From: Aminobacter sp. HY435
Lineage (GTDB): Bacteria; Pseudomonadota; Alphaproteobacteria; Rhizobiales; Rhizobiaceae
Direction: 5' to 3'
Assembly: GCF_027568395.1 (NCBI RefSeq)
Contig: NZ_JANKZL010000001.1
Location: 434,001-498,000, forward strand
DNA length: 64,000 nucleotides
Shown here: positions 1 through 64,000 of the stretch, piece after piece
Numbering within the stretch: position 1 is the stretch's first letter
How the letters are laid out: each line of letters starts with the position of its first letter
Position numbers and translations under genes: made by a program
Notes under the pieces: generated by a model
Told to the model about the DNA's origin: nothing
The model's database searches: none
Seen by the model: the letters and a program-made list of their open reading frames with translations, nothing else

Positions 1-2150
1 AGGAGCGCAAGCACGAGATCTATCGCCAGGCCTCGCTCGCTCGCGCCTTCAATGTCGACGTGCGCGAGATTTCCCCCAACGAAGTCAAGCAGATGTACCC
101 GCATCTCAATGTCTCCGACGTGGTCGGTGCCGTGCACCTGCCGCTCGACGGCCAGTGCGACCCTGCCAACATCGCCATGGCTTTGGCCAAGGGTGCCAGG
201 CAGCGCGGCGCCAGGATCGTCGAGAACGTCAAGGTCACCAAGGTCCATACGAAGAATGGGCGAGTCTCCGGCGTGTCGTGGGCACAAGGCGGCGAACAGG
301 GCACCATCGAGACGGACGTCGTCGTCAACTGCGCCGGCATGTGGGCGCGCGAGCTTGGCGCGCAGAACGGCGTCACCATCCCCTTGCACGCCTGCGAGCA
401 TTTCTATCTCGTGACCGAAGCCATCCCCGGGCTCGGCCGCCTGCCGGTGCTGCGCGTGCCCGACGAGTGCGCCTACTACAAGGAAGACGCCGGCAAGATG
501 ATGCTCGGCGCCTTCGAGCCGGTCTCCAAACCCTGGGGCATGGACGGCATCCCGGAGGAGTTCTGCTTCGACCAGTTGCCCGAGGACATGGACCATTTCG
601 CGCCGATCCTCGAAATGGGCGTCAACCGCATGCCGATGCTGGAAACGGCCGGTATCCACACCTTCTTCAACGGCCCCGAGAGTTTCACCCCCGACGACCG
701 CTACTATCTCGGCGAAGCGCCGGAGCTGGGCGGCTACTGGGTCGCTGCCGGCTACAATTCGATCGGTATCGTCTCGTCAGGCGGTGCCGGCATGGCACTG
801 GCGCAGTGGATCCACGACGGCGAAGCGCCCTTCGACCTGTGGGAAGTCGATATCCGCCGCGCCCAGCCGTTCCAGAAGAACCGGCATTATCTCAAGGAGC
901 GTGTCTCGGAGACGCTCGGCCTGCTCTATGCCGACCATTTCCCCTACCGCCAGATGGCGACTTCGCGGAACGTGCGCCGCTCGCCGCTGCACGAGCATCT
1001 GAAGGCGCGGGGCGCGGTGTTCGGCGAAGTCGCCGGCTGGGAGCGCGCCAACTGGTTTGCGAAAGAGGGCCAGGAACGCGAGTACAAATATTCCTGGAAG
1101 CGGCAGAACTGGTTCGACAACCAGTGCGAAGAGCACCTTGCCGTGCGCAATGGCGTCGGCCTGTTCGACATGACCTCCTTCGGCAAGATCCGCATCGAGG
1201 GTCGCGATGCGCTGGCTTACCTGCAGCGCCTCTGCGCCAACGACATGGATGTCGAGCCGGGCAAGATCGTCTACACCCAGATGCTCAACCGGCGCGGCGG
1301 CATCGAAAGCGACCTGACGGTGACGCGGCTTTCGCCGACGGCATACCTCGCCGTCGTGCCCGGCGCGACGCTACAGCGCGACCTCGCCTGGTTCCGCAGA
1401 CACCTCGGCGACGCGTTCGTCGTCATCACCGATGTCACCGCCGCAGAATCGGTGCTCTGCCTGATGGGGCCGCAGTCGCGGGACCTGATCCAGATGATCA
1501 GCCCCAACGATTTCTCCAATGACAAGAATCCGTTCGGCACCTGGCAGGAGATCGAAATCGGCATGGGCCTCGCCCGCGCCCATCGCGTCACCTATGTCGG
1601 CGAGCTCGGCTGGGAGCTCTATGTGTCGACAGACCAGGCGGCCCATGTCTTCGAGGCGGTCGAGCAAGCCGGCGCCGATCTCGGGTTGAAGCTCTGCGGC
1701 CTGCACACGCTCGATTCCTGCCGCATCGAAAAGGCTTTTCGGCACTTCGGCCACGACATCACCGACGAGGACCATGTGCTGGAAGCTGGGCTCGGCTTTG
1801 CGGTCAAGACCGGCAAGGGCGAATTCATCGGCCGCGACGCGGTGCTGCGCAAGCGTGACGCGGGCCTCGGCCGCCGGCTGGTTCAGTTCCGCCTCAACGA
1901 TCCCGAGCCATTGCTGTTCCACAACGAGGCCATAGTCCGCAACGGCAAGATTGTCGGCACCATCACATCAGGCAATTACGGCCACCATCTCGGCGGCGCC
2001 ATCGGCCTCGGTTACGTTCCCTGCGTCAACGAGACCGAGGCAGACGTGCTCGGCTCCCGCTACGAGATCGAGATCGCCGGCGAGCGGTTTGCCGCCGAGG
2101 CCTCGCTCAAGCCGATGTACGACCCGAAGGCCGAACGTGTCAGGATGTAG
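1..2150 (+). CDS. Dimethylglycine/sarcosine dehydrogenase-like FAD protein with GcvT domain (5' truncated)
   Basis: The reading frame is open from base 3, so the true start and the N-terminal FAD-binding GxGxxG segment lie before the window. The visible part has the middle and C-terminal half of a DAO-type FAD-dependent oxidoreductase (to about base 960), including WVAAGYNSIGIVSSGGAG near 740-795, the second FAD-contacting region. It is followed by a GcvT-type folate-binding aminomethyltransferase module (about 980-2140) with NRRGGIESDLTVTRL and VGELGWELYV. This architecture belongs to dimethylglycine and sarcosine dehydrogenases, which demethylate N-methylglycines and pass the one-carbon unit to tetrahydrofolate. 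The exact substrate cannot be read from sequence. A creatininase-family gene follows 52 bases later on the same strand, which fits a creatinine/glycine-betaine breakdown context. Confidence 0.85.
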   Translation, partial: ERKHEIYRQASLARAFNVDVREISPNEVKQMYPHLNVSDVVGAVHLPLDGQCDPANIAMALAKGARQRGARIVENVKVTKVHTKNGRVSGVSWAQGGEQGTIETDVVVNCAGMWARELGAQNGVTIPLHACEHFYLVTEAIPGLGRLPVLRVPDECAYYKEDAGKMMLGAFEPVSKPWGMDGIPEEFCFDQLPEDMDHFAPILEMGVNRMPMLETAGIHTFFNGPESFTPDDRYYLGEAPELGGYWVAAGYNSIGIVSSGGAGMALAQWIHDGEAPFDLWEVDIRRAQPFQKNRHYLKERVSETLGLLYADHFPYRQMATSRNVRRSPLHEHLKARGAVFGEVAGWERANWFAKEGQEREYKYSWKRQNWFDNQCEEHLAVRNGVGLFDMTSFGKIRIEGRDALAYLQRLCANDMDVEPGKIVYTQMLNRRGGIESDLTVTRLSPTAYLAVVPGATLQRDLAWFRRHLGDAFVVITDVTAAESVLCLMGPQSRDLIQMISPNDFSNDKNPFGTWQEIEIGMGLARAHRVTYVGELGWELYVSTDQAAHVFEAVEQAGADLGLKLCGLHTLDSCRIEKAFRHFGHDITDEDHVLEAGLGFAVKTGKGEFIGRDAVLRKRDAGLGRRLVQFRLNDPEPLLFHNEAIVRNGKIVGTITSGNYGHHLGGAIGLGYVPCVNETEADVLGSRYEIEIAGERFAAEASLKPMYDPKAERVRM

Positions 2151-2202
2151 CCGCCCCTTACAAAATCGACCGCGCTGACATATTCAGTCGGAGGCGAATT
2201 TC

Positions 2203-3024
2203 ATGCGGCGAGGCCGGGCAGTGACGAAAATGCAGCGACGTGTCTGGTGGGGCGACTTCAAGGCGGCCGATTTCACCGGTCTCGATCCGGAGGCCGCCAT
2301 CGCCGTCATTCCAGTCGCTGCCATCGAGCAGCACGGCCCGCATCTGCCTGTGTCGACCGATCTCGCCATCATGGAAGGCATGCTTGCCGAGACCTTCACC
2401 CACCTGCCCGATGATCTCGATGCCCGTTTCCTGCCCATCCAGGCGGTCGGCAAGTCCGACGAGCACATTCACGCGCCCGGCACGCTCAGCCTGCCGGCCA
2501 ACATGCTGGTCGACGCCTGGACCGAACTCGGCGCCTCGGTTGCCCGCGCGGGTATCCGCAAATTCGTGTTCATCACCTCGCATGGCGGCAACGAGGAGGT
2601 CATGGGCATCGTCTCGCGCGAACTGCGCGTGCGTTTCGGCGCCCTGTCGGTGCGTTCGAGCTGGGGGCGCTTTGGTCATCCGGACGAGCTCTACCCTGCC
2701 CGTGAAATCCAGTTGGGCATTCACGGCGGCGATGTCGAGACCTCGCTGATGCTGCATTTCCGCCCCGAGCTCGTCGACATGGCCAAGGCGCAGGACTTTG
2801 CCTCGAGCTTTGATCGCGCGGAAGGTGAGTTCGAGCTGCTGCGGCCGCACGGCCCGCATGGCTTTTCGTGGATATCAAGCGATCTCAACCCGCACGGCGT
2901 GGTCGGCAATGCCTCCGTGGCAACTGCCGAGAAGGGCCGGTTGACGGCTGCGCATCAGGCCAAGGGGTTCGTCCGGCTGTTGCAGGACATCCGCAAGGCC
3001 AGGCTGGCCGACTGGATCGCCTGA
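2203..3024 (+). CDS. Creatininase family protein (creatinine amidohydrolase-like)
   Basis: 273 residues, the usual size of the family. Metal-binding motifs of creatininase are present: AIEQHGPHLPVSTD near residue 42, ITSHGGNEE near 124, and GIHGGDVETS near 173. Members hydrolyse amide or related bonds in a Zn/Mn site; some are creatininases, others act on pyrroloquinoline- or mycofactocin-type substrates, so the substrate is open. The start ATG at 2203 has GGAGG at 2190-2194; ATG 2230 is a possible internal alternative. It follows the dimethylglycine dehydrogenase-like gene and probably shares its transcript. A 24-base inverted repeat lies after its stop codon and separates it from the convergent phosphatase gene. 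Confidence 0.85.
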   Translation: MRRGRAVTKMQRRVWWGDFKAADFTGLDPEAAIAVIPVAAIEQHGPHLPVSTDLAIMEGMLAETFTHLPDDLDARFLPIQAVGKSDEHIHAPGTLSLPANMLVDAWTELGASVARAGIRKFVFITSHGGNEEVMGIVSRELRVRFGALSVRSSWGRFGHPDELYPAREIQLGIHGGDVETSLMLHFRPELVDMAKAQDFASSFDRAEGEFELLRPHGPHGFSWISSDLNPHGVVGNASVATAEKGRLTAAHQAKGFVRLLQDIRKARLADWIA

Positions 3025-3056
3025 AGGCTTTCACACGGCAACGCCACTTCAGTAGC

Positions 3057-3148
3057 CCTCATGGTGAGCCTGTCGAACCACGAGGGCGCCAGGCGGCGCC
3101 AAGTACTGTCTGCTCCAAAACCTATGGTTCGACAGGCTCACCATGAGG
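3057..3148. repeat. 24-bp perfect inverted repeat between convergent genes
   Basis: The arm at 3057-3080 is the exact reverse complement of the arm at 3125-3148, with a 44-base loop. The arms carry the TTCGACAGGCTCACCATGAG-type core known as a dispersed intergenic repeat in alphaproteobacteria. It sits between the 3' ends of the creatininase gene and the minus-strand phosphatase gene, so a bidirectional terminator or mRNA-end stabiliser is plausible. There is no T-tract next to the stem. Confidence 0.8.
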
Positions 3149-3173
3149 TTTTGGGGTGCCCGTCATCGACGAC

Positions 3174-3677
3174 CTAGACCTCCAGCCCGAACGGCACGCC
3201 CTCGAAGCAGTCGGCGCCACGGCCGATGGCGGCGATCGCCGTCACCATCCGTCCCTTGCGGCCAAGCATCTGGTCCGCCACCGCGATCAGCCGCGGATTG
3301 GGCGTCGCTGTCGGTGAAAGCCTCCGTAACAACAGCGCAAGTTCAGCCTCGTCGCGCGACGGGTCGAATGCCGCAGCAATAATGTAGGCGGACGCCGTCG
3401 AGCGGCTGACACCCGCCCAGCAGTTGATCGCCAGCGGCCGCGAACGGTCCCAGGCGTGGGCGAAATCCAGCAACCGCCGCACATGCGCCTCGCCGGGCAG
3501 CGTCATGCCCTCCTGCACGGCCGCGATGTCGTGCATGTTCATCAGCAGGTGGTTTTCGGCGCGGATCGACACTGGCCGCGTCATCTCGGTGCCGGCCGAC
3601 AGCAGCGAGACCAGCCGTTCCGCGCCAATGCGCGCGACTGTCTCGTCAACCTTCGACAACGGGCAGACATAGATCAC
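3174..3677 (-). CDS. Tyrosine/dual-specificity phosphatase-like protein
   Basis: 167 residues from a GTG start at 3677. The GTG overlaps the cobC stop codon as GTGA, which argues for translational coupling and decides the start; an open frame extends upstream but only as a shadow of cobC. The active-site loop INCWAGVSRSTASAYI (residues about 88-103) fits the C-x5-R signature of protein tyrosine phosphatases, with Cys as nucleophile and Arg binding phosphate. The substrate is unknown. Its tight coupling to cobC, which makes the aminopropanol-phosphate arm of cobalamin, raises the possibility of a role in B12 synthesis, for example removing phosphate from alpha-ribazole phosphate; this is inference. 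Confidence 0.8.
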   Translation of the reverse strand: MIYVCPLSKVDETVARIGAERLVSLLSAGTEMTRPVSIRAENHLLMNMHDIAAVQEGMTLPGEAHVRRLLDFAHAWDRSRPLAINCWAGVSRSTASAYIIAAAFDPSRDEAELALLLRRLSPTATPNPRLIAVADQMLGRKGRMVTAIAAIGRGADCFEGVPFGLEV

Positions 3678-4732
3678 CGCGCCGCCTCCTTCTTCGCCGT
3701 TTCCCTGTCCTGCGCCCAGTCGCCCAAGGCGACGTCCAGCCGCCGCCATTCGACCTCGTGGCCCGGCAAGCCGCAACGCAGCTGCGTCGGCCGGTCGGCA
3801 AAGCTGCGTACCAGGATGCCTTCGCGCCCCAACGCCTTGAACAGAGCGGCGGCGTCGGAAATGTCGACATGGCGGAACAGCGACGTGCCGCCGGTGACGA
3901 TCACGCCGGCGCGAGCGAAAGCCTGGTCCAGCCGGTGGGCCGCATGCGCCAGGGTCATCCGCATCTCGCCTTGCCAGTCGGCATCCGCCAGCGCCTTGAT
4001 GCCATATTCGAGCGACGGCACGGCCACCGACCACGGCCCCAGTTCCTCCTCCAGTCGACCGGCAAGATCTGGGTGGGCCAGCGCGAAGCCGAGACGGATG
4101 CCGGCTAGGCCGTAGAATTTGCCGAAAGAGCGCAATACGACGATGCCGCCCTGCTCGACGTCGCCGGCCAGGCTCTCCGCCAGCGGCCCGACATCCATGA
4201 ACGCCTCGTCGACGACCAGCAGCCCTCCCTTGGCGCGCAGCTTTTCGGCAAGACCGAGGAGATCGGCGCGGGAAACGACCCGCCCGTCCGGATTGTTCGG
4301 ATTGACCACGACGGCCAGATCGGCCTCGGCGAGCTGCTCGAACGAGCGCACTTCCGCAACCTCGTGACCGGCGATCGCAGCTGCCCGCGCGTGCTCCTGA
4401 TAGGTCGGCCCGAGCACGAAGGCGCGGCCCGGGCGCACCAGCGAGGCGATTCGTGGCAACAGGATCTGCGTCCCCGGCGCGGGCACGACATGGGCCGCCG
4501 ACGGCGCGCCGTAAGCAGTGGCGGCAGCCGCCGCGAGGTCGCGCGCCCTGCCCGGCTCGGGTAGGCGCGACAAGGCTGTGGCAGGCAGCTCGAAAAGCGG
4601 ATAGGAGTTCGGATTGATCCCGGTCGACAGGTCGACGAACGGCTCGGGCGCTCCCGGAAACAGCGCCCTCGCCCGTTCCAGGCTGCCGCCGTGGTCCACG
4701 GTCCCTGTCCTACGTCCTGCAAGAAGCGTCAT
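3674..4732 (-). CDS. cobC: CobC, threonine-phosphate decarboxylase-like PLP enzyme
   Basis: 352 residues, fold-type I PLP aminotransferase family. FVDLSTGINPNSYP near the N-terminus is typical of CobC/CobD decarboxylases; VVNPNNPDGR and LRSFGKFYGLAGIRLGF carry the cofactor region, with the Schiff-base lysine in SFGKF. The enzyme supplies (R)-1-amino-2-propanol O-phosphate for attachment to adenosylcobyric acid by the adjacent CobD. Naming note: the Salmonella name for this activity is cobD. Its ATG (4732-4730) shares the palindrome CATG with the divergent cobD start, so each gene's control region must lie inside the other gene. The stop overlaps the phosphatase start. Confidence 0.9.
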   Translation of the reverse strand: MTLLAGRRTGTVDHGGSLERARALFPGAPEPFVDLSTGINPNSYPLFELPATALSRLPEPGRARDLAAAAATAYGAPSAAHVVPAPGTQILLPRIASLVRPGRAFVLGPTYQEHARAAAIAGHEVAEVRSFEQLAEADLAVVVNPNNPDGRVVSRADLLGLAEKLRAKGGLLVVDEAFMDVGPLAESLAGDVEQGGIVVLRSFGKFYGLAGIRLGFALAHPDLAGRLEEELGPWSVAVPSLEYGIKALADADWQGEMRMTLAHAAHRLDQAFARAGVIVTGGTSLFRHVDISDAAALFKALGREGILVRSFADRPTQLRCGLPGHEVEWRRLDVALGDWAQDRETAKKEAAR

Positions 4733-5696
4733 GTCTTTTCCGCTTGCCTTCCTGTCGCTTCTGGTTGAACTCGGTCTCGGCTATCCGGACCGGCTGGTGC
4801 GCGCCATCGGCCACCCGGTGATCTGGATCGGCAAGCTGATATCCTTTCTCGACACCAGCCTCAACCGCGCCACCGATACCGACGCCAGGCGCCGTTTTCT
4901 GGGCGCGGTTGCCCTCATCGTCATCGTCACAGTGCCCGCCACAATCGCCTTCACCTTCGAACGCCTGTTCGGCCTGCTGCCTTTCGGCATCCTTGTCACT
5001 GCCATCGCCGCCTCCAGCCTTGTCGCCCAGCGCAGCCTTGGCAGCCACGTGAAGGCCGTGGCCGATGCGCTCGACAGCGGCGGCATCGTTGCCGGCCGCA
5101 AGGCGGTGTCGCAGATCGTCGGCCGCGACCCCGAGCGCCTTGATGAAGCAGGCGTCAGCCGCGCCGCCATCGAGAGCCTGGCCGAAAACTTCTCCGACGG
5201 CATCACCGCCCCTGCCTTCTGGCTCGCCATCGGCGGTTTCGCCGGCGGCGCGGCCTACAAGGCCGCCAACACCGCCGATTCGATGATCGGCCACCGCACC
5301 ACGCGCCACGAAGCCTTCGGCTGGGCGGCAGCCCGTTTCGACGATCTCATCAACCTGCCAGCCTCGCGCCTGACCTCGCTTGCCATCGTGCTCGCCGCCT
5401 TCCTCGTGCCCGGCGCCGACCCGAAGGCCGCCTGGGACGCCGTCTGGCGCGACGCGAACAAGCATCGCTCGCCCAATGCCGGCTGGCCCGAGGCCGCCAT
5501 GGCCGGCGCGCTTGGCCTCGCCCTTGCCGGCCCGCGCGCCTATGGCGGCGTGATGGTCGAGGACGCCTTCATGGGTGCTGGCGGCCGCCGCGAGGCCAAT
5601 GCCCAGGATATCCGTTCGGCACTCCGCCTCTACTGGACGGCCGACGCCATCCTCGTCGGCGCCATCGGCCTGTTCGGCTTCGCCATCTGGCTCTGA
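4731..5696 (+). CDS. cobD: CobD/CbiB, adenosylcobinamide-phosphate synthase
   Basis: 321 residues of an integral membrane protein. The N-terminus MSFPLAFLSLLVELGLGYP and the internal NTADSMIGHRT and FDDLINLPASRLTSL segments are typical of CbiB/CobD, which amidates adenosylcobyric acid with aminopropanol (or its phosphate). Several hydrophobic stretches are visible (residues about 2-14, 55-72, 75-93, 145-165, 200-215 and the C-terminal 20). The ATG at 4731 is chosen over an upstream in-frame start at 4614 because it gives the conserved N-terminus and the upstream codons lie antisense within cobC. The Shine-Dalgarno sequence is weak (AAGAAG). Confidence 0.9.
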   Translation: MSFPLAFLSLLVELGLGYPDRLVRAIGHPVIWIGKLISFLDTSLNRATDTDARRRFLGAVALIVIVTVPATIAFTFERLFGLLPFGILVTAIAASSLVAQRSLGSHVKAVADALDSGGIVAGRKAVSQIVGRDPERLDEAGVSRAAIESLAENFSDGITAPAFWLAIGGFAGGAAYKAANTADSMIGHRTTRHEAFGWAAARFDDLINLPASRLTSLAIVLAAFLVPGADPKAAWDAVWRDANKHRSPNAGWPEAAMAGALGLALAGPRAYGGVMVEDAFMGAGGRREANAQDIRSALRLYWTADAILVGAIGLFGFAIWL

Positions 5697-5749
5697 GCGG
5701 CGACGCGAGGGCGCCGTGCGTCCGAATGGACGCACCAAGGACGCTCTGA

Positions 5750-5813
5750 CTTACTGAGTTGGCGCATCGTGCTTTCCGAAAATCGGGTCCGATTTTCGGG
5801 CCGATGCGCTAGA
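5750..5813. repeat. Rhizobial hairpin repeat, copy 1, touching the cobO stop codon
   Basis: A 64-base element matching 26977-27040 with one visible mismatch (C versus G at 5776). Outer arms GCGCATCG (5762-5769) and CGATGCGC (5802-5809) pair perfectly; inner arms CCGAAAATCGG and CCGATTTTCGG also pair, giving a long hairpin. It lies between cobD (+) and cobO (-). Its last bases (5809-5811) form the TAG stop of cobO. Position at the 3' end of a minus-strand gene in both copies suggests a transcript-end role. Confidence 0.85.
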
Positions 5814-6429
5814 ACTCGATTCCCTTCTGCGCCTTCACCCCGGCGGCGAAATGGTGCTTCGTTGCGCCCATTTCCGTCACGAGGTCCGCAGCTTCGACCA
5901 GCGCCGGCTTGGCGTTGCGCCCGGTGACCACCACATGCAGCCCCTCGCGCCTGCCCTTCAGGGCGGCGACAACGTCATCAAGGCTGAGATAGTCGTAGCG
6001 CAAGGCGATGTTGAGCTCGTCGAGCACGACAAGTGAAATGCTCGGATCGGCCAGAAGCTCCTTCGCCTTCGCCCACGCGGCTTCGGCGGCGGCGATGTCG
6101 CGCTTGATGTCCTGCGTCTCCCAGGTGAATCCTTCGCCCATCGTGTGCCAGACGACGCGGTCGCCAAAGTTGGCGAATGCATCCTGCTCGCCCGAATGCC
6201 AGGCGCCCTTGATGAACTGCACGACGCCAACCCGCTGGCCGTAGCCAAGCATGCGCAGCGCCAGCCCGAATGCCGCCGTCGACTTGCCCTTGCCGGGGCC
6301 GGTATTGACGATCAAGAGGCCCTTTTCGACGATGGTCTTGCCCGCCACCTCGGCATCCTGAACCGCCTTGCGCTTGGCCATCTTGGCGCGGTGGCGTTCG
6401 GCTTCCTGCTCGTCGATCGTCTTCATCAT
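5809..6429 (-). CDS. cobO: CobO, cob(I)yrinic acid a,c-diamide adenosyltransferase
   Basis: 206 residues. The Walker-type ATP site NTGPGKGKSTAAFGLALR (residues about 41-58), the following GQRVGVVQFIKGAW, and LVVLDELNIALRY (about 124-136) are diagnostic for the CobA/CobO adenosyltransferase family. The enzyme transfers the 5'-deoxyadenosyl group from ATP to reduced cobalt in corrinoids. It starts in a 4-base ATGA overlap with the end of cobP and is the last gene of the cbtB-cbtA-cobP-cobO transcription unit. A hairpin repeat supplies its stop codon. Confidence 0.95.
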   Translation of the reverse strand: MMKTIDEQEAERHRAKMAKRKAVQDAEVAGKTIVEKGLLIVNTGPGKGKSTAAFGLALRMLGYGQRVGVVQFIKGAWHSGEQDAFANFGDRVVWHTMGEGFTWETQDIKRDIAAAEAAWAKAKELLADPSISLVVLDELNIALRYDYLSLDDVVAALKGRREGLHVVVTGRNAKPALVEAADLVTEMGATKHHFAAGVKAQKGIEF

Positions 6430-6935
6430 TTCACCTTCATCGGCAAGCCGGCGACCAAAAACAGCACCTCGCCCGCTACGGCCGCCACTTTCTGATTGAG
6501 CCTACCCGCATCGTCGCGGAAGCGGCGGGCCAGCGCATTGTCGGGCACGATCCCGAGGCCGACTTCGTTGGAGACCACGAACCACGGCCCGCGCGGTCGA
6601 GCCAACAGCCCGACGAGCGCTGCACTTTCGGCCTCGGCGTCATGGTCGGCAAGCATGTGATTGGTGAGCCAAAGCGTCAGGCAATCGACCAAAACAGGTG
6701 CGCCGTCGGGCACGGTGCCAAGCGCCCCGACCAGGTCGAGCGGTGCATCGAGCGTCCGCCAGCCGTCGCCACGACGTCCCAGATGGATCGCGATGCGCTC
6801 GCGCATCTCGTCGTCATAGGCCTGCGCCGTGGCGATGTACGTCCAAGGCGCAGGAAACTGCGTGATGAGCCGCTCGGCATGCGCGCTCTTGCCGGAGCGC
6901 GCGCCGCCGAGCAGGAATGTTAGCTTCTCAGGCAA
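6426..6935 (-). CDS. cobP: CobP/CobU, adenosylcobinamide kinase / guanylyltransferase
   Basis: 169 residues. The P-loop FLLGGARSGKSAHAERL lies at residues 7-23, PVLVDCLTLWLTNH near 80, and FVVSNEVGLGIVPDNALAR near 120; all are signatures of the bifunctional kinase/guanylyltransferase (CobP in Pseudomonas, CobU in Salmonella). It phosphorylates adenosylcobinamide and then converts it to adenosylcobinamide-GDP, the substrate of the ribazoletransferase encoded at the right edge of this window. It overlaps cbtA by 8 bases upstream and cobO by 4 bases downstream. Confidence 0.95.
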   Translation of the reverse strand: MPEKLTFLLGGARSGKSAHAERLITQFPAPWTYIATAQAYDDEMRERIAIHLGRRGDGWRTLDAPLDLVGALGTVPDGAPVLVDCLTLWLTNHMLADHDAEAESAALVGLLARPRGPWFVVSNEVGLGIVPDNALARRFRDDAGRLNQKVAAVAGEVLFLVAGLPMKVK

Positions 6936-7707
6936 GACGGCCGTTCAGCGACGGCGCCGGCTCGCTCATGAAGCGATTGCGCACGAAGCCGGCGACTGCG
7001 CCCAACACCACCCAGAAAACCAGGTTGGTGATGGTGACGGCAACGACGAAGCTGTGATGCAGGTCGCCCGGGATGGGCGAATCGTGGCTTTCCGGCTGCG
7101 GCGCACCGACGACATGGGGCGCGACGATCAGCGCGACACCGACAATCGCCAGCGGCAACGACTGCTTGAAGGCGATCAGCGCGAGGCCTGCTGCGGTCGC
7201 CAGAACCGTGAGGGTCCACCAGACCTGCCGGTCACCGAGGTCGGCGGCAGGCATGGCCGGCAGTTCCGGCGGCAGGCCGAGACCTGGGGCCAGGGTGAAC
7301 ACGGCAAAGCCGGCAAAACCCCAGAACACGCCCTGGCGCCAGTTGGCTATGCCGCCGGCAAATTCGGAGACGGCAACCAGAACCAGCGCGAAAGCGACGC
7401 CGCTGACGATGTTGGCGAGAGCCGAATAGGCGAAGCGCTCGAAGCCGTCGGCAGGCGCCCAGCCTTCTTCTTCCTCAGCCGGCGCGACAGCCTGCGCGTC
7501 GGCGGCAGGTGCGGCCGAGCTTGCCACTGGCGCGGACGTCCCGGCAGCGGATGCCGCGGCATGCTCATGGCCGCCGCCGGCATTTTCATAGGTCTCCGCC
7601 TTCAAGATCAGCGGGACGGTTGCATAGGTCTGGAGCGCGGCAAGGATCACGCCGGCCAATAGGCCGCTGATCGCCGCGATGAACACGACGTTGCGAAAGA
7701 CGGACAT
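6928..7707 (-). CDS. cbtA: CbtA, predicted cobalt transporter subunit
   Basis: 259 residues from ATG 7707 (MSVFRNVVFIAAISG). The protein has about five hydrophobic segments: the N-terminal one (residues about 5-28) and four after residue 105. A periplasmic-type loop rich in His/Ala follows the first segment (GGGHEHAAASAAG, residues about 43-55), then an acidic EEEEGWAPADG stretch. CbtA/CbtB are B12-riboswitch-linked proteins predicted to import cobalt. It follows cbtB and overlaps cobP, so metal uptake is co-expressed with nucleotide-loop assembly. The start excludes 35 upstream codons that would run antisense to nothing conserved. Confidence 0.88.
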   Translation of the reverse strand: MSVFRNVVFIAAISGLLAGVILAALQTYATVPLILKAETYENAGGGHEHAAASAAGTSAPVASSAAPAADAQAVAPAEEEEGWAPADGFERFAYSALANIVSGVAFALVLVAVSEFAGGIANWRQGVFWGFAGFAVFTLAPGLGLPPELPAMPAADLGDRQVWWTLTVLATAAGLALIAFKQSLPLAIVGVALIVAPHVVGAPQPESHDSPIPGDLHHSFVVAVTITNLVFWVVLGAVAGFVRNRFMSEPAPSLNGRLA

Positions 7708-7723
7708 GGTTCGGTTGCTTTCG

Positions 7724-7903
7724 TTAGTGGCAGGGGAAAGCCATCGAGTGGCGATAGTCGTGGGCAGCGTTGTGCACCACTTCCATGTGCGAGAACCCGA
7801 GGAAGCCAACAACGAACAGGCCGAGCAGAGCGGCCAGGGAAAGCTGCATGGCGCGCGACTGCGAGGAAACGCCAGCGCCGATTGCCGAAGAAACAGTGTT
7901 CAT
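7724..7903 (-). CDS. cbtB: CbtB, small predicted cobalt transporter subunit
   Basis: 59 residues: MNTVSSAIG start, one membrane segment (AALLGLFVVGFLGFS, residues about 24-38), and a His-rich tail with HMEVVHNAAHDYRHS and a C-terminal PCH, as expected of CbtB. ATG 7903 is preceded by AAAGGA (minus-strand 7916-7911) with 7-base spacing, so the longer upstream frame is not used. It is the first gene behind the B12 riboswitch. The histidines probably bind cobalt for delivery to the CbtA channel; that role is family-level prediction. Confidence 0.88.
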   Translation of the reverse strand: MNTVSSAIGAGVSSQSRAMQLSLAALLGLFVVGFLGFSHMEVVHNAAHDYRHSMAFPCH

Positions 7904-7924
7904 TTCAATGTCCTTTCGCCCTCC

Positions 7925-8120
7925 ACCCGAGGGCATAGAGATCAGTGCCTGTCGCCGGCAGGTCTCCTGGCTTGCGGATCGACACCCTTCCCCGCCTTCC
8001 CGAAGCAAGCTTCAGTGGCATTTGGGGAGAGCTAACCGCACACAGTTGCGGGGGCAGCAGCGGCATTGGGCGAATGAGCCCGCACCGCATTCCCTCTTGA
8101 TTCCTAACGGAACCGACGAC
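7925..8120 (-). promoter_or_regulatory. Cobalamin (B12) riboswitch upstream of cbtB-cbtA-cobP-cobO
   Basis: Read on the minus strand it has the ordered B12-element pieces: GGTTCC near 8115, AAGAGGGAATGCGGTG near 8090, CCCCCGCAACTGT near 8050, and the B12 box AAGCCAGGAGACCTGCC at 7973-7957. A GC hairpin (GCCCTC at 7934-7929 pairing with GAGGGC at 7923-7918) lies just before the AAAGGA ribosome site of cbtB and could serve as an expression platform. Binding of adenosylcobalamin is expected to reduce expression of cobalt uptake and late B12 genes. Confidence 0.93.
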
Positions 8121-8187
8121 GGCGCGACTATAGAAAGAAATGCACGACGCGGCAAACCAAATTCCGACGCCGCCGCGTTCGAATGCG

Positions 8188-8889
8188 TCAGCGGCGCGCC
8201 GTTATCCGCTCGGCGACCAGGTGCTGCAACCGCCACAAATGGCGGTCGTGGATGTCGCGCTGCTCCAGGTTCTTCACGACATTGTAGAGATAATCCGCCG
8301 CCGAGCCCCAATGGCCGCAGGTGGTTGCGAGACGATCGGCGACCTCGTCTTCGCCCAGCATGCCGGCATAGGCCCTGCCCTTGCGGTTGATGACGAAACC
8401 GAGCGCTGTCAGCGGCCCGTCGTCGGTGGCAAGCTTCAGCCAGCGCGGCTTGTAGGTCGACGGCTTGAGCGTCATCTCGCGGCGGAACAGCTTGTCCAGT
8501 TGCTCGGCGGGGTCGGCATCGGTCAGCCTAAGCGCCAGGCCCTTGCACTGCCCGCCCCGGTCCATGCCCATCATCAGACCCGGCTGCTCCTTGGTGGCGC
8601 GCCAGCGGTTCATGTTGATGCAAAACGACCTGTGCCAGCCGCGCGCCAGCGCGACCCGTTCTTCGGTGTGCTCGACCTCCGGCTTCCAGATCAGCGAACC
8701 ATAGGCAAACAGCCAGAGCGGACCTTGGTCGGGACGCGCAGCCAGGGTCCCGGCAATCATCGCGGCATAGTCGCCATCGTCGAGATACATGGCGTCGGGG
8801 TCCGGCCCGGCATCGGTGACGTCGCGGTGGCAACGGGCCACCAGCTCTTCCGTCAGCGCCATGACGCGCCCGTTCCCACCCCTGTTCAT
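8188..8889 (-). CDS. ChaC-like gamma-glutamylcyclotransferase
   Basis: 233 residues from ATG 8889, which has AAGG at about 6 bases; ATG 8862 (MALTEELV) is a reasonable alternative giving 224 residues. The family motif LWLFAYGSLIWKPE is the YGSL substrate-binding loop of gamma-glutamylcyclotransferases, and ARGWHRSFCINMNRWRATKE and LGFVINRKG follow in the order seen in ChaC proteins. ChaC enzymes cleave glutathione to 5-oxoproline and Cys-Gly in the cytoplasm. It is monocistronic and divergent from the DUF1624 gene. Confidence 0.85.
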   Translation of the reverse strand: MNRGGNGRVMALTEELVARCHRDVTDAGPDPDAMYLDDGDYAAMIAGTLAARPDQGPLWLFAYGSLIWKPEVEHTEERVALARGWHRSFCINMNRWRATKEQPGLMMGMDRGGQCKGLALRLTDADPAEQLDKLFRREMTLKPSTYKPRWLKLATDDGPLTALGFVINRKGRAYAGMLGEDEVADRLATTCGHWGSAADYLYNVVKNLEQRDIHDRHLWRLQHLVAERITARR

Positions 8890-8994
8890 TTCGCAACCTT
8901 GTGCATGACGTTCACACAACCCTCTTCTGCTCAGTTGCAACCATGATAGTGCTGCATGGGCGCGGGGACACCCGAAACGCTGAATCGATTGGCC

Positions 8995-9993
8995 ATGACG
9001 ATGCATCCGACCACCGAACAAGTTCAAGCCCGGCCGCAGCGCGTTTCGGTCATCGACATTGCCCGCGGCACAGCGCTCGTCGCCATGGCGGTTTACCACT
9101 TTGCCTGGGACCTCGAATTCTTCGGCTATGTCGAGCCAGGCATGACCGCCTATGGCGGCTGGAAGCTGTTTGCCCGCTGCATCGCCTCGAGCTTTCTCTT
9201 TCTGGTCGGCGTCAGCCTCGTTCTGGCGCATGCCAAGGGTATTCGCTGGCCGGGTTACTGGCGGCGCCTGGCCATGGTCGTTGCCGCGGCCCTGGCGATA
9301 TCGGTGGCCACCTGGATTGCGATGCCCAACACCTTCATCTTCTTCGGCATCCTGCACCAGATCGCGCTGGCCAGCGTGCTTGGCCTCGCCTTCCTGCGCC
9401 TGCCGCCCGTGCTGACGCTGGTCGTGGCGGCGCTGGTCATCGCCGCGCCACACTATCTGCGCTCGGAGTTCTTCAACCAGCCGCTGCTGTTGTGGGTCGG
9501 ACTTTCGACCGCGCCGCCGCGCTCCAACGACTTCGTGCCGCTGCTCCCGTGGTTCGGCGCGGTTCTGATCGGCATCGGCGCTGCGCGGCTGGCCCTGAAG
9601 GCGGGCCTGTTCGACCGTCTCGCCCGGCTGCAGCCTGGACGTTGGTCGCAGCCGCTCAGCTTCTTCGGCCGGCACAGCCTTGCCTTCTACCTGGTCCACC
9701 AGCCGGTCCTGATCGGCCTGGTCTGGACCCTTTCGCAGGTCTTCCCGGCACCCGTCGAAACCCGCGAGGTCGGTTTTCTGAAATCCTGCCAGGTTTCCTG
9801 CGAGCAGAGCCGCGACACCGAATTCTGCTCGCGCTACTGTGTGTGCATGCTCGACGAACTGCAAAAGGACGATTCGCTTGACCGTCTTTACGCCGCCGAC
9901 CCCAGCCCTGAATTGAAGGCCCATGTCGGAGACGCCGCCGATATGTGCAGCCGCAGGACCGACAATCCGATGATCGACGGAGGAACGCAGTGA
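8995..9993 (+). CDS. DUF1624 / heparan-alpha-glucosaminide N-acetyltransferase-like membrane protein
   Basis: 332 residues from ATG 8995; ATG 9001 or 8956 are alternatives and none has a strong ribosome site. IDIARGTALVAMAVYHFAWDL (first 40 residues, membrane segment with the conserved His) is typical of the DUF1624/YeiB-related acyltransferase group. About seven membrane segments follow, and FGRHSLAFYLVHQPVL ends the core. The C-terminal tail (residues about 260-332) is soluble and Cys-rich: C-x3-C-x8-C-x3-C-x-C before MLDELQK. Its stop overlaps the next gene's GTG start, so the two are coupled. The acyl acceptor is unknown. Confidence 0.8.
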   Translation: MTMHPTTEQVQARPQRVSVIDIARGTALVAMAVYHFAWDLEFFGYVEPGMTAYGGWKLFARCIASSFLFLVGVSLVLAHAKGIRWPGYWRRLAMVVAAALAISVATWIAMPNTFIFFGILHQIALASVLGLAFLRLPPVLTLVVAALVIAAPHYLRSEFFNQPLLLWVGLSTAPPRSNDFVPLLPWFGAVLIGIGAARLALKAGLFDRLARLQPGRWSQPLSFFGRHSLAFYLVHQPVLIGLVWTLSQVFPAPVETREVGFLKSCQVSCEQSRDTEFCSRYCVCMLDELQKDDSLDRLYAADPSPELKAHVGDAADMCSRRTDNPMIDGGTQ

Positions 9994-10466
9994 CCGACTA
10001 CAACGCCGCCCCCAATACGGTGCCGTGGCCACCGGTTATCTATCTGGCCGCGATCGCTGTGGCGACCGTTCTCGGCCTGCTGGTTCCTCTGCCCTGGATC
10101 GGCGAGCCGCTCTCCGACCTGCTGTTTGCGGCCGGCTGGCTGGCCATCGTTGCAGTCATCGCGATCTATTATTCGGCCGTGCAGGCACTGAAGCGCGGCA
10201 ACACCACGATCAGGCCGGACAAGGCGTCGGAGCATCTCGTGACGTCGGGGGCGTTCTCGTTCACCCGCAACCCGATCTATTTCGCCAACACGCTTCTGAT
10301 GATCGGCATAGGCCTCGTCGTCAGCAGCTTGTGGTTCATCCTGCTTGCGTTGATGGCGGCGTTCGCAACGCAGAAGCTGGCCATCGAACGCGAGGAAAAA
10401 CATCTCCTCGCCCGCTTCGGCAAGAAGTACATCGACTACACCAAGAAGGTCCGTCGCTGGATCTGA
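9990..10466 (+). CDS. Isoprenylcysteine carboxyl methyltransferase family protein
   Basis: 158 residues from GTG 9990, which overlaps the previous stop as GTGA. Hydrophobic segments at about residues 15-34, 40-60 and 100-125 surround the family signature: LVTSGAFSFTRNPIYFANTLL and EREEKHLLARFGKKYIDYTKKV, the SAM-binding elements of ICMT/PEMT-like methyltransferases. Bacterial members methylate unknown lipids or proteins in the inner membrane. Coupling to the DUF1624 acyltransferase suggests joint modification of an envelope molecule, which is inference. Confidence 0.85.
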   Translation: MTDYNAAPNTVPWPPVIYLAAIAVATVLGLLVPLPWIGEPLSDLLFAAGWLAIVAVIAIYYSAVQALKRGNTTIRPDKASEHLVTSGAFSFTRNPIYFANTLLMIGIGLVVSSLWFILLALMAAFATQKLAIEREEKHLLARFGKKYIDYTKKVRRWI

Positions 10467-10493
10467 TTGCCCTCCAGCGACCGCCGGGCAGAA

Positions 10494-10880
10494 TCAGGTG
10501 TTGACGCCCAGCTCCACCAGCCGCTCGACGCAGGATTCTTCGGCCTGGTCGAGTTCCGCCAGGGTCTCTTCGAGATCGCGCCGCTTCTGGCGCAGATCCT
10601 CGCGCTTTTCCTCGATGCGCTTGATCATCAGCTTGAGCTGACCGACCTCGCCGGGGGGCTCGCGATACATCTGGATGATCTCGCGGATCTCGTTGATCGA
10701 GAAGCCGAGCCGCTTGCCGCGCATGATCTGTCGGACGAGGTGCCGGTCGGACGGGCGAAACAGGCGAGTCCTGCCGCGTCGCACCGGCTGGATCAGCCCC
10801 TCATCCTCGTAAAATCGTAGCGTCCGCGTCGAAATGTCGAATTCGCGGGTCAGTTCGGTGATCGAATAATATTCCCGCAT
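10494..10880 (-). CDS. MerR family regulator, LiuR-like
   Basis: 128 residues from ATG 10880, with GGTGGAG shortly upstream; an in-frame extension to 11015 is judged non-coding. The N-terminus YYSITELTREFDISTRTLRFYE is the MerR winged-helix domain, and RRGRTRLFRPSDRHLVRQI resembles the alphaproteobacterial LiuR/branched-chain catabolism regulators, which lack metal-binding cysteines. A long helix (residues about 80-120) forms the dimer coiled coil. No metabolic target gene is adjacent, so the regulated pathway is not shown here. A possible operator lies upstream at 11016-11035. Confidence 0.8.
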   Translation of the reverse strand: MREYYSITELTREFDISTRTLRFYEDEGLIQPVRRGRTRLFRPSDRHLVRQIMRGKRLGFSINEIREIIQMYREPPGEVGQLKLMIKRIEEKREDLRQKRRDLEETLAELDQAEESCVERLVELGVNT

Positions 10881-11015
10881 CTGAGCTCCACCCTCGGCGG
10901 GACGAGAACGCGCCGCCTCAAAATACTGCCGGGCACGAGCCGTGGCGATCACACCGGCGGCAAGCAGGCCGCGCAGTTGAAAAACAACTTTGAGTCCGAC
11001 CTGAGTCTCACACAC

Positions 11016-11035
11016 AACTTACGTAAAAGTCAATC
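11016..11035 (-). promoter_or_regulatory. Candidate operator/promoter of the LiuR-like MerR gene
   Basis: On the minus strand this reads GATTGACTTTTACGTAAGTT. It contains TTGACT, a -35-like hexamer, and the TTTACGTAA core similar to the ACGT-containing sites described for LiuR-type regulators. It is about 136 bases upstream of the chosen start, so an autoregulatory site is possible. No convincing -10 box was found at 17 bases. Confidence 0.35.
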
Positions 11036-11068
11036 ACGCCTGCGACCCACAACCGCTGGGCCACCGCC

Positions 11069-12493
11069 CTATCCGCTGCCGAGATGCAGCCACCATGTGG
11101 CCAGGCTGAGGAACGCCAGGAACCCGATCACGTCGGTAATCATCGTCGTGAAGATGGATGATGAAATGGCGGGGTCGGCGCCCAGCTTGTCGAGGAACAG
11201 CGGAATGAGAATGCCGCCCAGCGCCGCCGCCAGCATGTTCAGGACCATCGCCGCCGCGATGACGAAGCCGAGGTCGGGGTTGTGGAACCACAAACCGGCC
11301 ACCAGGCCAAGGATTGCTGCGATGACGGCGCCATTGAGCAGCCCGACCATCACCTCGCGGCGGATAACGCGGCCGGCATTGTAGATGTCGAGGTCGCGGG
11401 TCGCCAACGCGCGCACCGTCACTGTCATCGTCTGCGTGCCGGCGTTGCCGCCGAGCGACGCGACGATCGGCATAAGCGCCGCCAGCGCCACCATCTCCTC
11501 GATGGTCGCCCCGAACATGCTGATGACGGACGCGGAGACGAAGGCGGTGCCCAGATTGACCAGGAGCCAGGGCACGCGCGAGCGCGAGGTGGCTGCGACC
11601 GTGTCGGACAGCTCTTCGTCGCCGACGCCGCCCATGCGCAGCAGATCTTCCTCGGCTTCCTGCTGGATGACGTCCACGACGTCATCGATGGTCAACACGC
11701 CGACGAGACGTTCGTTTTCGTCGACGACGGCGGCCGACAAGAGGTCGTATTGCTCGAATTCGCGCGCTGCCTCTTCCTGGTCCATCGTCGCGGGAATGGC
11801 GTGACGCGTCTCATGCATCACTTCTTCGATCTTGACCGCGCGCTTGGTGCGCAGGATCTGGTCGAGGTCGACGGCGCCCAGAAGCTTGAAGGTCGGATCG
11901 ATCACGAACACCTGGCTGAAACGGTCAGGCAGGTCCTTGTCGTCGCGCAGATAGTCGATGGTCTGGCCGACCGTCCAGAATGGCGGCACGGCCACGAACT
12001 CGGTCTGCATGCGCCGGCCGGCAGATTCTTCGGGATAATCGAGCGACCGCCGCAGCCTGATCCGTTCGGTGAACGGCAGTTGCGCCAGAATCTCGTTCTG
12101 GTCCTCGGCGTCGAGATCTTCCAGGATGTAGACGGCGTCGTCGGAATCCAGTTCCTGCACCGCCTGGGCGATCTGGGCGTTGGGCAGGTTGTCGACGATG
12201 TCGAGACGAATCGCCTCGTCGACCTCGGTCAGCGCCGAGAAGTCGAAATCCGAGCCCATCAGTTCGACCAGCGCCAGCCGCTGTTCGGGCAGCAGCGCCT
12301 CGAGCAGGTCGCCTAGCTCCGACTGGTGCAGTCCAGATACGTCGCGCTTCAGCGTCAGCGTGTCGCGGTCGGCGATCGCCGCGCCGATATGGGCGAGATA
12401 TGAGGCAAGGATCACCCCGTCCTCGCCGTAGATTTCGGCACCGGTGACGTCAGCGGCGTCGACGCCGTGCATGTGGTCGTGCTGGGCTTCCAT
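11069..12493 (-). CDS. mgtE: MgtE, magnesium transporter
   Basis: 474 residues, normal for MgtE. The N-terminal superhelical domain (about 45-150) holds LVELMGSDFDFSALTEVDE-type repeats and DDAVYILEDLD; two CBS domains follow (about 155-290: FVIDPTFKLLGAVDLDQI and DENERLVGVLTIDDVVDVI). The C-terminal half has five membrane segments with MPIVASLGGNAGTQTMTV, the ion-pore motif. The protein is a Mg2+-gated channel-like importer in the inner membrane. It is not in an obvious operon; a metal regulator gene lies upstream on the same strand 126 bases away. Confidence 0.93.
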   Translation of the reverse strand: MEAQHDHMHGVDAADVTGAEIYGEDGVILASYLAHIGAAIADRDTLTLKRDVSGLHQSELGDLLEALLPEQRLALVELMGSDFDFSALTEVDEAIRLDIVDNLPNAQIAQAVQELDSDDAVYILEDLDAEDQNEILAQLPFTERIRLRRSLDYPEESAGRRMQTEFVAVPPFWTVGQTIDYLRDDKDLPDRFSQVFVIDPTFKLLGAVDLDQILRTKRAVKIEEVMHETRHAIPATMDQEEAAREFEQYDLLSAAVVDENERLVGVLTIDDVVDVIQQEAEEDLLRMGGVGDEELSDTVAATSRSRVPWLLVNLGTAFVSASVISMFGATIEEMVALAALMPIVASLGGNAGTQTMTVTVRALATRDLDIYNAGRVIRREVMVGLLNGAVIAAILGLVAGLWFHNPDLGFVIAAAMVLNMLAAALGGILIPLFLDKLGADPAISSSIFTTMITDVIGFLAFLSLATWWLHLGSG

Positions 12494-12619
12494 CGGCGCG
12501 TCCCGCTAGCGGATTTCGGGATTCGGAGTGCGTTACCCCTAGCCCGCAAAGTGCGGGAATATCAAATGAAATGCGTCCCGTCGGCTGTGCGGCGCAAAGG
12601 CATTTCGCGGCTGTTTCAA

Positions 12620-13042
12620 TCAGGCCACATGCTCGCTTGCGCAATGGCCGTGATCGGCCAGCACTTCGATGATGCGGCAATCGCAGATGCGGCCATGGCC
12701 GCATTCGTCGATCATGCGCGCCAGTTCGCCGCGCAGCATCTGCAGCTTGTCGATGCGCCGGTCGACCTCGCGCAGGTGCGCCTTGGCGATGCTGTCCGCC
12801 TGATGGCACGAAGCCTGAGGCTCCTGCGACATTGCCAGCAATTCGCGGATGTGGTCGACCTCGAACCCCAATTCGCGTGCGTGCCGGATGAAATTCAGCC
12901 GATCGATCTCGGCCTTGCCGTAGCGGCGCTGGTTGCCTTCGGTGCGCGGCGGCGCGGCGATCAGACCGATCTGCTCGTAGAAGCGAATGGTCGGAACCTT
13001 GACGCCCGTACGCCGGGCCAGTTCGCCGATCGGCAAATTCAT
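12620..13042 (-). CDS. MerR family heavy-metal-responsive regulator (CadR/ZntR-like)
   Basis: 140 residues from ATG 13042; a GTG immediately before it is possible, and AAGGGG is the ribosome site for both. MerR domain: MNLPIGELARRTGVKVPTIRFYEQIGL. Metal-site residues fit the Cd/Pb/Zn group: a Cys at QASCHQAD (about residue 78), then HGRICDCRIIEVLADHGHC near the C-terminus, a Cys/His-rich tail. It is divergent from the P-type ATPase gene, and the shared intergenic region has the classic MerR operator. It should activate the pump when metal binds. Confidence 0.88.
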   Translation of the reverse strand: MNLPIGELARRTGVKVPTIRFYEQIGLIAAPPRTEGNQRRYGKAEIDRLNFIRHARELGFEVDHIRELLAMSQEPQASCHQADSIAKAHLREVDRRIDKLQMLRGELARMIDECGHGRICDCRIIEVLADHGHCASEHVA

Positions 13043-13055
13043 CACAAAATACCCC

Positions 13056-13086
13056 TTGATCCTCTAGCCGCTAGAGATTCTAGCAT
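13056..13086 (+). promoter_or_regulatory. MerR-type promoter with 19-base spacer and palindromic operator
   Basis: A -35 TTGATC (13056-13061) and a -10 TAGCAT (13081-13086) are separated by exactly 19 bases. The spacer carries the perfect palindrome CTCTAG-CCG-CTAGAG at 13062-13076. Over-long spacing with a dyad between the boxes is the mark of MerR-activated promoters. It faces the P-type ATPase gene at 13116. Confidence 0.85.
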
Positions 13087-13115
13087 CACTTCACATAGGA
13101 ATGAAAGGATCCATC

Positions 13116-15395
13116 ATGAATGACGCCAGCGCCGGCAAGACGCGATTTCGCGTGGGCGGCATGGATTGCGCGTCCTGCGCGACCAAGATCGAGAACGCGG
13201 TCAGCCGCCTGCCCGGCATCACCGAAGTCGGTATCTCTGTCTCGGCCGGCACGATGACAGTATCGCACTCGGGTGCGGCTCCCTCCGCCGAGATTACGCG
13301 CCAGGTAAAGGCGCTCGGCTATTCCGTGGCGATGCTTGGCGCAACGCGGGCCGTCGAAACCGGCGGCGCCAGGCATGTGCACGGACCCGGGTGCAATCAC
13401 GATCATGCCGGGCACGATCATGCCGGGCACGATCATGCCGCCCACGACCACGGCACCCATTCGGGACACGACCACGGGGCGGCGGCAGCGAATGCCACGG
13501 ACACCGGCCACGATCATTTCGATCTCGACGATGGCCCCTGGTGGCAGTCGCGCAAGGCCAGGCTGACGATCGCCTGCGGCGCAGCCCTGCTCGGCGCCTA
13601 TGCCATCGGCCATTTCATCCCGCAGGCCGGGCACTGGGCCTTCCTGGCAGCGCTGGCCGTCGGCCTGATACCCGTGGCGCGGCGCGCCATGACCGCAGCC
13701 ATAACCGGCACCCCCTTCTCGATCGAAACCCTGATGTCGATCGCCGCGATTGGCGCCGTCTTCATCGGCGCCACCGAAGAAGCGGCGATGGTGGTCCTTC
13801 TGTTCCTTATCGGCGAACTGCTCGAGGGCGTAGCCGCCCGTCGCGCCCGGGCCAGCATTCGCGGCCTTGCCGACCTGGTGCCCAAGACGGCGCTGATCGA
13901 GGAAATCGGCTCGACGCGCGAGGTTCCGGCCGATTCGATCCGTGTTGGCGCCATCATGCTGGTGCGCCCCGGCGACCGTGTTGCCGCAGATGGCATGATC
14001 GTCGAAGGTTCGAGCACGCTCGACGAAGCGCCCGTGACCGGCGAAAGCGTGCCCAAGGCGAAGGCGTCGGGCGACGAGGTCTTTGCCGGAACGATCAACA
14101 CCGATGCCGTGCTCAAGGTCCGCGTCACTGCAGCCGCCGCCGACAACACCATCGCCCGCGTCATCAAGCTGGTCGAGGAGGCTCAGGAGAGCAAGGCCCC
14201 GACCGAGCGCTTCATCGATCGCTTCTCGCGCTACTACACTCCGGCGGTGCTGGTGGTCGGTGCCCTGGTCGCCATCCTTCCGCCGCTTGCCCTGGGGGCG
14301 TCGTGGTCGGAATGGATCTACAAGGGCCTGGCGATCCTGCTGATCGGCTGCCCTTGCGCGCTGGTCATCTCGACGCCCGCAGCAATCGCTGCCGGCCTCT
14401 CCGCCGGCGCGCGACGCGGCCTGCTGCTCAAGGGCGGCGCGGTGCTCGAAGGCATGCGCCGCGTCACGACGGTTGCGCTCGACAAGACCGGCACGCTGAC
14501 CGAGGGCAAGCCCAAGGTCACCGACATCGTCGCCGTCACCCGGCCCGAGGCCAAGGTCCTGTCGCTCGCCGCGGCCCTTGAAACGGGCTCCAGCCATCCG
14601 CTCGCCGTCGCCATCCTGGCACGCGCCAAGGCCGACGGCGTGCCGGTACCCCCGGCGTCCGCCGCCAGGGCCATCGCCGGCAAGGGTGTGGCGGCGATGG
14701 TCGGCGGCGAGGACGTGCTGCTGGCCTCTGCCGCGGCGGCAGCAGCCATCGCGCCCCTGCCGGCCGAGCTTGCCCAGCGCATCGCCGGCCTGAACGCCGA
14801 AGGCAAGACTGTCTCTGTCCTGCTGGTCGACCAGCAGGTGGCGGGACTGCTCGCCATGCGTGACGAGCCGCGTCCCGACGCCATCGCCGCCCTCGCAACG
14901 CTGAAGGCCGACGGTATCGCCACGGTCATGCTGACCGGCGACAACGAGGCCACGGCGCGCGCCATCGGCACCGGGCTGGGCATACCCGTTCGCGCCGGGC
15001 TTTTGCCGGACGACAAGCAGCGAATCGTTCGCGAGCTGCAAAAGAGCGGCCAGGTGGTCGCCAAGGTGGGCGACGGCATCAACGACGCCCCTGCCCTTGC
15101 CGCTGCCGACTTCGGCATCGCCATGGGTGGCGGCACCGATGTCGCGCTCGAAACCGCCGACGCTGCCATCCTGCACGGCCGCGTGACCGACATCCCCGAC
15201 ATGATCGCGCTGTCGAAATCGGTGATGGGCAATATCGGCCAGAACATCACCATCGCGCTCGGCCTCAAGGCGGTGTTCCTGGTCACCACCATCGCCGGCA
15301 TCACCGGTCTGTGGCCTGCCATCCTCGCCGACACCGGCGCCACCGTTCTGGTGACGGCAAACGCCATGCGCCTGCTTGCCTGGCGCGGGCGCTAG
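13116..15395 (+). CDS. Heavy-metal P1B-type ATPase (ZntA/CadA-like)
   Basis: 759 residues from ATG 13116, which has AAGGA at 6-7 bases; ATG 13101 has its AGGA too close. Domains in order: heavy-metal-associated domain with GGMDCASCATKIE (residues about 12-24), a His/Asp-rich linker (about 88-130), membrane segments, TGES actuator loop, IGCPCALVISTPAA metal site (CPC), DKTGTLTEGKP phosphorylation site, SSHPLAVAI and VGDGINDAPALA. The CPC motif and C-terminal membrane segment fit Zn2+/Cd2+/Pb2+ export. A divergent MerR gene and its operator control it. Confidence 0.92.
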   Translation: MNDASAGKTRFRVGGMDCASCATKIENAVSRLPGITEVGISVSAGTMTVSHSGAAPSAEITRQVKALGYSVAMLGATRAVETGGARHVHGPGCNHDHAGHDHAGHDHAAHDHGTHSGHDHGAAAANATDTGHDHFDLDDGPWWQSRKARLTIACGAALLGAYAIGHFIPQAGHWAFLAALAVGLIPVARRAMTAAITGTPFSIETLMSIAAIGAVFIGATEEAAMVVLLFLIGELLEGVAARRARASIRGLADLVPKTALIEEIGSTREVPADSIRVGAIMLVRPGDRVAADGMIVEGSSTLDEAPVTGESVPKAKASGDEVFAGTINTDAVLKVRVTAAAADNTIARVIKLVEEAQESKAPTERFIDRFSRYYTPAVLVVGALVAILPPLALGASWSEWIYKGLAILLIGCPCALVISTPAAIAAGLSAGARRGLLLKGGAVLEGMRRVTTVALDKTGTLTEGKPKVTDIVAVTRPEAKVLSLAAALETGSSHPLAVAILARAKADGVPVPPASAARAIAGKGVAAMVGGEDVLLASAAAAAAIAPLPAELAQRIAGLNAEGKTVSVLLVDQQVAGLLAMRDEPRPDAIAALATLKADGIATVMLTGDNEATARAIGTGLGIPVRAGLLPDDKQRIVRELQKSGQVVAKVGDGINDAPALAAADFGIAMGGGTDVALETADAAILHGRVTDIPDMIALSKSVMGNIGQNITIALGLKAVFLVTTIAGITGLWPAILADTGATVLVTANAMRLLAWRGR
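13398..13442. repeat. Three 15-bp tandem repeats in the ATPase His-rich linker
   Basis: The unit CACGATCATGCCGGG occurs three times in tandem (last copy ends GCC). In frame it encodes a His/Asp-rich five-residue repeat containing HDHAG. Copy number could change by slippage without breaking the frame, altering the number of metal-binding histidines. Confidence 0.9.
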
Positions 15396-15617
15396 CGCGT
15401 TCAACAGCGGTTCTGGTCATCAGTGCGCGACTTCGGGCTTTCCTTAGTGTCCATGACTGGAAAAACAGACTCGATTTCCAGTAGGGATCATGCACATTTG
15501 CTGCGACCTTGCGCGCCCTGGCGGGCGGGCAAGGGTTGCGCCTGTTGCGCGCAGCAAATCGCCCTATAGCTTCGCTATGGAATTCACTTGAATCTGCACT
15601 CACTGCCTGAGGAACGT

Positions 15618-16262
15618 ATGGCCGAAGCCGATAGTAGTTTGGAACAATCTGTGTCCACGGTTGGGGAGCATTGGCGCGACAGCCCATACTATGCCGATGC
15701 CGAACAATGGACACATATATTCTGGGGCGACCAAACCCATTTTCGACGGTTGTTCAATCAACTTGATCTGTCAGACGTCGTGGAATTGGCCTGTGGGCAC
15801 GGGCGGCACGCGGAAAAAATGGCCCCCTTTGCTCGGCAACTAAGCCTGATGGACCTGCATGACAACAACATCGACATTTGTCGGAAACGCCTGGCTGGCC
15901 ACCCAAACGTCAATTTCTATGCAAATAATGGCTATGATTTTCAGCCGATAGCCGACAATTCTCTGACTGCAATATTCTGCTACGACGCGATGGTTCACTT
16001 CAGCCCGGATATCGTCGCATCTTACCTGGCGGACGCCACCCGAGTGTTGCGCCAAGGTGGGATGGCACTGCTTCACCATTCAAACTACCCGGCACCGCCG
16101 GAAAATCATTATGGGCAAAATCCCCACGCCCGAAACCACATGACGCTCGAGCTGTTTCAACAACTCACGAAGGACGCTGGATTGGCGATCGTGGAGACGA
16201 TACCGCTGCAGTGGGGACTGGTCCCCGATCTTGACCGGCTGTCGCTGGTTCGGAAGGCATAA
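15618..16262 (+). CDS. Class I SAM-dependent methyltransferase
   Basis: 214 residues from ATG 15618, with GAGGA at 15609-15613; an upstream TTG at 15588 is less likely. VVELACGHGRHAEKM (about residues 55-69) is motif I, the SAM-binding glycine-rich loop; DNNIDICRKRL and SLTAIFCYDAMVHFS are motifs II and IV; LRQGGMALLHHSNY is the post-motif strand. The substrate is not evident. It begins the accessory patch of sugar- and surface-modifying genes, so a glycan or lipid target is likely. Base composition is lower in G+C than its left neighbours. Confidence 0.8.
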   Translation: MAEADSSLEQSVSTVGEHWRDSPYYADAEQWTHIFWGDQTHFRRLFNQLDLSDVVELACGHGRHAEKMAPFARQLSLMDLHDNNIDICRKRLAGHPNVNFYANNGYDFQPIADNSLTAIFCYDAMVHFSPDIVASYLADATRVLRQGGMALLHHSNYPAPPENHYGQNPHARNHMTLELFQQLTKDAGLAIVETIPLQWGLVPDLDRLSLVRKA

Positions 16263-16471
16263 CTCTGCTTCGCAGAGCAATCCGCCGGCCCCTTTATGCG
16301 GGAAACGCGCTCAATACGGCGCAGCAATAGACTGCGTCGTCTGCTACCGACATGGCCAGGGTGAGAAGCCCCTGGACATGTCGAGACCTCGAACGGCAGG
16401 TACGCTACGGGCAATTTCGCGCTTCTTGGCTGCGGTCATCCGTCGGCCGGGCATCCCAGGTTGGCGGCGAC

Positions 16472-17239
16472 TTAGGACTGCCCCGGCCTGCCTTCACTAG
16501 CCTGAGCACCAGCGCCGAGATCAAACATCCACAGCCCCCCGTCGTCCATGTGAGGGGGATGATATTGACGGTCCTGCGGAATAGGCTCGAGCCGCACACC
16601 GGTTTCATCCGCCAGATAGTCATAGCCGATGGGCTGGTCACGGCGATCAGGGTCGAGAAAACTGTACAGATCGCGCCGCGCCGCTCGCCGACCTGGATCG
16701 ATCATTTTCAGATGATAGAGATTTAGCCCGCAGCGCATTTCCTTGAAGCCCGCATTCCGCGGATACCAAAGGTCATGCAATCCAGTGTCAGTTCGTTCTG
16801 AAGGGTTGAATGCTCGAAACAGGCAATAGCGGATCTTTGCTCCCCATATGCCATCGATGCGGTAACTGTCCGGCGCGTACAGTTCGCGAAAATTGAACCC
16901 CCACGCGATGCGCCCCTTCCTGCTGGTCAGTTCCGAGATTTGCGATGATACCGAACCTTCAAAGCGTTCGTCTGGATCTACCGCCAATATCCAATCGGCA
17001 CCCGCGTTCCGCGCAGCCCCGATCAAGGCGCGTCGTCGCTCGACTTCATTGCTGAACACCCCCGTCGACAAGCGATCGTCATACGCTATCCAGCCATCGA
17101 CAATCGGATCGATGTTTGCGAGCAAGTCTGGAACCAAGTGCGCATCAAAGCGGAAGCTGAAGACCGCAATTACCTTTTGCCTGCGCTTGAATATGGATTT
17201 CCATCGCGACATGCTTGGCTTGATATTGCTACTAATCAC
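16472..17239 (-). CDS. Glycosyltransferase family 2-like protein
   Basis: 255 residues from GTG 17239, which has AAAGGTG 5-6 bases upstream; ATG 17212 is an alternative. VIAVFSFRFDAHLVPDLL begins a GT-A-like fold, RRALIGAARNAGADWILAVDPDE carries a DPD motif equivalent to the DXD metal/nucleotide-sugar site, and several Trp/Arg-rich segments follow. There are no membrane segments. It is adjacent to a second glycosyltransferase on the same strand. Donor and acceptor cannot be named; capsule, LPS or exopolysaccharide synthesis is the usual setting. Confidence 0.7.
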   Translation of the reverse strand: MISSNIKPSMSRWKSIFKRRQKVIAVFSFRFDAHLVPDLLANIDPIVDGWIAYDDRLSTGVFSNEVERRRALIGAARNAGADWILAVDPDERFEGSVSSQISELTSRKGRIAWGFNFRELYAPDSYRIDGIWGAKIRYCLFRAFNPSERTDTGLHDLWYPRNAGFKEMRCGLNLYHLKMIDPGRRAARRDLYSFLDPDRRDQPIGYDYLADETGVRLEPIPQDRQYHPPHMDDGGLWMFDLGAGAQASEGRPGQS

Positions 17240-17279
17240 ACGGCACCTTTTGAAATTCTAATCATTCAACATGATTCAG

Positions 17280-18146
17280 CTATTTGGCCGTCCATCGGGA
17301 AAACAGCACGCCGCCTGCTTTGGCACCCAACGTGATCCAGAATATCGGCATCGACATCATCACGAAGAATAGATCGCGCCCCCTCAGGCCAGAGCGCGCC
17401 AGGGCCCGTGCCGGACGCGATTGGCGCAGCACATCCCGGGCAATCTTCAAATGCGTCTTTCCCAATATCCGATGCATGTCTTGGCCATAGCGGACGCCAC
17501 GTTGAAACTGATCCGCAATCAGCCGCGTAAGTCGCGTTTCATTGAGATGAACAGTCTGAACCTCGGGTTCCCAGACCGGCTGCAAGTCGTGCGGAAGCCT
17601 CTTCAAGAACTCGGTGTCTTCGCAAGTTTGGATGCTCTCGTTGAACTGACCGAACTCTTCGAAGAGTTTTCGATCGAACGAAGCGCCGAAGCGGATTGCA
17701 AGATGTTCTGGCAAGCCGGGCAGCCGACGCATGAACATACCGATGTAGCCAGCGCACGCGACCAAGTTGCGGGGATGGCTGTTCACGATGGCGCTGGACA
17801 CCGCTCGCGCTCCGCGATGATGGCGAGACAGACGCTTTTCTACCCACCCAGCCCGCGCCCGACAGTCACTCGCCAGAAAAGCAACAAACGGCGCTTGTGT
17901 TTCGTCTATGCCACGATTGCGGGCCGCTCCGACATACAGGCGCTCCTTGTATTCGATGCATGGCACATCGATGCCTGCCCTATTGAGCACGCTGCGAACG
18001 TCACCCCCGCCAGAGTTGACCACGACGATCTCCGTAGGGAGATCCTGGTCCAGCAATGATCGAACAGCATCCACAACGTCCGTCGACGCCCTGTAGCAAA
18101 GTACGATCGTCGCGAGTTCACTCTGTCGGGCAAGCACGCAATGCAT
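17280..18146 (-). CDS. Glycosyltransferase family 2
   Basis: 288 residues from ATG 18146; a TTG at 18167 is possible. The N-terminus ATIVLCYRASTDVVDAVRSLL and EIVVVNSGGGD are typical of GT2 nucleotide-sugar binding, YVGAARNRGIDE and PFVAFLASDCRARAGW form the catalytic metal region with SDC in the DXD position. The C-terminal portion has a hydrophobic stretch (FFVMMSMPIFWITLGAKAGG) that may dock to the membrane. It lies 40 bases upstream of the other glycosyltransferase and probably shares a transcript. Confidence 0.8.
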   Translation of the reverse strand: MHCVLARQSELATIVLCYRASTDVVDAVRSLLDQDLPTEIVVVNSGGGDVRSVLNRAGIDVPCIEYKERLYVGAARNRGIDETQAPFVAFLASDCRARAGWVEKRLSRHHRGARAVSSAIVNSHPRNLVACAGYIGMFMRRLPGLPEHLAIRFGASFDRKLFEEFGQFNESIQTCEDTEFLKRLPHDLQPVWEPEVQTVHLNETRLTRLIADQFQRGVRYGQDMHRILGKTHLKIARDVLRQSRPARALARSGLRGRDLFFVMMSMPIFWITLGAKAGGVLFSRWTAK

Positions 18147-18313
18147 CTCCAAGCCGAACACTCTCAAAGGCCACCAAGGGAAGTGCCTTTAAGTGATACA
18201 TGCACAATCTGCAATATGCCTGATACCTAATTACCACAACCTTTGCTTGCCGTTTTCGGATAGCAGTTGTGAGGCGGCGCACCTGCTTCGGATATTTGGG
18301 CATGAGCGGCCCA

Positions 18314-18521
18314 GCAGTCCCAAAACCGGAGCGCATTGCCCGCCGTCCGAGGAAAGGGCTCGACATCGGTCGACCGAATAGCGTCTCGACGATGACTTGA
18401 TGAGATTTGTGAACGACCCACATCCCCAGACGATACATGAACCGTCGACAGCCCTTTGCGGGCGCAGGTCGCTGGGCAAGCCGCGCGCCCAAACGCAATC
18501 GTCGAGGATCATCAAGCCGCC
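18314..18521. repeat. About 210-bp duplicated segment, left copy
   Basis: This segment aligns to 21163-21376 in the same orientation with small indels; the longest shared runs include GTCGACCGAATAGCGTCTCG and GATGACTTGATGAGATTTGT. The two copies bracket the acyltransferase and methyltransferase genes. The duplication is probably the result of earlier tandem gene copies or of insertion between them. Confidence 0.75.
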
Positions 18522-18700
18522 GTAGTTTCGGCGATTGGTCTTGCGGGCAACGGCCCATGTTGCGCCGACACATCGCCAGAGCGATCGACGATCTGCACAA
18601 GGCGGTCGCGTTCCTCGACATGATGATGGCGATGAACCAGGCCGACGAACCCAGACTTCGTCGGGAAGCACAGCGATGCCAGGGAGCCTCAGGGCTGCTT
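18314..18700 (-). pseudogene. Degraded 3' part of a methyltransferase gene, copy 1
   Basis: No intact reading frame is supported between 18147 and 18891. Minus-strand frames contain pieces resembling the end of a Methyltransf_24-type enzyme: HRHHHVEERDRLVQIV (degenerate acidic loop), GGLMILDDCVWARGLPSDL and, in another frame, WVVHKSHQVIVETL. The frame change between the last two shows the gene is broken. The segment 18314-18521 recurs at 21163-21376 with clear similarity. Identification as a methyltransferase rests on these short motifs only. Confidence 0.5.
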
Positions 18701-18891
18701 GCGCAGAGGCCGCACAGGCAGGAATGAAATCATGGCCAGACTGCCTTTTTATTCCAAGACATCCTTGATTTTCTTGCCAAAATATTCGGATTCGGCCTAG
18801 ACACAGCCCTGAAGAATACGAGCACATCGGCATACACGCCGGGTACGCCTGATCGGAACGGCCATGCTCACGGATCGTAGGGTGCAGCAGA

Positions 18892-20016
18892 ATGCAAAGA
18901 TCGACTTTGGACGGGGCCAATGCGACGCGCCTGCTTGCTGCATCGACCATCCTTCTCTTCCACCTGATCAGGATGCCTTCGCTGGAATTCCCTAGTTCGG
19001 TTCGTTACATCTACGAATTCGGCGGGTATGGCGTCCCCTTATTCTACATCCTAAGTGCCTTCGTGCTTTGCTATGGCTACTTCGGGAATTTGAACACCCG
19101 CTCGCAAGTTATTGATTTTTATGTGAGGCGGTTTTTCCGGATTGCTCCATTCTACTACTTCATGATGGCGATTTTCTTCGCGTGGCACTTGGTGGTATTT
19201 AACGGCTATGTTATACCACTGGACAAAATGTTTATTTCAGCAACGTTTCTGTTTAATCTCGTTCCGGGATACGCAGAAGGGGTTGTCTGGGCATCATGGT
19301 CCATCGGCGTCGAGATGCTCTTTTATGCAATATTTCCGCTCGTCTCCTGGCTCGCTTTTTCTTTGGGGAGGTCGGTTGCACTCTTTGCAACCGCTGTGTG
19401 CATCAACGCGGCCTGGCGCTACTTCTTCATCATTGGTAATGATGACAAGGTTCTGGCAAGCTTCGCCACCTCCTCAATTTTCAATCAACTTCATTACTTT
19501 GCGGCAGGGGTCGTTGCTTTTTGGGCTTGGAAGAAGTGGAACTCCATGGTTCCTCATCGGCTCGTGATCGCCGCGGCGCTGTTCTGCATTGGTCTTCTAG
19601 CAACCTTTGCTCCAAGTATCATGCACTACTATAGCAAGGTCTTTGGCGCCTTTTGGGCGACTGCGTTCGCCGCAACCTGGGCCGCGGCTTTGGCCTTGCT
19701 GGTTGCAGGCTTCGGATTTGACCGCTTCCGGCTCAAGTCGCTTGCATGGACCGCCAAGCTGGGGGAAGCCAGCTTCAGCATCTACCTATGGCATCCTCTC
19801 GTTATCGGCTCCCTGAACATGGCTGGCGCTTACAAGTGGCTATATGCTTCCCTGCCCGGCGTTGCTGCCCCGTTCTTCGCGAGTGCGGCACTAACATTTG
19901 CAATAGTTCTGCCGCTGTCATCGCTCTCTTACGAGTTCATAGAGAAACGGGCGAGTTTCATGCTTCGTCGCGCCTTCGTGAATGCAACGAAAGCCAGGCC
20001 CCCGATAACGATTTGA
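18892..20016 (+). CDS. Acyltransferase family 3 (OafA-like) membrane protein
   Basis: 374 residues with about ten hydrophobic segments. LDGANATRLLAASTILLFHLI opens the Acyl_transf_3 domain with its conserved His, GVPLFYILSAFVLCYGY and YVRRFFRIAPFYYFMM follow, and SWSIGVEMLFYAIFPL is the family hallmark. Members O-acetylate surface polysaccharides such as O-antigen, capsule or nodulation factors. The gene is visibly A/T-richer than the flanking core genes. Its stop codon falls inside a 34-base repeat shared with the end of the next gene. Confidence 0.85.
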   Translation: MQRSTLDGANATRLLAASTILLFHLIRMPSLEFPSSVRYIYEFGGYGVPLFYILSAFVLCYGYFGNLNTRSQVIDFYVRRFFRIAPFYYFMMAIFFAWHLVVFNGYVIPLDKMFISATFLFNLVPGYAEGVVWASWSIGVEMLFYAIFPLVSWLAFSLGRSVALFATAVCINAAWRYFFIIGNDDKVLASFATSSIFNQLHYFAAGVVAFWAWKKWNSMVPHRLVIAAALFCIGLLATFAPSIMHYYSKVFGAFWATAFAATWAAALALLVAGFGFDRFRLKSLAWTAKLGEASFSIYLWHPLVIGSLNMAGAYKWLYASLPGVAAPFFASAALTFAIVLPLSSLSYEFIEKRASFMLRRAFVNATKARPPITI

Positions 20017-20044
20017 CCACTGTCGCCTTGAGGGTGCCGCTGGC
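20011..20044. repeat. 34-bp repeat spanning the acyltransferase stop codon
   Basis: The sequence from ATTTGA through GTGCCGCTGGC matches 20980-21013 at all but two bases. In both places TTTGA provides the TGA stop of the upstream plus-strand gene. On the minus strand it encodes a GTLKATV peptide. It suggests that both genes were joined to copies of the same older sequence. Confidence 0.75.
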
Positions 20045-20211
20045 GATGCCAAGCACCGCTCTCGTTTTGGGAACGTGCCGATTACCGCGCCGGCGGGCAC
20101 GGTTCTATCCATGGTATTTCCTCGCTATGCTTTGGGAAGGCAAACATCGCGCTCGTTGCAAATGGCAACGGGCGAAGCTAGCGTCGTGCGCCTGAGGAAC
20201 AGGGGGACCGA

Positions 20212-20985
20212 ATGTCAAGCTTACATGAAGAACTCTTGTCGGCCTACCCGCGTTGCGGGACGATTGAAGTATCACAGATCGTCGCTCCAGACGACAGCAT
20301 GTTCAACTCTGGTCAAGCTTGGTACTTCCCGGTCGGGGCAAGCGGTCTGCGGGTGTGCCTGAATGCCATCTCTCGATCCGGTCTTGGCCAAGTTCGTCGG
20401 ATTCTGGATATTCCTTGCGGCCATGGCCGGGTAGCACGATATTTACGAGCAGGCTTTCCCGACGCTTCGATGTTTTATTGCGACATCGACCGAAGCGGCG
20501 TTGACTTTTGTGCCGAGACACTGGGCGGCCATGGCATCTATTCCGAACCGGACCTGACTGCGGTAGATCTGCCCGGCGACCTCGACCTGATTTGGGTAGG
20601 CTCGCTGTTCACCCACGTCGACGAGGCGCGCACGAAACTCTGGCTTGAGCACCTGAGCTCTCGGCTTTCCCCGATGGGCGTTCTGGTTGCCACGTTCCAC
20701 GGTCTCTACTCGATCATCGAGCATTCGCTCCGGCCCATGATCAACCCCACCGGGTGGGCAGAGATCATGCGCCAGTTCGAGCAGGGAGGCTACGGTTACG
20801 CTGCATATACGGAACACGACATGGGCGACTATGGCGTTTCCCTTGTAAGGCCGTCCAAGCTCATCGACATTGCTACATCAATCCCGGAAACGCGTGTTCT
20901 CTCCTTTACCGAACGGGCGTGGGCCAACAATCACGACGTTCTCGTTGTCGCGAAACCTGGCAGGGCGAGCCTTATCAGAATTTGA
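20212..20985 (+). CDS. Class I SAM-dependent methyltransferase
   Basis: 257 residues; AGGGGG lies 6 bases before ATG 20212. ILDIPCGHGRVARYL (about residues 64-78) is SAM motif I, followed by ASMFYCDIDRSGVDFC (motif II, acidic residue binding ribose) and LDLIWVGSLFTHVD (motif IV). The C-terminal part has no recognised domain. It lies after the acyltransferase in the accessory patch, so surface glycan modification is a fair guess. Its stop lies in the second 34-base repeat, and a short antisense frame overlaps its last bases. Confidence 0.8.
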   Translation: MSSLHEELLSAYPRCGTIEVSQIVAPDDSMFNSGQAWYFPVGASGLRVCLNAISRSGLGQVRRILDIPCGHGRVARYLRAGFPDASMFYCDIDRSGVDFCAETLGGHGIYSEPDLTAVDLPGDLDLIWVGSLFTHVDEARTKLWLEHLSSRLSPMGVLVATFHGLYSIIEHSLRPMINPTGWAEIMRQFEQGGYGYAAYTEHDMGDYGVSLVRPSKLIDIATSIPETRVLSFTERAWANNHDVLVVAKPGRASLIRI

Positions 20986-21124
20986 ACACCGTCGCCTTGA
21001 GGGTGCCGCTGGCAGAGGTCGGGTTAGCGTCGATAATGAAATACTCAAACTGCGACGGGCCGGCGATTGGCGCCCCGATGCCCTTGTTGCCAGTGTTGAG
21101 GCCAATGGCGGCAGGGGTCGACAT
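20975..21124 (-). pseudogene. 49-residue antisense frame, probable C-terminal fragment of an unknown protein
   Basis: The frame from ATG 21124 to TGA 20975 encodes a peptide with IGLNTGNKGIGAP, FEYFIIDANPTSASGTL and a KATVFKF end. It reads like the last third of a secreted or structural beta-rich protein rather than a random frame. A trace of its end (GTLKATVVK, without the stop) recurs antisense to the acyltransferase end near 20011-20044. No family is recognised. It could also be a small intact gene. Confidence 0.3.
20980..21013. repeat. 34-bp repeat spanning the methyltransferase stop codon
   Basis: Second copy of the element at 20011-20044, with two mismatches. It covers the TGA of the methyltransferase (20983-20985) and continues into the broken region to the right. 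Confidence 0.75.
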
Positions 21125-21162
21125 ATGACCGACGTTCTCCCTGATGATGCAGTTGCGCCGCG

Positions 21163-21376
21163 CTGCCCAAAAACCGCAACGCATTGCCCGCCGTCCAAGG
21201 AAAGGCTCCCATTGCCCTCGGTCGACCGAATAGCGTCTCGACGATGACTTGATGAGATTTGTGGACGACCCTCACATCACCAGACGATACCATGAACCGT
21301 CGACAGCCCCACGCGGGCGCAGGTTGCTGGGCAAGTCGCGCGCCCTACGCGATCGTCGAGGATCATCACGCCGCCA
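21163..21376. repeat. About 210-bp duplicated segment, right copy
   Basis: Direct-orientation partner of 18314-18521. It ends about 270 bases before the tRNA-Leu gene. Confidence 0.75.
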
Positions 21377-21400
21377 GGGTCAAGCATAGCCAGGCACGGA
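21163..21400 (-). pseudogene. Degraded 3' part of a methyltransferase gene, copy 2
   Basis: Related to 18314-18521. The minus strand reads LDPGGVMILDDRV, then loses frame relative to copy 1 by a one-base difference, and later continues as VVHKSHQVIVETLFGRP. Nothing upstream restores an intact gene. The stretch from 20986 to 21649 therefore holds only decayed sequence before the tRNA. Confidence 0.5.
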
Positions 21401-21649
21401 CAATGGGAGGTTGCGGTGTCGCGCGCATGACCTGCGTTCACGTAATGACGCTGAACTTTTGTCCTTCGACAACCAGTCTGCCCCAGCTGAATTGGAGCGC
21501 TCGAAGGGGGTGCGCGTGTAACGCTACAGAAAATCTGCGCAAAATCTTGAATTGTTTCAGGAAAGTCCAGCTGGTCCCGGATCGCCGCAAGCTGCCGGCG
21601 CTGGGGCCGATCAGCCGATCAAGTGACTTGGTGATCACCTGAAAAGTGA

Positions 21650-21734
21650 TGGTGCGGTCGAGAAGACTCGAACTTCCACGGGTTGCCCCACAGCGACCTC
21701 AACGCTGCGCGTCTACCAATTCCGCCACGACCGC
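21650..21734 (-). tRNA. tRNA-Leu (anticodon GAG)
   Basis: On the minus strand the acceptor stem GCGGTCG (21734-21728) pairs with CGACCGC before A-CCA at 21650-21653, with CCA encoded. The anticodon stem CAGCG/CGCTG encloses the loop TTGAGGT, giving GAG. A long variable arm (TGTGGGGCAACCCGTG) marks a class II tRNA, and the T arm contains GTTCGAGTC. Its 3' end faces the accessory patch. Confidence 0.95.
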
Positions 21735-21941
21735 ACTGTCACAGAGGGCCGGTCCGAACCGGCTCGCGGCATGTAGCAAATCGTTTCCGGGGAGACAAGC
21801 GCCCTCGACGATATTCTCCAATCAATCTGCATACCCCAACGGAAAGCAGCGACATTTGTCCACAATGGCGGCCATGGCAGCCCTGGCACTGGACGTTTCG
21901 GGCCTGAGAAGCCATATCAGGCACAAGAACGGACCCAGACA

Positions 21942-22682
21942 ATGACCGAACGCAGCCTGATCGCCACGTCGTTTTTGCCCATTTCCGGCTCCTCGCCTGT
22001 CGAATGGCGAATCGAGCCCGGCCTCACCCCTTACGATCGGGCGCTGGCCTTCATGGAATCGCGCGCCGACCAGATTCGCCAGGGCACGTCAGGCGAGCTT
22101 GTCTGGCTTGTCGAGCATCCCCCGATCTACACCGCGGGCACCAGCGCGCAGGAATCGGATCTCGTCGATCCCGACCGCTTTCCGGTGTTCAAGACCGGAC
22201 GTGGCGGCGAATACACCTATCACGGGCCGGGACAGCGCGTGGCCTATGTCATGCTCGATCTCAAGCGCCGACGCGAAGACGTCCGCGCCTTCGTTGCAGC
22301 ACTGGAGGCATGGATCATCGAGGCACTTGCGTCGTTCAATGTGAAGGGCGAGCGCCGCGAAGATCGTGTCGGCGTTTGGGTGGTCAGGCCCGATCGCCCG
22401 GCCCTGCCCGGCGGGTCGCCGGCCGAAGACAAGATCGCCGCCATCGGCATCAGGTTGCGCCGCTGGGTTTCCTTCCACGGCATAGCGATCAATGTCGAAC
22501 CGGAACTCGGCCACTTCTCCGGCATTGTGCCTTGCGGCGTCAGCGACCATGGCGTGACAAGCCTGGTCGACCTTGGCCTGCCGGTGACGATGGACAACCT
22601 CGATGTCGCCCTGAAGGTTGCATTCGAGAATATCTTCGGTCCGGCGGAAGTTCCCCTCGCAGCGCTCAGCGAGACTGCCTGA
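21942..22682 (+). CDS. lipB: LipB, octanoyl-[acyl-carrier-protein]:protein octanoyltransferase
   Basis: 246 residues. [17 protein letters not shown] (about residues 50-66), [21 protein letters not shown] (about 86-106, the RGG-x-T-x-HGPGQ signature), [20 protein letters not shown] with the catalytic Lys replaced in the family position near GIR, and [17 protein letters not shown] with the catalytic Cys are all visible. The enzyme transfers octanoate from ACP to lipoyl domains for lipoate synthesis in the cytoplasm. It stands alone, divergent from the tRNA gene. Confidence 0.93.
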
Positions 22683-22848
22683 GACCACTCTTGGTGATCC
22701 GGGGCCCGGATGACGGAACGCGGGCTGGAGCCGCACGCACAGGGGCATTGCCCCGTAGCCGCCGTCGGTGGAGCCCGCGGGCGACGAGCTGCGGGCAAGC
22801 CCGCACCCCTTGTCCAAATACAGGGAACAGGTCCCCAGCGGGCGCTCG
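22683..22848. other. Intergenic stretch with GC-rich hairpins after lipB
   Basis: No gene is seen. GGGGCATTGCCCC and TGCGGGCAAGCCCGCA form short hairpins; either could end the lipB or microprotein transcript, but neither has a T-tract. The stretch 22993-23226 on the other side of the SOS boxes also shows no gene. Confidence 0.5.
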
Positions 22849-22935
22849 TCAGAGCGCGCCGATCCACATGGCCATCGTGACAAGAAAGGCGCTCATGCAC
22901 ACCATCGAGACGACATCCTGGATCAGATCGGTCAT
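22849..22935 (-). CDS. 28-residue single-pass membrane microprotein with SOS-box promoter (SidA-like candidate)
   Basis: The minus-strand frame runs from ATG 22935 to TGA 22849. AGGAG sits 6 bases before the ATG, an ideal ribosome site. The product starts MTDLIQDVV and continues as one hydrophobic helix (about residues 8-28, containing CMSAFLVTMAMWIGAL). Upstream lies TTGACA (22992-22987) overlapped by three GAAC half-sites spaced 7 bases apart, the alphaproteobacterial LexA operator pattern. Caulobacter SidA is a 29-residue inner-membrane SOS-induced division inhibitor; the size, topology and control match, though sequence homology cannot be claimed. The gene could be a different SOS-induced membrane peptide. 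Confidence 0.7.
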   Translation of the reverse strand: MTDLIQDVVSMVCMSAFLVTMAMWIGAL

Positions 22936-22957
22936 AACTCGCTCCTGTTTTTAATAT

Positions 22958-22983
22958 GTTCGTAATTTGTTCTATTTTTGTTC
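22958..22983 (-). promoter_or_regulatory. Tandem overlapping SOS (LexA) boxes
   Basis: Plus-strand GTTC occurs at 22958-22961, 22969-22972 and 22980-22983, each separated by exactly 7 bases, making two overlapping GTTC-N7-GTTC boxes. This is the LexA-binding form known in alphaproteobacteria. They lie between the TTGACA -35 (22992-22987, minus strand) and the microprotein's ribosome site, where repressor would block transcription. Confidence 0.8.
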
Positions 22984-23226
22984 AAATGTCAACGCGAGCC
23001 ATTGCGTTGCGGCGGCAGGCAGCCACGGCAAGAGAATCGACAGTAAACAAAGGATTTATGCGCGCGAGCGCCAGCCGTCCTCCGTTAAGGAAAGCGGCTC
23101 AGCGCGCGATCTGAAGCAAATTGAGCGGAGACCTGGTATCCAGGGGCAGTCGTGGACGACAGCAGCGGATAGGCGCACAGCCCGCGCGCGCCGGCACCGT
23201 CAGCGTCCGGCACGCCGCGCCAGGCG

Positions 23227-23916
23227 CTAGCGCAGCGCCACGACCTTGCCGTCGGCCAGCGTCACCCGACGGTCCATGCGCGCGGCGAGTTCGTGATTGT
23301 GGGTCGCGATCATCGCCGCCAGCCCCGACTGCCTGACCAGCGCCGAAAGCGCGTCGAACACATAGCCGGCGGTCACCGGATCGAGATTGCCGGTCGGCTC
23401 GTCGGCCAGCAGGACCAGGGGCGCATTGGCGACCGCACGGGCGATCGCCACGCGCTGCTGTTCGCCGCCCGACAATTCGGACGGCCGATGCTGCGCCCGC
23501 TTGCCGATCTTCATGTATTCGAGCAGCATGCCTGCCCGCTCGCTCGCTTCCTTGCGCGACAGACCTTTTACCAGCTGCGGCATCATCACGTTTTCCAGCG
23601 CCGAGAATTCCGGCAGCAGGTGATGGAACTGGTAGACGAAGCCGACGTCGTTGCGGCGGATCGCGGTGCGTTCGTCATCCGACAGCCGCCCGCAGGCGCG
23701 TCCGTTGAGGATGACATCGCCAGCGTCGGGCCGCTCGAGCAGCCCGGCCGTGTGCAGCAGCGTCGACTTGCCGGCGCCGGAAGGCGCCACCAGCGCCACC
23801 ATTTCGCCGGGCTTCAGCGAAAAGTTGGCGTTGTTGAGGATCGTCAGCTTGCGAGACCCCTGCTCATAGTGGCGTTCGACGCCCTTGAGCTCGATAACGG
23901 ATTCGATGCCCATCAT
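23227..23916 (-). CDS. lolD: LolD, lipoprotein-releasing ABC transporter ATP-binding protein
   Basis: 229 residues from ATG 23916, which overlaps the lolC stop as ATGA. Walker A is [11 protein letters not shown] (near residue 44), the Q-loop [20 protein letters not shown] is typical of LolD, the signature is [14 protein letters not shown] and Walker [14 protein letters not shown]. It powers extraction of outer-membrane lipoproteins from the inner membrane to LolA, together with the upstream permease. It is the last gene of the proS-lolC-lolD unit in this window. Confidence 0.95.
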
Positions 23917-25199
23917 TCGTACCTCAGGGCTTCGACAGGATCGAGCTTGGCTGCGCGCCAAGCCGGGAACAGCGTCGCCAGGAACGACAGCACCAGCGCC
24001 ATCAGCACCACCGAAATCGTCTCGCTCACGTCCATCTTGGCGGGCAACTGGCTCAGGAAGTAGAGCTCGGGATTGAACAGCACCGTGCCCGAAAGCCACG
24101 AAAAGAACTGCCGGATGCGCTCGACATTGAGGCAGATGACGACGCCGAGCAGCACGCCGGCGATCGTACCGGTCATGCCGATGGCAGCACCTGTCATCAG
24201 GAAGATGCGCATCACCGCACCGCGTGTCGCGCCCATGGTGCGCAGGATCGCGATGTCGCGGCCCTTGTCCTTGACCAGCATGATCAGGCCCGAAATGATG
24301 TTGAGCGCAGCCACCAGCACGATCAGCGTCAGGATCATGAACATGACGTTGCGCTCGACCTGCAGCGCCGAGAAGAAGGTCTGGTTGCGCTGGCGCCAGT
24401 CGGTCAGGAAGATCGGCCGTTGCGCCGCCTCCTCGACCTTGGGCTTGATCGCATCGACATTGTCGGGATCGTCGAGATAGATCTCGATCGAGCCCACCTT
24501 GCCTTCCGAATTGAAATAGAGCTGCGCCTCGTTGAGCGGCATGAAGACGATCGAGCTGTCATACTCCGACATGCCCACTTCGAAGATGCCGACGATCGGA
24601 TAGGCCTTGACGCGCGGCGTCGTCCCCATCGGGGTGACGTCGCCGTCAGGCGAAACCAGCGTGATGCTGTCGCCCAGCACCAGCCCCATGTTTTCGGCCA
24701 TGCGCCGGCCAACCACCACGCCGTCGCTGCCGTCGAAGCCGACAATCGAGCCCTGCTTGATGTTGTTGGCGACCAGCGTCACCTTGCCGAGGTCCTCGCC
24801 GCGGATGCCGCGCACCAGAGCGCCGGAACCGCTGCTGACGTTACCCTGGGCCAGCACCTGGCCTTCGACGAGCGGAATGGCGTACTTGACCCCTGCAACG
24901 CCGTTGATGCGGCCAGCCACTGCGGCATAGTCCTCGAGCGGCGTGTCGATCGGCGTGACGATGAGATGGCCGTTGACGCCGAGGATGCGCGTCAAGAGCT
25001 CGGCACGAAAACCGTTCATCACCGCCATCACCACGATCAGCGTGGCGACCCCAAGCATGATGCCGAGGAAGGAGATCGATGCGATCACCGAGATGACCGT
25101 TTCCTTGCGCTTCGAACGAAGGTAGCGCCAGGCCACCATGCGCTCGAACACCGAAAACGGTCCAGCGCCCGCCGGTTTCGCCGCCGCTTGTTGGCTCAT
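23913..25199 (-). CDS. lolC: LolC/LolE-family lipoprotein-releasing permease
   Basis: 428 residues from ATG 25199, in ATGA overlap with the proS stop; upstream codons belong antisense-free to proS coding sequence and are not used. [31 protein letters not shown] gives the first membrane segment, a large periplasmic domain (about 55-280) follows, and three membrane segments close the protein with [17 protein letters not shown] and [18 protein letters not shown], standard for MacB/LolC permeases. Only one permease gene is present, so it probably acts as a homodimer (LolF type). Confidence 0.92.
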
Positions 25200-26524
25200 G
25201 CGGCAACGCCCAGCTTGCCAAGCGCCTCGGCGACCGGCAGCGTCACGCGCTCGCCGCTCTTGCGGTTCTTGAGCTCGACTTCGCCTGCAGCCGCACCGCG
25301 CGGCCCGACGATCACCTGCCACGGCAGGCCGATCAGGTCGGCGGTGGCAAACTTGCCGCCGGCGCGCTGGTCGGTGTCGTCGTAGAGCACGTCCTTGCCG
25401 GCAGCCTCGAACGCCGCATACAGTTCGGCGCAGATGCGGTCGCACTCGGCGTCGCCAACCTTCATGTTGATCAGGCCGATGTCGAACGGCGCGATCGATT
25501 CCGGCCAGATGATGCCGTTCTCGTCATGGCTCGCCTCGATGATGGCGGCGATCAGGCGGCTCGGACCGATGCCGTAGGAGCCCATCGAAACGAAGTGCTC
25601 CTTGCCGTCGGGGCCGGTCACCTTGGCCCCCATCGGCTTCGAATACTTCTCGCCGAAATGGAAGATGTGGCCGACTTCGATGCCGCGCGCCGAAACCTTG
25701 TCTGCCTCGGGCACCGCATCCCATGCAGCCTCGTCGTGCATCTCTTCGGTCGCGGCGTAAGGCGTCGTCCACCGCTGTACGATTCCGCCGATTTCGCCGT
25801 CATTGGCAAAGTCGACATCGGCGCCGGGAACCGGCAGCGACAGGTAGTCGCGATGGCAGAACACCTGGCTTTCGCCGGTGTCGGCCAGGATGATGAATTC
25901 GTGGCTGAGGTCGCCGCCGATCGGGCCGGTGTCTGCACGCATCGGGATCGCCTGCAGGCCCATCCGCGTGAAGGTGCGCAGATACGACACGAACATGCGG
26001 TTGTAGGCGGCCTTCGCGCCCTCGTAGTCGAGGTCGAACGAATAGGCGTCCTTCATCAGGAATTCGCGGCTGCGCATGACGCCGAAGCGCGGACGCACCT
26101 CGTCGCGGAACTTCCACTGGATGTGGTAGAGGTTGAGCGGCAGGTCCTTGTAGGACTTGACGTAGGAGCGGAAGATTTCCGTCACCATCTCTTCGTTGGT
26201 CGGGCCGAACAGCATGTCGCGCTCATGCCGGTCCTTGATGCGCAGCATTTCCTTGCCGTAGTCGTCGTAGCGGCCACTTTCGCGCCAAAGGTCGGCCGAC
26301 TGGATGGTCGGCATCAGGATTTCGAGCGCCCCTGCCCGGTCCTGCTCCTCGCGCACGATGCGGCACACCTTGTCGAGCACGCGCTTGCCCAGCGGCAGCC
26401 ACGAGAAGCTGCCCGCCCCCTGCTGCCTGATCATGCCGGCGCGGAGCATCAGGCGATGCGAGACGATGTCCGCCTCGCGGGGATTCTCTTTCAGGATAGG
26501 CAGGAAATAGCGCGACAGACGCAT
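25196..26524 (-). CDS. proS: Prolyl-tRNA synthetase
   Basis: 442 residues from ATG 26524 ([15 protein letters not shown]), the usual alphaproteobacterial start; ATG 26536 adds only four residues. Class II motifs: [26 protein letters not shown] (motif 1 region), [25 protein letters not shown] (motif 2), and [16 protein letters not shown] (motif 3). The anticodon-binding domain is at the C-terminus ([15 protein letters not shown]). It lacks the long editing insertion found in E. coli ProS, as is normal for the short alphaproteobacterial type. It is translationally coupled to lolC. Confidence 0.95.
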
Positions 26525-26764
26525 CGAATGTTCCATGAAAACGCAGATGCCGGAATCGGCAAATTGATGAGGCTTGCTTGAACGCGCTTCATAGCCATTT
26601 CATGGCCGGATGGAAACCCGCGCCTCGTTTCAAAGCAGCGTCAGATTGCCCTGATTGATTGCAAGGCAGCGCCTGCACACCACTTGTGCAATGCAGCACA
26701 GGAATGCCCCTTCAGAAGCAAATTTCCGCGTGACAATTCATTTCGGCTTGGTCTAATGTGCCCT

Positions 26765-26916
26765 GATAACCGAGAGGGCGGAGCATAAATCCGCTCTCCT
26801 ACGCGGTCAAAGTCTTGGGAGGATGCGATCTAGGCGCGGTAACTCGCAGCCGCCGGATAACGGAAAGCGGATCGGACGCGTTTAAATTGCAAGGCTTCGT
26901 GCCTTGCTTTTTTTTT
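26765..26916 (+). ncRNA. Candidate trans-encoded small RNA between DUF1467 and proS
   Basis: A promoter-like pair GTGACA (26730-26735) and TCTAAT (26752-26757) with 16-base spacing would start transcription near 26765. The predicted 150-base RNA begins with a bulged hairpin (GAGAG...CTCTC, about 26772-26798, loop GCATAAA) and ends in a perfect intrinsic terminator at 26889-26916. No conserved protein is encoded; a 20-codon frame at 26822 has its GGGAGG touching the ATG and is unlikely. It does not look like tmRNA, RNase P, SRP or 6S RNA. It is unnamed here. Confidence 0.6.
26889..26916 (+). terminator. Rho-independent terminator of the candidate sRNA
   Basis: The stem GCAAGGC (26889-26895) pairs perfectly with GCCTTGC (26901-26907) around TTCGT, followed by nine T residues (26908-26916). 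No protein-coding gene on the plus strand precedes it for kilobases, so it implies a short transcript. Confidence 0.9.
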
Positions 26917-26976
26917 GCATTTACATCTACTTGCAACGCGATGCTCAAGCACCATGGCGCAACGCCGGCGCTCAAA

Positions 26977-27040
26977 CTTACTGAGTTGGCGCATCGTGCT
27001 TTGCGAAAATCGGGTCCGATTTTCGGGCCGATGCGCTAGA
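26977..27040. repeat. Rhizobial hairpin repeat, copy 2, abutting the DUF1467 stop codon
   Basis: Second copy of the 64-base element at 5750-5813, with the same orientation relative to the neighbouring minus-strand gene. It ends one base before the TAG stop (27041-27043) of the DUF1467 gene. The rest of the gap 26525-26764 (upstream of proS) shows no gene. Confidence 0.85.
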
Positions 27041-27310
27041 CTAGTTGGAGCGTGGCAACAGGTTGGGGATGTCGTCGAAGTTGTAGCCGAGTCCCTTGGT
27101 GACGCCGTAGAAGCCGCCCATCAGCACCGCCGTGACAATTGTCGTCCAAAGCATGGCGCGGAGCATGTGCGGGCCGCGCGGAGCACTCGCCTCGGTCCCC
27201 AACGTCACATCCTTGTCGTCGTCCTGCGTCTTCAGCCCGAAAGGCAGGATGGCAAACAGCGTCAGCCACCAGAAGACGAAATACATCGCGGCGATTGAAA
27301 TCCAGGTCAT
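27041..27310 (-). CDS. DUF1467 family small membrane protein
   Basis: 89 residues with two hydrophobic segments (MYFVFWWLTLFAILPFGL, residues about 9-26, and MLWTTIVTAVLMGGFYGV, about 53-70). The short polar loop between them contains TQDDDKDVTLGTEASAP. DUF1467 proteins are small inner-membrane proteins of unknown role, usually found beside mce in this order. Its ATG overlaps the mce stop as ATGA, so it is co-translated with the epimerase. Confidence 0.85.
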   Translation of the reverse strand: MTWISIAAMYFVFWWLTLFAILPFGLKTQDDDKDVTLGTEASAPRGPHMLRAMLWTTIVTAVLMGGFYGVTKGLGYNFDDIPNLLPRSN

Positions 27311-27711
27311 GCCTGCTCCAATTCGACCAGAGTGCCCTGGAAGTCCTTCGGGTGAAGGAACAGCACCGGCTTGCCATGCGCGCCGGTCTTGGGATTGCCG
27401 TCGCCAAGCACGCGGGCGCCCGAGGCCTTGAGATGGTCGCGCGCCGCGAGGATATCGTCGACCTCGTAGCAGACGTGATGCATGCCGCCGGATGGGCTCT
27501 TGGCCAGGAACGCCGCGATCGGCGAGTTCTCGCCCAGCGGCTCGAGCAGCTCGATCTTGGTGTTGCCGACGTCGATGAACACCACGGTCACGCCATGCTC
27601 GGGCAATGCCTGAGGCTCGGTGACCTTGGCGCCGAGGGTGTCGCGATAGACCGCGCTCGCCGCAGCGAGGTCAGGCACGGCGATGGCAACGTGATTGAGG
27701 CGTCCAAGCAT
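27307..27711 (-). CDS. mce: Methylmalonyl-CoA epimerase
   Basis: 134 residues of the glyoxalase/vicinal-oxygen-chelate fold. GRLNHVAIAVPDL carries the first metal His, KIELLEPLGENSPIAAFLAK and GGMHHVCYEVDDI carry further metal-site residues, and VLFLHPKDFQGTLVELEQ the catalytic/metal Glu. The enzyme interconverts (S)- and (R)-methylmalonyl-CoA, feeding propionyl-CoA carbon into the B12-dependent mutase reaction; this is a link to the cobalamin genes nearby, though the mutase is not in the window. It follows rnj on the same strand. Confidence 0.93.
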   Translation of the reverse strand: MLGRLNHVAIAVPDLAAASAVYRDTLGAKVTEPQALPEHGVTVVFIDVGNTKIELLEPLGENSPIAAFLAKSPSGGMHHVCYEVDDILAARDHLKASGARVLGDGNPKTGAHGKPVLFLHPKDFQGTLVELEQA

Positions 27712-27804
27712 TGATCCAAATCCCAGCGAATGGCGAATGGTGAGCAGGCAATTGGAAGAGACGATCGCGGATCGCTCTATTCGCCATGCGCTACGCCCAT
27801 TCGC

Positions 27805-29475
27805 TCACCTTGTGACGAACACAGTCACCAGCGGTTTCTTGCCCCAGGCTTCGTTGGCAGCACCTCGCACCGCGCGACGAACAGCTTCCTGGACCAGGTC
27901 GAGGTCTTTTCGGCGCGCGCGGGGTATCGAGTCCACGGCGCCTATTGCCGCATCGAGCATCAACTCTTCGAGAGCGTCGCCGCCGGCGTCCGCTTCGGCC
28001 ACGCCGATGGCAACCAGATCGGGGTCTCCAGACAACTCGTACTTGTCATCGAGCACGACATTGACCGCAACATGGCCGGCAAATGACAGCTTGCGCCGGT
28101 CGCGGATGCCCATTTCCTCGTCCGAGCCGATCAGCTTGCCGTCCTTGAAGACGCGACCGAAAGGCACCTGGTCGATGATCTCGGCGGCGCCCGGCCACAG
28201 CCTCAGCATGTCGCCGTCGCGGATCTGCGCCACTTCGGGAATGCCGCACATCGCCATCAGCGACCCCTGGCCGACCAGATGGGCTGCCTCGCCATGCACC
28301 GGCACGCCGATGCGCGGACGAACCCATTCGTACATTCGCTTGAGCTCGCTGCGGCGCGGGTGGCCGGAGACGTGCACCAGCGCGTCGCCGTCCTCGATGA
28401 TCTTCATGCCCTGGTCGATGAGCAGGTTCTTGATCTCGAGGATGGCCTTTTCGTTGCCGGGAATGGTACGCGACGAAAACACCACCGTGTCGCCGGGCGA
28501 CAGCGCCACCGTCTTCATCTCGTCGCGGGCAAGCTTGGCAAGGGCTGCGCGCGGCTCGCCCTGGCTGCCGGTGCAGATGACGACGAGGTTTTCGCGCGGG
28601 ATGTAGCCGTAATCCTCTTCGGAGACGAACTCCGGCAAGCCATCCATGTAGCCGAGCTCGCTCGACACATCGATGACGCGTTTGAGCGAACGGCCCATGA
28701 CCAGAACCTGGCGGCCGGCGTCGCGCGCGGCTTCCGCGATCGAGCGGATGCGGCCAACATTCGACGAGAAGGTGGTGACCGCGACCCGGCCCTTGGCCTC
28801 TTCGATCACCTTGCGGATGCCCTGCCCGACCTGCTGCTCGGACGGGGAGTCGCCTTCGCGCAGCGCATTGGTGGAATCGCAGACCAGCGCCAGCACGCCC
28901 TTGTCGCCGTAGGCGCGGAACCGCGCCTCGTCGGTCATCGGGCCGATTTCCGGCGCCGGATCGATCTTCCAGTCGCCGGTGTGGATCACCGTTCCGGCGG
29001 GCGTGGTGATCGCAAGCGACACCGGCTCGGGAATCGAGTGACTGACCGCGATCGCCTCGATCTCGAACGGGCCGATCGAAAACTTCTCGCCGGCGCGGTA
29101 GACGGTGACCGGGATCTTCGGCGCACCCTGCTCGGACTGGCGCTTGGCTTCGAGCAGGCCCGCCGCGAACGGCGTCATCCACACTTGAGCCTTGAGCTTG
29201 GGCCAGGTGTCGAGCAGCGCGCCATAATGGTCTTCATGGGCATGGGTGATGACGATGCCGCGCAGGTTCTTCAGATCGTCCTCGATGAAACGCGTGTCGG
29301 GCAGCACCAGGTCGACGCCGGGCAGCGTCGCGTCGGGGAATGTCACGCCGACGTCGATGATGATCCATTCGCGAGCGTTCGCGGGGCCAAACCCATAAAG
29401 GGCGAAGTTCATGCCGATCTCGCCGACGCCACCGAGCGGCACGAATACGAGCTCGGCGTTTTCCGCTTTCGCCAT
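27805..29475 (-). CDS. rnj: Ribonuclease J
   Basis: 556 residues from ATG 29475, with AAAGGA upstream. The metallo-beta-lactamase motif is VITHAHEDHYGALLD (about residues 73-87); SHSIPEPVSLAI and HTGDWKIDPAPE supply further Zn ligands; the beta-CASP part includes TTFSSNVGRI, GRSLKR, VICTGSQGEP and HVSGHPRRSELKRM. RNase J is a 5'-3' exonuclease and endonuclease that matures rRNA and mRNA in alphaproteobacteria. It lies between birA and mce in the conserved post-nuo gene string. Confidence 0.95.
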   Translation of the reverse strand: MAKAENAELVFVPLGGVGEIGMNFALYGFGPANAREWIIIDVGVTFPDATLPGVDLVLPDTRFIEDDLKNLRGIVITHAHEDHYGALLDTWPKLKAQVWMTPFAAGLLEAKRQSEQGAPKIPVTVYRAGEKFSIGPFEIEAIAVSHSIPEPVSLAITTPAGTVIHTGDWKIDPAPEIGPMTDEARFRAYGDKGVLALVCDSTNALREGDSPSEQQVGQGIRKVIEEAKGRVAVTTFSSNVGRIRSIAEAARDAGRQVLVMGRSLKRVIDVSSELGYMDGLPEFVSEEDYGYIPRENLVVICTGSQGEPRAALAKLARDEMKTVALSPGDTVVFSSRTIPGNEKAILEIKNLLIDQGMKIIEDGDALVHVSGHPRRSELKRMYEWVRPRIGVPVHGEAAHLVGQGSLMAMCGIPEVAQIRDGDMLRLWPGAAEIIDQVPFGRVFKDGKLIGSDEEMGIRDRRKLSFAGHVAVNVVLDDKYELSGDPDLVAIGVAEADAGGDALEELMLDAAIGAVDSIPRARRKDLDLVQEAVRRAVRGAANEAWGKKPLVTVFVTR

Positions 29476-29497
29476 ACCAGAAATCCTTTCAGGCCTT

Positions 29498-30325
29498 TCA
29501 GGCCGCGCCGGCAGATGCAACCGCGCCGAAATGCACGTCGCCCGCGGCGATCTTTACCGTTTCACCTTTAGCGTCACGGATGACGAAGCGGCAATCCTCG
29601 TCTATGGTTTCGAAGACGCCGCGTACCACATTTCCATCGACGCGCACGGCCACTTCACTGCCCAGTCCAGCCGCCCGAGCAAGCCAGCGCTTGCGAATGG
29701 CTGCCAGCCCCCGGCCTTCGGCCCAGATGCGTTCATTGTCGCTCCACGCATCCGACAACGCCAGAAACAGCGTCTCGGCGTCGACGGTCGAGCCCAGGGT
29801 TACAAGAGACGTCGCCGGGTACGGCACGTCGCTCGGATGGGCGACGACATTGACGCCGATGCCGATGCCGATGGCCAGGCGCCCCTGCGACAGCAGCGTG
29901 GACTCAAGAAGAATGCCCGCCATCTTGGCGCCTGAAGCCAGGACGTCGTTCGGCCACTTCAGCTCGAAACGCTTGATGCCCTGGCCCGTGCCGCCATCGA
30001 CGCCGACCGAAAAGCGAGCGTTGGGGGCAACGGCGTCGAGCGCATCGGCAAGGGCAAGACCGGCGACAAATCCGAGGGTCGCCGCATGTTGCAGGTCGTG
30101 GTCGAGAACCTTGAGCAGCGTCGCGGCGAGGTTACCCTCGGGCGTCGCCCAGACGCGACCACGCCGGCCGCGTCCGCTCTCCTGCTTCTTCGAGACGATC
30201 CAGAGCTTGCCCGGATCGCCGGCCAGCGCGCGTTCTATGGCCAGCGCGTTGGTCGACCCGACCGTCTCGTGGGCTTCCAGGCGGAAACCGTCGGCGACGG
30301 CTGTCGGTGCGAGCTGGAACCGCAT
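29498..30325 (-). CDS. birA: BirA, biotin-[acetyl-CoA-carboxylase] ligase
   Basis: 275 residues. The catalytic domain signatures are VGSTNALAIERAL, KKQESGRGRRGRVWATPEGNLAATLL (the biotinyl-AMP loop GRGRRGR) and ELKWPNDVLASGAKMAGILLE. A C-terminal SH3-like domain is present. There is no N-terminal helix-turn-helix, so it is a monofunctional ligase and not a repressor. It attaches biotin to carboxylases such as acetyl- and propionyl-CoA carboxylase. It starts 4 bases after the nuoN stop and probably continues the nuo transcript. Confidence 0.93.
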   Translation of the reverse strand: MRFQLAPTAVADGFRLEAHETVGSTNALAIERALAGDPGKLWIVSKKQESGRGRRGRVWATPEGNLAATLLKVLDHDLQHAATLGFVAGLALADALDAVAPNARFSVGVDGGTGQGIKRFELKWPNDVLASGAKMAGILLESTLLSQGRLAIGIGIGVNVVAHPSDVPYPATSLVTLGSTVDAETLFLALSDAWSDNERIWAEGRGLAAIRKRWLARAAGLGSEVAVRVDGNVVRGVFETIDEDCRFVIRDAKGETVKIAAGDVHFGAVASAGAA

Positions 30326-30329
30326 GCCG

Positions 30330-31766
30330 TCAGAAGAAGGTCTTGGCAGCAGCGCTCGCCATCTGGCCGATCGGACCGCCGATCAGCACGTAGAACAGGA
30401 CGAACGCGCCGGACAGGCCGAGCACCAGGCGAAGCTCGCCGGCCATCGGCTGGAAGCCGCCAACCGGCTCATCGAACCACATGACCTTGATGATGCGCAG
30501 GTAGTAGAATGCGCCGACCACCGAAGCCAGGACACCAATGATCGCAAGTGCGTAGAGATTGGCGTCGATTGCCGCAAGGAACACGTACCATTTCCCCCAG
30601 AACCCGGCGAGCGGCGGAATGCCGGCCAGCGAGAACATCAGGATGGTCAGGATCGTCGCCATCATCGGATTGGTCGAGGACAGGCCGGCGAGATCGGAGA
30701 TCTGTTCGACATTGCCGTCCTTGCGCCGCATCGCCAGGATGAAGGCGAAGGTGCCAAGCGTCATCACGAGGTAGATCAGCATGTAGATGACCACGCCGCG
30801 CACGCCGGCTTCGCTGTTGGCGGCAAGGCCGACCAGCGCGTAACCCATGTGACCGATCGACGAATAAGCCATCAGGCGCTTGATGTTCCTCTGGCCGATC
30901 GCCGCGAACGAGCCGAGCACCATCGAGGCGATCGAAATGAACACGATGATCTGCTGCCAGTCCGAACCGATCGGCTCGAAGGCGCCCATGGTGACGCGAA
31001 CAATCAGTGCCATTGCCGCCATCTTGGGGGCAGCGGCGAAGAATGCCGTCACCGGCGTCGGCGCCCCCTCATAGACGTCGGGCGTCCACATGTGGAACGG
31101 AACCGCCGAGATCTTGAAACACAGGCCGGCCAGCACGAACACCAGGCCGAACACCAGGCCGAGCTGACGCTCGCCGCCGGTGAGAGCAGCAGCGATCGCC
31201 TCGAACGAGGTGTGACCGGTGTAGCCGTAAACCAGGCTGATGCCGTAGAGCAGCATGCCCGAGGACAGCGCGCCCAGCACGAAATACTTCAGGCCGGCTT
31301 CGGTCGACCGCACATTGTCGCGGTTGATCGCGGCAATGACATAGAGCGCCAGGGACTGCAGCTCGAGGCCGAGATACAGTGCCAGCATGTCGTTGGCCGA
31401 GATCATCAGCAGCATGCCCAGCGTCGCCAGCATGACCAGTACCGGGAACTCGAACTTGTCGAACTTCTCGGCCTTGGCGAAGCCAACCGACATGATCAGC
31501 GTCACGACCGCGCCAAGCAGCGTCAGAAGCTTCATGAAACGGGCGAACGGATCGGAAATGAAGGCCGTGCCGAATGCCGCGCCGTCATGGCCGAACACCA
31601 GCATCCAGGCGCCGGCGGCAATCAGCAGCGCAACGGCAAGGCCGGTCACCGTGGTGTTGGCCCGCTCGCCGGAGAACACGCCGACCATCAGCAGCGCCAG
31701 CGCGCCGACGGCGATGATCAGCTCCGGAGCGGAGAGAGAGAGGCTCGAAAGGAGTTCGGGCGTCAT
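30330..31766 (-). CDS. nuoN: NuoN, NADH-quinone oxidoreductase subunit N
   Basis: 478 residues from ATG 31766 ([17 protein letters not shown]); a TTG three codons earlier is not needed. About 14 membrane helices. The antiporter-like core shows [22 protein letters not shown] (with the conserved proton-channel Lys/His surroundings) and [21 protein letters not shown]. This subunit forms one of three proton-pumping modules of complex I in the inner membrane. Last gene of the nuo operon, 15 bases after nuoM. Confidence 0.95.
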
Positions 31767-31781
31767 GGTTCGCAAAACCCC

Positions 31782-33287
31782 TTAGTTCGCCGCCGCGGTC
31801 TGCGCGGCATCGATCGATACGGTTACGTTGTTGATCAACGCCTTCACCGATGCCGTCGTGACATCGAAGACGGGCGTCGGATAGACGCCGTAGAAGATCA
31901 CCAGGATCACCAGCGGATAAAGGACGACCTTCTCGCGGACCGACAGGTCGAACAGACCCTTGAGGCTTTCCTTGGTCAGCGCGCCGAAGATCACGCGGCG
32001 GTAGAGCCACAATGCATAGGCAGCCGACAGGATGACGCCGGTGGCCGCGAACAGCGCCACCCAGGTGTTGACCTGGAAGATGCCGAACAGCGTCAGGAAC
32101 TCGCCGACAAAGCCGGAAGTGCCGGGCAGACCGACATTGGCCATGGTGAAGATCAGGAAGGCGACAGCGTATTTCGGCATGTTGTTGACCAGGCCGCCAT
32201 AGGCCGCGATCTCGCGGGTGTGCATGCGGTCGTAGACGACGCCGACGCAGAGGAACAGCGCGCCCGAAACCAAACCGTGGCTGAGCATCTGGAAGATCGC
32301 GCCCTGCACGCCCGCCTCGTTCATCGCGAAGATGCCCATGGTGACGTAGCCCATGTGGGCGACCGACGAGTAGGCGATCAGCTTCTTCATGTCTTCCTGC
32401 ATCAGCGCCACCAGCGAGGTGTAGATGATGGCGATGACCGAAAGCGTGAACACGAACGGCGCGAAGAAGTCCGAGGCCAGCGGGAACATCGGCAGCGAGA
32501 AGCGCAGGAAGCCGTAGCCGCCCATCTTCAGCAGGATGCCCGCCAGGATGACCGAACCGGCTGTCGGCGCCTCGACGTGCGCGTCGGGCAACCAGGTATG
32601 AACCGGCCACATCGGCATCTTCACCGCAAACGAGGCGAAGAAGGCCAGCCATAGCCATGTCTGCATGCTGGCCGGGAAGTCATGCGCCATCAGCGTCGGG
32701 ATGTCGGTCGTGCCCGCCTGCCAGAACATCGCCATGATGGCCAGAAGCATCAGCACCGAGCCGAGCAGCGTGTAGAGGAAGAACTTGAAGCTGGCATAGA
32801 CGCGGCGCTTGCCACCCCAGACGCCGATGATGATGAACATCGGGATCAGGCCGGCTTCGAAGAACACGTAGAACAGCACGATATCCAGCGCGCAGAAAAC
32901 GCCGATCATCAGCGTTTCCAGGATCAGGAACGCGATCATGTATTCCTTGACGCGCTTTTCCACCGACTCCCAGCTTGCCAGGATGCACAGCGGCATCAGG
33001 AAGGTGGTCAGGATCACGAACAGCATCGAAATGCCGTCCACGCCCATGTGGTAGGAAATGCCGGAGTCGAGCCAGGCCATCTTTTCGACGAACTGGAAGC
33101 CGGTCTCGGCGTCGTCGAAATAGAACCAGATCAGCAGCGACACCACGAAGGTGAACACCGTGGTCAGCAGCGCGACATTGCGGATGTTGCGGCGCGCCGC
33201 ATCACCGTCGTCCCTGATCAGAAGGATCAGGAACGCACCGACCAGCGGCAGGAAGGTGATCAGCGAGAGAATGGGAACGCCGGACAT
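31782..33287 (-). CDS. nuoM: NuoM, NADH-quinone oxidoreductase subunit M
   Basis: 501 residues from ATG 33287, sharing one base with the nuoL stop (TGATG). About 14 membrane helices; [41 protein letters not shown] and [20 protein letters not shown] are the antiporter-module hallmarks, including the essential Glu in [11 protein letters not shown] and the channel lysines. It pumps protons in the distal membrane arm of complex I. Confidence 0.95.
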
Positions 33288-35272
33288 CAGAAGGAGCTCC
33301 CAAGCATCATCCAGGTAACTAGGGCCGCCACGCCGATCAGCATGGCGAAGGCATAGTGGTAGAGGTAGCCGGTCTGCAGCTTGACGACACGGTTGGTTAC
33401 ATCGACGACGCGCGCCGAGATACCGTCTGCGCCGAAGCCGTCGATCAGCCAGCCGTCGCCCTGCTTCCACAGGAAGCGGCCGAGCCACTTGGCCGGACGA
33501 ACGAACAGGAAGTCATAGAGTTCGTCGAAGTACCACTTGTTGAGCAGGAAGGCATACAGGCCGCGGTGGCGCTGAGCCAACACCTTCGGAGCCTCCGGCG
33601 AGCGGATGTAGAAGATGTAGGCGACGACAAATCCCGACAGCATCGCAACGAATGGCGCAAGCTTCACCCACATCGGCACGCTGTGGAAGTCGTGCAGGAT
33701 GTGGTTGGTGTCGAGCGTGAACAGCGCGCCCTTCCAGAATTCGGCATAGGCTTCGCCGATGAAGTAATCGTGGAACACGACGCCTGCAAACAGCGCACCG
33801 ACAGCCAGGATGAACAGCGGCACCAGCATCACCGGCGGCGATTCATGCACATGGTGCATGACGTCGGCGGTGGCGCGCGGCTTGCCGTGGAAGGTCATGA
33901 AAATCAGCCGCCACGAATAGAAGCTGGTGAAGCAGGCGGAGATGACCAGGGCGATGAAGGCGAAGATCGCAACCGCGTTGTGGCCGACGAACGCACCTTC
34001 AATGATCGCATCCTTGGAGAAGAAGCCGGCGGTGCCGATGATCGTCGCCGGGATGCCGACGCCGGTCAGGGCAAGCGTGCCGATGACCATCATCCAGTAG
34101 GTGGACGGGATCAGCCTGCGCAGGCCGCCCATCTTGCGCATGTCCTGCTCGTCGGAAACGGCGTGGATGACCGAGCCGGATCCCAGGAACAGCAGCGCCT
34201 TGAAGAAGGCGTGCGTGAACAGGTGGAAGATCGCAGCCGAGTAGAAGCCGAGGCCGAGCGCCACGAACATGTAGCCGAGCTGCGAGCAGGTCGAATAGGC
34301 GATGACGCGCTTGATGTCGTTCTGCACCAGGCCGACGGTTGCCGCGAAGAATGCGGTGAACGCGCCGATGAAGGTCACGACCGTCAGCGCCGAGTGCGAC
34401 AGTTCGAACACCGGCGACAGGCGCGCCAGCATGAACACGCCGGCGGTGACCATCGTCGCCGCGTGGATCAGCGCCGACACGGGCGTCGGGCCTTCCATGG
34501 CGTCCGGCAGCCAGGTGTGCAGCGGCACCTGGGCGGACTTGCCCATGGCGCCCATGAACAGCAGCAGGCAGACCACGGTGACCGCGACATGCTTGTCGAG
34601 TGCGTAACCCAGGAAGACGAGCACGGTATCGCCGTGATCGGCGCCCTCGGCCGGCAGGTAGCCGGCAGCATTGGCGAAGATCGTGCTCAGATTGACCGAG
34701 CCGAACAGAACGAAAATGCCGAAAATGCCGAGCAGGAAGCCGAAGTCGCCGATACGGTTGACGACGAAAGCCTTGATGGCCGCGGCGTTTGCGGACGGCT
34801 TCTTGTACCAGAAACCGATCAGCAGGTAGGACGCGAGGCCCACCCCTTCCCAGCCGAAGAACATCTGGACGAGGTTGTCCGAGGTCACCAGCATCAGCAT
34901 CGCGAAGGTGAACAGCGACAGATAGGCGAAGAAGCGCGGCCGATGCGGATCGTGGTGCATGTAGCCGATCGAGTAGATATGCACGAGCGACGACACCGTG
35001 TTGACCACGACCAGCATGACCACGGTCAGCGTGTCGATGCGCAACGCCCAGTCGGCCTGCAGGCCGGCGACGTCGAGGAAGCGCAGCACCGGCACGGTGA
35101 ACGCCTCGGCGTGGCCGATACCGACATTGATGAAGGCCACCCAGGACAGCACCGCCGACACCACCAGGAAACCGGAGGTGACATATTCGGAAGCCTTGGC
35201 TCCGATGGCGCGGCCGAACAGGCCTGCGATCAGGAAACCTGCGAGCGGAAGGAAGACGATTAGCTGGTACAT
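33287..35272 (-). CDS. nuoL: NuoL, NADH-quinone oxidoreductase subunit L
   Basis: 661 residues with about 16 membrane helices. [47 protein letters not shown] and [21 protein letters not shown] are diagnostic. The C-terminal portion after residue 500 holds the long lateral helix that runs along the membrane arm and the last anchor helix. Terminal antiporter-like subunit of complex I. The gene follows nuoK by 10 bases. Confidence 0.95.
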
Positions 35273-35282
35273 GTTAGTCCCG

Positions 35283-35591
35283 TCAGCCCTTCATCATGTT
35301 CACGTCTTCGACCGCGATGGAGCCGCGGTTGCGGAAGAATACGACCAGAATGGCAAGCCCGATTGCCGCTTCGGCAGCAGCAACCGTCAGCACGAACAGC
35401 GCAAACACCTGTCCGACGAGATCGCCGAGCTGGGCCGAGAACGCCACGAAGTTGATATTGACCGCAAGCAGGATGAGTTCGATCGACATCAGGATGACGA
35501 TGACGTTCTTGCGGTTCAGGAAGATGCCGAACACGCCAAGCGTGAACATGACAGCCGATAGCGTGAGATAGTGCGCGATGCCGACAACCAT
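35283..35591 (-). CDS. nuoK: NuoK, NADH-quinone oxidoreductase subunit K
   Basis: 102 residues, three membrane helices. [28 protein letters not shown] carries the conserved membrane Glu of helix 2 (in SIELILLA), and [24 protein letters not shown] the second Glu (AAAEAAIGL). Both are on the proton path of complex I. It starts 2 bases after nuoJ ends. Confidence 0.95.
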
Positions 35592-35593
35592 GG

Positions 35594-36214
35594 TCAGATT
35601 CCCTTGCCCGTCTCGACCTTCTTGACCTCGATCGCGGTAGCCGGCGTGCGGGCGACCTGAGCCGGAATGCTCTGGCGCTTGACGTTCGGCTTGTGGCGCA
35701 GCGTCAGCACGATGGCGCCGATCATGGCGACCAGAAGCACGAGGCCGGCGATCTGGAAGAAGTAGATGTAGTCTGTGTACAGGATGTCGCCGAGTGCTGC
35801 CGTATTGTGGCGCGTGGCGATATCTGGCGTCGGCTGTGCGACAGCAGTCGCCAGCTTCGGCGCGAATGCGTAGCCGCCGGTCACCACGATCAGTTCGGCG
35901 GCGAGGATGAGGCCGACCAGTGCGCCGATCGGCGCATATTGCAGCGCGCCCGACTTGAGTTCGGCGAAGTCGACGTCGAGCATCATGACGACGAACAGGA
36001 ACAACACCGCCACCGCGCCGACATAGACGACGAGCAGGATCATCGCCAGGAACTCGGCGCCGGTCAAAAGGAACAGGCCCGCCGCGTTGAAGAACGTCAG
36101 GATCAGGTAGAGCACCGAGTGAACCGGGTTGCGCGCCGAAATGACCATGAAGGCCGACGCCACCGCGATGAAGGCGAAGAGGTAGAAAAATACCGCTTCA
36201 AGTCCGTTGAGCAT
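35594..36214 (-). CDS. nuoJ: NuoJ, NADH-quinone oxidoreductase subunit J
   Basis: 206 residues, five membrane helices. [26 protein letters not shown] and [27 protein letters not shown] are the NuoJ hallmarks; the latter contains the pi-bulge region of helix 3 that couples quinone chemistry to pumping. A polar C-terminal tail of about 30 residues follows. 127 bases separate it from nuoI, a relatively large gap inside the operon in which no gene is seen. Confidence 0.95.
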
Positions 36215-36341
36215 GGGTTCCCCCGGGTTTCCTTTCGGTCAGCGCGCCTGTGCGCCCTGCCCTGTTCACGTCCTCGCTCCGCCTCCGGAGCTGGCCGCGC
36301 GTTCCTTAGACGAGCCGTACCGGCCCGTCCACTTTCAAGCC

Positions 36342-36836
36342 TTAGCGGTACGGCGAGTCGATTGCGATGTTGCGCGCGATCTCGCGCTCCCACCGGTCGC
36401 CGTTGGCGAGCAGCTTGTCCTTGTCGTAGTACAGCTCCTCGCGCGTCTCCGTCGCGAATTCGAAGTTCGGCCCCTCGACGATGGCGTCCACCGGGCAGGC
36501 CTCCTGGCAGAAGCCGCAATAGATGCACTTCACCATGTCGATATCGTAGCGCACCGTGCGGCGTGTGCCGTCGTTGCGGCGCGGGCCGGCCTCGATGGTG
36601 ATGGCCTGCGCCGGGCAGATCGCCTCGCACAGCTTGCAGGCGATGCAGCGTTCCTCGCCGTTGGGATAGCGGCGCAGCGCGTGTTCGCCGCGGAAGCGCG
36701 GGCTGACCGGACCCTTTTCGTGCGGATAGTTCAGCGTCGGCTTCGGCGCGAAGAACTGGCGCATCGACAGGAAGAACGCGCCGACGAACTCTTTCAGCAG
36801 CAGCGATTTGGCGGCTTGGGCTAGCGCGGACATCAT
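36342..36836 (-). CDS. nuoI: NuoI, NADH-quinone oxidoreductase subunit I (two 4Fe-4S clusters)
   Basis: 164 residues from ATG 36836, in ATGA overlap with nuoH; a second ATG follows directly. Two ferredoxin motifs bind clusters N6a and N6b: [18 protein letters not shown] (about residues 62-79) and [18 protein letters not shown] (about 101-118). The N-terminal amphipathic helix [18 protein letters not shown] docks to the membrane arm. It passes electrons to NuoB. Confidence 0.95.
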
Positions 36837-37876
36837 GCTGCTCCCGAAAGCTTGAGGACGGCGGCGGTGATGACGACCATCGCCAGCGAGATCGGCAGGA
36901 ACACCTTCCAGCCCAGGCGCATCAGCTGGTCGTAGCGGTAGCGCGGCACGAAGGCCTTCACCATGGCGAACATGAAGAACACCATGCAGACCTTGAGCAC
37001 GAACCAGATCACGCCGGGAACCCAGGTGAAAGGTGCGAAGTCGAACGGCGGCAGCCATCCGCCGAGGAACAGGATCGTCGTCAGCGCGCACATCAAGACG
37101 ATGGCCACGTATTCGCCGAGGAAGAACAGCAGGAACGGCGTCGACGAATACTCGATCATGTGACCGGCTACGAGTTCCGACTCGGCTTCGACCAGGTCGA
37201 AGGGCGGGCGGTTCGTCTCGGCCAGCGCCGAGATGAAGAAGATCACGAACATCGGAAACAGCACGAGCCAGTTCCAGTCGAGGAACGAGTTCGGCAGGCC
37301 GAGGCTGGTGCCGATGCCGTCGCCCTGCGACAGCACGATGTCCGTCAGGTTGAGCGAGCCGGCGGTCAAGAGCACGCAGACGATGACGAAGCCGATCGAG
37401 ACTTCATACGACACCATCTGTGCCGCCGAGCGCAGCGCGCCGAGGAACGGATATTTCGAGTTCGAGGCCCAGCCGCCCATGATCACGCCATAGACCTCGA
37501 GCGAGGAGATGGCGAAGACATAGAGGATGCCGACATTGACGTTGGCGATGGCCCAGCCCTCGCTGACCGGGATCACCGCCCATGCCGAGATCGCCAGAAC
37601 CGCCGAGACGACAGGCGCAAGCAGGAATACGCCCTTGTTGGCGCCTGACGGGATCACCGGCTCCTTGAAGACGAACTTCAAAAGGTCGGCGAAAGCCTGC
37701 AGCAGGCCCCAGGGACCGACGACGTTCGGACCGCGGCGCAGCTGCACGGCAGCCCAGATCTTGCGGTCGGCATAGAGGATGTAGGCGACGAAGATCAGCA
37801 GGACGACGATCAGGACGACCGACTTCAAGAGGATGATCAGCGCCGGCAGGACGTAGAAGGAGAAAAAGGTATCCAT
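36833..37876 (-). CDS. nuoH: NuoH, NADH-quinone oxidoreductase subunit H
   Basis: 347 residues from ATG 37876, eight or so membrane helices. [46 protein letters not shown] and [21 protein letters not shown] are the invariant loops that form the quinone entry chamber against NuoB and NuoD. Located between nuoG and nuoI, as in other alphaproteobacterial operons. Confidence 0.95.
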
Positions 37877-37884
37877 GACAGCCC

Positions 37885-39966
37885 TTACTCCGCCGCCTGC
37901 TTGAAGCCGTTCTTGGCCAGTGCCGAACATTCGGCCATCACCGCCGACGCGCGTGCGATCGGGTTGGTGAGATAGAAGTCCTTCACCACGGAGGTGAAGA
38001 CGCCCTTGTTCAGCCGGCCGCCGAGCTTGGCGACCTTGGCGATATCATCGCTGTTGCCTGCCTCGACTGCGTCGATGCGGGCGAGATGCGGGTACTCCGC
38101 ATAGAGCCTGGCGCGCAGTTGCGGCAGCGAGTCGAAGGGCAGCTTGTGGCCGAGCACGTCGGACAGCGCCCTGAGGATCGCCCAGTCTTCCTTCGCCTCG
38201 CCCGGCGCGAAACCGGCGCGGGTCGTCTGCTGCACGCGGCCCTCGGTGTTGACATAGGTGCCGGACTTCTCGGTATAGGCGGCAGCCGGCAGGATGACGT
38301 CGGCGCGGTGGGCGCCATTGTCGCCATGCGTGCCGACATAGACCACGAAGGCGCCGCCGGCCTTGGACATGTCGATCTCGTCGGCGCCGAGCAGGAACAG
38401 AACATCGGCATCGCCGAGCATCGCAGCCACGTTCTTGCCGCCCTCGCCCGGCACGAAGCCGACGTCGAGACCGCCGACGCGCGCGGCAGCAGTGTGCAGG
38501 ACGGCAAAGCCGTTCCAGTCAGCACGGCTGGCCTTGACCGCGGTGGCTAGCTTGGCCGCCTGGCCGAGAACCGCTGCGCCATCGGCACGTGCGATCGCGC
38601 CCTGTCCGACGATGATCAGCGGGTTCGATGCCTTCTTGAGAACCGAGAAGAACTTGCCGTTGCCTTCGGCCAGATCCTTGAGCGTGTCCGGGCCGGAACC
38701 GAGCTGCTCGTACTGGTAGCGCGTGTCGCCGATCTCGCCGATGACGGCGACCGGCACGTTGGCGGCCCGCCAGTGCTTGCGGATGCGGGCATTGAGCACC
38801 GAAGCCTCGAAGCGCGGGTTGGCGCCGATGATCAGGATCGCGTCGGCCTGCTCGATGCCCTCGATGGTCGGGTTGAAGATGTAGCTGGCGCGGCCGAGCG
38901 AAGGGTCGAGCGCTGCGCCATCCTGGCGGCAGTCGATGTTCTTCGAGCCGAGCGAGGTCATCAGCTGCTTCAGCGCGTACATTTCCTCAACGGTCGCGAG
39001 GTCGCCTGATATGGCGCCGATGCGCTCGGCCGAAGTCTTGGCGACGGTGCCCTTGATGGCGGCGAAGGCTTCGGCCCAGGTCGCGGGCAGAAGCTTGCCG
39101 TCCTTGCGCACATACGGACGGTCGAGGCGCTGCGTGCGCAGGCCGTCCCAGATGAAACGGGTCTTGTCGGAGATCCACTCCTCGTTCACCTGCTCGTTGA
39201 TGCGCGGCATGATGCGCATCACTTCGCGGCCACGCGTGTCGACGCGGATCGCCGAACCGACAGCGTCCATCACGTCGATGGATTCGGTCTTGCTCAGTTC
39301 CCACGGACGCGCCTGGAAGGCGTAGGGCTTCGAGGTAAGCGCGCCGACCGGGCACAGGTCGATGACGTTGCCCTGCAGTTCGGAGGTCATCGCCTGTTCG
39401 AGATAGGTGGTGATCTCGGCGTCCTCGCCGCGGCCGATCAGGCCGAGCTCGGAAATGCCGGCGACTTCAGTGGTGAAGCGGACGCAGCGCGTGCAGTGGA
39501 TACAGCGCGTCATGATCGTCTTGACCAGCGGGCCGATATACTTGTCTTCGACGGCGCGCTTGTTTTCGTTGTAGCGCGAACCGTCGAGCCCGAAGGCCAT
39601 CGCCTGGTCCTGCAAGTCGCATTCGCCGCCCTGGTCGCAGATCGGGCAGTCGAGCGGGTGGTTGATGAGCAGGAACTCCATCACGCCTTCGCGGGCCTTC
39701 TTGACCATCGGCGTGTTGGTGAAGATCTCAGGCGCTTCGCCGTTCGGGCCGGGGCGCAGGTCGCGCACGCCCATGGCGCAGGACGCCGCCGGCTTGGGCG
39801 GCCCGCCCTTCACCTCGACAAGGCACATGCGGCAATTGCCGGCGATCGAGAGCCGCTCATGGAAGCAGAAGCGCGGCACTTCCGCGCCCGCCTCTTCCGC
39901 CGCCTGCAGCAGCGTATAGTGGTCGGGTACCGAAATCTCTTTCCCGTCGACCTTAAGCTTTGCCAT
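37885..39966 (-). CDS. nuoG: NuoG, NADH-quinone oxidoreductase subunit G
   Basis: 693 residues. The N-terminal 2Fe-2S domain has [21 protein letters not shown]; the His-Cys3 site is [19 protein letters not shown]; the 4Fe-4S site [16 protein letters not shown] follows. The rest is a molybdopterin-oxidoreductase-like fold without cofactor. It forms the electron-wire part of the peripheral arm with NuoE and NuoF. A 78-base gap separates it from the orphan helix-hairpin-helix gene upstream. Confidence 0.95.
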
Positions 39967-40044
39967 AGCGCCTCAAATCCCGCGGATGATCCGCATTCCG
40001 TCCTGCTGGGAGCGCGGCTGGCGCCGCGCCCCGAAATCCACAAT

Positions 40045-40746
40045 TCAAGCGGTCCTGCCGCCTGCAAGCGTCGCCGCCTGCCCTATCCAGTCGTCGCGAC
40101 CGATCCGGCCCTTGAAGCCGAGATAGTCGTCGGCCCAGGCCACTTCCTGCGGCGTCCAGCCGGCGATCTGGCCGAACGTCCAGATGCCAAGGCCGTTCAG
40201 CACCTGCTCCAGCTTCGGGCCGATGCCCGAAATCGCCTTGAGATCGTCAGGCGTTTGCGGCCTTTCGATCGCTGCGGGCTGCCTGAAATCCTCAGGCTGG
40301 AGCCCCGCCGCCACCTCTTCGGCAGCTGCAACCTCGATGTCCACGGGCTCGACGGCGGCAACCACCGGCTTCGCCTCGGCCTTCTCCAGCTTCCGCGCCA
40401 GGGTTTTCACCTCGGCGATCAGTGAAGCCGTCGTCGCTTCGGCCCGCTTCGATGCCATTTGCACGGGCGTCGACTGCGCTTGGCCGCCGAAATCGCCGAA
40501 ATCAGGCGAAAACAGCCGCTGCGCAGCCTCCGATGCACCAGTTACGGCCCCGATCCAGACGCCCATGGCGTGACTGGCGAGGCCGACACCCAGTGCCGAA
40601 GCAGCAGCGATTCCGGCGGCGGGGTGTACCATCAGATTTGCCGTACCGGCAAAGTCCTTTGGCAACATCGCCACGAAGTCCCTGTTCATCTGCTCCAAAC
40701 GTTCCATCTCAGGCACTGCACTTTCGGGAATGGGAAATGTCGACAT
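40045..40746 (-). CDS. Phasin-like / helix-hairpin-helix protein inside the nuo operon
   Basis: 233 residues from ATG 40746 with AAGGAG 6-7 bases upstream. The N-terminal part (about 1-75) is a helical, phasin-like segment (MERLEQMNRDFVAMLPKDF, then an Ala/Gly-rich stretch). A short coiled-coil (about 108-128) and an Ala/Glu/Val-rich linker follow. The C-terminal 65 residues (DDLKAISGIGPKLEQVLNGL ... FKGRIGRDDWIGQA) contain a helix-hairpin-helix motif nearly the same as the C-terminal extension of NuoE from this operon. Its role is unknown; the shared domain and position argue for a complex I-linked accessory or assembly function. Confidence 0.75.
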   Translation of the reverse strand: MSTFPIPESAVPEMERLEQMNRDFVAMLPKDFAGTANLMVHPAAGIAAASALGVGLASHAMGVWIGAVTGASEAAQRLFSPDFGDFGGQAQSTPVQMASKRAEATTASLIAEVKTLARKLEKAEAKPVVAAVEPVDIEVAAAEEVAAGLQPEDFRQPAAIERPQTPDDLKAISGIGPKLEQVLNGLGIWTFGQIAGWTPQEVAWADDYLGFKGRIGRDDWIGQAATLAGGRTA

Positions 40747-40845
40747 TGGTAGCTCCTTGTCGCCTTCGCCGTTCGCCTCTGCCTTGTCCGTTTCCTGTAT
40801 CGGGCCTTTGGCCCGCACTTTCTGATTCTCACAAACCGCACAAAC

Positions 40846-41150
40846 TCAAAGACAGTTGTACGGCCCGCCTTCCCTGCCTGCGAACAAAGCTCCAGCGAGC
40901 CCGCCAACCAAGATCACCACATTCAACGCCGCCAGATAGCCTTTTGCCTCGCGCGCCTTTGGCCTGAACATCCCATTTGCCAGCACAGCCAACGCAATAG
41001 CTCCGCAGCCCAGCACCACGGGCATTGGCAAAAGAAGGAGCAATCCCCAACAGCTCGCGAACGTATACGAACCAGCCTTTGCATATGCAGCAGCAGCCAT
41101 GGCAAGCCAAAATGCCACGTGCGCAACAGCAAAGAGTCGGCTCGTTTTGG

Positions 41151-41154
<4 letters not shown>
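40846..41154 (-). CDS. Unknown 102-residue membrane protein coupled to nuoF
   Basis: Starts at ATG 41154, overlapping the nuoF stop as ATGA. Three hydrophobic segments are seen: [19 protein letters not shown] (about 7-25), [20 protein letters not shown] (about 34-53) and [20 protein letters not shown] (about 74-93). No family is recognised. Short polar ends and a GGPYNCL tail carry two of the protein's Cys residues. It lies between nuoF and the orphan helix-hairpin-helix gene and is probably translated with complex I. Confidence 0.7.
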
Positions 41155-42458
<1,304 letters not shown>

Positions 42459-42469
42459 GGTTGCGCTCC

Positions 42470-43588
42470 TCAGACCGGCTTCTTGCCGAAGACGCGGATG
42501 TATTCGGCCACGCCGCCCTTGGCGAGAGCCTTGGCCTGCTTGACCCAGTCGTCACGCTCGATGCGGCCCTTGAAATTCAGGTAGCCGTCGACCCACTCGC
42601 GCTCGGCCTTCTTCCATGCCGCCACCTGGGCAAAGGTGAAGATGCCGAGTTCGTGCAGCGTGCCTTCGATCTTCGGGCCGACGCCCGAGATCAGCTTGAG
42701 GTCGTCGACAGCGGTCGGACGGGCGATGCCAGCCGGCCGGTTCTTGTCCTCGAGCGACGGCTTGGCCGCAGCCTTCGGTGCGGCGACGCTTGCGGCCTTC
42801 TCGGCAGCGGGAGCCGCCTTGACCTTCGACGGCGACTTGACGGCCGGGCTGGTCTCGATCGCGTCGGTCTTTGGTGCAGCCGCATTGGACGGCGGCACGG
42901 TTGCTTCCGTTGCGGCGGCCCTTGCAGCCTTCGAAGCAGCCTTGGCTTCCTTGTCGCGGGTGGTCTTGAGAACCGACTTCTCGTCCTTGAGCGCAGTAAA
43001 ACCGGTCAACGGCGAGGAAAACTCGCGCCCGGTCTGTGGACCGGTCTTGACCTGCTCGCCCTTGCCGGCCTCGAACAGGTCGATGATCTCGGCCAGGCGC
43101 TCCGGCGTCAGGTCCTCGTAGGTGTCCTTGAAGATCATGACCATCGGTGCGTTGACGCAAGCGCCGAGACACTCGACCTCTTCCCACGACAGCGTGCCCG
43201 CCTCATTGGTGTGGAACTGGTCGTGATGGATCTTCGAGCGGCAGACATCCATCAGCTCTTCCGAGCCGCGCAGCATGCACGGCGTGGTGCCGCAAACCTG
43301 GATGTGGGCGCGCGTACCGACCGGCTTGAGCTGGAACTGGGTGTAGAAGGTCGCCACTTCCAGCGCGCGGATGTAAGGCATATCAAGCATGTCGGCGACA
43401 TGCTCGATGGCAGCCTTGGTCACCCAGCCGTCCTGTTCCTGCGCCAGCATCAGCAGCGGGATGACGGCCGACTGTTCGCGGCCCTTGGGGTACTTCTTGA
43501 TCCAGGTCTTGGCCTGCGCGGTGAACGCCTTGTTGAAGGCGAAGGACGCGGGCTGGACGCTGGCTTCTGCGAGACGGCGGACTGACAT
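42470..43588 (-). CDS. nuoE: NuoE with long C-terminal extension
   Basis: 372 residues, far longer than the roughly 170-residue core. The thioredoxin-like 2Fe-2S core (about 1-170) has [31 protein letters not shown] and [15 protein letters not shown], holding the four Cys ligands of N1a. Residues about 180-290 are a low-complexity Ala/Lys/Pro-rich linker. The last 70 residues form a helix-hairpin-helix-type domain ([20 protein letters not shown] ... [14 protein letters not shown]) shared with the orphan protein at 40045-40746. The start codon lies next to the nuoD stop. Confidence 0.95.
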
Positions 43589-44779
43589 TTAGCGGTCGAC
43601 CTCACCAAACACGATGTCGAGGGAGCCGAGAACGGCTGAGATATCCGCCAGCATGTGGCCGCGGCACAGGAAATCCATCGCCTGGAGATGGGCGAAGCCT
43701 GGCGCGCGCAGCTTGCAGCGGTATGGCTTGTTGGTGCCGTCGGAGACGAGGAAGACGCCGAACTCGCCCTTCGGCGCCTCGACGGCCGCATAAACCTCGC
43801 CAGCCGGCACGCGGTAGCCTTCGGTGTAGAGCTTGAAGTGATGGATCAGAGATTCCATCGAGCGCTTCATTGCCTGGCGCTTCGGCGGAACGACCTTGCC
43901 GTCCATGTTCGAGACCGGGCCGACGCTTTCCTTGCCGAGCAAAAGATCGACGCACTGGCGCATGATCTTCGCCGACTGGCGCATCTCTTCCATGCGGATC
44001 AGGTAGCGGTCGTAGCAGTCGCCGTTCTTGCCGATCGGAATGTCGAAATCCATCTCCGAGTAGCATTCGTAAGGCTGGCTCTTGCGCAGGTCCCAGGCAG
44101 CGCCCGAACCGCGCACCATCACGCCCGAGAAACCCCAGGCCCATGCGTCTTCGAGCGAGACCACGCCGATGTCGACGTTGCGCTGCTTGAAGATGCGGTT
44201 CGGGGTCAGCAGGTCGTCGAGGTTTTTCACCGTTTGCAGGAACGGATCGATCCACTTGCCGATGTCCTCGACCAGCTTCTGCGGCAAATCCTGATGGACG
44301 CCGCCGGGCCGGAAATAGGCTGCGTGCATGCGCGCGCCGCAGGCGCGTTCATAAAACACCATCAGCTTTTCGCGCTCTTCAAAGCCCCACAGCGGCGGGG
44401 TCAGCGCGCCGACGTCCATCGCCTGCGTCGTGACGTTGAGCAGATGCGACAGGATGCGGCCGATCTCGGAGTAGAGCACGCGGATGATCTGGCCGCGCTT
44501 CGGCACTTCGAGGCCGAGCAGGCGCTCGACCGCCAGCGCAAAGGCATGTTCCTGGTTCATCGGCGCGACGTAGTCGAGACGATCGAAATAGGGCACGGCC
44601 TGCAGATAGGTCTTCTGCTCGATCAGCTTTTCGGTGCCGCGGTGCAGCAGGCCGATATGCGGATCGACGCGGTCGACGACTTCGCCATCGAGTTCGAGCA
44701 CCAGGCGCAGAACGCCGTGCGCCGCCGGATGCTGCGGGCCGAAGTTGATGTTGAAGTTGCGGACGGAGGTTTCAGCCAT
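43589..44779 (-). CDS. nuoD: NuoD, NADH-quinone oxidoreductase subunit D
   Basis: 396 residues. [22 protein letters not shown] is the N-terminal quinone-site loop with the key His, [15 protein letters not shown] and GVHQDLP follow, and the C-terminus ends in VFGEVDR. NuoD derives from a hydrogenase large subunit and, with NuoB, forms the quinone reduction site of complex I. Adjacent to nuoE with no gap. Confidence 0.96.
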
Positions 44780-44788
44780 GTCGCCGCC

Positions 44789-45394
44789 TCAATTCGTCTT
44801 GGCTTTTTCGTCACCCGGCAGCACGTATTCGGTGCCTTCCCAGGGAGACAAAAAGTCGAAATTGCGGAATTCCTGCTTGAGCTCGACCGGCTCGTAGACA
44901 ACGCGCTTCTGCTCGTCGTCGTAGCGAACCTCGACGAAGCCGGTGAGCGGGAAGTCCTTGCGCAGGGGATGCCCCTCGAAGCCGTAGTCAGTCAGAAGAC
45001 GACGCAGGTCGGGATGGCCCGAAAACAGGATGCCGTACATGTCGTAGGCTTCACGCTCGAACCAGTCGGCGCCGGGATAGACCGAGGTGATCGACGGAAC
45101 CGGCGTGTCCTCGTCCGTGCTGACCTTGACGCGGATGCGCAGGTTCTGGCGCGGCGACAGCAGGTGATAAACGACGTCGAAACGGTTGCGGCGCTGCGGA
45201 TAGTCGACGCCTGCGGCATCGATGAACGATACGAACTGGCACTGCACGTCGCTGCGCAGGAAGGTCAGGGTATCGACGATGTCGGCAGCGTTCACCGTCA
45301 GCGTCAGCTCGCCATAGGCGACGACGCTTTCCACGATCTCGACATCGAGCTTTTCCGCGACATAGGCGGCAAGGTCGTTCAGGGCTTCACTCAT
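44789..45394 (-). CDS. nuoC: NuoC, NADH-quinone oxidoreductase subunit C
   Basis: 201 residues. [24 protein letters not shown] and [17 protein letters not shown] are the conserved 30-kDa-subunit signature. It is separate from NuoD, unlike the fused NuoCD of enterobacteria. The subunit stabilises the NuoB/NuoD junction. Six bases separate it from nuoB. Confidence 0.96.
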
Positions 45395-45400
45395 CTGGGC

Positions 45401-45982
45401 TCACCGCTCGATCGTGCCGGTGCGGCGAATCTTCTTCTGCAGAAGAAGGATGCCGTAGAGCAGCGCTTCGGCGGTCGGAGGACAGCCGGGAACGTAGATG
45501 TCGACAGGCACGACGCGATCGCAGCCGCGCACCACCGAATAGGAATAGTGATAGTAGCCGCCGCCATTGGCGCACGAGCCCATCGAGATGACGTAGCGCG
45601 GCTCCGGCATCTGGTCGTAGACCTTGCGCAGCGCCGGCGCCATCTTGTTGGTCAGCGTGCCGGCGACGATCATCACGTCCGACTGGCGCGGTGAAGCGCG
45701 CGGCGCGATGCCGAAGCGTTCGGCGTCATAGCGCGGCATTGAGATGTGCATCATCTCGACGGCGCAGCAGGCCAGGCCGAAGGTCATCCACATCAGCGAG
45801 CCGGTGCGCGCCCAGGTGATCAGCGCCTCGGACGAGGTGACGAGGAAGCCCTTGTCGGACAGCTCGCTGTTCAGATCGCCGAAGAAGGCGTCGTCGGAGC
45901 CGATGGGCTTGCCGGTGTTCGGATCGATGATGCCTTTCGGCTTCGGTGCGATCAGGGTGCCGGAGGCGTCGTTCAATCCCAT
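45401..45982 (-). CDS. nuoB: NuoB, NADH-quinone oxidoreductase subunit B
   Basis: 193 residues from ATG 45982, preceded by GGAG with 7-base spacing; it overlaps nuoA by 10 bases. [31 protein letters not shown] and [15 protein letters not shown] hold the four Cys ligands of cluster N2, which reduces quinone. An N-terminal extension of about 30 residues is rich in Gly/Pro/Asp, as in other alphaproteobacteria. Confidence 0.96.
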
Positions 45983-46338
45983 TCCAGCGCTCCCTTTTTC
46001 CACTCATAGATAAAGCCGATGGTCAGCACGCCCAGGAAGACCATCATCGACCAGAAGCCGAGCATGCCGATCTCGCGGAACGCCACCGCCCACGGGAACA
46101 GGAACGCCACTTCGAGATCGAAGATGATGAACAGGATGGAGACCAGATAAAAGCGGATGTCGAACTTCATGCGGGCGTCGTCGAACGAGTTGAAACCGCA
46201 CTCGTATGCCGACAGCTTTTCCGGGTCCGGACTGCGGTAGGCGACAAGAAAGGGCGCCACGATAAGGGCGATGCCGACCAGTAGTGCCACACCGATAAAG
46301 ATGACGATGGGCAGATACGAACTCAGGAGAGCGCTCAT
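45973..46338 (-). CDS. nuoA: NuoA, NADH-quinone oxidoreductase subunit A
   Basis: 121 residues, three membrane helices. [31 protein letters not shown]-type loop is present (seen as [19 protein letters not shown] and [20 protein letters not shown]), with the conserved Cys and acidic residues of the quinone-site loop. First gene of the 14-gene nuo operon that runs to 30330. The operon promoter must lie in the 340-base gap to its right. Confidence 0.96.
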
Positions 46339-46678
46339 GCTGCGAATTCCGTTGGTGGCCTATCCACCAGATTTACAGCACGGGATCCGTTTCCGGAAGC
46401 GCGACGGATCTCGCCGGCCAGACGAAACGGTCGTGCTGCAATGCGGCGACGGTTAGCGCAGGCGGTCGGGCGAAGCAAGCCCAACCTTGTCCAAAAGGAG
46501 GCAAAGCCCACCGCTGGACCAAAATCCAGTGTGTGTTGCTCCTGTTTGATTTCCTTCTCTTTTTACTCCACTTTTATCTCCTGACAAGCCTGGAACCGCG
46601 CTGCTGCTAGCCTTGCAGCGGAATACTGATTCCGATGCCCTTGCGTCACACCAACACGGACTGCGATAGCTTGCCGCA
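46339..46678. other. Intergenic region between nuoA and the YcaQ-like gene
   Basis: No gene is supported in this 340-base gap between divergent genes. The minus strand has a possible weak promoter for nuo: TTGTCA followed after 16 bases by TAAAAA, in the A-rich stretch near 46560-46590. GGGCGAAGCAAGCCC near 46468-46482 is a small hairpin. Both calls are tentative. Confidence 0.4.
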
Positions 46679-47905
46679 ATGAGAGAAAAATTATCGCTTT
46701 CGAGCGCCCGCCGTATAGCTTTGGCAGCACAGGGTTTCGCCGACCCGCGCCCCACCGGCGCGATCACGCGGCGTCACCTGCAGCGCGTGCTCGACCGTAT
46801 CGGCCTGTTTCAGATCGACTCGGTCAGTGCGGTGGTGCGGGCCCATTACATGCCGCTCTATGCACGACTCGGCCCCTACCCCATGGCGCTGCTCGATGAC
46901 GCCATGCAGACCCGCAAGCGCCTGCTGTTCGAGTACTGGGCGCATGAGGCGTCGCTGCTGCCGCTGGAGACCTTTCCGCTGCTGCGCTGGCGCATGGCGC
47001 GGGCCGAGGACGGCATGTATGGCGGGCTTGCCAAGTTCGGCCGTGCAAACAGGCCTTACATAGAAGAGATATTTGGCCAGGTGGTCGACCGCGGTCCGAT
47101 CGCTGCTTCCGACATCGAAGGCTCCAAGGGCGCCGGCGGCTGGTGGGGCTGGAGCCGCGAGAAGCACGCCTTCGAATGGCTGTTCTGGGCCGGTCGCATC
47201 ACCACCCATTCCCGCCGCGGCTTCGAGCGCCTCTACGACCTGCCGGAACGGGTCCTGCCGGCCGCCATCTACAACAGTCCGGTTCCGGCAGCCGCCGACG
47301 CGCACCGCGAACTGCTACGCATCTCGGCTCGCGCCCATGGCGTGGCGACTGGCATCTGCCTGCGCGACTATTTCCGCCTGTCGCCTGCCGACATGAAGGG
47401 CCGGCTCGAGGAACTGGTCGAGATGGGCGAACTGATTCCCGTACGCGTCGAAGGCTGGGACCGGCAGGCCTATCTTCACGCCGATGCCCGCATTCCGCGC
47501 AAGGTTCATGCCCGCGCCCTGCTCGCGCCCTTCGATCCGCTCGTTTTCGAGCGCACGCGCGCCGAACAGCTGTTCGATTTCCGCTACCGCATCGAGATCT
47601 ACACCCCTGCGGAAAAGCGCCAGTACGGCTACTACGTGCTGCCCTTCCTGCTCGGCGAACGCATCGTCGCCCGCATCGACCTCAAGGCCGACCGTCCTGC
47701 CGGGATCCTGCGCGTCCATGCCGCCTATTCGGAGCCCTGCGCGCCGCCGGACACCGCGGCTGAACTTTACGAAGAGCTCAAGCAGATGCGCGACTGGCTC
47801 GGCCTCGAACGCATCGAGGTGACGCCCGCCGGTGACCTCGGGCCGGCACTGAGCGACATCGTTGGTCGCTCGTCCGCGTTGACTCCTCCCCTCACGAAAG
47901 CCTAA
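46679..47905 (+). CDS. YcaQ-like winged-helix DNA glycosylase (crosslink repair)
   Basis: 408 residues. LSLSSARRIALAAQGF starts the first winged helix, and IGLFQIDSVSAVVRAHYMPLYARLG contains QID, equal to the catalytic Gln-x-Asp of E. coli YcaQ. FEYWAHEASLLPLETFPLLRWRM, HAFEWLFWAGRI and LLAPFDPLVFERTRAEQLFDF are further family blocks. YcaQ/AlkX enzymes unhook interstrand DNA crosslinks made by nitrogen mustards and similar agents. The gene stands alone between nuo and the second cobalamin operon. Confidence 0.85.
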   Translation: MREKLSLSSARRIALAAQGFADPRPTGAITRRHLQRVLDRIGLFQIDSVSAVVRAHYMPLYARLGPYPMALLDDAMQTRKRLLFEYWAHEASLLPLETFPLLRWRMARAEDGMYGGLAKFGRANRPYIEEIFGQVVDRGPIAASDIEGSKGAGGWWGWSREKHAFEWLFWAGRITTHSRRGFERLYDLPERVLPAAIYNSPVPAAADAHRELLRISARAHGVATGICLRDYFRLSPADMKGRLEELVEMGELIPVRVEGWDRQAYLHADARIPRKVHARALLAPFDPLVFERTRAEQLFDFRYRIEIYTPAEKRQYGYYVLPFLLGERIVARIDLKADRPAGILRVHAAYSEPCAPPDTAAELYEELKQMRDWLGLERIEVTPAGDLGPALSDIVGRSSALTPPLTKA

Positions 47906-47924
47906 ATCGCCCACAGACGGTCCT

Positions 47925-48110
47925 TCGCCCGCAACGGCGGAGGCTAAGAGGGAATGCGGTGCGGCGCTTCGACGCCAAATCCGCGGCTGTCCCCGCAACT
48001 GTAAGCGACGAGCCAAGTCCGGTTACCACTGGGAAATCCTCCCGGGAAGGCGGCGCGAAGGCTAAGACTCGCGAGCCAGGAGACCTGCCGTCTGCAACAT
48101 TGATCCGATC
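47925..48110 (+). promoter_or_regulatory. Cobalamin (B12) riboswitch upstream of DUF1636-cobW-cobN
   Basis: The conserved pieces appear in order: AAGAGGGAATGCGGTGCGG from 47946, CCCCGCAACTGTAAGCGACG at 47991-48010, GCCAAGTCCGGTTACCACTG, GGGAAGGCGGCG, and the B12 box AGCCAGGAGACCTGCC at 48074-48089. It is followed about 40 bases later by the AAGGAG ribosome site of the DUF1636 gene. It should shut down cobaltochelatase and corrin-ring genes when adenosylcobalamin is plentiful. Confidence 0.95.
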
Positions 48111-48143
48111 GCCTGGCGGGTGTCCCGGGCAAGGAGCCTGGAT

Positions 48144-48577
48144 TTGGACTTCGACGACAACCTCCCGGTCGCATCATCCGACGCATCCTGCGATGCAGCC
48201 GACGCGCGCACTTGCGACGTGACCATCCTCGTCTGTTCCTCCTGCCGCGACGAAACCGGCTCGGACGCCCATCCCCGCGCCGGCGCAAGACTGGCCGAAG
48301 ATGCCCGGCTCGCGGCCAACGGCAAAAATATCGCCGTGCGCGGCGTCGAGTGCCTGGGCAACTGCAAGCGCCGCCTTAGCGCCGCCCTCATCCGCGACGG
48401 CGCGTGGAGCTACGTCTTCGGCGATCTCAACCCATCCTCGGGCGAAGACCTCGTCGCCGGCGCGAAGCTTTTCGCCACCTCGACCGACGGCCTCATCCCC
48501 TGGCGCGGCCGTCCGGACAGTCTCAAGCGCGGCCTCATCGCGCGCATTCCTCCCCTCGCTTTCATCAAGGAAGACAA

Positions 48578-48581
<4 letters not shown>
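48144..48581 (+). CDS. DUF1636 family metal-binding protein
   Basis: 145 residues from TTG 48144, which has a perfect AAGGAG (48131-48136) at 7 bases; GTG 48120 in frame has no ribosome site and lies closer to the riboswitch. The Cys pattern TILVCSSCRDE (C-x2-C) and VECLGNCKRRL (C-x3-C) resembles the ligand layout of thioredoxin-like 2Fe-2S ferredoxins. DUF1636 genes occur with B12 riboswitches beside cobW and cobN. A role in cobalt handling or electron transfer for insertion is inferred. Its stop overlaps cobW as ATGA. Confidence 0.85.
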
Positions 48582-49615
<1,034 letters not shown>

Positions 49616-49780
49616 ACCAATGCCCCCTCACCCGACCTCCGCTACGCTCGGTCGACCTCTCCCCCTCGAGGAGAGCAGATCACCGACGTTTGGACCTGCC
49701 TCTTCTCCCCACCGGGGAGAAGGTGGCCCGAAGGGCCGGATGAGGGGGACATTTCGCGCGACCTCCGGCGAGGCGCGCTG
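49616..49780. repeat. GC-rich palindromic intergenic repeats between cobW and cobN
   Basis: Two units are seen: one from about 49624 to 49675 (CCCTCACCCG... ending CTCGAGGAGAG) and a hairpin CTTCTCCCCACCGGGGAGAAG at about 49701-49721 followed by GCCCGAAGGGCCGGATGAGG. They belong to the same style of repeat that appears inside cobN and between cobK and cobL. No gene lies here; cobW and cobN are co-oriented. Confidence 0.75.
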
Positions 49781-52700
49781 ATGCACATCCTCACCACCAC
49801 ATCCGCCTCGCTCGACGACCTCATCGAACCGGTCGACCTCAGGCAGAAGCCTGCGGATGTAGTGGCGTTGTCCTTCACCGACAGCGATTTGGCCGGCCTG
49901 GCGAGCGCCTGGAAGGCCGATGCGGAAAATCTGCCGTCGATGCGGCTCGCCAGCCTGCGCGACCTCCGCCACCCGATGTCGGTCGACCTCTGGATTGACA
50001 GTGTCGCGAGCCACGCCAAGGTCATCCTCGTCCGCATCCTCGGCGGCCATGACTGGTGGCGCTACGGCTGCGACCAACTCGCGGCATTGGCGCGCGAAAA
50101 GGGTATCGCACTGGCGCTGCTGCCCGGCGAAAGCCATGACGAGGATTTCAGGCTGATCGAAGCCTCGACACTACCGCGCGCCGAACTCGACGCCCTGCTC
50201 GGCTATTTCCGCGAGGGCGGACCGGAGAACATGAAGGCGCTGGTGGCGCGGCTGGCCGGACTGGCGGGTGGCAAAGGCGTCGTCGCCGCACCGGTCGCCG
50301 TACCGAAGGCTGGTTTCTACGATCCTGAGCGGGGCGTGATTGAGACGCCAGCCCTTTACCCTCCCCCTAGTGGGGAGGGTGGCCCGACGGTGGGGGTATC
50401 TGACGAAACGCTTTCACCCCCACCCCGCTCCGCTGCGCGGATCGACCCTCCCCACAAGGGGGAGGGTAACATTCCAATCATCCCCATCCTCTTCTACCGC
50501 TCGATGCTGCTGGCAGCCGACGTCGCCCCCATCGACGCGCTGGTCGAGGCGCTGAGAACACAAGGCCTCCGCCCCGTCCCGATCTTCGTCTCCAGCCTGA
50601 AGGACAAAGCCTCCCTCGCCTTCGTCGAAACGGCGCTGGCGCAGCTCAACCCCGCAGCCATCGTCACCGCCACGGCCTTCGCCGCGGGTGCCGAACCAGG
50701 CTCGGAAACGCTGTTCGACCGGGCCGGGGTGCCGGTATTCCAGGTCATCGTCGCCACCACCCGCCGCGAAGCCTGGGAAGGCAGCCCGCGCGGTCTGGCA
50801 CCCGCCGACCTCGCCATGCATGTGGTGATGCCCGAGCTCGACGGCCGCATCCTTGCCGGCGCCATTTCGTTCAAGGCCGAGAGCGAGGTCGACCCGGCGC
50901 TCGGCTTCCGCGCCTTCGCCAACCGGCCCGAGCCGGACCGCGTCGAGCAGGTCGCCCGACGCATCGCCGCACACCTCAGGCTGCGCGAAACGCCGCCCGA
51001 GAAGCGCAAGCTGGCGATCCTCGTCCCCGACTACCCCAGCGCCCCTGGCCGTACCGGCTATGCCGTCGGCCTCGACGTACCATCAAGCGTGCTCGCCATG
51101 CTGCACGACTTCAAGCAGGCTGGATACACCGTTGAATCGATTCCGGAATCGCCGCGCGCATTGCTCGATTTGATCGAGTCTGGCGGGCATGGGCTGGCGC
51201 TCAATGACTATGTCTCGCTTTCCGCCAATCTGCCCGATGAGGCAAGGAACGCCGTTGAAGCGGCCTGGGGGGAAGCTGCGCAGGAAGCCACACCCGCGCC
51301 GTCGCGCCGCCCCTCATCCCCTGCCGGACTTTCTCCCCGCAAGGACGGGGAGAAAGAAGCTGGCCGCAACGCCGATGCCATCGACGCGCGCTCCCTCGTA
51401 TCCGATCAGGTCCGCCACGCCGACGCCCCCCTCTCCCCGTCCTTACGGGGAGAGGGTAAGGGTGAGGGGCAGTTCGACCGCAGCGAGGGGCAACTCGCCT
51501 TCCCCTTCCGTGCCGTCACCTTCGGCAACATCACCGTTGCCCTCGCCCCCGACCGCGGCCGCTCGGCCGACCGCCGCGCCGACTATCACGACCCGACGCT
51601 GCCGCCGCGCCACGCGCTGCTCGCCTTCGGCCTCTGGCTGCGGAAATCGCTCGGCATCCACGCCATCGTCCATGTCGGCGCCCACGGCACGCTCGAATGG
51701 CTGCCGGGCAAGGCAGTAGCGCTGAGCCAAAACTGTTTTCCCGAGATCGTCACCGGCTCGCTGCCGGTGGTCTATCCGTTCATCGTCTCCAATCCCGGCG
51801 AGGCAGCCCAGGCCAAGCGCCGTATTGCAGCCGTGACCCTCGGCCATTTGCCGCCGCCGCTCGCCGCTGCTGGCCTCGACGAACACCAGCAGAAACTCGA
51901 GCGCCTGGTCGACGAATACGCCCAGGCCGACGGCCTCGACCGCCGCCGCCGCGACCGGCTGGCCAAGCTCATCGTCGAGACGGCGTCGCAGACCGGCCTT
52001 GCCGCCGAGGCCGGCGTCGCCGGGACCGACGCGCCCGACGAAGCCCTGCGCCGCATCGACGCCTGGCTTTGCGACCTCAAGGATTTCGCAATCAAGGACG
52101 GCCTGCACATCTATGGCCGCGCCGAAGCCGATGAGCCTGACGCAGCCCGCCGCGCCAGCGCAGAAGCCGAGCGCAACAATCTGATTGCCGCTCTCGACGG
52201 CCGCCACGTCAAGGCCGGCCCTTCGGGCGCGCCGGCGCGTGGCCGCACCGACGTTTTGCCCACAGGGCGCAACCTGTTCACATCAGACCCGCGCACAATG
52301 CCGACACCGACGGCCTTCGACCTCGGCAAGGCAGCCAGCGACGAGGTCATGCGCAGCTACCTGCAAAGCCATGGCGACTGGCCGCGCGCGCTGGTCATCG
52401 ACCTGTGGGGCAGCGCGTCGCTGCGCACCGGTGGCGAGGAGATCGCGCAAGGCCTGGCGCTGATGGGCTGCCGGCCGCAATGGGACGCTGCCACCGGCCG
52501 CGTCACCGGCATCGAAGTGCTGCCGCCGGCAGCGCTCGGCCGGCCGCGCGTCGACGTCACCTGGCGCATCTCCGGCCTGTTCCGCGACATGTTCCCGACC
52601 CAGATCGCGCTGGTCGACGCCGCTGCCCGCGCCGTCGCAATCCGCGACGAGGACGATAGCGAAAACCCGTTGGCTGCGAGCACCCGCGCTTCGGGCAAGG

Positions 52701-53425
52701 TCGAGCCGCGCATCTTCGGCTCATCGCCGGGCACCTATGGCGCCGGCCTCGAAGACCTTTTGTCGTCGGGTAACTGGGCCACGCGCGACGAACTCGGCCG
52801 CGCCTATCTCGACGCCGCCTCCCACGCCTATGGCGGCACCGACGGCGAAGGCATTTCCGCGCCCGGCGCCTTTGCCGGCCGCATCGCCGAGGCCGACTTG
52901 CTTGTGCATACCGGCGACGACCCCGGCCGCGATATCCTCGAAGGCTCCGCCGATGTCGCCTTCATCGGCGGCTTCACGGCAGCATTGGCAACGCTCGGCA
53001 GGAATGCCGACGTCATCGTTCTCGACACCTCGGACCCGCAGAGGCCCCGGCCGCGCTCGGTCACCGAGGCCGTCGGCCGCGTCGTCAGGGCGCGCGCCAC
53101 CAACGCCCGCTTCATCGCCGGCCAGATGCGCCATGGCCCGCGCGGCGCCTCCGAGTTCGCCGAGACGGTCGACCGGCTGATCGGCTTCGCCGAAACCACC
53201 AACGCCATTCCGGGCGCGCTGATCGAGGCCGTCCACGACGCCTATGTCGGCAATGACGACGTGCGCGACTTCATTCTGCGCGAAAATCCCGCCGCAGCAA
53301 AATTCATCGCCGAGCGTTTTGCCACCGCACGCCGGCGCGGGCTCTGGCACCCACTGCGCAATTCCGTCGACGACGATCTCGCGGCTTTGATCGCCGAAGC
53401 ATCGGCGAAGGAGGTCGCGGCATGA
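49781..53425 (+). CDS. cobN: CobN, cobaltochelatase large subunit
   Basis: 1214 residues. CobN/Mg-chelatase-H-type blocks include VPILFYRSML-like IPIIPILFYRSMLLAADVAP, IVATTRREAWEGSPRGL, LAILVPDYPSAPGRTGYAVG, GIHAIVHVGAHGTLEWLPGK, FIVSNPGEAAQAKRRI and RISGLFRDMFPTQIALVD. It inserts Co2+ into hydrogenobyrinic acid a,c-diamide with ATP and CobS/CobT, which are not in this window. Two in-frame stretches (residues about 187-231 and 505-567) are made of palindromic DNA repeats and low-complexity peptide; both sit in loops between conserved blocks. The stop overlaps cobG as ATGA. Confidence 0.95.
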   Translation: MHILTTTSASLDDLIEPVDLRQKPADVVALSFTDSDLAGLASAWKADAENLPSMRLASLRDLRHPMSVDLWIDSVASHAKVILVRILGGHDWWRYGCDQLAALAREKGIALALLPGESHDEDFRLIEASTLPRAELDALLGYFREGGPENMKALVARLAGLAGGKGVVAAPVAVPKAGFYDPERGVIETPALYPPPSGEGGPTVGVSDETLSPPPRSAARIDPPHKGEGNIPIIPILFYRSMLLAADVAPIDALVEALRTQGLRPVPIFVSSLKDKASLAFVETALAQLNPAAIVTATAFAAGAEPGSETLFDRAGVPVFQVIVATTRREAWEGSPRGLAPADLAMHVVMPELDGRILAGAISFKAESEVDPALGFRAFANRPEPDRVEQVARRIAAHLRLRETPPEKRKLAILVPDYPSAPGRTGYAVGLDVPSSVLAMLHDFKQAGYTVESIPESPRALLDLIESGGHGLALNDYVSLSANLPDEARNAVEAAWGEAAQEATPAPSRRPSSPAGLSPRKDGEKEAGRNADAIDARSLVSDQVRHADAPLSPSLRGEGKGEGQFDRSEGQLAFPFRAVTFGNITVALAPDRGRSADRRADYHDPTLPPRHALLAFGLWLRKSLGIHAIVHVGAHGTLEWLPGKAVALSQNCFPEIVTGSLPVVYPFIVSNPGEAAQAKRRIAAVTLGHLPPPLAAAGLDEHQQKLERLVDEYAQADGLDRRRRDRLAKLIVETASQTGLAAEAGVAGTDAPDEALRRIDAWLCDLKDFAIKDGLHIYGRAEADEPDAARRASAEAERNNLIAALDGRHVKAGPSGAPARGRTDVLPTGRNLFTSDPRTMPTPTAFDLGKAASDEVMRSYLQSHGDWPRALVIDLWGSASLRTGGEEIAQGLALMGCRPQWDAATGRVTGIEVLPPAALGRPRVDVTWRISGLFRDMFPTQIALVDAAARAVAIRDEDDSENPLAASTRASGKVEPRIFGSSPGTYGAGLEDLLSSGNWATRDELGRAYLDAASHAYGGTDGEGISAPGAFAGRIAEADLLVHTGDDPGRDILEGSADVAFIGGFTAALATLGRNADVIVLDTSDPQRPRPRSVTEAVGRVVRARATNARFIAGQMRHGPRGASEFAETVDRLIGFAETTNAIPGALIEAVHDAYVGNDDVRDFILRENPAAAKFIAERFATARRRGLWHPLRNSVDDDLAALIAEASAKEVAA
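50351..50475. repeat. Palindromic repeat inserted in frame in cobN (site 1)
   Basis: The segment starts with CCCTCCCCCTAGTGGGGAGGG and ends with CCCTCCCCACAAGGGGGAGGG, each a hairpin, with GGCCCGACGGTGGGGGTA and a CTCCGCTGCGCGGA hairpin between. In the cobN frame it reads as a PPPSGEGGPTVGVSD / SPPPRSAARIDPPHKGEG type peptide. The neighbouring conserved sequence continues directly on both sides. Confidence 0.8.
51300..51478. repeat. Palindromic repeats inserted in frame in cobN (site 2)
   Basis: Two hairpins: TTTCTCCCCGCAAGGACGGGGAGAAA (about 51330-51355) and CTCTCCCCGTCCTTACGGGGAGAG (51431-51454). Bases 51428-51472 are a perfect 45-base inverted match to the intergenic element at 57622-57666. 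In frame the peptide includes RKDGEKEAGRNAD and SPSLRGEGKGEGQFD. It lies between EAAWGEAAQE and AFPFRAVTFGNI, a junction that is short in ordinary CobN proteins. Confidence 0.85.
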
Positions 53426-54726
53426 CCAGCTTCTCACGCCGCGGCGCTTGTCCGGCCCTATCAGCGCCGATGCAGACTGGCGATGGCCACTTGGTGCGCC
53501 TCAACCCGCTTGCTGATGAAATCGCGCCCAAGGCATTGATCGGACTCTGCGAATCCGCCCAGCGTCATGGCAACGGCATCGTCGAAGTCACCGCGCGCGG
53601 CAGCATCCAGATCAGGGGCTTGACGGCGGAAAGCGCCTGCCTGCTGGCCGCGGAGGTCGATGTGCTCGGCATCCCGGTGCGCACCGGCGTGCCTATCGAT
53701 ACGAGCCCGCTCGCCAGCATCGATCCCGAGGAGATCGCCAATCCCGCTCCGCTGGCCGCAGCCATCCGGTTGGCCATTGCCGAGGCAGGCCTTGCCACGC
53801 GGCTCGGCCCGAAGGTGTCTGTCATCGTCGATGGCTGCGGTCAGATCAAGCTCGGCGCCATCATGGGCGATGTCAGGCTTGTCGCCTTGAATGCAGAACG
53901 CTGGCGCCTGTCTGTGGGAGGCGATGCGGCCTCGGCGCGTTTGGTCGGCGAATTCGGCTCGGATGCAGCCCGCGTGGCCACGCTCGGCATCCTGCGATCC
54001 ATCTCAGAACTCGGCCGGCAAGGCCGCGCGCGCGATCTCCGCGTTGGAGCGGGGGCGGATGAATCAAGATTTGAGCAGTCCCGCGCAACCAGTTCATCCC
54101 CCATCGGAATCCTCCCCCTCGCCGATTCCCGAATCGCCCTCGGCATCGCCCTTCCCTTCGGCAGCATCGACGCCACGACGCTGATCGCTTTCTGCCGGGC
54201 AGCTACGGACGCCGACGCCGCCGGCATCCGCGCGGCCCCCGGTCGCAGCCTGCTGGTCATGGGCCTCGCCCCCCCCGCCGCAGACACCCTGATCGCCACG
54301 GCCAAAACCCTCGGCTTCGTCACCTCGCCCTCCGACCCGCGCATCCGCATCGCCGCCTGCCCTGGCGCGCCAGCCTGCGCCTCGGGCATGATCGCCGCGC
54401 GCGACGTCGCCGCCGAGATCGCAGCAGACCTCGGCGAAAGCCTCGACCCGACGCTTTCGCTGCATGTCTCCGGCTGCGCCAAGGGCTGCGCCCATCCCGG
54501 CCCTGCCACGCTCACCATCGTCGGTGACGAAAAGGGTGCTGTATTTGTCGTCGGCGGAACGGCGAAGGGCCTTCCGGCGGCCTACACCGCAGGCTATGAA
54601 GCCGCGCGCGGCATGGGCCGCCTCACGAAATTGCTCGCCCAAGAGCGCAAGCCGGACGAAAATGCCGCCGCCTGCCTCGCAAGGCTGGGCGCAAAGCGCC
54701 TCGCGCAAGCTCTGGCACAGGAATGA
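53422..54726 (+). CDS. cobG: CobG, precorrin-3B synthase
   Basis: 434 residues with two ferredoxin-nitrite/sulfite-reductase-like half domains. The N-terminal RRGACPALSAPMQTGDGHLVRL is typical of CobG. The 4Fe-4S ligands are in IAACPGAPACASGM and LHVSGCAKGCAHPG (about residues 311-324 and 349-362). CobG uses O2 to make precorrin-3B, so its presence marks the aerobic pathway. Residues about 205-230 are polar and Ser-rich, probably a linker. Coupled to cobN and cobH by 4-base overlaps. Confidence 0.95.
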   Translation: MTSFSRRGACPALSAPMQTGDGHLVRLNPLADEIAPKALIGLCESAQRHGNGIVEVTARGSIQIRGLTAESACLLAAEVDVLGIPVRTGVPIDTSPLASIDPEEIANPAPLAAAIRLAIAEAGLATRLGPKVSVIVDGCGQIKLGAIMGDVRLVALNAERWRLSVGGDAASARLVGEFGSDAARVATLGILRSISELGRQGRARDLRVGAGADESRFEQSRATSSSPIGILPLADSRIALGIALPFGSIDATTLIAFCRAATDADAAGIRAAPGRSLLVMGLAPPAADTLIATAKTLGFVTSPSDPRIRIAACPGAPACASGMIAARDVAAEIAADLGESLDPTLSLHVSGCAKGCAHPGPATLTIVGDEKGAVFVVGGTAKGLPAAYTAGYEAARGMGRLTKLLAQERKPDENAAACLARLGAKRLAQALAQE

Positions 54727-55361
54727 ACATGGCCGCCTACGACTATATCCATGATGGCACGGCCATCTACGAACGCTCCTTCGCCATCATCCGCTCTGAG
54801 GCCGACCTCAAGCGCTTCTCCGAGGATGAGGCCGACGTCGCCGTGCGCATGATCCACGCCTGCGGCCTGGTTGAAGCGGCCGAACATTTCGTCTTCTCCG
54901 AAAATTTCGTCTCCGCCGCGCGTGGCGCCCTCCAGGCCGGCGCGCCGATCTTCTGCGACGCCGAGATGGTGGCGCGTGGCGTCACCCGCGCCCGCCTGCC
55001 CGCCGACAACGAGGTGATCTGCACTCTGCGCGACCCGCGCACGGCCGAAATCGCAAAGGAGATCGGCAACACCCGCTCCGCCGCCGCGATCGACCTCTGG
55101 GCCGACAAGCTCGCCGGCTCGGTCGTCGCCATCGGCAATGCGCCGACAGCACTCTTCTACCTGCTCGAAAAGCTGCGCGACGGCGCGCCCAAGCCTGCCG
55201 CCATCGTCGGCATGCCGGTCGGCTTCGTCGGTGCGGCCGAATCCAAGGACGCGCTGGCCGAAAACTCCTATGGCGTGCCCTATGCCATCGTCCGCGGCCG
55301 CCTCGGCGGCAGCGCCATGACCGCGGCAGCCCTCAACTCGCTGGCGAGGCCCGGCGTATGA
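54723..55361 (+). CDS. cobH: CobH, precorrin-8X methylmutase
   Basis: 212 residues. YDYIHDGTAIYERSFAIIR at the N-terminus, VAVRMIHACGLVEAAEHFVFS with the catalytic His (MIHACG), and VGMPVGFVGAAESKDAL near the C-terminus are diagnostic. The enzyme moves the C11 methyl group to C12 to give hydrogenobyrinic acid. ATG 54723 overlaps the cobG stop; a second ATG at 54729 is possible. Its own stop overlaps cobI. Confidence 0.95.
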   Translation: MNMAAYDYIHDGTAIYERSFAIIRSEADLKRFSEDEADVAVRMIHACGLVEAAEHFVFSENFVSAARGALQAGAPIFCDAEMVARGVTRARLPADNEVICTLRDPRTAEIAKEIGNTRSAAAIDLWADKLAGSVVAIGNAPTALFYLLEKLRDGAPKPAAIVGMPVGFVGAAESKDALAENSYGVPYAIVRGRLGGSAMTAAALNSLARPGV

Positions 55362-56110
55362 GCGCCCACGCTGCAAAGGGCCGCCTGATCGGCGTCGGCA
55401 CCGGACCCGGCGATCCGGAATTGCTGACGGTCAAGGCCGTGCGCGCGTTGGCCGAGGCCGACGTTATCGCGCATTTCGCCAAGCGCGGCGCCAACGGCAA
55501 CGCCCGCACCATCACCGAGGCGCATTTCCGCGACGACGTGATCGAGCTGCCGCTCGTCTATCCAGTCACCACCGAGATAGACAAGGACCACGACGACTAC
55601 CGGGCCGCGATCACCGGCTTCTATGAGGAATCGGCGCAATCAGTGGCCGCCCATCTCGACCGGGGCCGTACGGTAGCGATCCTGTCCGAGGGCGACCCGC
55701 TGTTTTACGGCTCGTACATGCACCTGCATGTGCGCCTGTCGCATCTCTACCCGACCGAGGTCATCCCCGGCGTCACGGCCATGTCCGGCTGCTGGTCTCA
55801 AACAGGCGTGCCGATCGTCCAGGGCGACGACGTGCTGTCGGTGCTGCCGGGCACGATGAGCGAATTCGAGCTCACCCGCCGCCTCGCCGACACCGACGCC
55901 GCCGTCATCATGAAGGTCGGCCGCAACCTGCCCAAGATCCGAAAGGCGCTGGAAGCGACCGGCAAGCTCGGCCGCGCGCTTTATGTCGAGCGCGGCACCA
56001 TGCCGAACACCCAGCACATGAAGCTGGTCGACAAGACGGACGACAAGGCGCCCTATTTCGCCATCGTCTTGGTGCCTGGATGGGCAGGCAAGCCGGGAGC
56101 AGACAATTGA
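55358..56110 (+). CDS. cobI: CobI, precorrin-2 C20-methyltransferase
   Basis: 250 residues, tetrapyrrole (corrin/porphyrin) methylase family. GVGTGPGDPELLTVKAVRAL is the N-terminal glycine-rich signature and VAILSEGDPLFYGSYMHL the SAM-binding GDP-loop. VIPGVTAMSGCWSQTGVPI and IMKVGRNLPKIRKALE are CobI-type. It makes precorrin-3A from precorrin-2. Its stop forms TTGA with the start of cobJ. Confidence 0.95.
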   Translation: MSAHAAKGRLIGVGTGPGDPELLTVKAVRALAEADVIAHFAKRGANGNARTITEAHFRDDVIELPLVYPVTTEIDKDHDDYRAAITGFYEESAQSVAAHLDRGRTVAILSEGDPLFYGSYMHLHVRLSHLYPTEVIPGVTAMSGCWSQTGVPIVQGDDVLSVLPGTMSEFELTRRLADTDAAVIMKVGRNLPKIRKALEATGKLGRALYVERGTMPNTQHMKLVDKTDDKAPYFAIVLVPGWAGKPGADN

Positions 56111-56871
56111 GCGGCCGCCTCGTCGTCATCGGCCTCGGCCCCGGCAATCCGGATCAGGTCACGCCGGAAGCCAGCCAGGCGGTTGCTGAGGCCAGCTTCT
56201 TCTATGGCTACAAGCCCTATCTCGACCGGCTCGACCTGCGACCCGACCAGACGCGCGTCGCCTCCGACAACCGCGAGGAAATTTCGCGCTCCAACGCCGC
56301 CCTCGAAATGGCGGCAAGCGGCCACAAGGTTGCCGTCGTCTCGGGTGGCGATCCCGGCGTCTTCGCCATGGCCGCAGCCGTCTGCGAGGCGATCGAGGCC
56401 GGCCCCAGGGAATGGCGCGACATCGAACTATCGGTCGTTCCCGGCGTCACCGCCATGCTGGCCGTCGCAGCCCGCGTCGGCGCGCCGCTCGGCCACGATT
56501 TCTGCGCCATTAACCTGTCGGACAATCTGAAACCTTGGGACCTGATCGAGCGCCGCCTGATCGCGGTCGCTGAGGCGGGTTTCGTCATCTCGCTCTACAA
56601 CCCGATCAGCAAGGCACGCCCCTGGCAACTCGGCAGCGCGCTGGAAACACTGCGCAACCACCTGCCTGCCGCAACGCCCGTCATCTTCGGCCGCGCCGCC
56701 GGCCGGCCCGACGAACGCATCGAGGTTTTTTCGCTTGCCAAAGCCGACGCGGCCAAGGCCGACATGGCGACCTGCGTCGTCATCGGCTCGCCTGAAACGC
56801 GCCTGATCGAACGCGACGGCAAGCGCCCGCTGGTCTACACGCCGCGCTTTTCCGCCGGGGCGACAAAATGA
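56107..56871 (+). CDS. cobJ: CobJ, precorrin-3B C17-methyltransferase
   Basis: 254 residues from TTG 56107, supported by GGGAG at 56095-56099 with 7-base spacing and by a TTGA overlap with the cobI stop; ATG 56080 would add nine residues inside cobI. VVIGLGPGNPDQVTPEASQAV, VAVVSGGDPGVFAMAAAVCEA and LGHDFCAINLSDNLKPWDLIERR are CobJ signatures. It methylates C17 and contracts the ring. The last 37 bases overlap the convergent cobK 3' end. Confidence 0.93.
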   Translation: MSGRLVVIGLGPGNPDQVTPEASQAVAEASFFYGYKPYLDRLDLRPDQTRVASDNREEISRSNAALEMAASGHKVAVVSGGDPGVFAMAAAVCEAIEAGPREWRDIELSVVPGVTAMLAVAARVGAPLGHDFCAINLSDNLKPWDLIERRLIAVAEAGFVISLYNPISKARPWQLGSALETLRNHLPAATPVIFGRAAGRPDERIEVFSLAKADAAKADMATCVVIGSPETRLIERDGKRPLVYTPRFSAGATK

Positions 56872-57599
56872 TCGACCATTTCGGCCATCGCGGTGACATC
56901 AGGTGCGGACAGTACCTCGGGAAGCTGCGGCCGGCGGAACAGGATCACCTCGATGCCGAGCTGCCGCGCCGCCGCGATCTTGCCGTAGGTCGCCTGCCCA
57001 CCACTGTTCTTGGCGACGATGACGTCGATCTTTTGCGCTTCGAGCAGCGCCCTTTCATCCGCTTCGCGAAACGGCCCGCGCGCCAGGATGTAGGTCGCAT
57101 CGGGCACGCCGAGCGGCGGTTCGATCGGATCGACGCTGCGGATGACATAGCCATGCTGGTGAGCGCGCTCGAAGGCCGCCACCTCCTGCCGGCCGAGTGC
57201 CAGGAACACGCGGCGCGGTTCTTCGCCCAGTGCATCGACAGCCGCTTCGGCATCGTCCACCAGCGTCCAGCGGTCGCCGTCGACCGGCTCCCAACCCGGG
57301 CGACGCAGGGCAAGGATCGGCACGCCGGCAATGCGCGACGCCTCCGCCGCATTGGCCGAGATGCGCGCCGCATAAGGATGCGTGGCGTCGATCAGGAGAT
57401 CGGTCTTGTGCCCGGCCAGCCAATCGGCCAGCCCTTGCGCACCGCCGAAACCGCCTGTTCGAACCGGCACCGGCTGGGCAACCGGGTTTTCGGTCCGGCC
57501 CGCCAGCGAAAGCGTGATGTCGAGATCGCCACGAGCCGCGAGCCTGGCAGCAAGCTGTCGCGCTTCGGTGGTTCCGCCCAGGATCAATACCGTCTTCAT
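56835..57599 (-). CDS. cobK: CobK, precorrin-6A reductase
   Basis: 254 residues from ATG 57599. VLILGGTTEARQLAARL is the N-terminal NADPH-binding loop, DLLIDATHPYAARISANAA contains the DATHPYA hallmark, RRVFLALGRQEVAAF and VIVAKNSGGQATYGKIAAAR (KNSGG) complete the family pattern. It reduces precorrin-6A with NADPH. It is the only gene on the minus strand between cobJ and cobL and shares 37 bases with the end of cobJ, so the two transcripts are complementary there. Confidence 0.95.
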   Translation of the reverse strand: MKTVLILGGTTEARQLAARLAARGDLDITLSLAGRTENPVAQPVPVRTGGFGGAQGLADWLAGHKTDLLIDATHPYAARISANAAEASRIAGVPILALRRPGWEPVDGDRWTLVDDAEAAVDALGEEPRRVFLALGRQEVAAFERAHQHGYVIRSVDPIEPPLGVPDATYILARGPFREADERALLEAQKIDVIVAKNSGGQATYGKIAAARQLGIEVILFRRPQLPEVLSAPDVTAMAEMVDHFVAPAEKRGV

Positions 57600-57784
57600 G
57601 ATCGTCCGTGTTCGAGGGAAACTGCCCCTCACCCTTACCCTCTCCCCGTAAGGACGGGGAGAGGGGTTCTTCAACGCAGCCGATTGTCCATTTTGTCTGT
57701 CAAGAAGGCGGCGGCGCCCCCGCTTCTCCCTTCTCCCCGCCTGCCGGGAAAAGGTGCCGGCAGGCGGATGAAGGGCAGCGCGAC
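57600..57784. repeat. Palindromic intergenic repeats between cobK and cobL
   Basis: Bases 57622-57666 hold the CTCTCCCCGTAAGGACGGGGAGAG hairpin unit, identical in inverted form to 51428-51472 in cobN. A second unit has the arms GCCTGCCGG (57739-57747) and CCGGCAGGC (57757-57765). The trailing GATGAAGGG of the second unit provides the AAGGG that lies 9 bases before the cobL ATG. No gene is present. Confidence 0.85.
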
Positions 57785-59014
57785 ATGACAACACCACGCA
57801 ACCCAGAGCAAAAATGGCTGACAGTGGTCGGCATCGGCGAGGACGGTGTAGCGGGTCTCGGCGACGAGGCCAAGCGAGCGATCTCAGCAGCAAGCCACGT
57901 CTTCGGCGGCAAGCGCCACCTGGCGCTCGCAGGAGAACTGATAAAGGGCGAAGCGCGACCCTGGCCAACGCCCTTCGACAGCGAAATGCGCGACGTCGTC
58001 GCCCTGCGTGGCGAAAACGTCTGCGTGCTCGCCTCCGGCGACCCGTTTCTGCACGGCGTCGGCGTCACGTTAGCCCGCGTAGTCCCGCCGGCCGAAATGC
58101 GTGTCCTGCCTGCCCCGTCCGCCTTCTCGCTCGCCGCATCGCGGCTGGGCTGGGCACTGCAGGATGTCGAAACGATATCGCTGCACGGCCACGCCATCGA
58201 CCTGCTCCGCCCGCGCCTGCACCAGGGCGCGCGCATCATCGCGCTCACCTCCGACGGCAACGCACCGGCCCAGATCGCAGCGTTGCTCGCTGACAGCGGA
58301 TTTGGCTTGTCGCGGCTGACGGTGCTTGAAGCGCTCGGCGGTGAAAATGAGTGCATCCGCACCACTGTCGCGGCGTCTTTCGATGTCGAAAACATCAATC
58401 CGCTCAACGTTCTGGCGCTCGAGCTTGAATCGGAACCGCAAGCGCGAATCCTGCCGCTGGCTTCGGGTCTCGCTGACGAGTTGTTCGAACACGACGGCCA
58501 GATCACCAAGCGCGAGATCCGCGCGGTGACCCTGTCCACCCTCGCCCCGCGCCGTGGGGAGTTGCTGTGGGACATCGGCGGCGGCTCGGGCTCGATTTCC
58601 ATCGAATGGCTGCTTAGCCACCCCTCGCTGCGCGCCATCGCCATCGAACACAACACCGACCGCGCCGACCGCATCGCGCGCAACGCAGTCGCCTTTGGCG
58701 TGCCCGGCTTGAAGGTCGTCCGAGGTGCTGCACCTGACGCGCTCGGCGGCCTGCCCACGCCCGACGTCGTCTTCATCGGCGGCGGCGGCTCGGACGCGGG
58801 CGTCTTCGATGCGGCAATCGCAGCGCTTCGATCCGGCGGCCGCCTTGTCGCCAACGCCGTCACGCTCGAAATGGAAACGCTGCTGCTGTCGCGCCATGCC
58901 GCGATTGGCGGTGAGCTTCTGCGCCTTCAAGTCTCCCGCGCCGCCCCTGTTGGCTCGATGACCGGCTGGCGGCCGGCTATGCCGGTCACGCAATGGAGCT
59001 GGGTGAAGCCATGA
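57785..59014 (+). CDS. cobL: CobL, precorrin-6Y C5,15-methyltransferase (decarboxylating)
   Basis: 409 residues from ATG 57785. The N-terminal half is CbiE-like (TVVGIGEDGVAGLGDEAKRAI, VCVLASGDPFLHGVGVTL, VLPAPSAFSLAASRLGW). The C-terminal half is CbiT-like with REIRAVTLSTLAPRRGELLWDIG and GGGSGSISIEWLLSHP, a class I SAM site. The fused enzyme methylates C5 and C15 and decarboxylates the C12 side chain. Its stop overlaps cobE as ATGA. Confidence 0.95.
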   Translation: MTTPRNPEQKWLTVVGIGEDGVAGLGDEAKRAISAASHVFGGKRHLALAGELIKGEARPWPTPFDSEMRDVVALRGENVCVLASGDPFLHGVGVTLARVVPPAEMRVLPAPSAFSLAASRLGWALQDVETISLHGHAIDLLRPRLHQGARIIALTSDGNAPAQIAALLADSGFGLSRLTVLEALGGENECIRTTVAASFDVENINPLNVLALELESEPQARILPLASGLADELFEHDGQITKREIRAVTLSTLAPRRGELLWDIGGGSGSISIEWLLSHPSLRAIAIEHNTDRADRIARNAVAFGVPGLKVVRGAAPDALGGLPTPDVVFIGGGGSDAGVFDAAIAALRSGGRLVANAVTLEMETLLLSRHAAIGGELLRLQVSRAAPVGSMTGWRPAMPVTQWSWVKP

Positions 59015-59397
59015 TGGTCGCAGGCATTGGCTGCCGCAAGGGCGCGGCGCACGAGGACATTCTTTCGGCAATCGAGACCGCGCTTGAAGCGCATGGCCTT
59101 GCGGTCACGGCACTTTCGGCACTAGCAACCGCAACGCTCAAACGCGACGAACCCGGCATCCTCGCCGCCGCGCGCCGCCTCGACCTGCCCTTGCTCGTCG
59201 TCGACAACGCGTCGCTGGCCGGCGCCGCGCCCCGCACGCTCAGCCATTCGCAAGCCTCGCAGGAAGCGGCGGGCACGCCATCGGTCTCGGAAGCGTCGGC
59301 GCTCGCCGCCGCCGGTGCGGACGCCACCCTGCTCGGCCCGCGCATATCAGTCGGCCCAGCCACCTGCGCCATCGCCACTTCTGGAGCCACAGCTTGA
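59011..59397 (+). CDS. cobE: CobE, cobalamin biosynthesis protein (CbiG C-terminal-like)
   Basis: 128 residues from ATG 59011. [22 protein letters not shown] is the CobE/CbiG C-terminal domain signature, and [21 protein letters not shown] follows. In the aerobic pathway CobE is needed but its exact chemistry is not settled; a stabilising or lactone-opening role around precorrin-4/5 has been discussed. The ATGA overlap with cobL and the TTGA overlap with cobM fix both ends. Confidence 0.9.
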
Positions 59398-60158
59398 CCG
59401 TTCATTTCATCGGCGCCGGCCCGGGCGCGGCAGACCTCATCACCGTGCGCGGCAGCCGCCTGCTCGGCTCCTGCCCGGTCTGCCTCTATGCCGGTTCCAT
59501 CGTTTCGCCGGAGCTTCTGACCTACTGCCCCACCGATGCCCGGCTGGTCGACACGGCACCGATGTCGCTCGACGAGATCGAGGCCGAGTATATCGCCGCC
59601 CACAAGGCGGGCCACGACGTTGCCCGCCTGCATTCGGGCGATCTCTCGGTGTGGAGCGCGGTTGCCGAGCAGATCCGCCGGCTGGAGAAGCACGGGATTC
59701 CCTACACGCTGACCCCAGGCGTCCCCTCCTTCGCCGCGGCTGCTGCCGCGCTGAAGCGCGAGCTGACGATTCCCGAGGTCGCCCAGAGCCTGGTGCTGAC
59801 CCGCACCTCCGGCCGCGCCTCGAAGATGCCTCCGGGCGAAACGCTCGCCGGATTCGGCCGCACCGGTGCCACGCTTGCCGTCCACCTGTCGATCCACGCC
59901 ATCGACCAGGTCGTGGCGGAGCTGACCCCGCATTACGGCCCGGATTGCCCCGTGGCTGTCGTCTTCCGCGCCTCCTGGCCGGACGAGCGCATCGTCAGGG
60001 GCACGCTGTCGACGATTGCGGCTGAACTGGCCAAGGATCCGATCGAGCGCACCGCCATCATCTTCGTCGGCCAGTCGCTGGCGGCAGAGGATTTCCGCGA
60101 AAGCTCGCTCTACGACGCCTATTATCAGCGCCGCTTCAGGGGTCGCGACGGGCTATGA
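59394..60158 (+). CDS. cobM: CobM, precorrin-4 C11-methyltransferase
   Basis: 254 residues from TTG 59394, in TTGA overlap with the cobE stop. [36 protein letters not shown] and [21 protein letters not shown] are CobM/CbiF signatures of the tetrapyrrole methylase fold. It methylates C11 of precorrin-4. Its last 34 bases overlap the convergent cbiD gene. TTG is the only start that gives the conserved N-terminus. Confidence 0.95.
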
Positions 60159-61240
60159 GAGGCGGCGAAGGGCGCATGCCCCATCAGCTCCCCCTCGCGG
60201 TTGAAGACCAGGATCTCGATCGCGATCTCGGAATTGTCGAACACGCTTGCCGCCGTGCGCCAGGCCGCAGCGGCGACAGCGTCGCCGATGGCGATGCCGG
60301 CCTTGTTCGCCTCGATGAAGGCCTCGGCCACCGTGTTGGCGCCCTTGATGCGGGCTTCGAGTTCGGAGTCAGCGCCAGCCTCGACCGCGATTGCCGCCAA
60401 GCCGTCGAGATCGGCCGAACCGCGGCTCGAATGCAGGTCGAGCAGGCCCTGCGCCAGCTTGGTCATCTTGGCAACGCCGCCGGCGATCGTCACCTTGGGC
60501 ACCGGATGGGCGCGGACGTATTTCAGCATGCCGCCGACGAAATCGCCCATGTCGATCAGCTGCACCTCATGCAGACCATGGAATTTTTGGACGGCCATCT
60601 CGGAAGCGTTGCCGGTCGAGCCGGCGACATGGTCGAAGCCCATGGCGCGCGCCACGTCGACGCCGCGATGGATGGAGTGAATCCAGGCCGAGCAGGAATA
60701 GGGAATGACGATACCCGTCGTCCCAAGGATCGAAATTCCGCCGAGAATGCCGAGGCGCGGGTTGAGCGTCCTGAGCGCCATCTCCTCGCCGCCGGCGACG
60801 GAAATCTCCACCTCGACGTCGGCGCCCTCGCCCAGCACCTCGGCCACGACACCAGCGATCATCTTGCGCGGCACCGGGTTGATCGAGGCTTCGCCCGGCG
60901 GGATCGGCAGGCCCGGCCGCGTCACCGTGCCGACGCCCTTGCCCGCCTTGAACACAAGGCCGCTGCCGGCAGCGCCAGGTCGCACCGTGCTCATGACCAG
61001 CGCGCCATGGGTGACATCAGGGTCATCCCCGGCGTCCTTGACGATGCCGGCCATCGCCCAGCCGTCGCCGCGCTCGCTCTTCGCCAGCGCGAAGGACACG
61101 TTCTGGCCGCCCGGCAGCACGATCTCCACCGGGTCGGGAAACTGCCCCGTCTTCAATGCCAGACACGCCGCCTTTGTGGCAGCAGTGGCGCAGGCTCCGG
61201 TGGTCCAGCCGCGCTTGAGCGGACGATCTTCTTCATTCAT
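60125..61240 (-). CDS. cbiD: CbiD, cobalt-precorrin-5B C1-methyltransferase-type enzyme
   Basis: 371 residues from ATG 61240; the upstream in-frame extension overlaps no conserved sequence. [22 protein letters not shown] is the N-terminal signature, [13 protein letters not shown] and [22 protein letters not shown] are CbiD blocks, and [19 protein letters not shown] follows. CbiD methylates C1 in the cobalt-early anaerobic route; here it accompanies oxygen-dependent CobG and no CobF is seen. It probably replaces CobF. It faces cobM with a 34-base overlap and is divergent from cobA. Confidence 0.93.
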
Positions 61241-61293
61241 GACGCGATCTATAGGCTGGCACAGCCTGTGCGTCATCGGCGAAAGCGACACGC

Positions 61294-62079
61294 ATGACAC
61301 TCGAAAGCGCTATCGCGCGTTTGAACTACAAGCAACACGTGCTGGAACCGGGCCACGTCTGGCTTGCAGGCGCCGGTCCCGGCGATCCTGGCCTGCTGAC
61401 GCTCGACGTGCTGTCGGCGCTCGCCCAGGCCGATGCGCTGGTGCATGACGCGCTGGTGTCGCCCGAAATCGTCGCGGTTGCCGAGCAGGCGGAAAAGTTC
61501 TTCGTCGGCAAACGCGGCGGCCGGCTGTCGATCCCGCAGGGTGACATCAATGCGCTTCTGGTGAAACTGGCGCGCGAAGGCCGCAAGGTCGTGCGGCTCA
61601 AGGGCGGCCACCCCTTCGTCTTCGGCCGCGGCGCCGAGGAAGCGCTGGTGCTGACCCGAGAGAACATTCCCTGGCGCGTGCTCTCTGGCATCACCTCGGC
61701 CTTCGGCGGTCTCTCCTCCGCAGGCATCCCCGCCACCATGCGCGGCGTCAACGGCGCGATCATCCTCGCCACCGGCTTTGCGGCGGTCAGCGACGACCGG
61801 CCCGACTGGGCGGCCCTTGCCCGCACCGGCCAGCCCATCGTCATCTATATGGGCCTGACCCACATGGCCGAGACGGTGGCCGATCTGATGCGCGGTGGCC
61901 TGTCGGTCGACACACCAGCCGCCTTCGTCGAGAACGCCTCGACGCCGGAGGAGCGCACGGTCACCGCCACGCTCGGCACCCTGGTCGCCACCGCCGAGCG
62001 CGAACAGGTCGTCTCGCCGGCCCTCATCGTGGTCGGCGGCATCGTTGCGCTGCGCGCCGAGCTGATGGGGCAAAAATGA
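61294..62079 (+). CDS. cobA: CobA, uroporphyrinogen-III C-methyltransferase
   Basis: 261 residues. VWLAGAGPGDPGLLTLDVLSAL, DALVHDALVSPEIV, VRLKGGHPFVFGRGAEEALVL and GITSAFGGLSSAGIPATMRG are the SUMT signatures. The enzyme methylates C2 and C7 of uroporphyrinogen III, making precorrin-2, the first committed step. It lacks CysG-type dehydrogenase/ferrochelatase domains. The stop overlaps cobB as ATGA. The gap to cbiD is 53 bases, so promoters for both must overlap there. Confidence 0.95.
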   Translation: MTLESAIARLNYKQHVLEPGHVWLAGAGPGDPGLLTLDVLSALAQADALVHDALVSPEIVAVAEQAEKFFVGKRGGRLSIPQGDINALLVKLAREGRKVVRLKGGHPFVFGRGAEEALVLTRENIPWRVLSGITSAFGGLSSAGIPATMRGVNGAIILATGFAAVSDDRPDWAALARTGQPIVIYMGLTHMAETVADLMRGGLSVDTPAAFVENASTPEERTVTATLGTLVATAEREQVVSPALIVVGGIVALRAELMGQK

Positions 62080-63389
62080 CGGCGCGTGGGCTGATCATCG
62101 GCGCGCCGCGCTCGGGCTCCGGCAAGACCAGCGTCACCATCGGCCTGCTGCGCGCGCTCGCGCGGCGCGGCATCAAGGTGCGCGGCGCGAAATCGGGGCC
62201 GGACTACATCGATCCCGGTTTCCACGCTGCCGCCACCGGCCTGCCCGGCGTCAATCTCGACAGCTGGGCCATGGCGCCGTCGCTGCTCAACGCGCTTGCC
62301 ACCGATGCATCGTCCGAAGCCGAGATGGTGATCCTCGAAAGCGCCATGGGCCTGTTCGACGGCATTCCCTCGGAGAAAGGCCGCTCGGGTGCGGCAGCCG
62401 ACCTCGCCCGCCTCTACGGCCTGCCGGTGCTGCTGGTGCTCGACGTCTCCGGCCAGTCGCAGACATCGGCCGCCATCGCCAAGGGTTTTGCCACCTATGA
62501 CCCCGATGTCCGCATCGCGGGTGTCGTGCTGAACAGGCTCGGCAGTGACCGCCACCGCAAGCTTGCCGGCGACGCCATCGAAGCGCTCGGCCTGCCCGTC
62601 GTCGGCGCCATCCTGCGCGACCCGACCTTGTCGATCCCCGAACGCCATCTCGGCCTCGTCCAGGCCGAGGAACACGCCGATCTGATCGCCCACATCGACA
62701 AGCTCGCCGACATGGTCGAGCGCTCGCTCGACCTCGACGCGATCATCGAGTTGGCAACCCCGCTCGAACCGCTATCAGGCGATCAATCCTACGCCCTGCC
62801 GCCCCCCGGCCAGCGCATAGCGCTGGCCCAAGATGCCGCCTTCACCTTCCTTTATCCGCATATCGCAGCCCACTGGCGCGCCATGGGGGCAGAGCTTGTG
62901 CCGTTCTCGCCGCTCGCCGACCAGGCGCCAGATTCCTCCTGCGACGTCTGCTGGCTTCCGGGCGGCTATCCCGAGCTGCATCCCGCTCGCCTCGCCGCCG
63001 CCAGCAATTTTCTCACTGGCACACGCCGTTTCGCCGAAACCAACCCGGTTCACGGCGAGTGCGGCGGCTTCATGGTGCTGGGCGAGAGCATCGAGGACGC
63101 AGAGGGGTTGACGCACCCCATGCTCGGCCTGCTCGGCCACGCCACCAGCTTCGCCAAGCGCAAGATGAACCTCGGCTACCGCCAGGCGAGGCTTTCGGCA
63201 CCCTGCCCGCTCGGAGGCACAGGCAGCGTCATCCGTGGCCACGAATTCCACTATGCCCAGACGGTCGAGCGTGGCGACGACACGCCTCTGGGCGAACTGG
63301 CCGATGGCCAGGGCAATCCGCTCGGCAGCTTCGGCGGTCGGCGCGGCCACGTCACCGGCACATTCTTCCACGCGATCGCCAAGAGCTGA
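62076..63389 (+). CDS. cobB: CobB, hydrogenobyrinic acid a,c-diamide synthase
   Basis: 437 residues. The N-terminal ATP-binding part has IIGAPRSGSGKTSVTIGLL (about residues 6-24) and KSGPDYIDPGFHAAATG. The C-terminal class I glutamine amidotransferase part has VCWLPGGYPELHPARLA, HGECGGFMVLGES with the Cys nucleophile, and RGHEFHYAQ with the His. It amidates the a and c acetate side chains using glutamine. It follows cobA in a 4-base overlap; cobS begins 1 base after its stop. Confidence 0.95.
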   Translation: MTARGLIIGAPRSGSGKTSVTIGLLRALARRGIKVRGAKSGPDYIDPGFHAAATGLPGVNLDSWAMAPSLLNALATDASSEAEMVILESAMGLFDGIPSEKGRSGAAADLARLYGLPVLLVLDVSGQSQTSAAIAKGFATYDPDVRIAGVVLNRLGSDRHRKLAGDAIEALGLPVVGAILRDPTLSIPERHLGLVQAEEHADLIAHIDKLADMVERSLDLDAIIELATPLEPLSGDQSYALPPPGQRIALAQDAAFTFLYPHIAAHWRAMGAELVPFSPLADQAPDSSCDVCWLPGGYPELHPARLAAASNFLTGTRRFAETNPVHGECGGFMVLGESIEDAEGLTHPMLGLLGHATSFAKRKMNLGYRQARLSAPCPLGGTGSVIRGHEFHYAQTVERGDDTPLGELADGQGNPLGSFGGRRGHVTGTFFHAIAKS

Positions 63390-63390
63390 G

Positions 63391-64000
63391 ATGAGCACCC
63401 CGGGGACGATCTTCGACGACATCCGCATCGGCCTCGTGTTCTTCACGCGGCTGCCGCTGCCGCATTTCGAGGTCAAGGACCGCTCGTTCGCCGACGCCAT
63501 CTGGACCGCACCCTTGGTCGGCTTCGCTGTGGCTCTCCTGGCCTGGCTCGTCTTCGCTGCCGGCAATGCCCTCGGCCTCGCCGAGGGACCGTCCGCAGCG
63601 TTGGCAATCGCCGCCACGATGCTGGTCACCGGGTGCCTGCATGAGGACGGTCTGTCGGACACTGCCGACGGCTTCGGCGGCGGACGCACGCGCGAGCGCA
63701 AGCTCGAGATCATGCGTGACAGCCGCATCGGCAGCTATGGCGCGGCAGCACTGGTGCTTGCCATCCTGGCGCGCTGGAGCGCGATCGTCGAAATCGAAGA
63801 TCCGGCACCGGTCTTCGCCGCCCTCGTCGCCGCCCATGTCGGCTCGCGCGCGCTAATCCCTGCCTTCATGCGTCACCTGCCGCAGGCGCGCGTCGACGGT
63901 CTTGCAGCCGGCGTCGGCGCGGTTACCGACGGGGTCGTGATCGCAGCCCTCGCCATCGGCGCGGTCGGCCTGCTCTTCCTCGGCCTCAAGGGCGCGGTCG
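63391..64000 (+). CDS. cobS: CobS/CobV, adenosylcobinamide-GDP ribazoletransferase (3' truncated by window)
   Basis: The frame opens at ATG 63391, directly after the cobB stop, and runs off the right edge, giving about 203 residues. FDDIRIGLVFFTRLPLPHFEV is the N-terminal CobS block, and GCLHEDGLSDTADGFGGG followed by MRDSRIGSYGAAALV is the diagnostic active-site region with acidic metal ligands. Membrane segments are visible at about 45-65, 70-90 and beyond. It joins alpha-ribazole to adenosylcobinamide-GDP. The Pseudomonas name is cobV. Confidence 0.95.
   Translation, partial: MSTPGTIFDDIRIGLVFFTRLPLPHFEVKDRSFADAIWTAPLVGFAVALLAWLVFAAGNALGLAEGPSAALAIAATMLVTGCLHEDGLSDTADGFGGGRTRERKLEIMRDSRIGSYGAAALVLAILARWSAIVEIEDPAPVFAALVAAHVGSRALIPAFMRHLPQARVDGLAAGVGAVTDGVVIAALAIGAVGLLFLGLKGAV

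Follow-up and report, generated by a model that had tools for sequence, protein, structure and literature searches.

A LexA-boxed single-helix microprotein of Rhizobiaceae, a probable counterpart of the Caulobacter division inhibitor SidA

SidA is a 29-aa inner-membrane inhibitor that is LexA-controlled, induced in the SOS response and acts via FtsW, as described in passages of PMC4211646; its gene appears as CCNA_02004 in part of PMC11034885. The same passages of PMC4211646 call yneA, divS, chiZ and sidA unrelated genes, and that paper also gives A246T and F145L as ftsW suppressors. The Caulobacter LexA box is given as GTTC-N7-GTTC in sections of PMC12700426 and PMC9578287, which is GAAC-N7-GAAC read from the opposite strand. 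In the accessible parts of the open-licence literature, SidA was found in connection with Caulobacter only, and no account of rhizobial division arrest after DNA damage was found in that literature. The main text of a small-protein study of S. meliloti contains none of the terms 'SOS', 'lolD' and 'lipB'. Occurrences of 'sida' in PMC9638019 and PMC10811719 proved to be the Sidak test and were discarded.

Here we describe a short open reading frame (ORF) from Aminobacter sp. HY435 (Rhizobiaceae; assembly GCF_027568395.1, contig NZ_JANKZL010000001.1, positions 434,001 to 498,000), which we file, on comparative sequence grounds, as a new member of a SidA family that would be wider than the accessible literature describes. 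The window is this whole stretch of 64,000 nucleotides, and positions below refer to it.

The reading frame and its LexA-type boxes

The locus comprises the following features.

21942..22682, plus strand: lipB, lipoyl ligase A/B domain (Pfam), the convergent downstream neighbour
22823..22836, minus strand: weak terminator-like hairpin of 5 pairs directly past the ORF, a pattern match only
22849..22935, minus strand: 28-codon ORF (stop 22849-22851) for a SidA-like single-helix microprotein, from reading frame, conservation and coding pattern
22942..22946, minus strand: Shine-Dalgarno AGGAG, with the ATG 6 nt further on; leader conserved in relatives
22958..22972, minus strand: proximal LexA-type box GAAC-N7-GAAC, with one half-site common to the distal box
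22969..22983, minus strand: distal LexA-type box GAAC-N7-GAAC, from pattern and conservation in the named loci
22987..22992, minus strand: -35 element TTGACA, its TTGAC retained in 79 of 80 named loci
23227..23916, minus strand (start codon approximate): lolD, ABC transporter ATPase, the upstream neighbour after proS-lolC

The ORF runs from ATG to TGA and encodes 28 aa, MTDLIQDVVSMVCMSAFLVTMAMWIGAL. A single membrane helix is predicted from one hydrophobic segment with a top 17-residue Kyte-Doolittle mean of 2.01. The peptide has no K or R and two D/E, giving a net charge of -2; the rhizobial peptide set ranges from -1 to -3. Look-ups of three rhizobial peptides in NCBIfam and Pfam returned no family match. 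Elsewhere in the window, two ORFs at about 18.1-18.6 kb and 21.0-21.3 kb have the stretch VHKSHQVIVETLFGRP in common, which suggests an element that is repeated or decayed.

Three GAAC half-sites, whose starts recur every 11 nt (22958-22983), form two overlapping GAAC-N7-GAAC boxes between the -35 TTGACA and the ORF. No consensus sigma-70 promoter was found at the locus. The whole window has one exact triple; with at most one mismatch there are 2 overlapping matches against 0.22 expected, a count reached in 1 of 100 shuffles of the window. Single boxes are another matter: the window has 3 against 1.7 expected (at least 3 in 27 of 100 shuffles), and in the genome the counts are 63+62, where the reversed pattern gives 51+57. 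A lone box was thus rejected as evidence and, since single boxes are not rare, those at the locus carry weight via position and conservation only. Two exact boxes are present in 54 of the 80 named loci described below, one in 25 and none in 1, and 27 of the 30 loci from the first peptide search carry one or more exact boxes no farther than 75 nt away. A GANTC site upstream of the ORF, found in 33 of the 80, was dropped.

The lexA family has one match in the own genome, at 176177 of its contig, with a GAAC-N7-GAAC directly above it at 176108-176122, and another such box lies above an ORF with an SSB domain (Pfam). Elsewhere in the genome, these boxes above lexA and ssb are the ones that could be tied to SOS genes. 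A sequence-only reading had proposed a 28-codon minus-strand frame with an AGGAG, one membrane helix, a TTGACA -35 and three half-sites in 7-base spacing forming two overlapping boxes under LexA control. The frame, the 6-nt AGGAG-ATG gap, the -35 and the box layout were all recovered as described, and the helix agrees with the single hydrophobic segment. LexA control of the microprotein is well supported by the sequence, given a box type that matches those of the own lexA and ssb, its place between the -35 and the ORF, and one or more exact boxes in 79 of 80 loci. The simplest reading of the layout is occlusion of the promoter by LexA, and the overlapping double boxes might point to tight repression.

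Conservation and gene order in Rhizobiaceae

When the DNA stretch was compared with 81 genomes, the nine other genomes of the genus matched over near-full length, and weaker matches came from several further genera of the family. A peptide search of the 81 genomes (E<=10) matched 30. The peptide is 28 aa long in 27 of the retrieved loci, 30 aa in L052 and longer in L063; L068 was set aside as a chance match. A scan of named genomes with a 9-row alignment, from which the best 80 of 127 loci were kept, covers mostly Mesorhizobium and Aminobacter, plus Aquamicrobium and metagenome bins; in all 80 the peptide is exactly 28 aa, in 28 versions. At E<=0.01 a 22-sequence profile finds a match in 315 of 394 family genomes, spanning 95 of 109 genera. 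Across the class, at E<=0.05, it matches 9 of 384 other genomes (10 of 385 including the own genome); the match in one of these nine, G403, is a micro-ORF above dnaE that was later located by position too. Some family genomes (G697, G762, G848, G897 and others) have two to four profile matches each, a possible sign of duplication or mobility of the peptide.

The pattern of change is that of a protein-coding sequence. The median dN/dS is 0.15 over 2637 pairs and the pooled pN/pS 0.30 (77 distinct of 104 coding sequences), and entropy at codon positions 1, 2 and 3 is 0.33, 0.02 and 0.84 in 60 distinct close sequences. It is on this pattern that the coding case rests, because one other frame is likewise open in 46 of the 60. 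Compared with 16 relatives in 20-nt bins, the window sequence has an identity of 0.75-0.90 between -60 and +79, of 0.55 in the bin spanning the stop and of 0.22-0.47 beyond the unit; the conserved unit thus extends from the -35 through the stop. Separate from the promoter, a patch at 23036-23055 on the minus strand (-120 to -101 from the ATG; ATCCTTTGTTTACTGTCGAT) has an identity of 0.70 in the 16 relatives. Both comparative checks that the sequence-only reading had proposed, conservation of the frame in related genomes and synonymous against nonsynonymous change, came out in its favour, and by comparison the ORF is taken to be a real gene.

Gene order is conserved as well. In 69 of the 80 named loci proS, lolC and lolD lie upstream on the same strand and lipB downstream on the opposite strand; the other 11 have a subset of these genes or a different arrangement, and some of these 11 may be misfiled, since in eight of the 80 a nearby contig end puts the locus off-centre and the upstream/downstream test used a fixed position. 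Other genera supplied 18 loci (L178-L195), 13 of them with lolD directly upstream. The order proS-lolC-lolD-microORF-dnaE is found in four other genera (L184, L187, L190, L195), with dnaE (Pfam) on the same strand. L179 and L183 have kept lipB with no lolD within 4 kb, and L186, L192 and L193 have neither lolD nor lipB. In the window lipB occupies the spot that dnaE has in some other genera, and the best DnaE match of the own genome is on another contig. The simplest account is that proS-lolC-lolD-peptide-dnaE is the ancestral order of the family and that Mesorhizobium and Aminobacter no longer have dnaE there.

Relation to the Caulobacteraceae peptide above dnaE and spread in the class

Caulobacter genomes were located via the CcrM of the Aminobacter genome and its solved relative CcrMI (6pbd), MipZ having been of no use as a guide. 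With CcrMI, which we take to be of Caulobacter origin, genome G572 gave a match of 352 residues at 100%. Sixteen genomes passed the cut-off (of 200), 15 of them from a single genus (g355), which is taken to be Caulobacter. The gene sidA is presumably CC1927, adjoining dnaE. The latter is CC1926 in a table of PMC1839093. We placed dnaE in 20 CcrM-similar genomes and used 19 of the regions (G300 was left out), 17 from Caulobacteraceae (f98) and 2 from another family (f150).

A first scan found a boxed one-helix ORF above dnaE in 11 of the 19 regions, and a looser scan of the remaining eight added seven, for a total of 18 of 19 with a one-helix SidA-like ORF. Six of the seven had been missed by the exact-box filter and L278 by the hydropathy threshold; L277, also from Caulobacteraceae, has boxes, but neither scan recognised a peptide there. 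In both L277 and L278 pairs of LexA-type boxes stand 18 nt apart above dnaE. A 29-aa one-helix ORF lies directly before dnaE in 15 of the 17 Caulobacteraceae regions, 9 of them with an exact box. The peptide of G572 is 29 aa long, with possible alternative starts 4 and 11 codons upstream. A match to lolD was found upstream in 17 of the 19 fetched stretches; in Caulobacter it is about 1.1 kb from the peptide. This is the place where the published data fit SidA, and we call the 29-aa ORF SidA by its place, length, box and genus.

The rhizobial and Caulobacteraceae peptides have D/E7, A/S10 and F17 in common when aligned from the Met without gaps. Set against set, zero shift is the best of 13, with 415 of 100000 column permutations as good, or 1430 of 100000 when permuted within segments. 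The single pair of the window and G572 peptides is identical at 4 of 28 positions, a score that is not significant (5577 of 100000 permutations are as good, and a 6-residue shift outscores the Met register). Alignment with hhalign put residues 1-18 on 1-18 without a gap (P 4e-4, with a probability of only 35%). The two sets differ in charge: the rhizobial one is at -1 to -3 net, and the Caulobacteraceae peptides have R6 and mostly R/K3.

The rhizobial profile alone scored seven Caulobacteraceae SidAs at 2.3-5.6 bits, equalled by 5-33 of 293 decoys that themselves included six Caulobacteraceae SidAs. Once nine bridging peptides had been added, all from other families, none from Caulobacteraceae and chosen after the rhizobial-alone result was known, the same seven scored 11.7-19.9 bits. 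Removal of nine family members from the decoys (L196, L063, L032 and the six Caulobacteraceae SidAs) left 284, of which at most one is as good: dec272 at 16.7 bits, from L090, itself a profile match; the next scores 5.2 bits. L198, which has the same gene order, and L278 of Caulobacteraceae (...VRDTLSLASCGGFVW...) look like bridges in sequence. Homology of the two sets is supported by profile similarity, most strongly via intermediates. The suggested relation to SidA is in this way supported by synteny (lolD-peptide-dnaE), length, Met register and profile similarity, and the comparison goes further than a counterpart, to a probable orthologue at what looks like one inherited chromosomal position.

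Other families were sampled through 60 regions above dnaE, hand-picked among the matches listed of 371 genomes, some of these matches possibly being a second dnaE. Of the 60, 17 have an exact box no more than 900 nt away, followed in 15 cases by a one-helix ORF of 20-60 aa that starts 25-90 nt past the box. Eight controls (antisense, reversed and swapped boxes, spacings of 5, 6, 8 and 9, and a position farther upstream) gave 0 of 60 in seven cases and 1 of 60 in one. The motif [DE]xx[AS] stands near the start of nine of the 15 peptides, and a lolD match lies inside the fetched stretch in 10; the 15 regions are drawn from 10 families and are therefore not 15 independent events. The other 45 regions have no such peptide by this filter, possibly through loss, relocation, divergence, a second dnaE or a filter that is too strict, as it was in Caulobacter.

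L196 (G017:C37:51337-51420; MRDLVQDTCSFVAMGLFLISAAFWIGAL) and L197 (G025:C27:37437-37517; MRDLLHDIASFVAVSTFIATFAVWAGYLAEKV) are second copies of the peptide, neither with a GAAC-N7-GAAC in the preceding 110 nt. Their surroundings are prophage-like, with RecT, exonuclease VIII and HNH in L197 and a repressor-like gene and a PHROG of unknown function in L196, and the copies are possibly phage-borne division blockers. No relative was found among viral contigs with the rhizobial 9-row alignment, among phage records with the L196 peptide as query, or on plasmids. We tentatively propose, at somewhat less than even confidence, that SidA is an ancestral alphaproteobacterial SOS division checkpoint at the lolD-dnaE site under LexA, its helix diverged almost beyond recognition, and that some prophages carry copies free of LexA boxes that could stop host division at a time of the phage's choosing.

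Proposed function and comparison with known systems

The most probable explanation is that this ORF encodes SidA in its rhizobial form, an orthologue that acts on FtsW/I/N after DNA damage; a function other than division control is rather unlikely. Counted for orthology were conservation, dN/dS, box type, synteny, profile similarity and a Caulobacteraceae peptide of equal size class and register; counted against it were the 4/28 identity with its non-significant single-pair score, the hhalign probability, the low scores of the rhizobial profile alone, the later choice of the bridging peptides, the charge difference, the gap of about 1.1 kb to lolD in Caulobacter and the 45 of 60 empty regions. 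In the proposed mechanism, LexA would hold RNA polymerase off the promoter until RecA-stimulated LexA cleavage after DNA damage. The peptide would then enter the inner membrane as a single helix, and the face with S/A10, F17, W24 and A27 would pack against FtsW, with FtsI/FtsN, keeping the septal wall-synthesis complex inactive and delaying constriction during DNA repair. The least variable rhizobial positions after the Met are 7, 17, 27, 10, 22 and 24. Periodicity of conservation peaks at 105 degrees among nine angles tried, which is helix-like but weak, and positions 10, 17, 24 and 27 would lie on one face. A 2026 study, in the passages available of PMC13396833, places SidA against TM7 of FtsW in a prediction short of high confidence. 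The acidic and basic N-termini could reflect a different topology or contact.

A SidA homologue might instead have been retargeted, becoming a one-helix peptide that regulates a different membrane protein under SOS induction. Its charge pattern and the latter half of its helix are unlike those of Caulobacter SidA and the profile aligns residues 1-18 only, but D/E7, A/S10 and F17 are retained and promoter logic and neighbourhood are alike, and we consider this unlikely. TisB of E. coli is a short SOS-regulated single-helix peptide. DinQ of the same species is described in part of PMC3567139 as a short SOS-regulated hydrophobic peptide. Being short, hydrophobic and SOS-controlled itself, the window peptide could likewise damage or depolarise the membrane, probably together with an antitoxin RNA. 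We regard this as slightly less likely still: synteny and register tie the peptide to SidA, its net charge is -2 with K/R absent, Rfam gave no match within 22600-23300, and in 16 relatives no DNA beyond the unit is conserved save the -120 to -101 patch, although an unconserved RNA may exist.

Much less probable is a leader peptide or regulatory stub for dnaE, as might be suggested by the families in which dnaE lies downstream on the same strand; the unit persists with a convergent lipB in 69 of 80 loci, conservation stops at the stop codon and change is mainly synonymous. Single GAAC-N7-GAAC boxes are common enough that a chance ORF with chance boxes might be considered, yet the 80 named loci, the 315 of 394 genomes, the dN/dS and the island from -35 to stop contradict it so broadly that its probability is negligible.

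With a conserved LexA-boxed candidate gene, damage-induced division arrest in rhizobia becomes open to direct tests. A SidA family of wide spread, in which D/E7 and F17 hardly vary, would also supply an evolutionary map of the surface that maybe touches FtsW, which is beyond the reach of one species. In legume bacteroids, division stops and DNA replication continues; because bacteroids replicate DNA without dividing, the peptide may be of interest there.

Among known systems, DidA of C. crescentus is likewise a small one-helix division inhibitor on the FtsW/I/N complex (passages of PMC4211646), but it has 71 aa, is SOS-independent (DriD) and is encoded by a separate gene, CCNA_03212. YneA of B. 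subtilis, SosA of S. aureus and ChiZ of M. tuberculosis are also damage-induced membrane inhibitors, with FtsW binding shown for YneA and predicted for the others (passages of PMC13396833); they come from different phyla, with a LysM domain in ChiZ and an extended helix in SosA. TisB and DinQ differ by antisense RNA control and a membrane-damaging mode, whereas the window locus has no sign of an antitoxin RNA. SidA of C. crescentus (CCNA_02004) differs in that only 4 of 28 residues are identical, the N-terminus is acidic here and basic in SidA, a convergent lipB takes the place of dnaE, and a role in division is a prediction here. It is alike in its LexA-type box, its one helix, its length (28 aa here, 29 in SidA) and the Met register of D/E7, A/S10 and F17, and some relatives of the window locus have the peptide before dnaE with lolD upstream. 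This suggests that a SidA-type division brake may be far more widespread than the single studied example.
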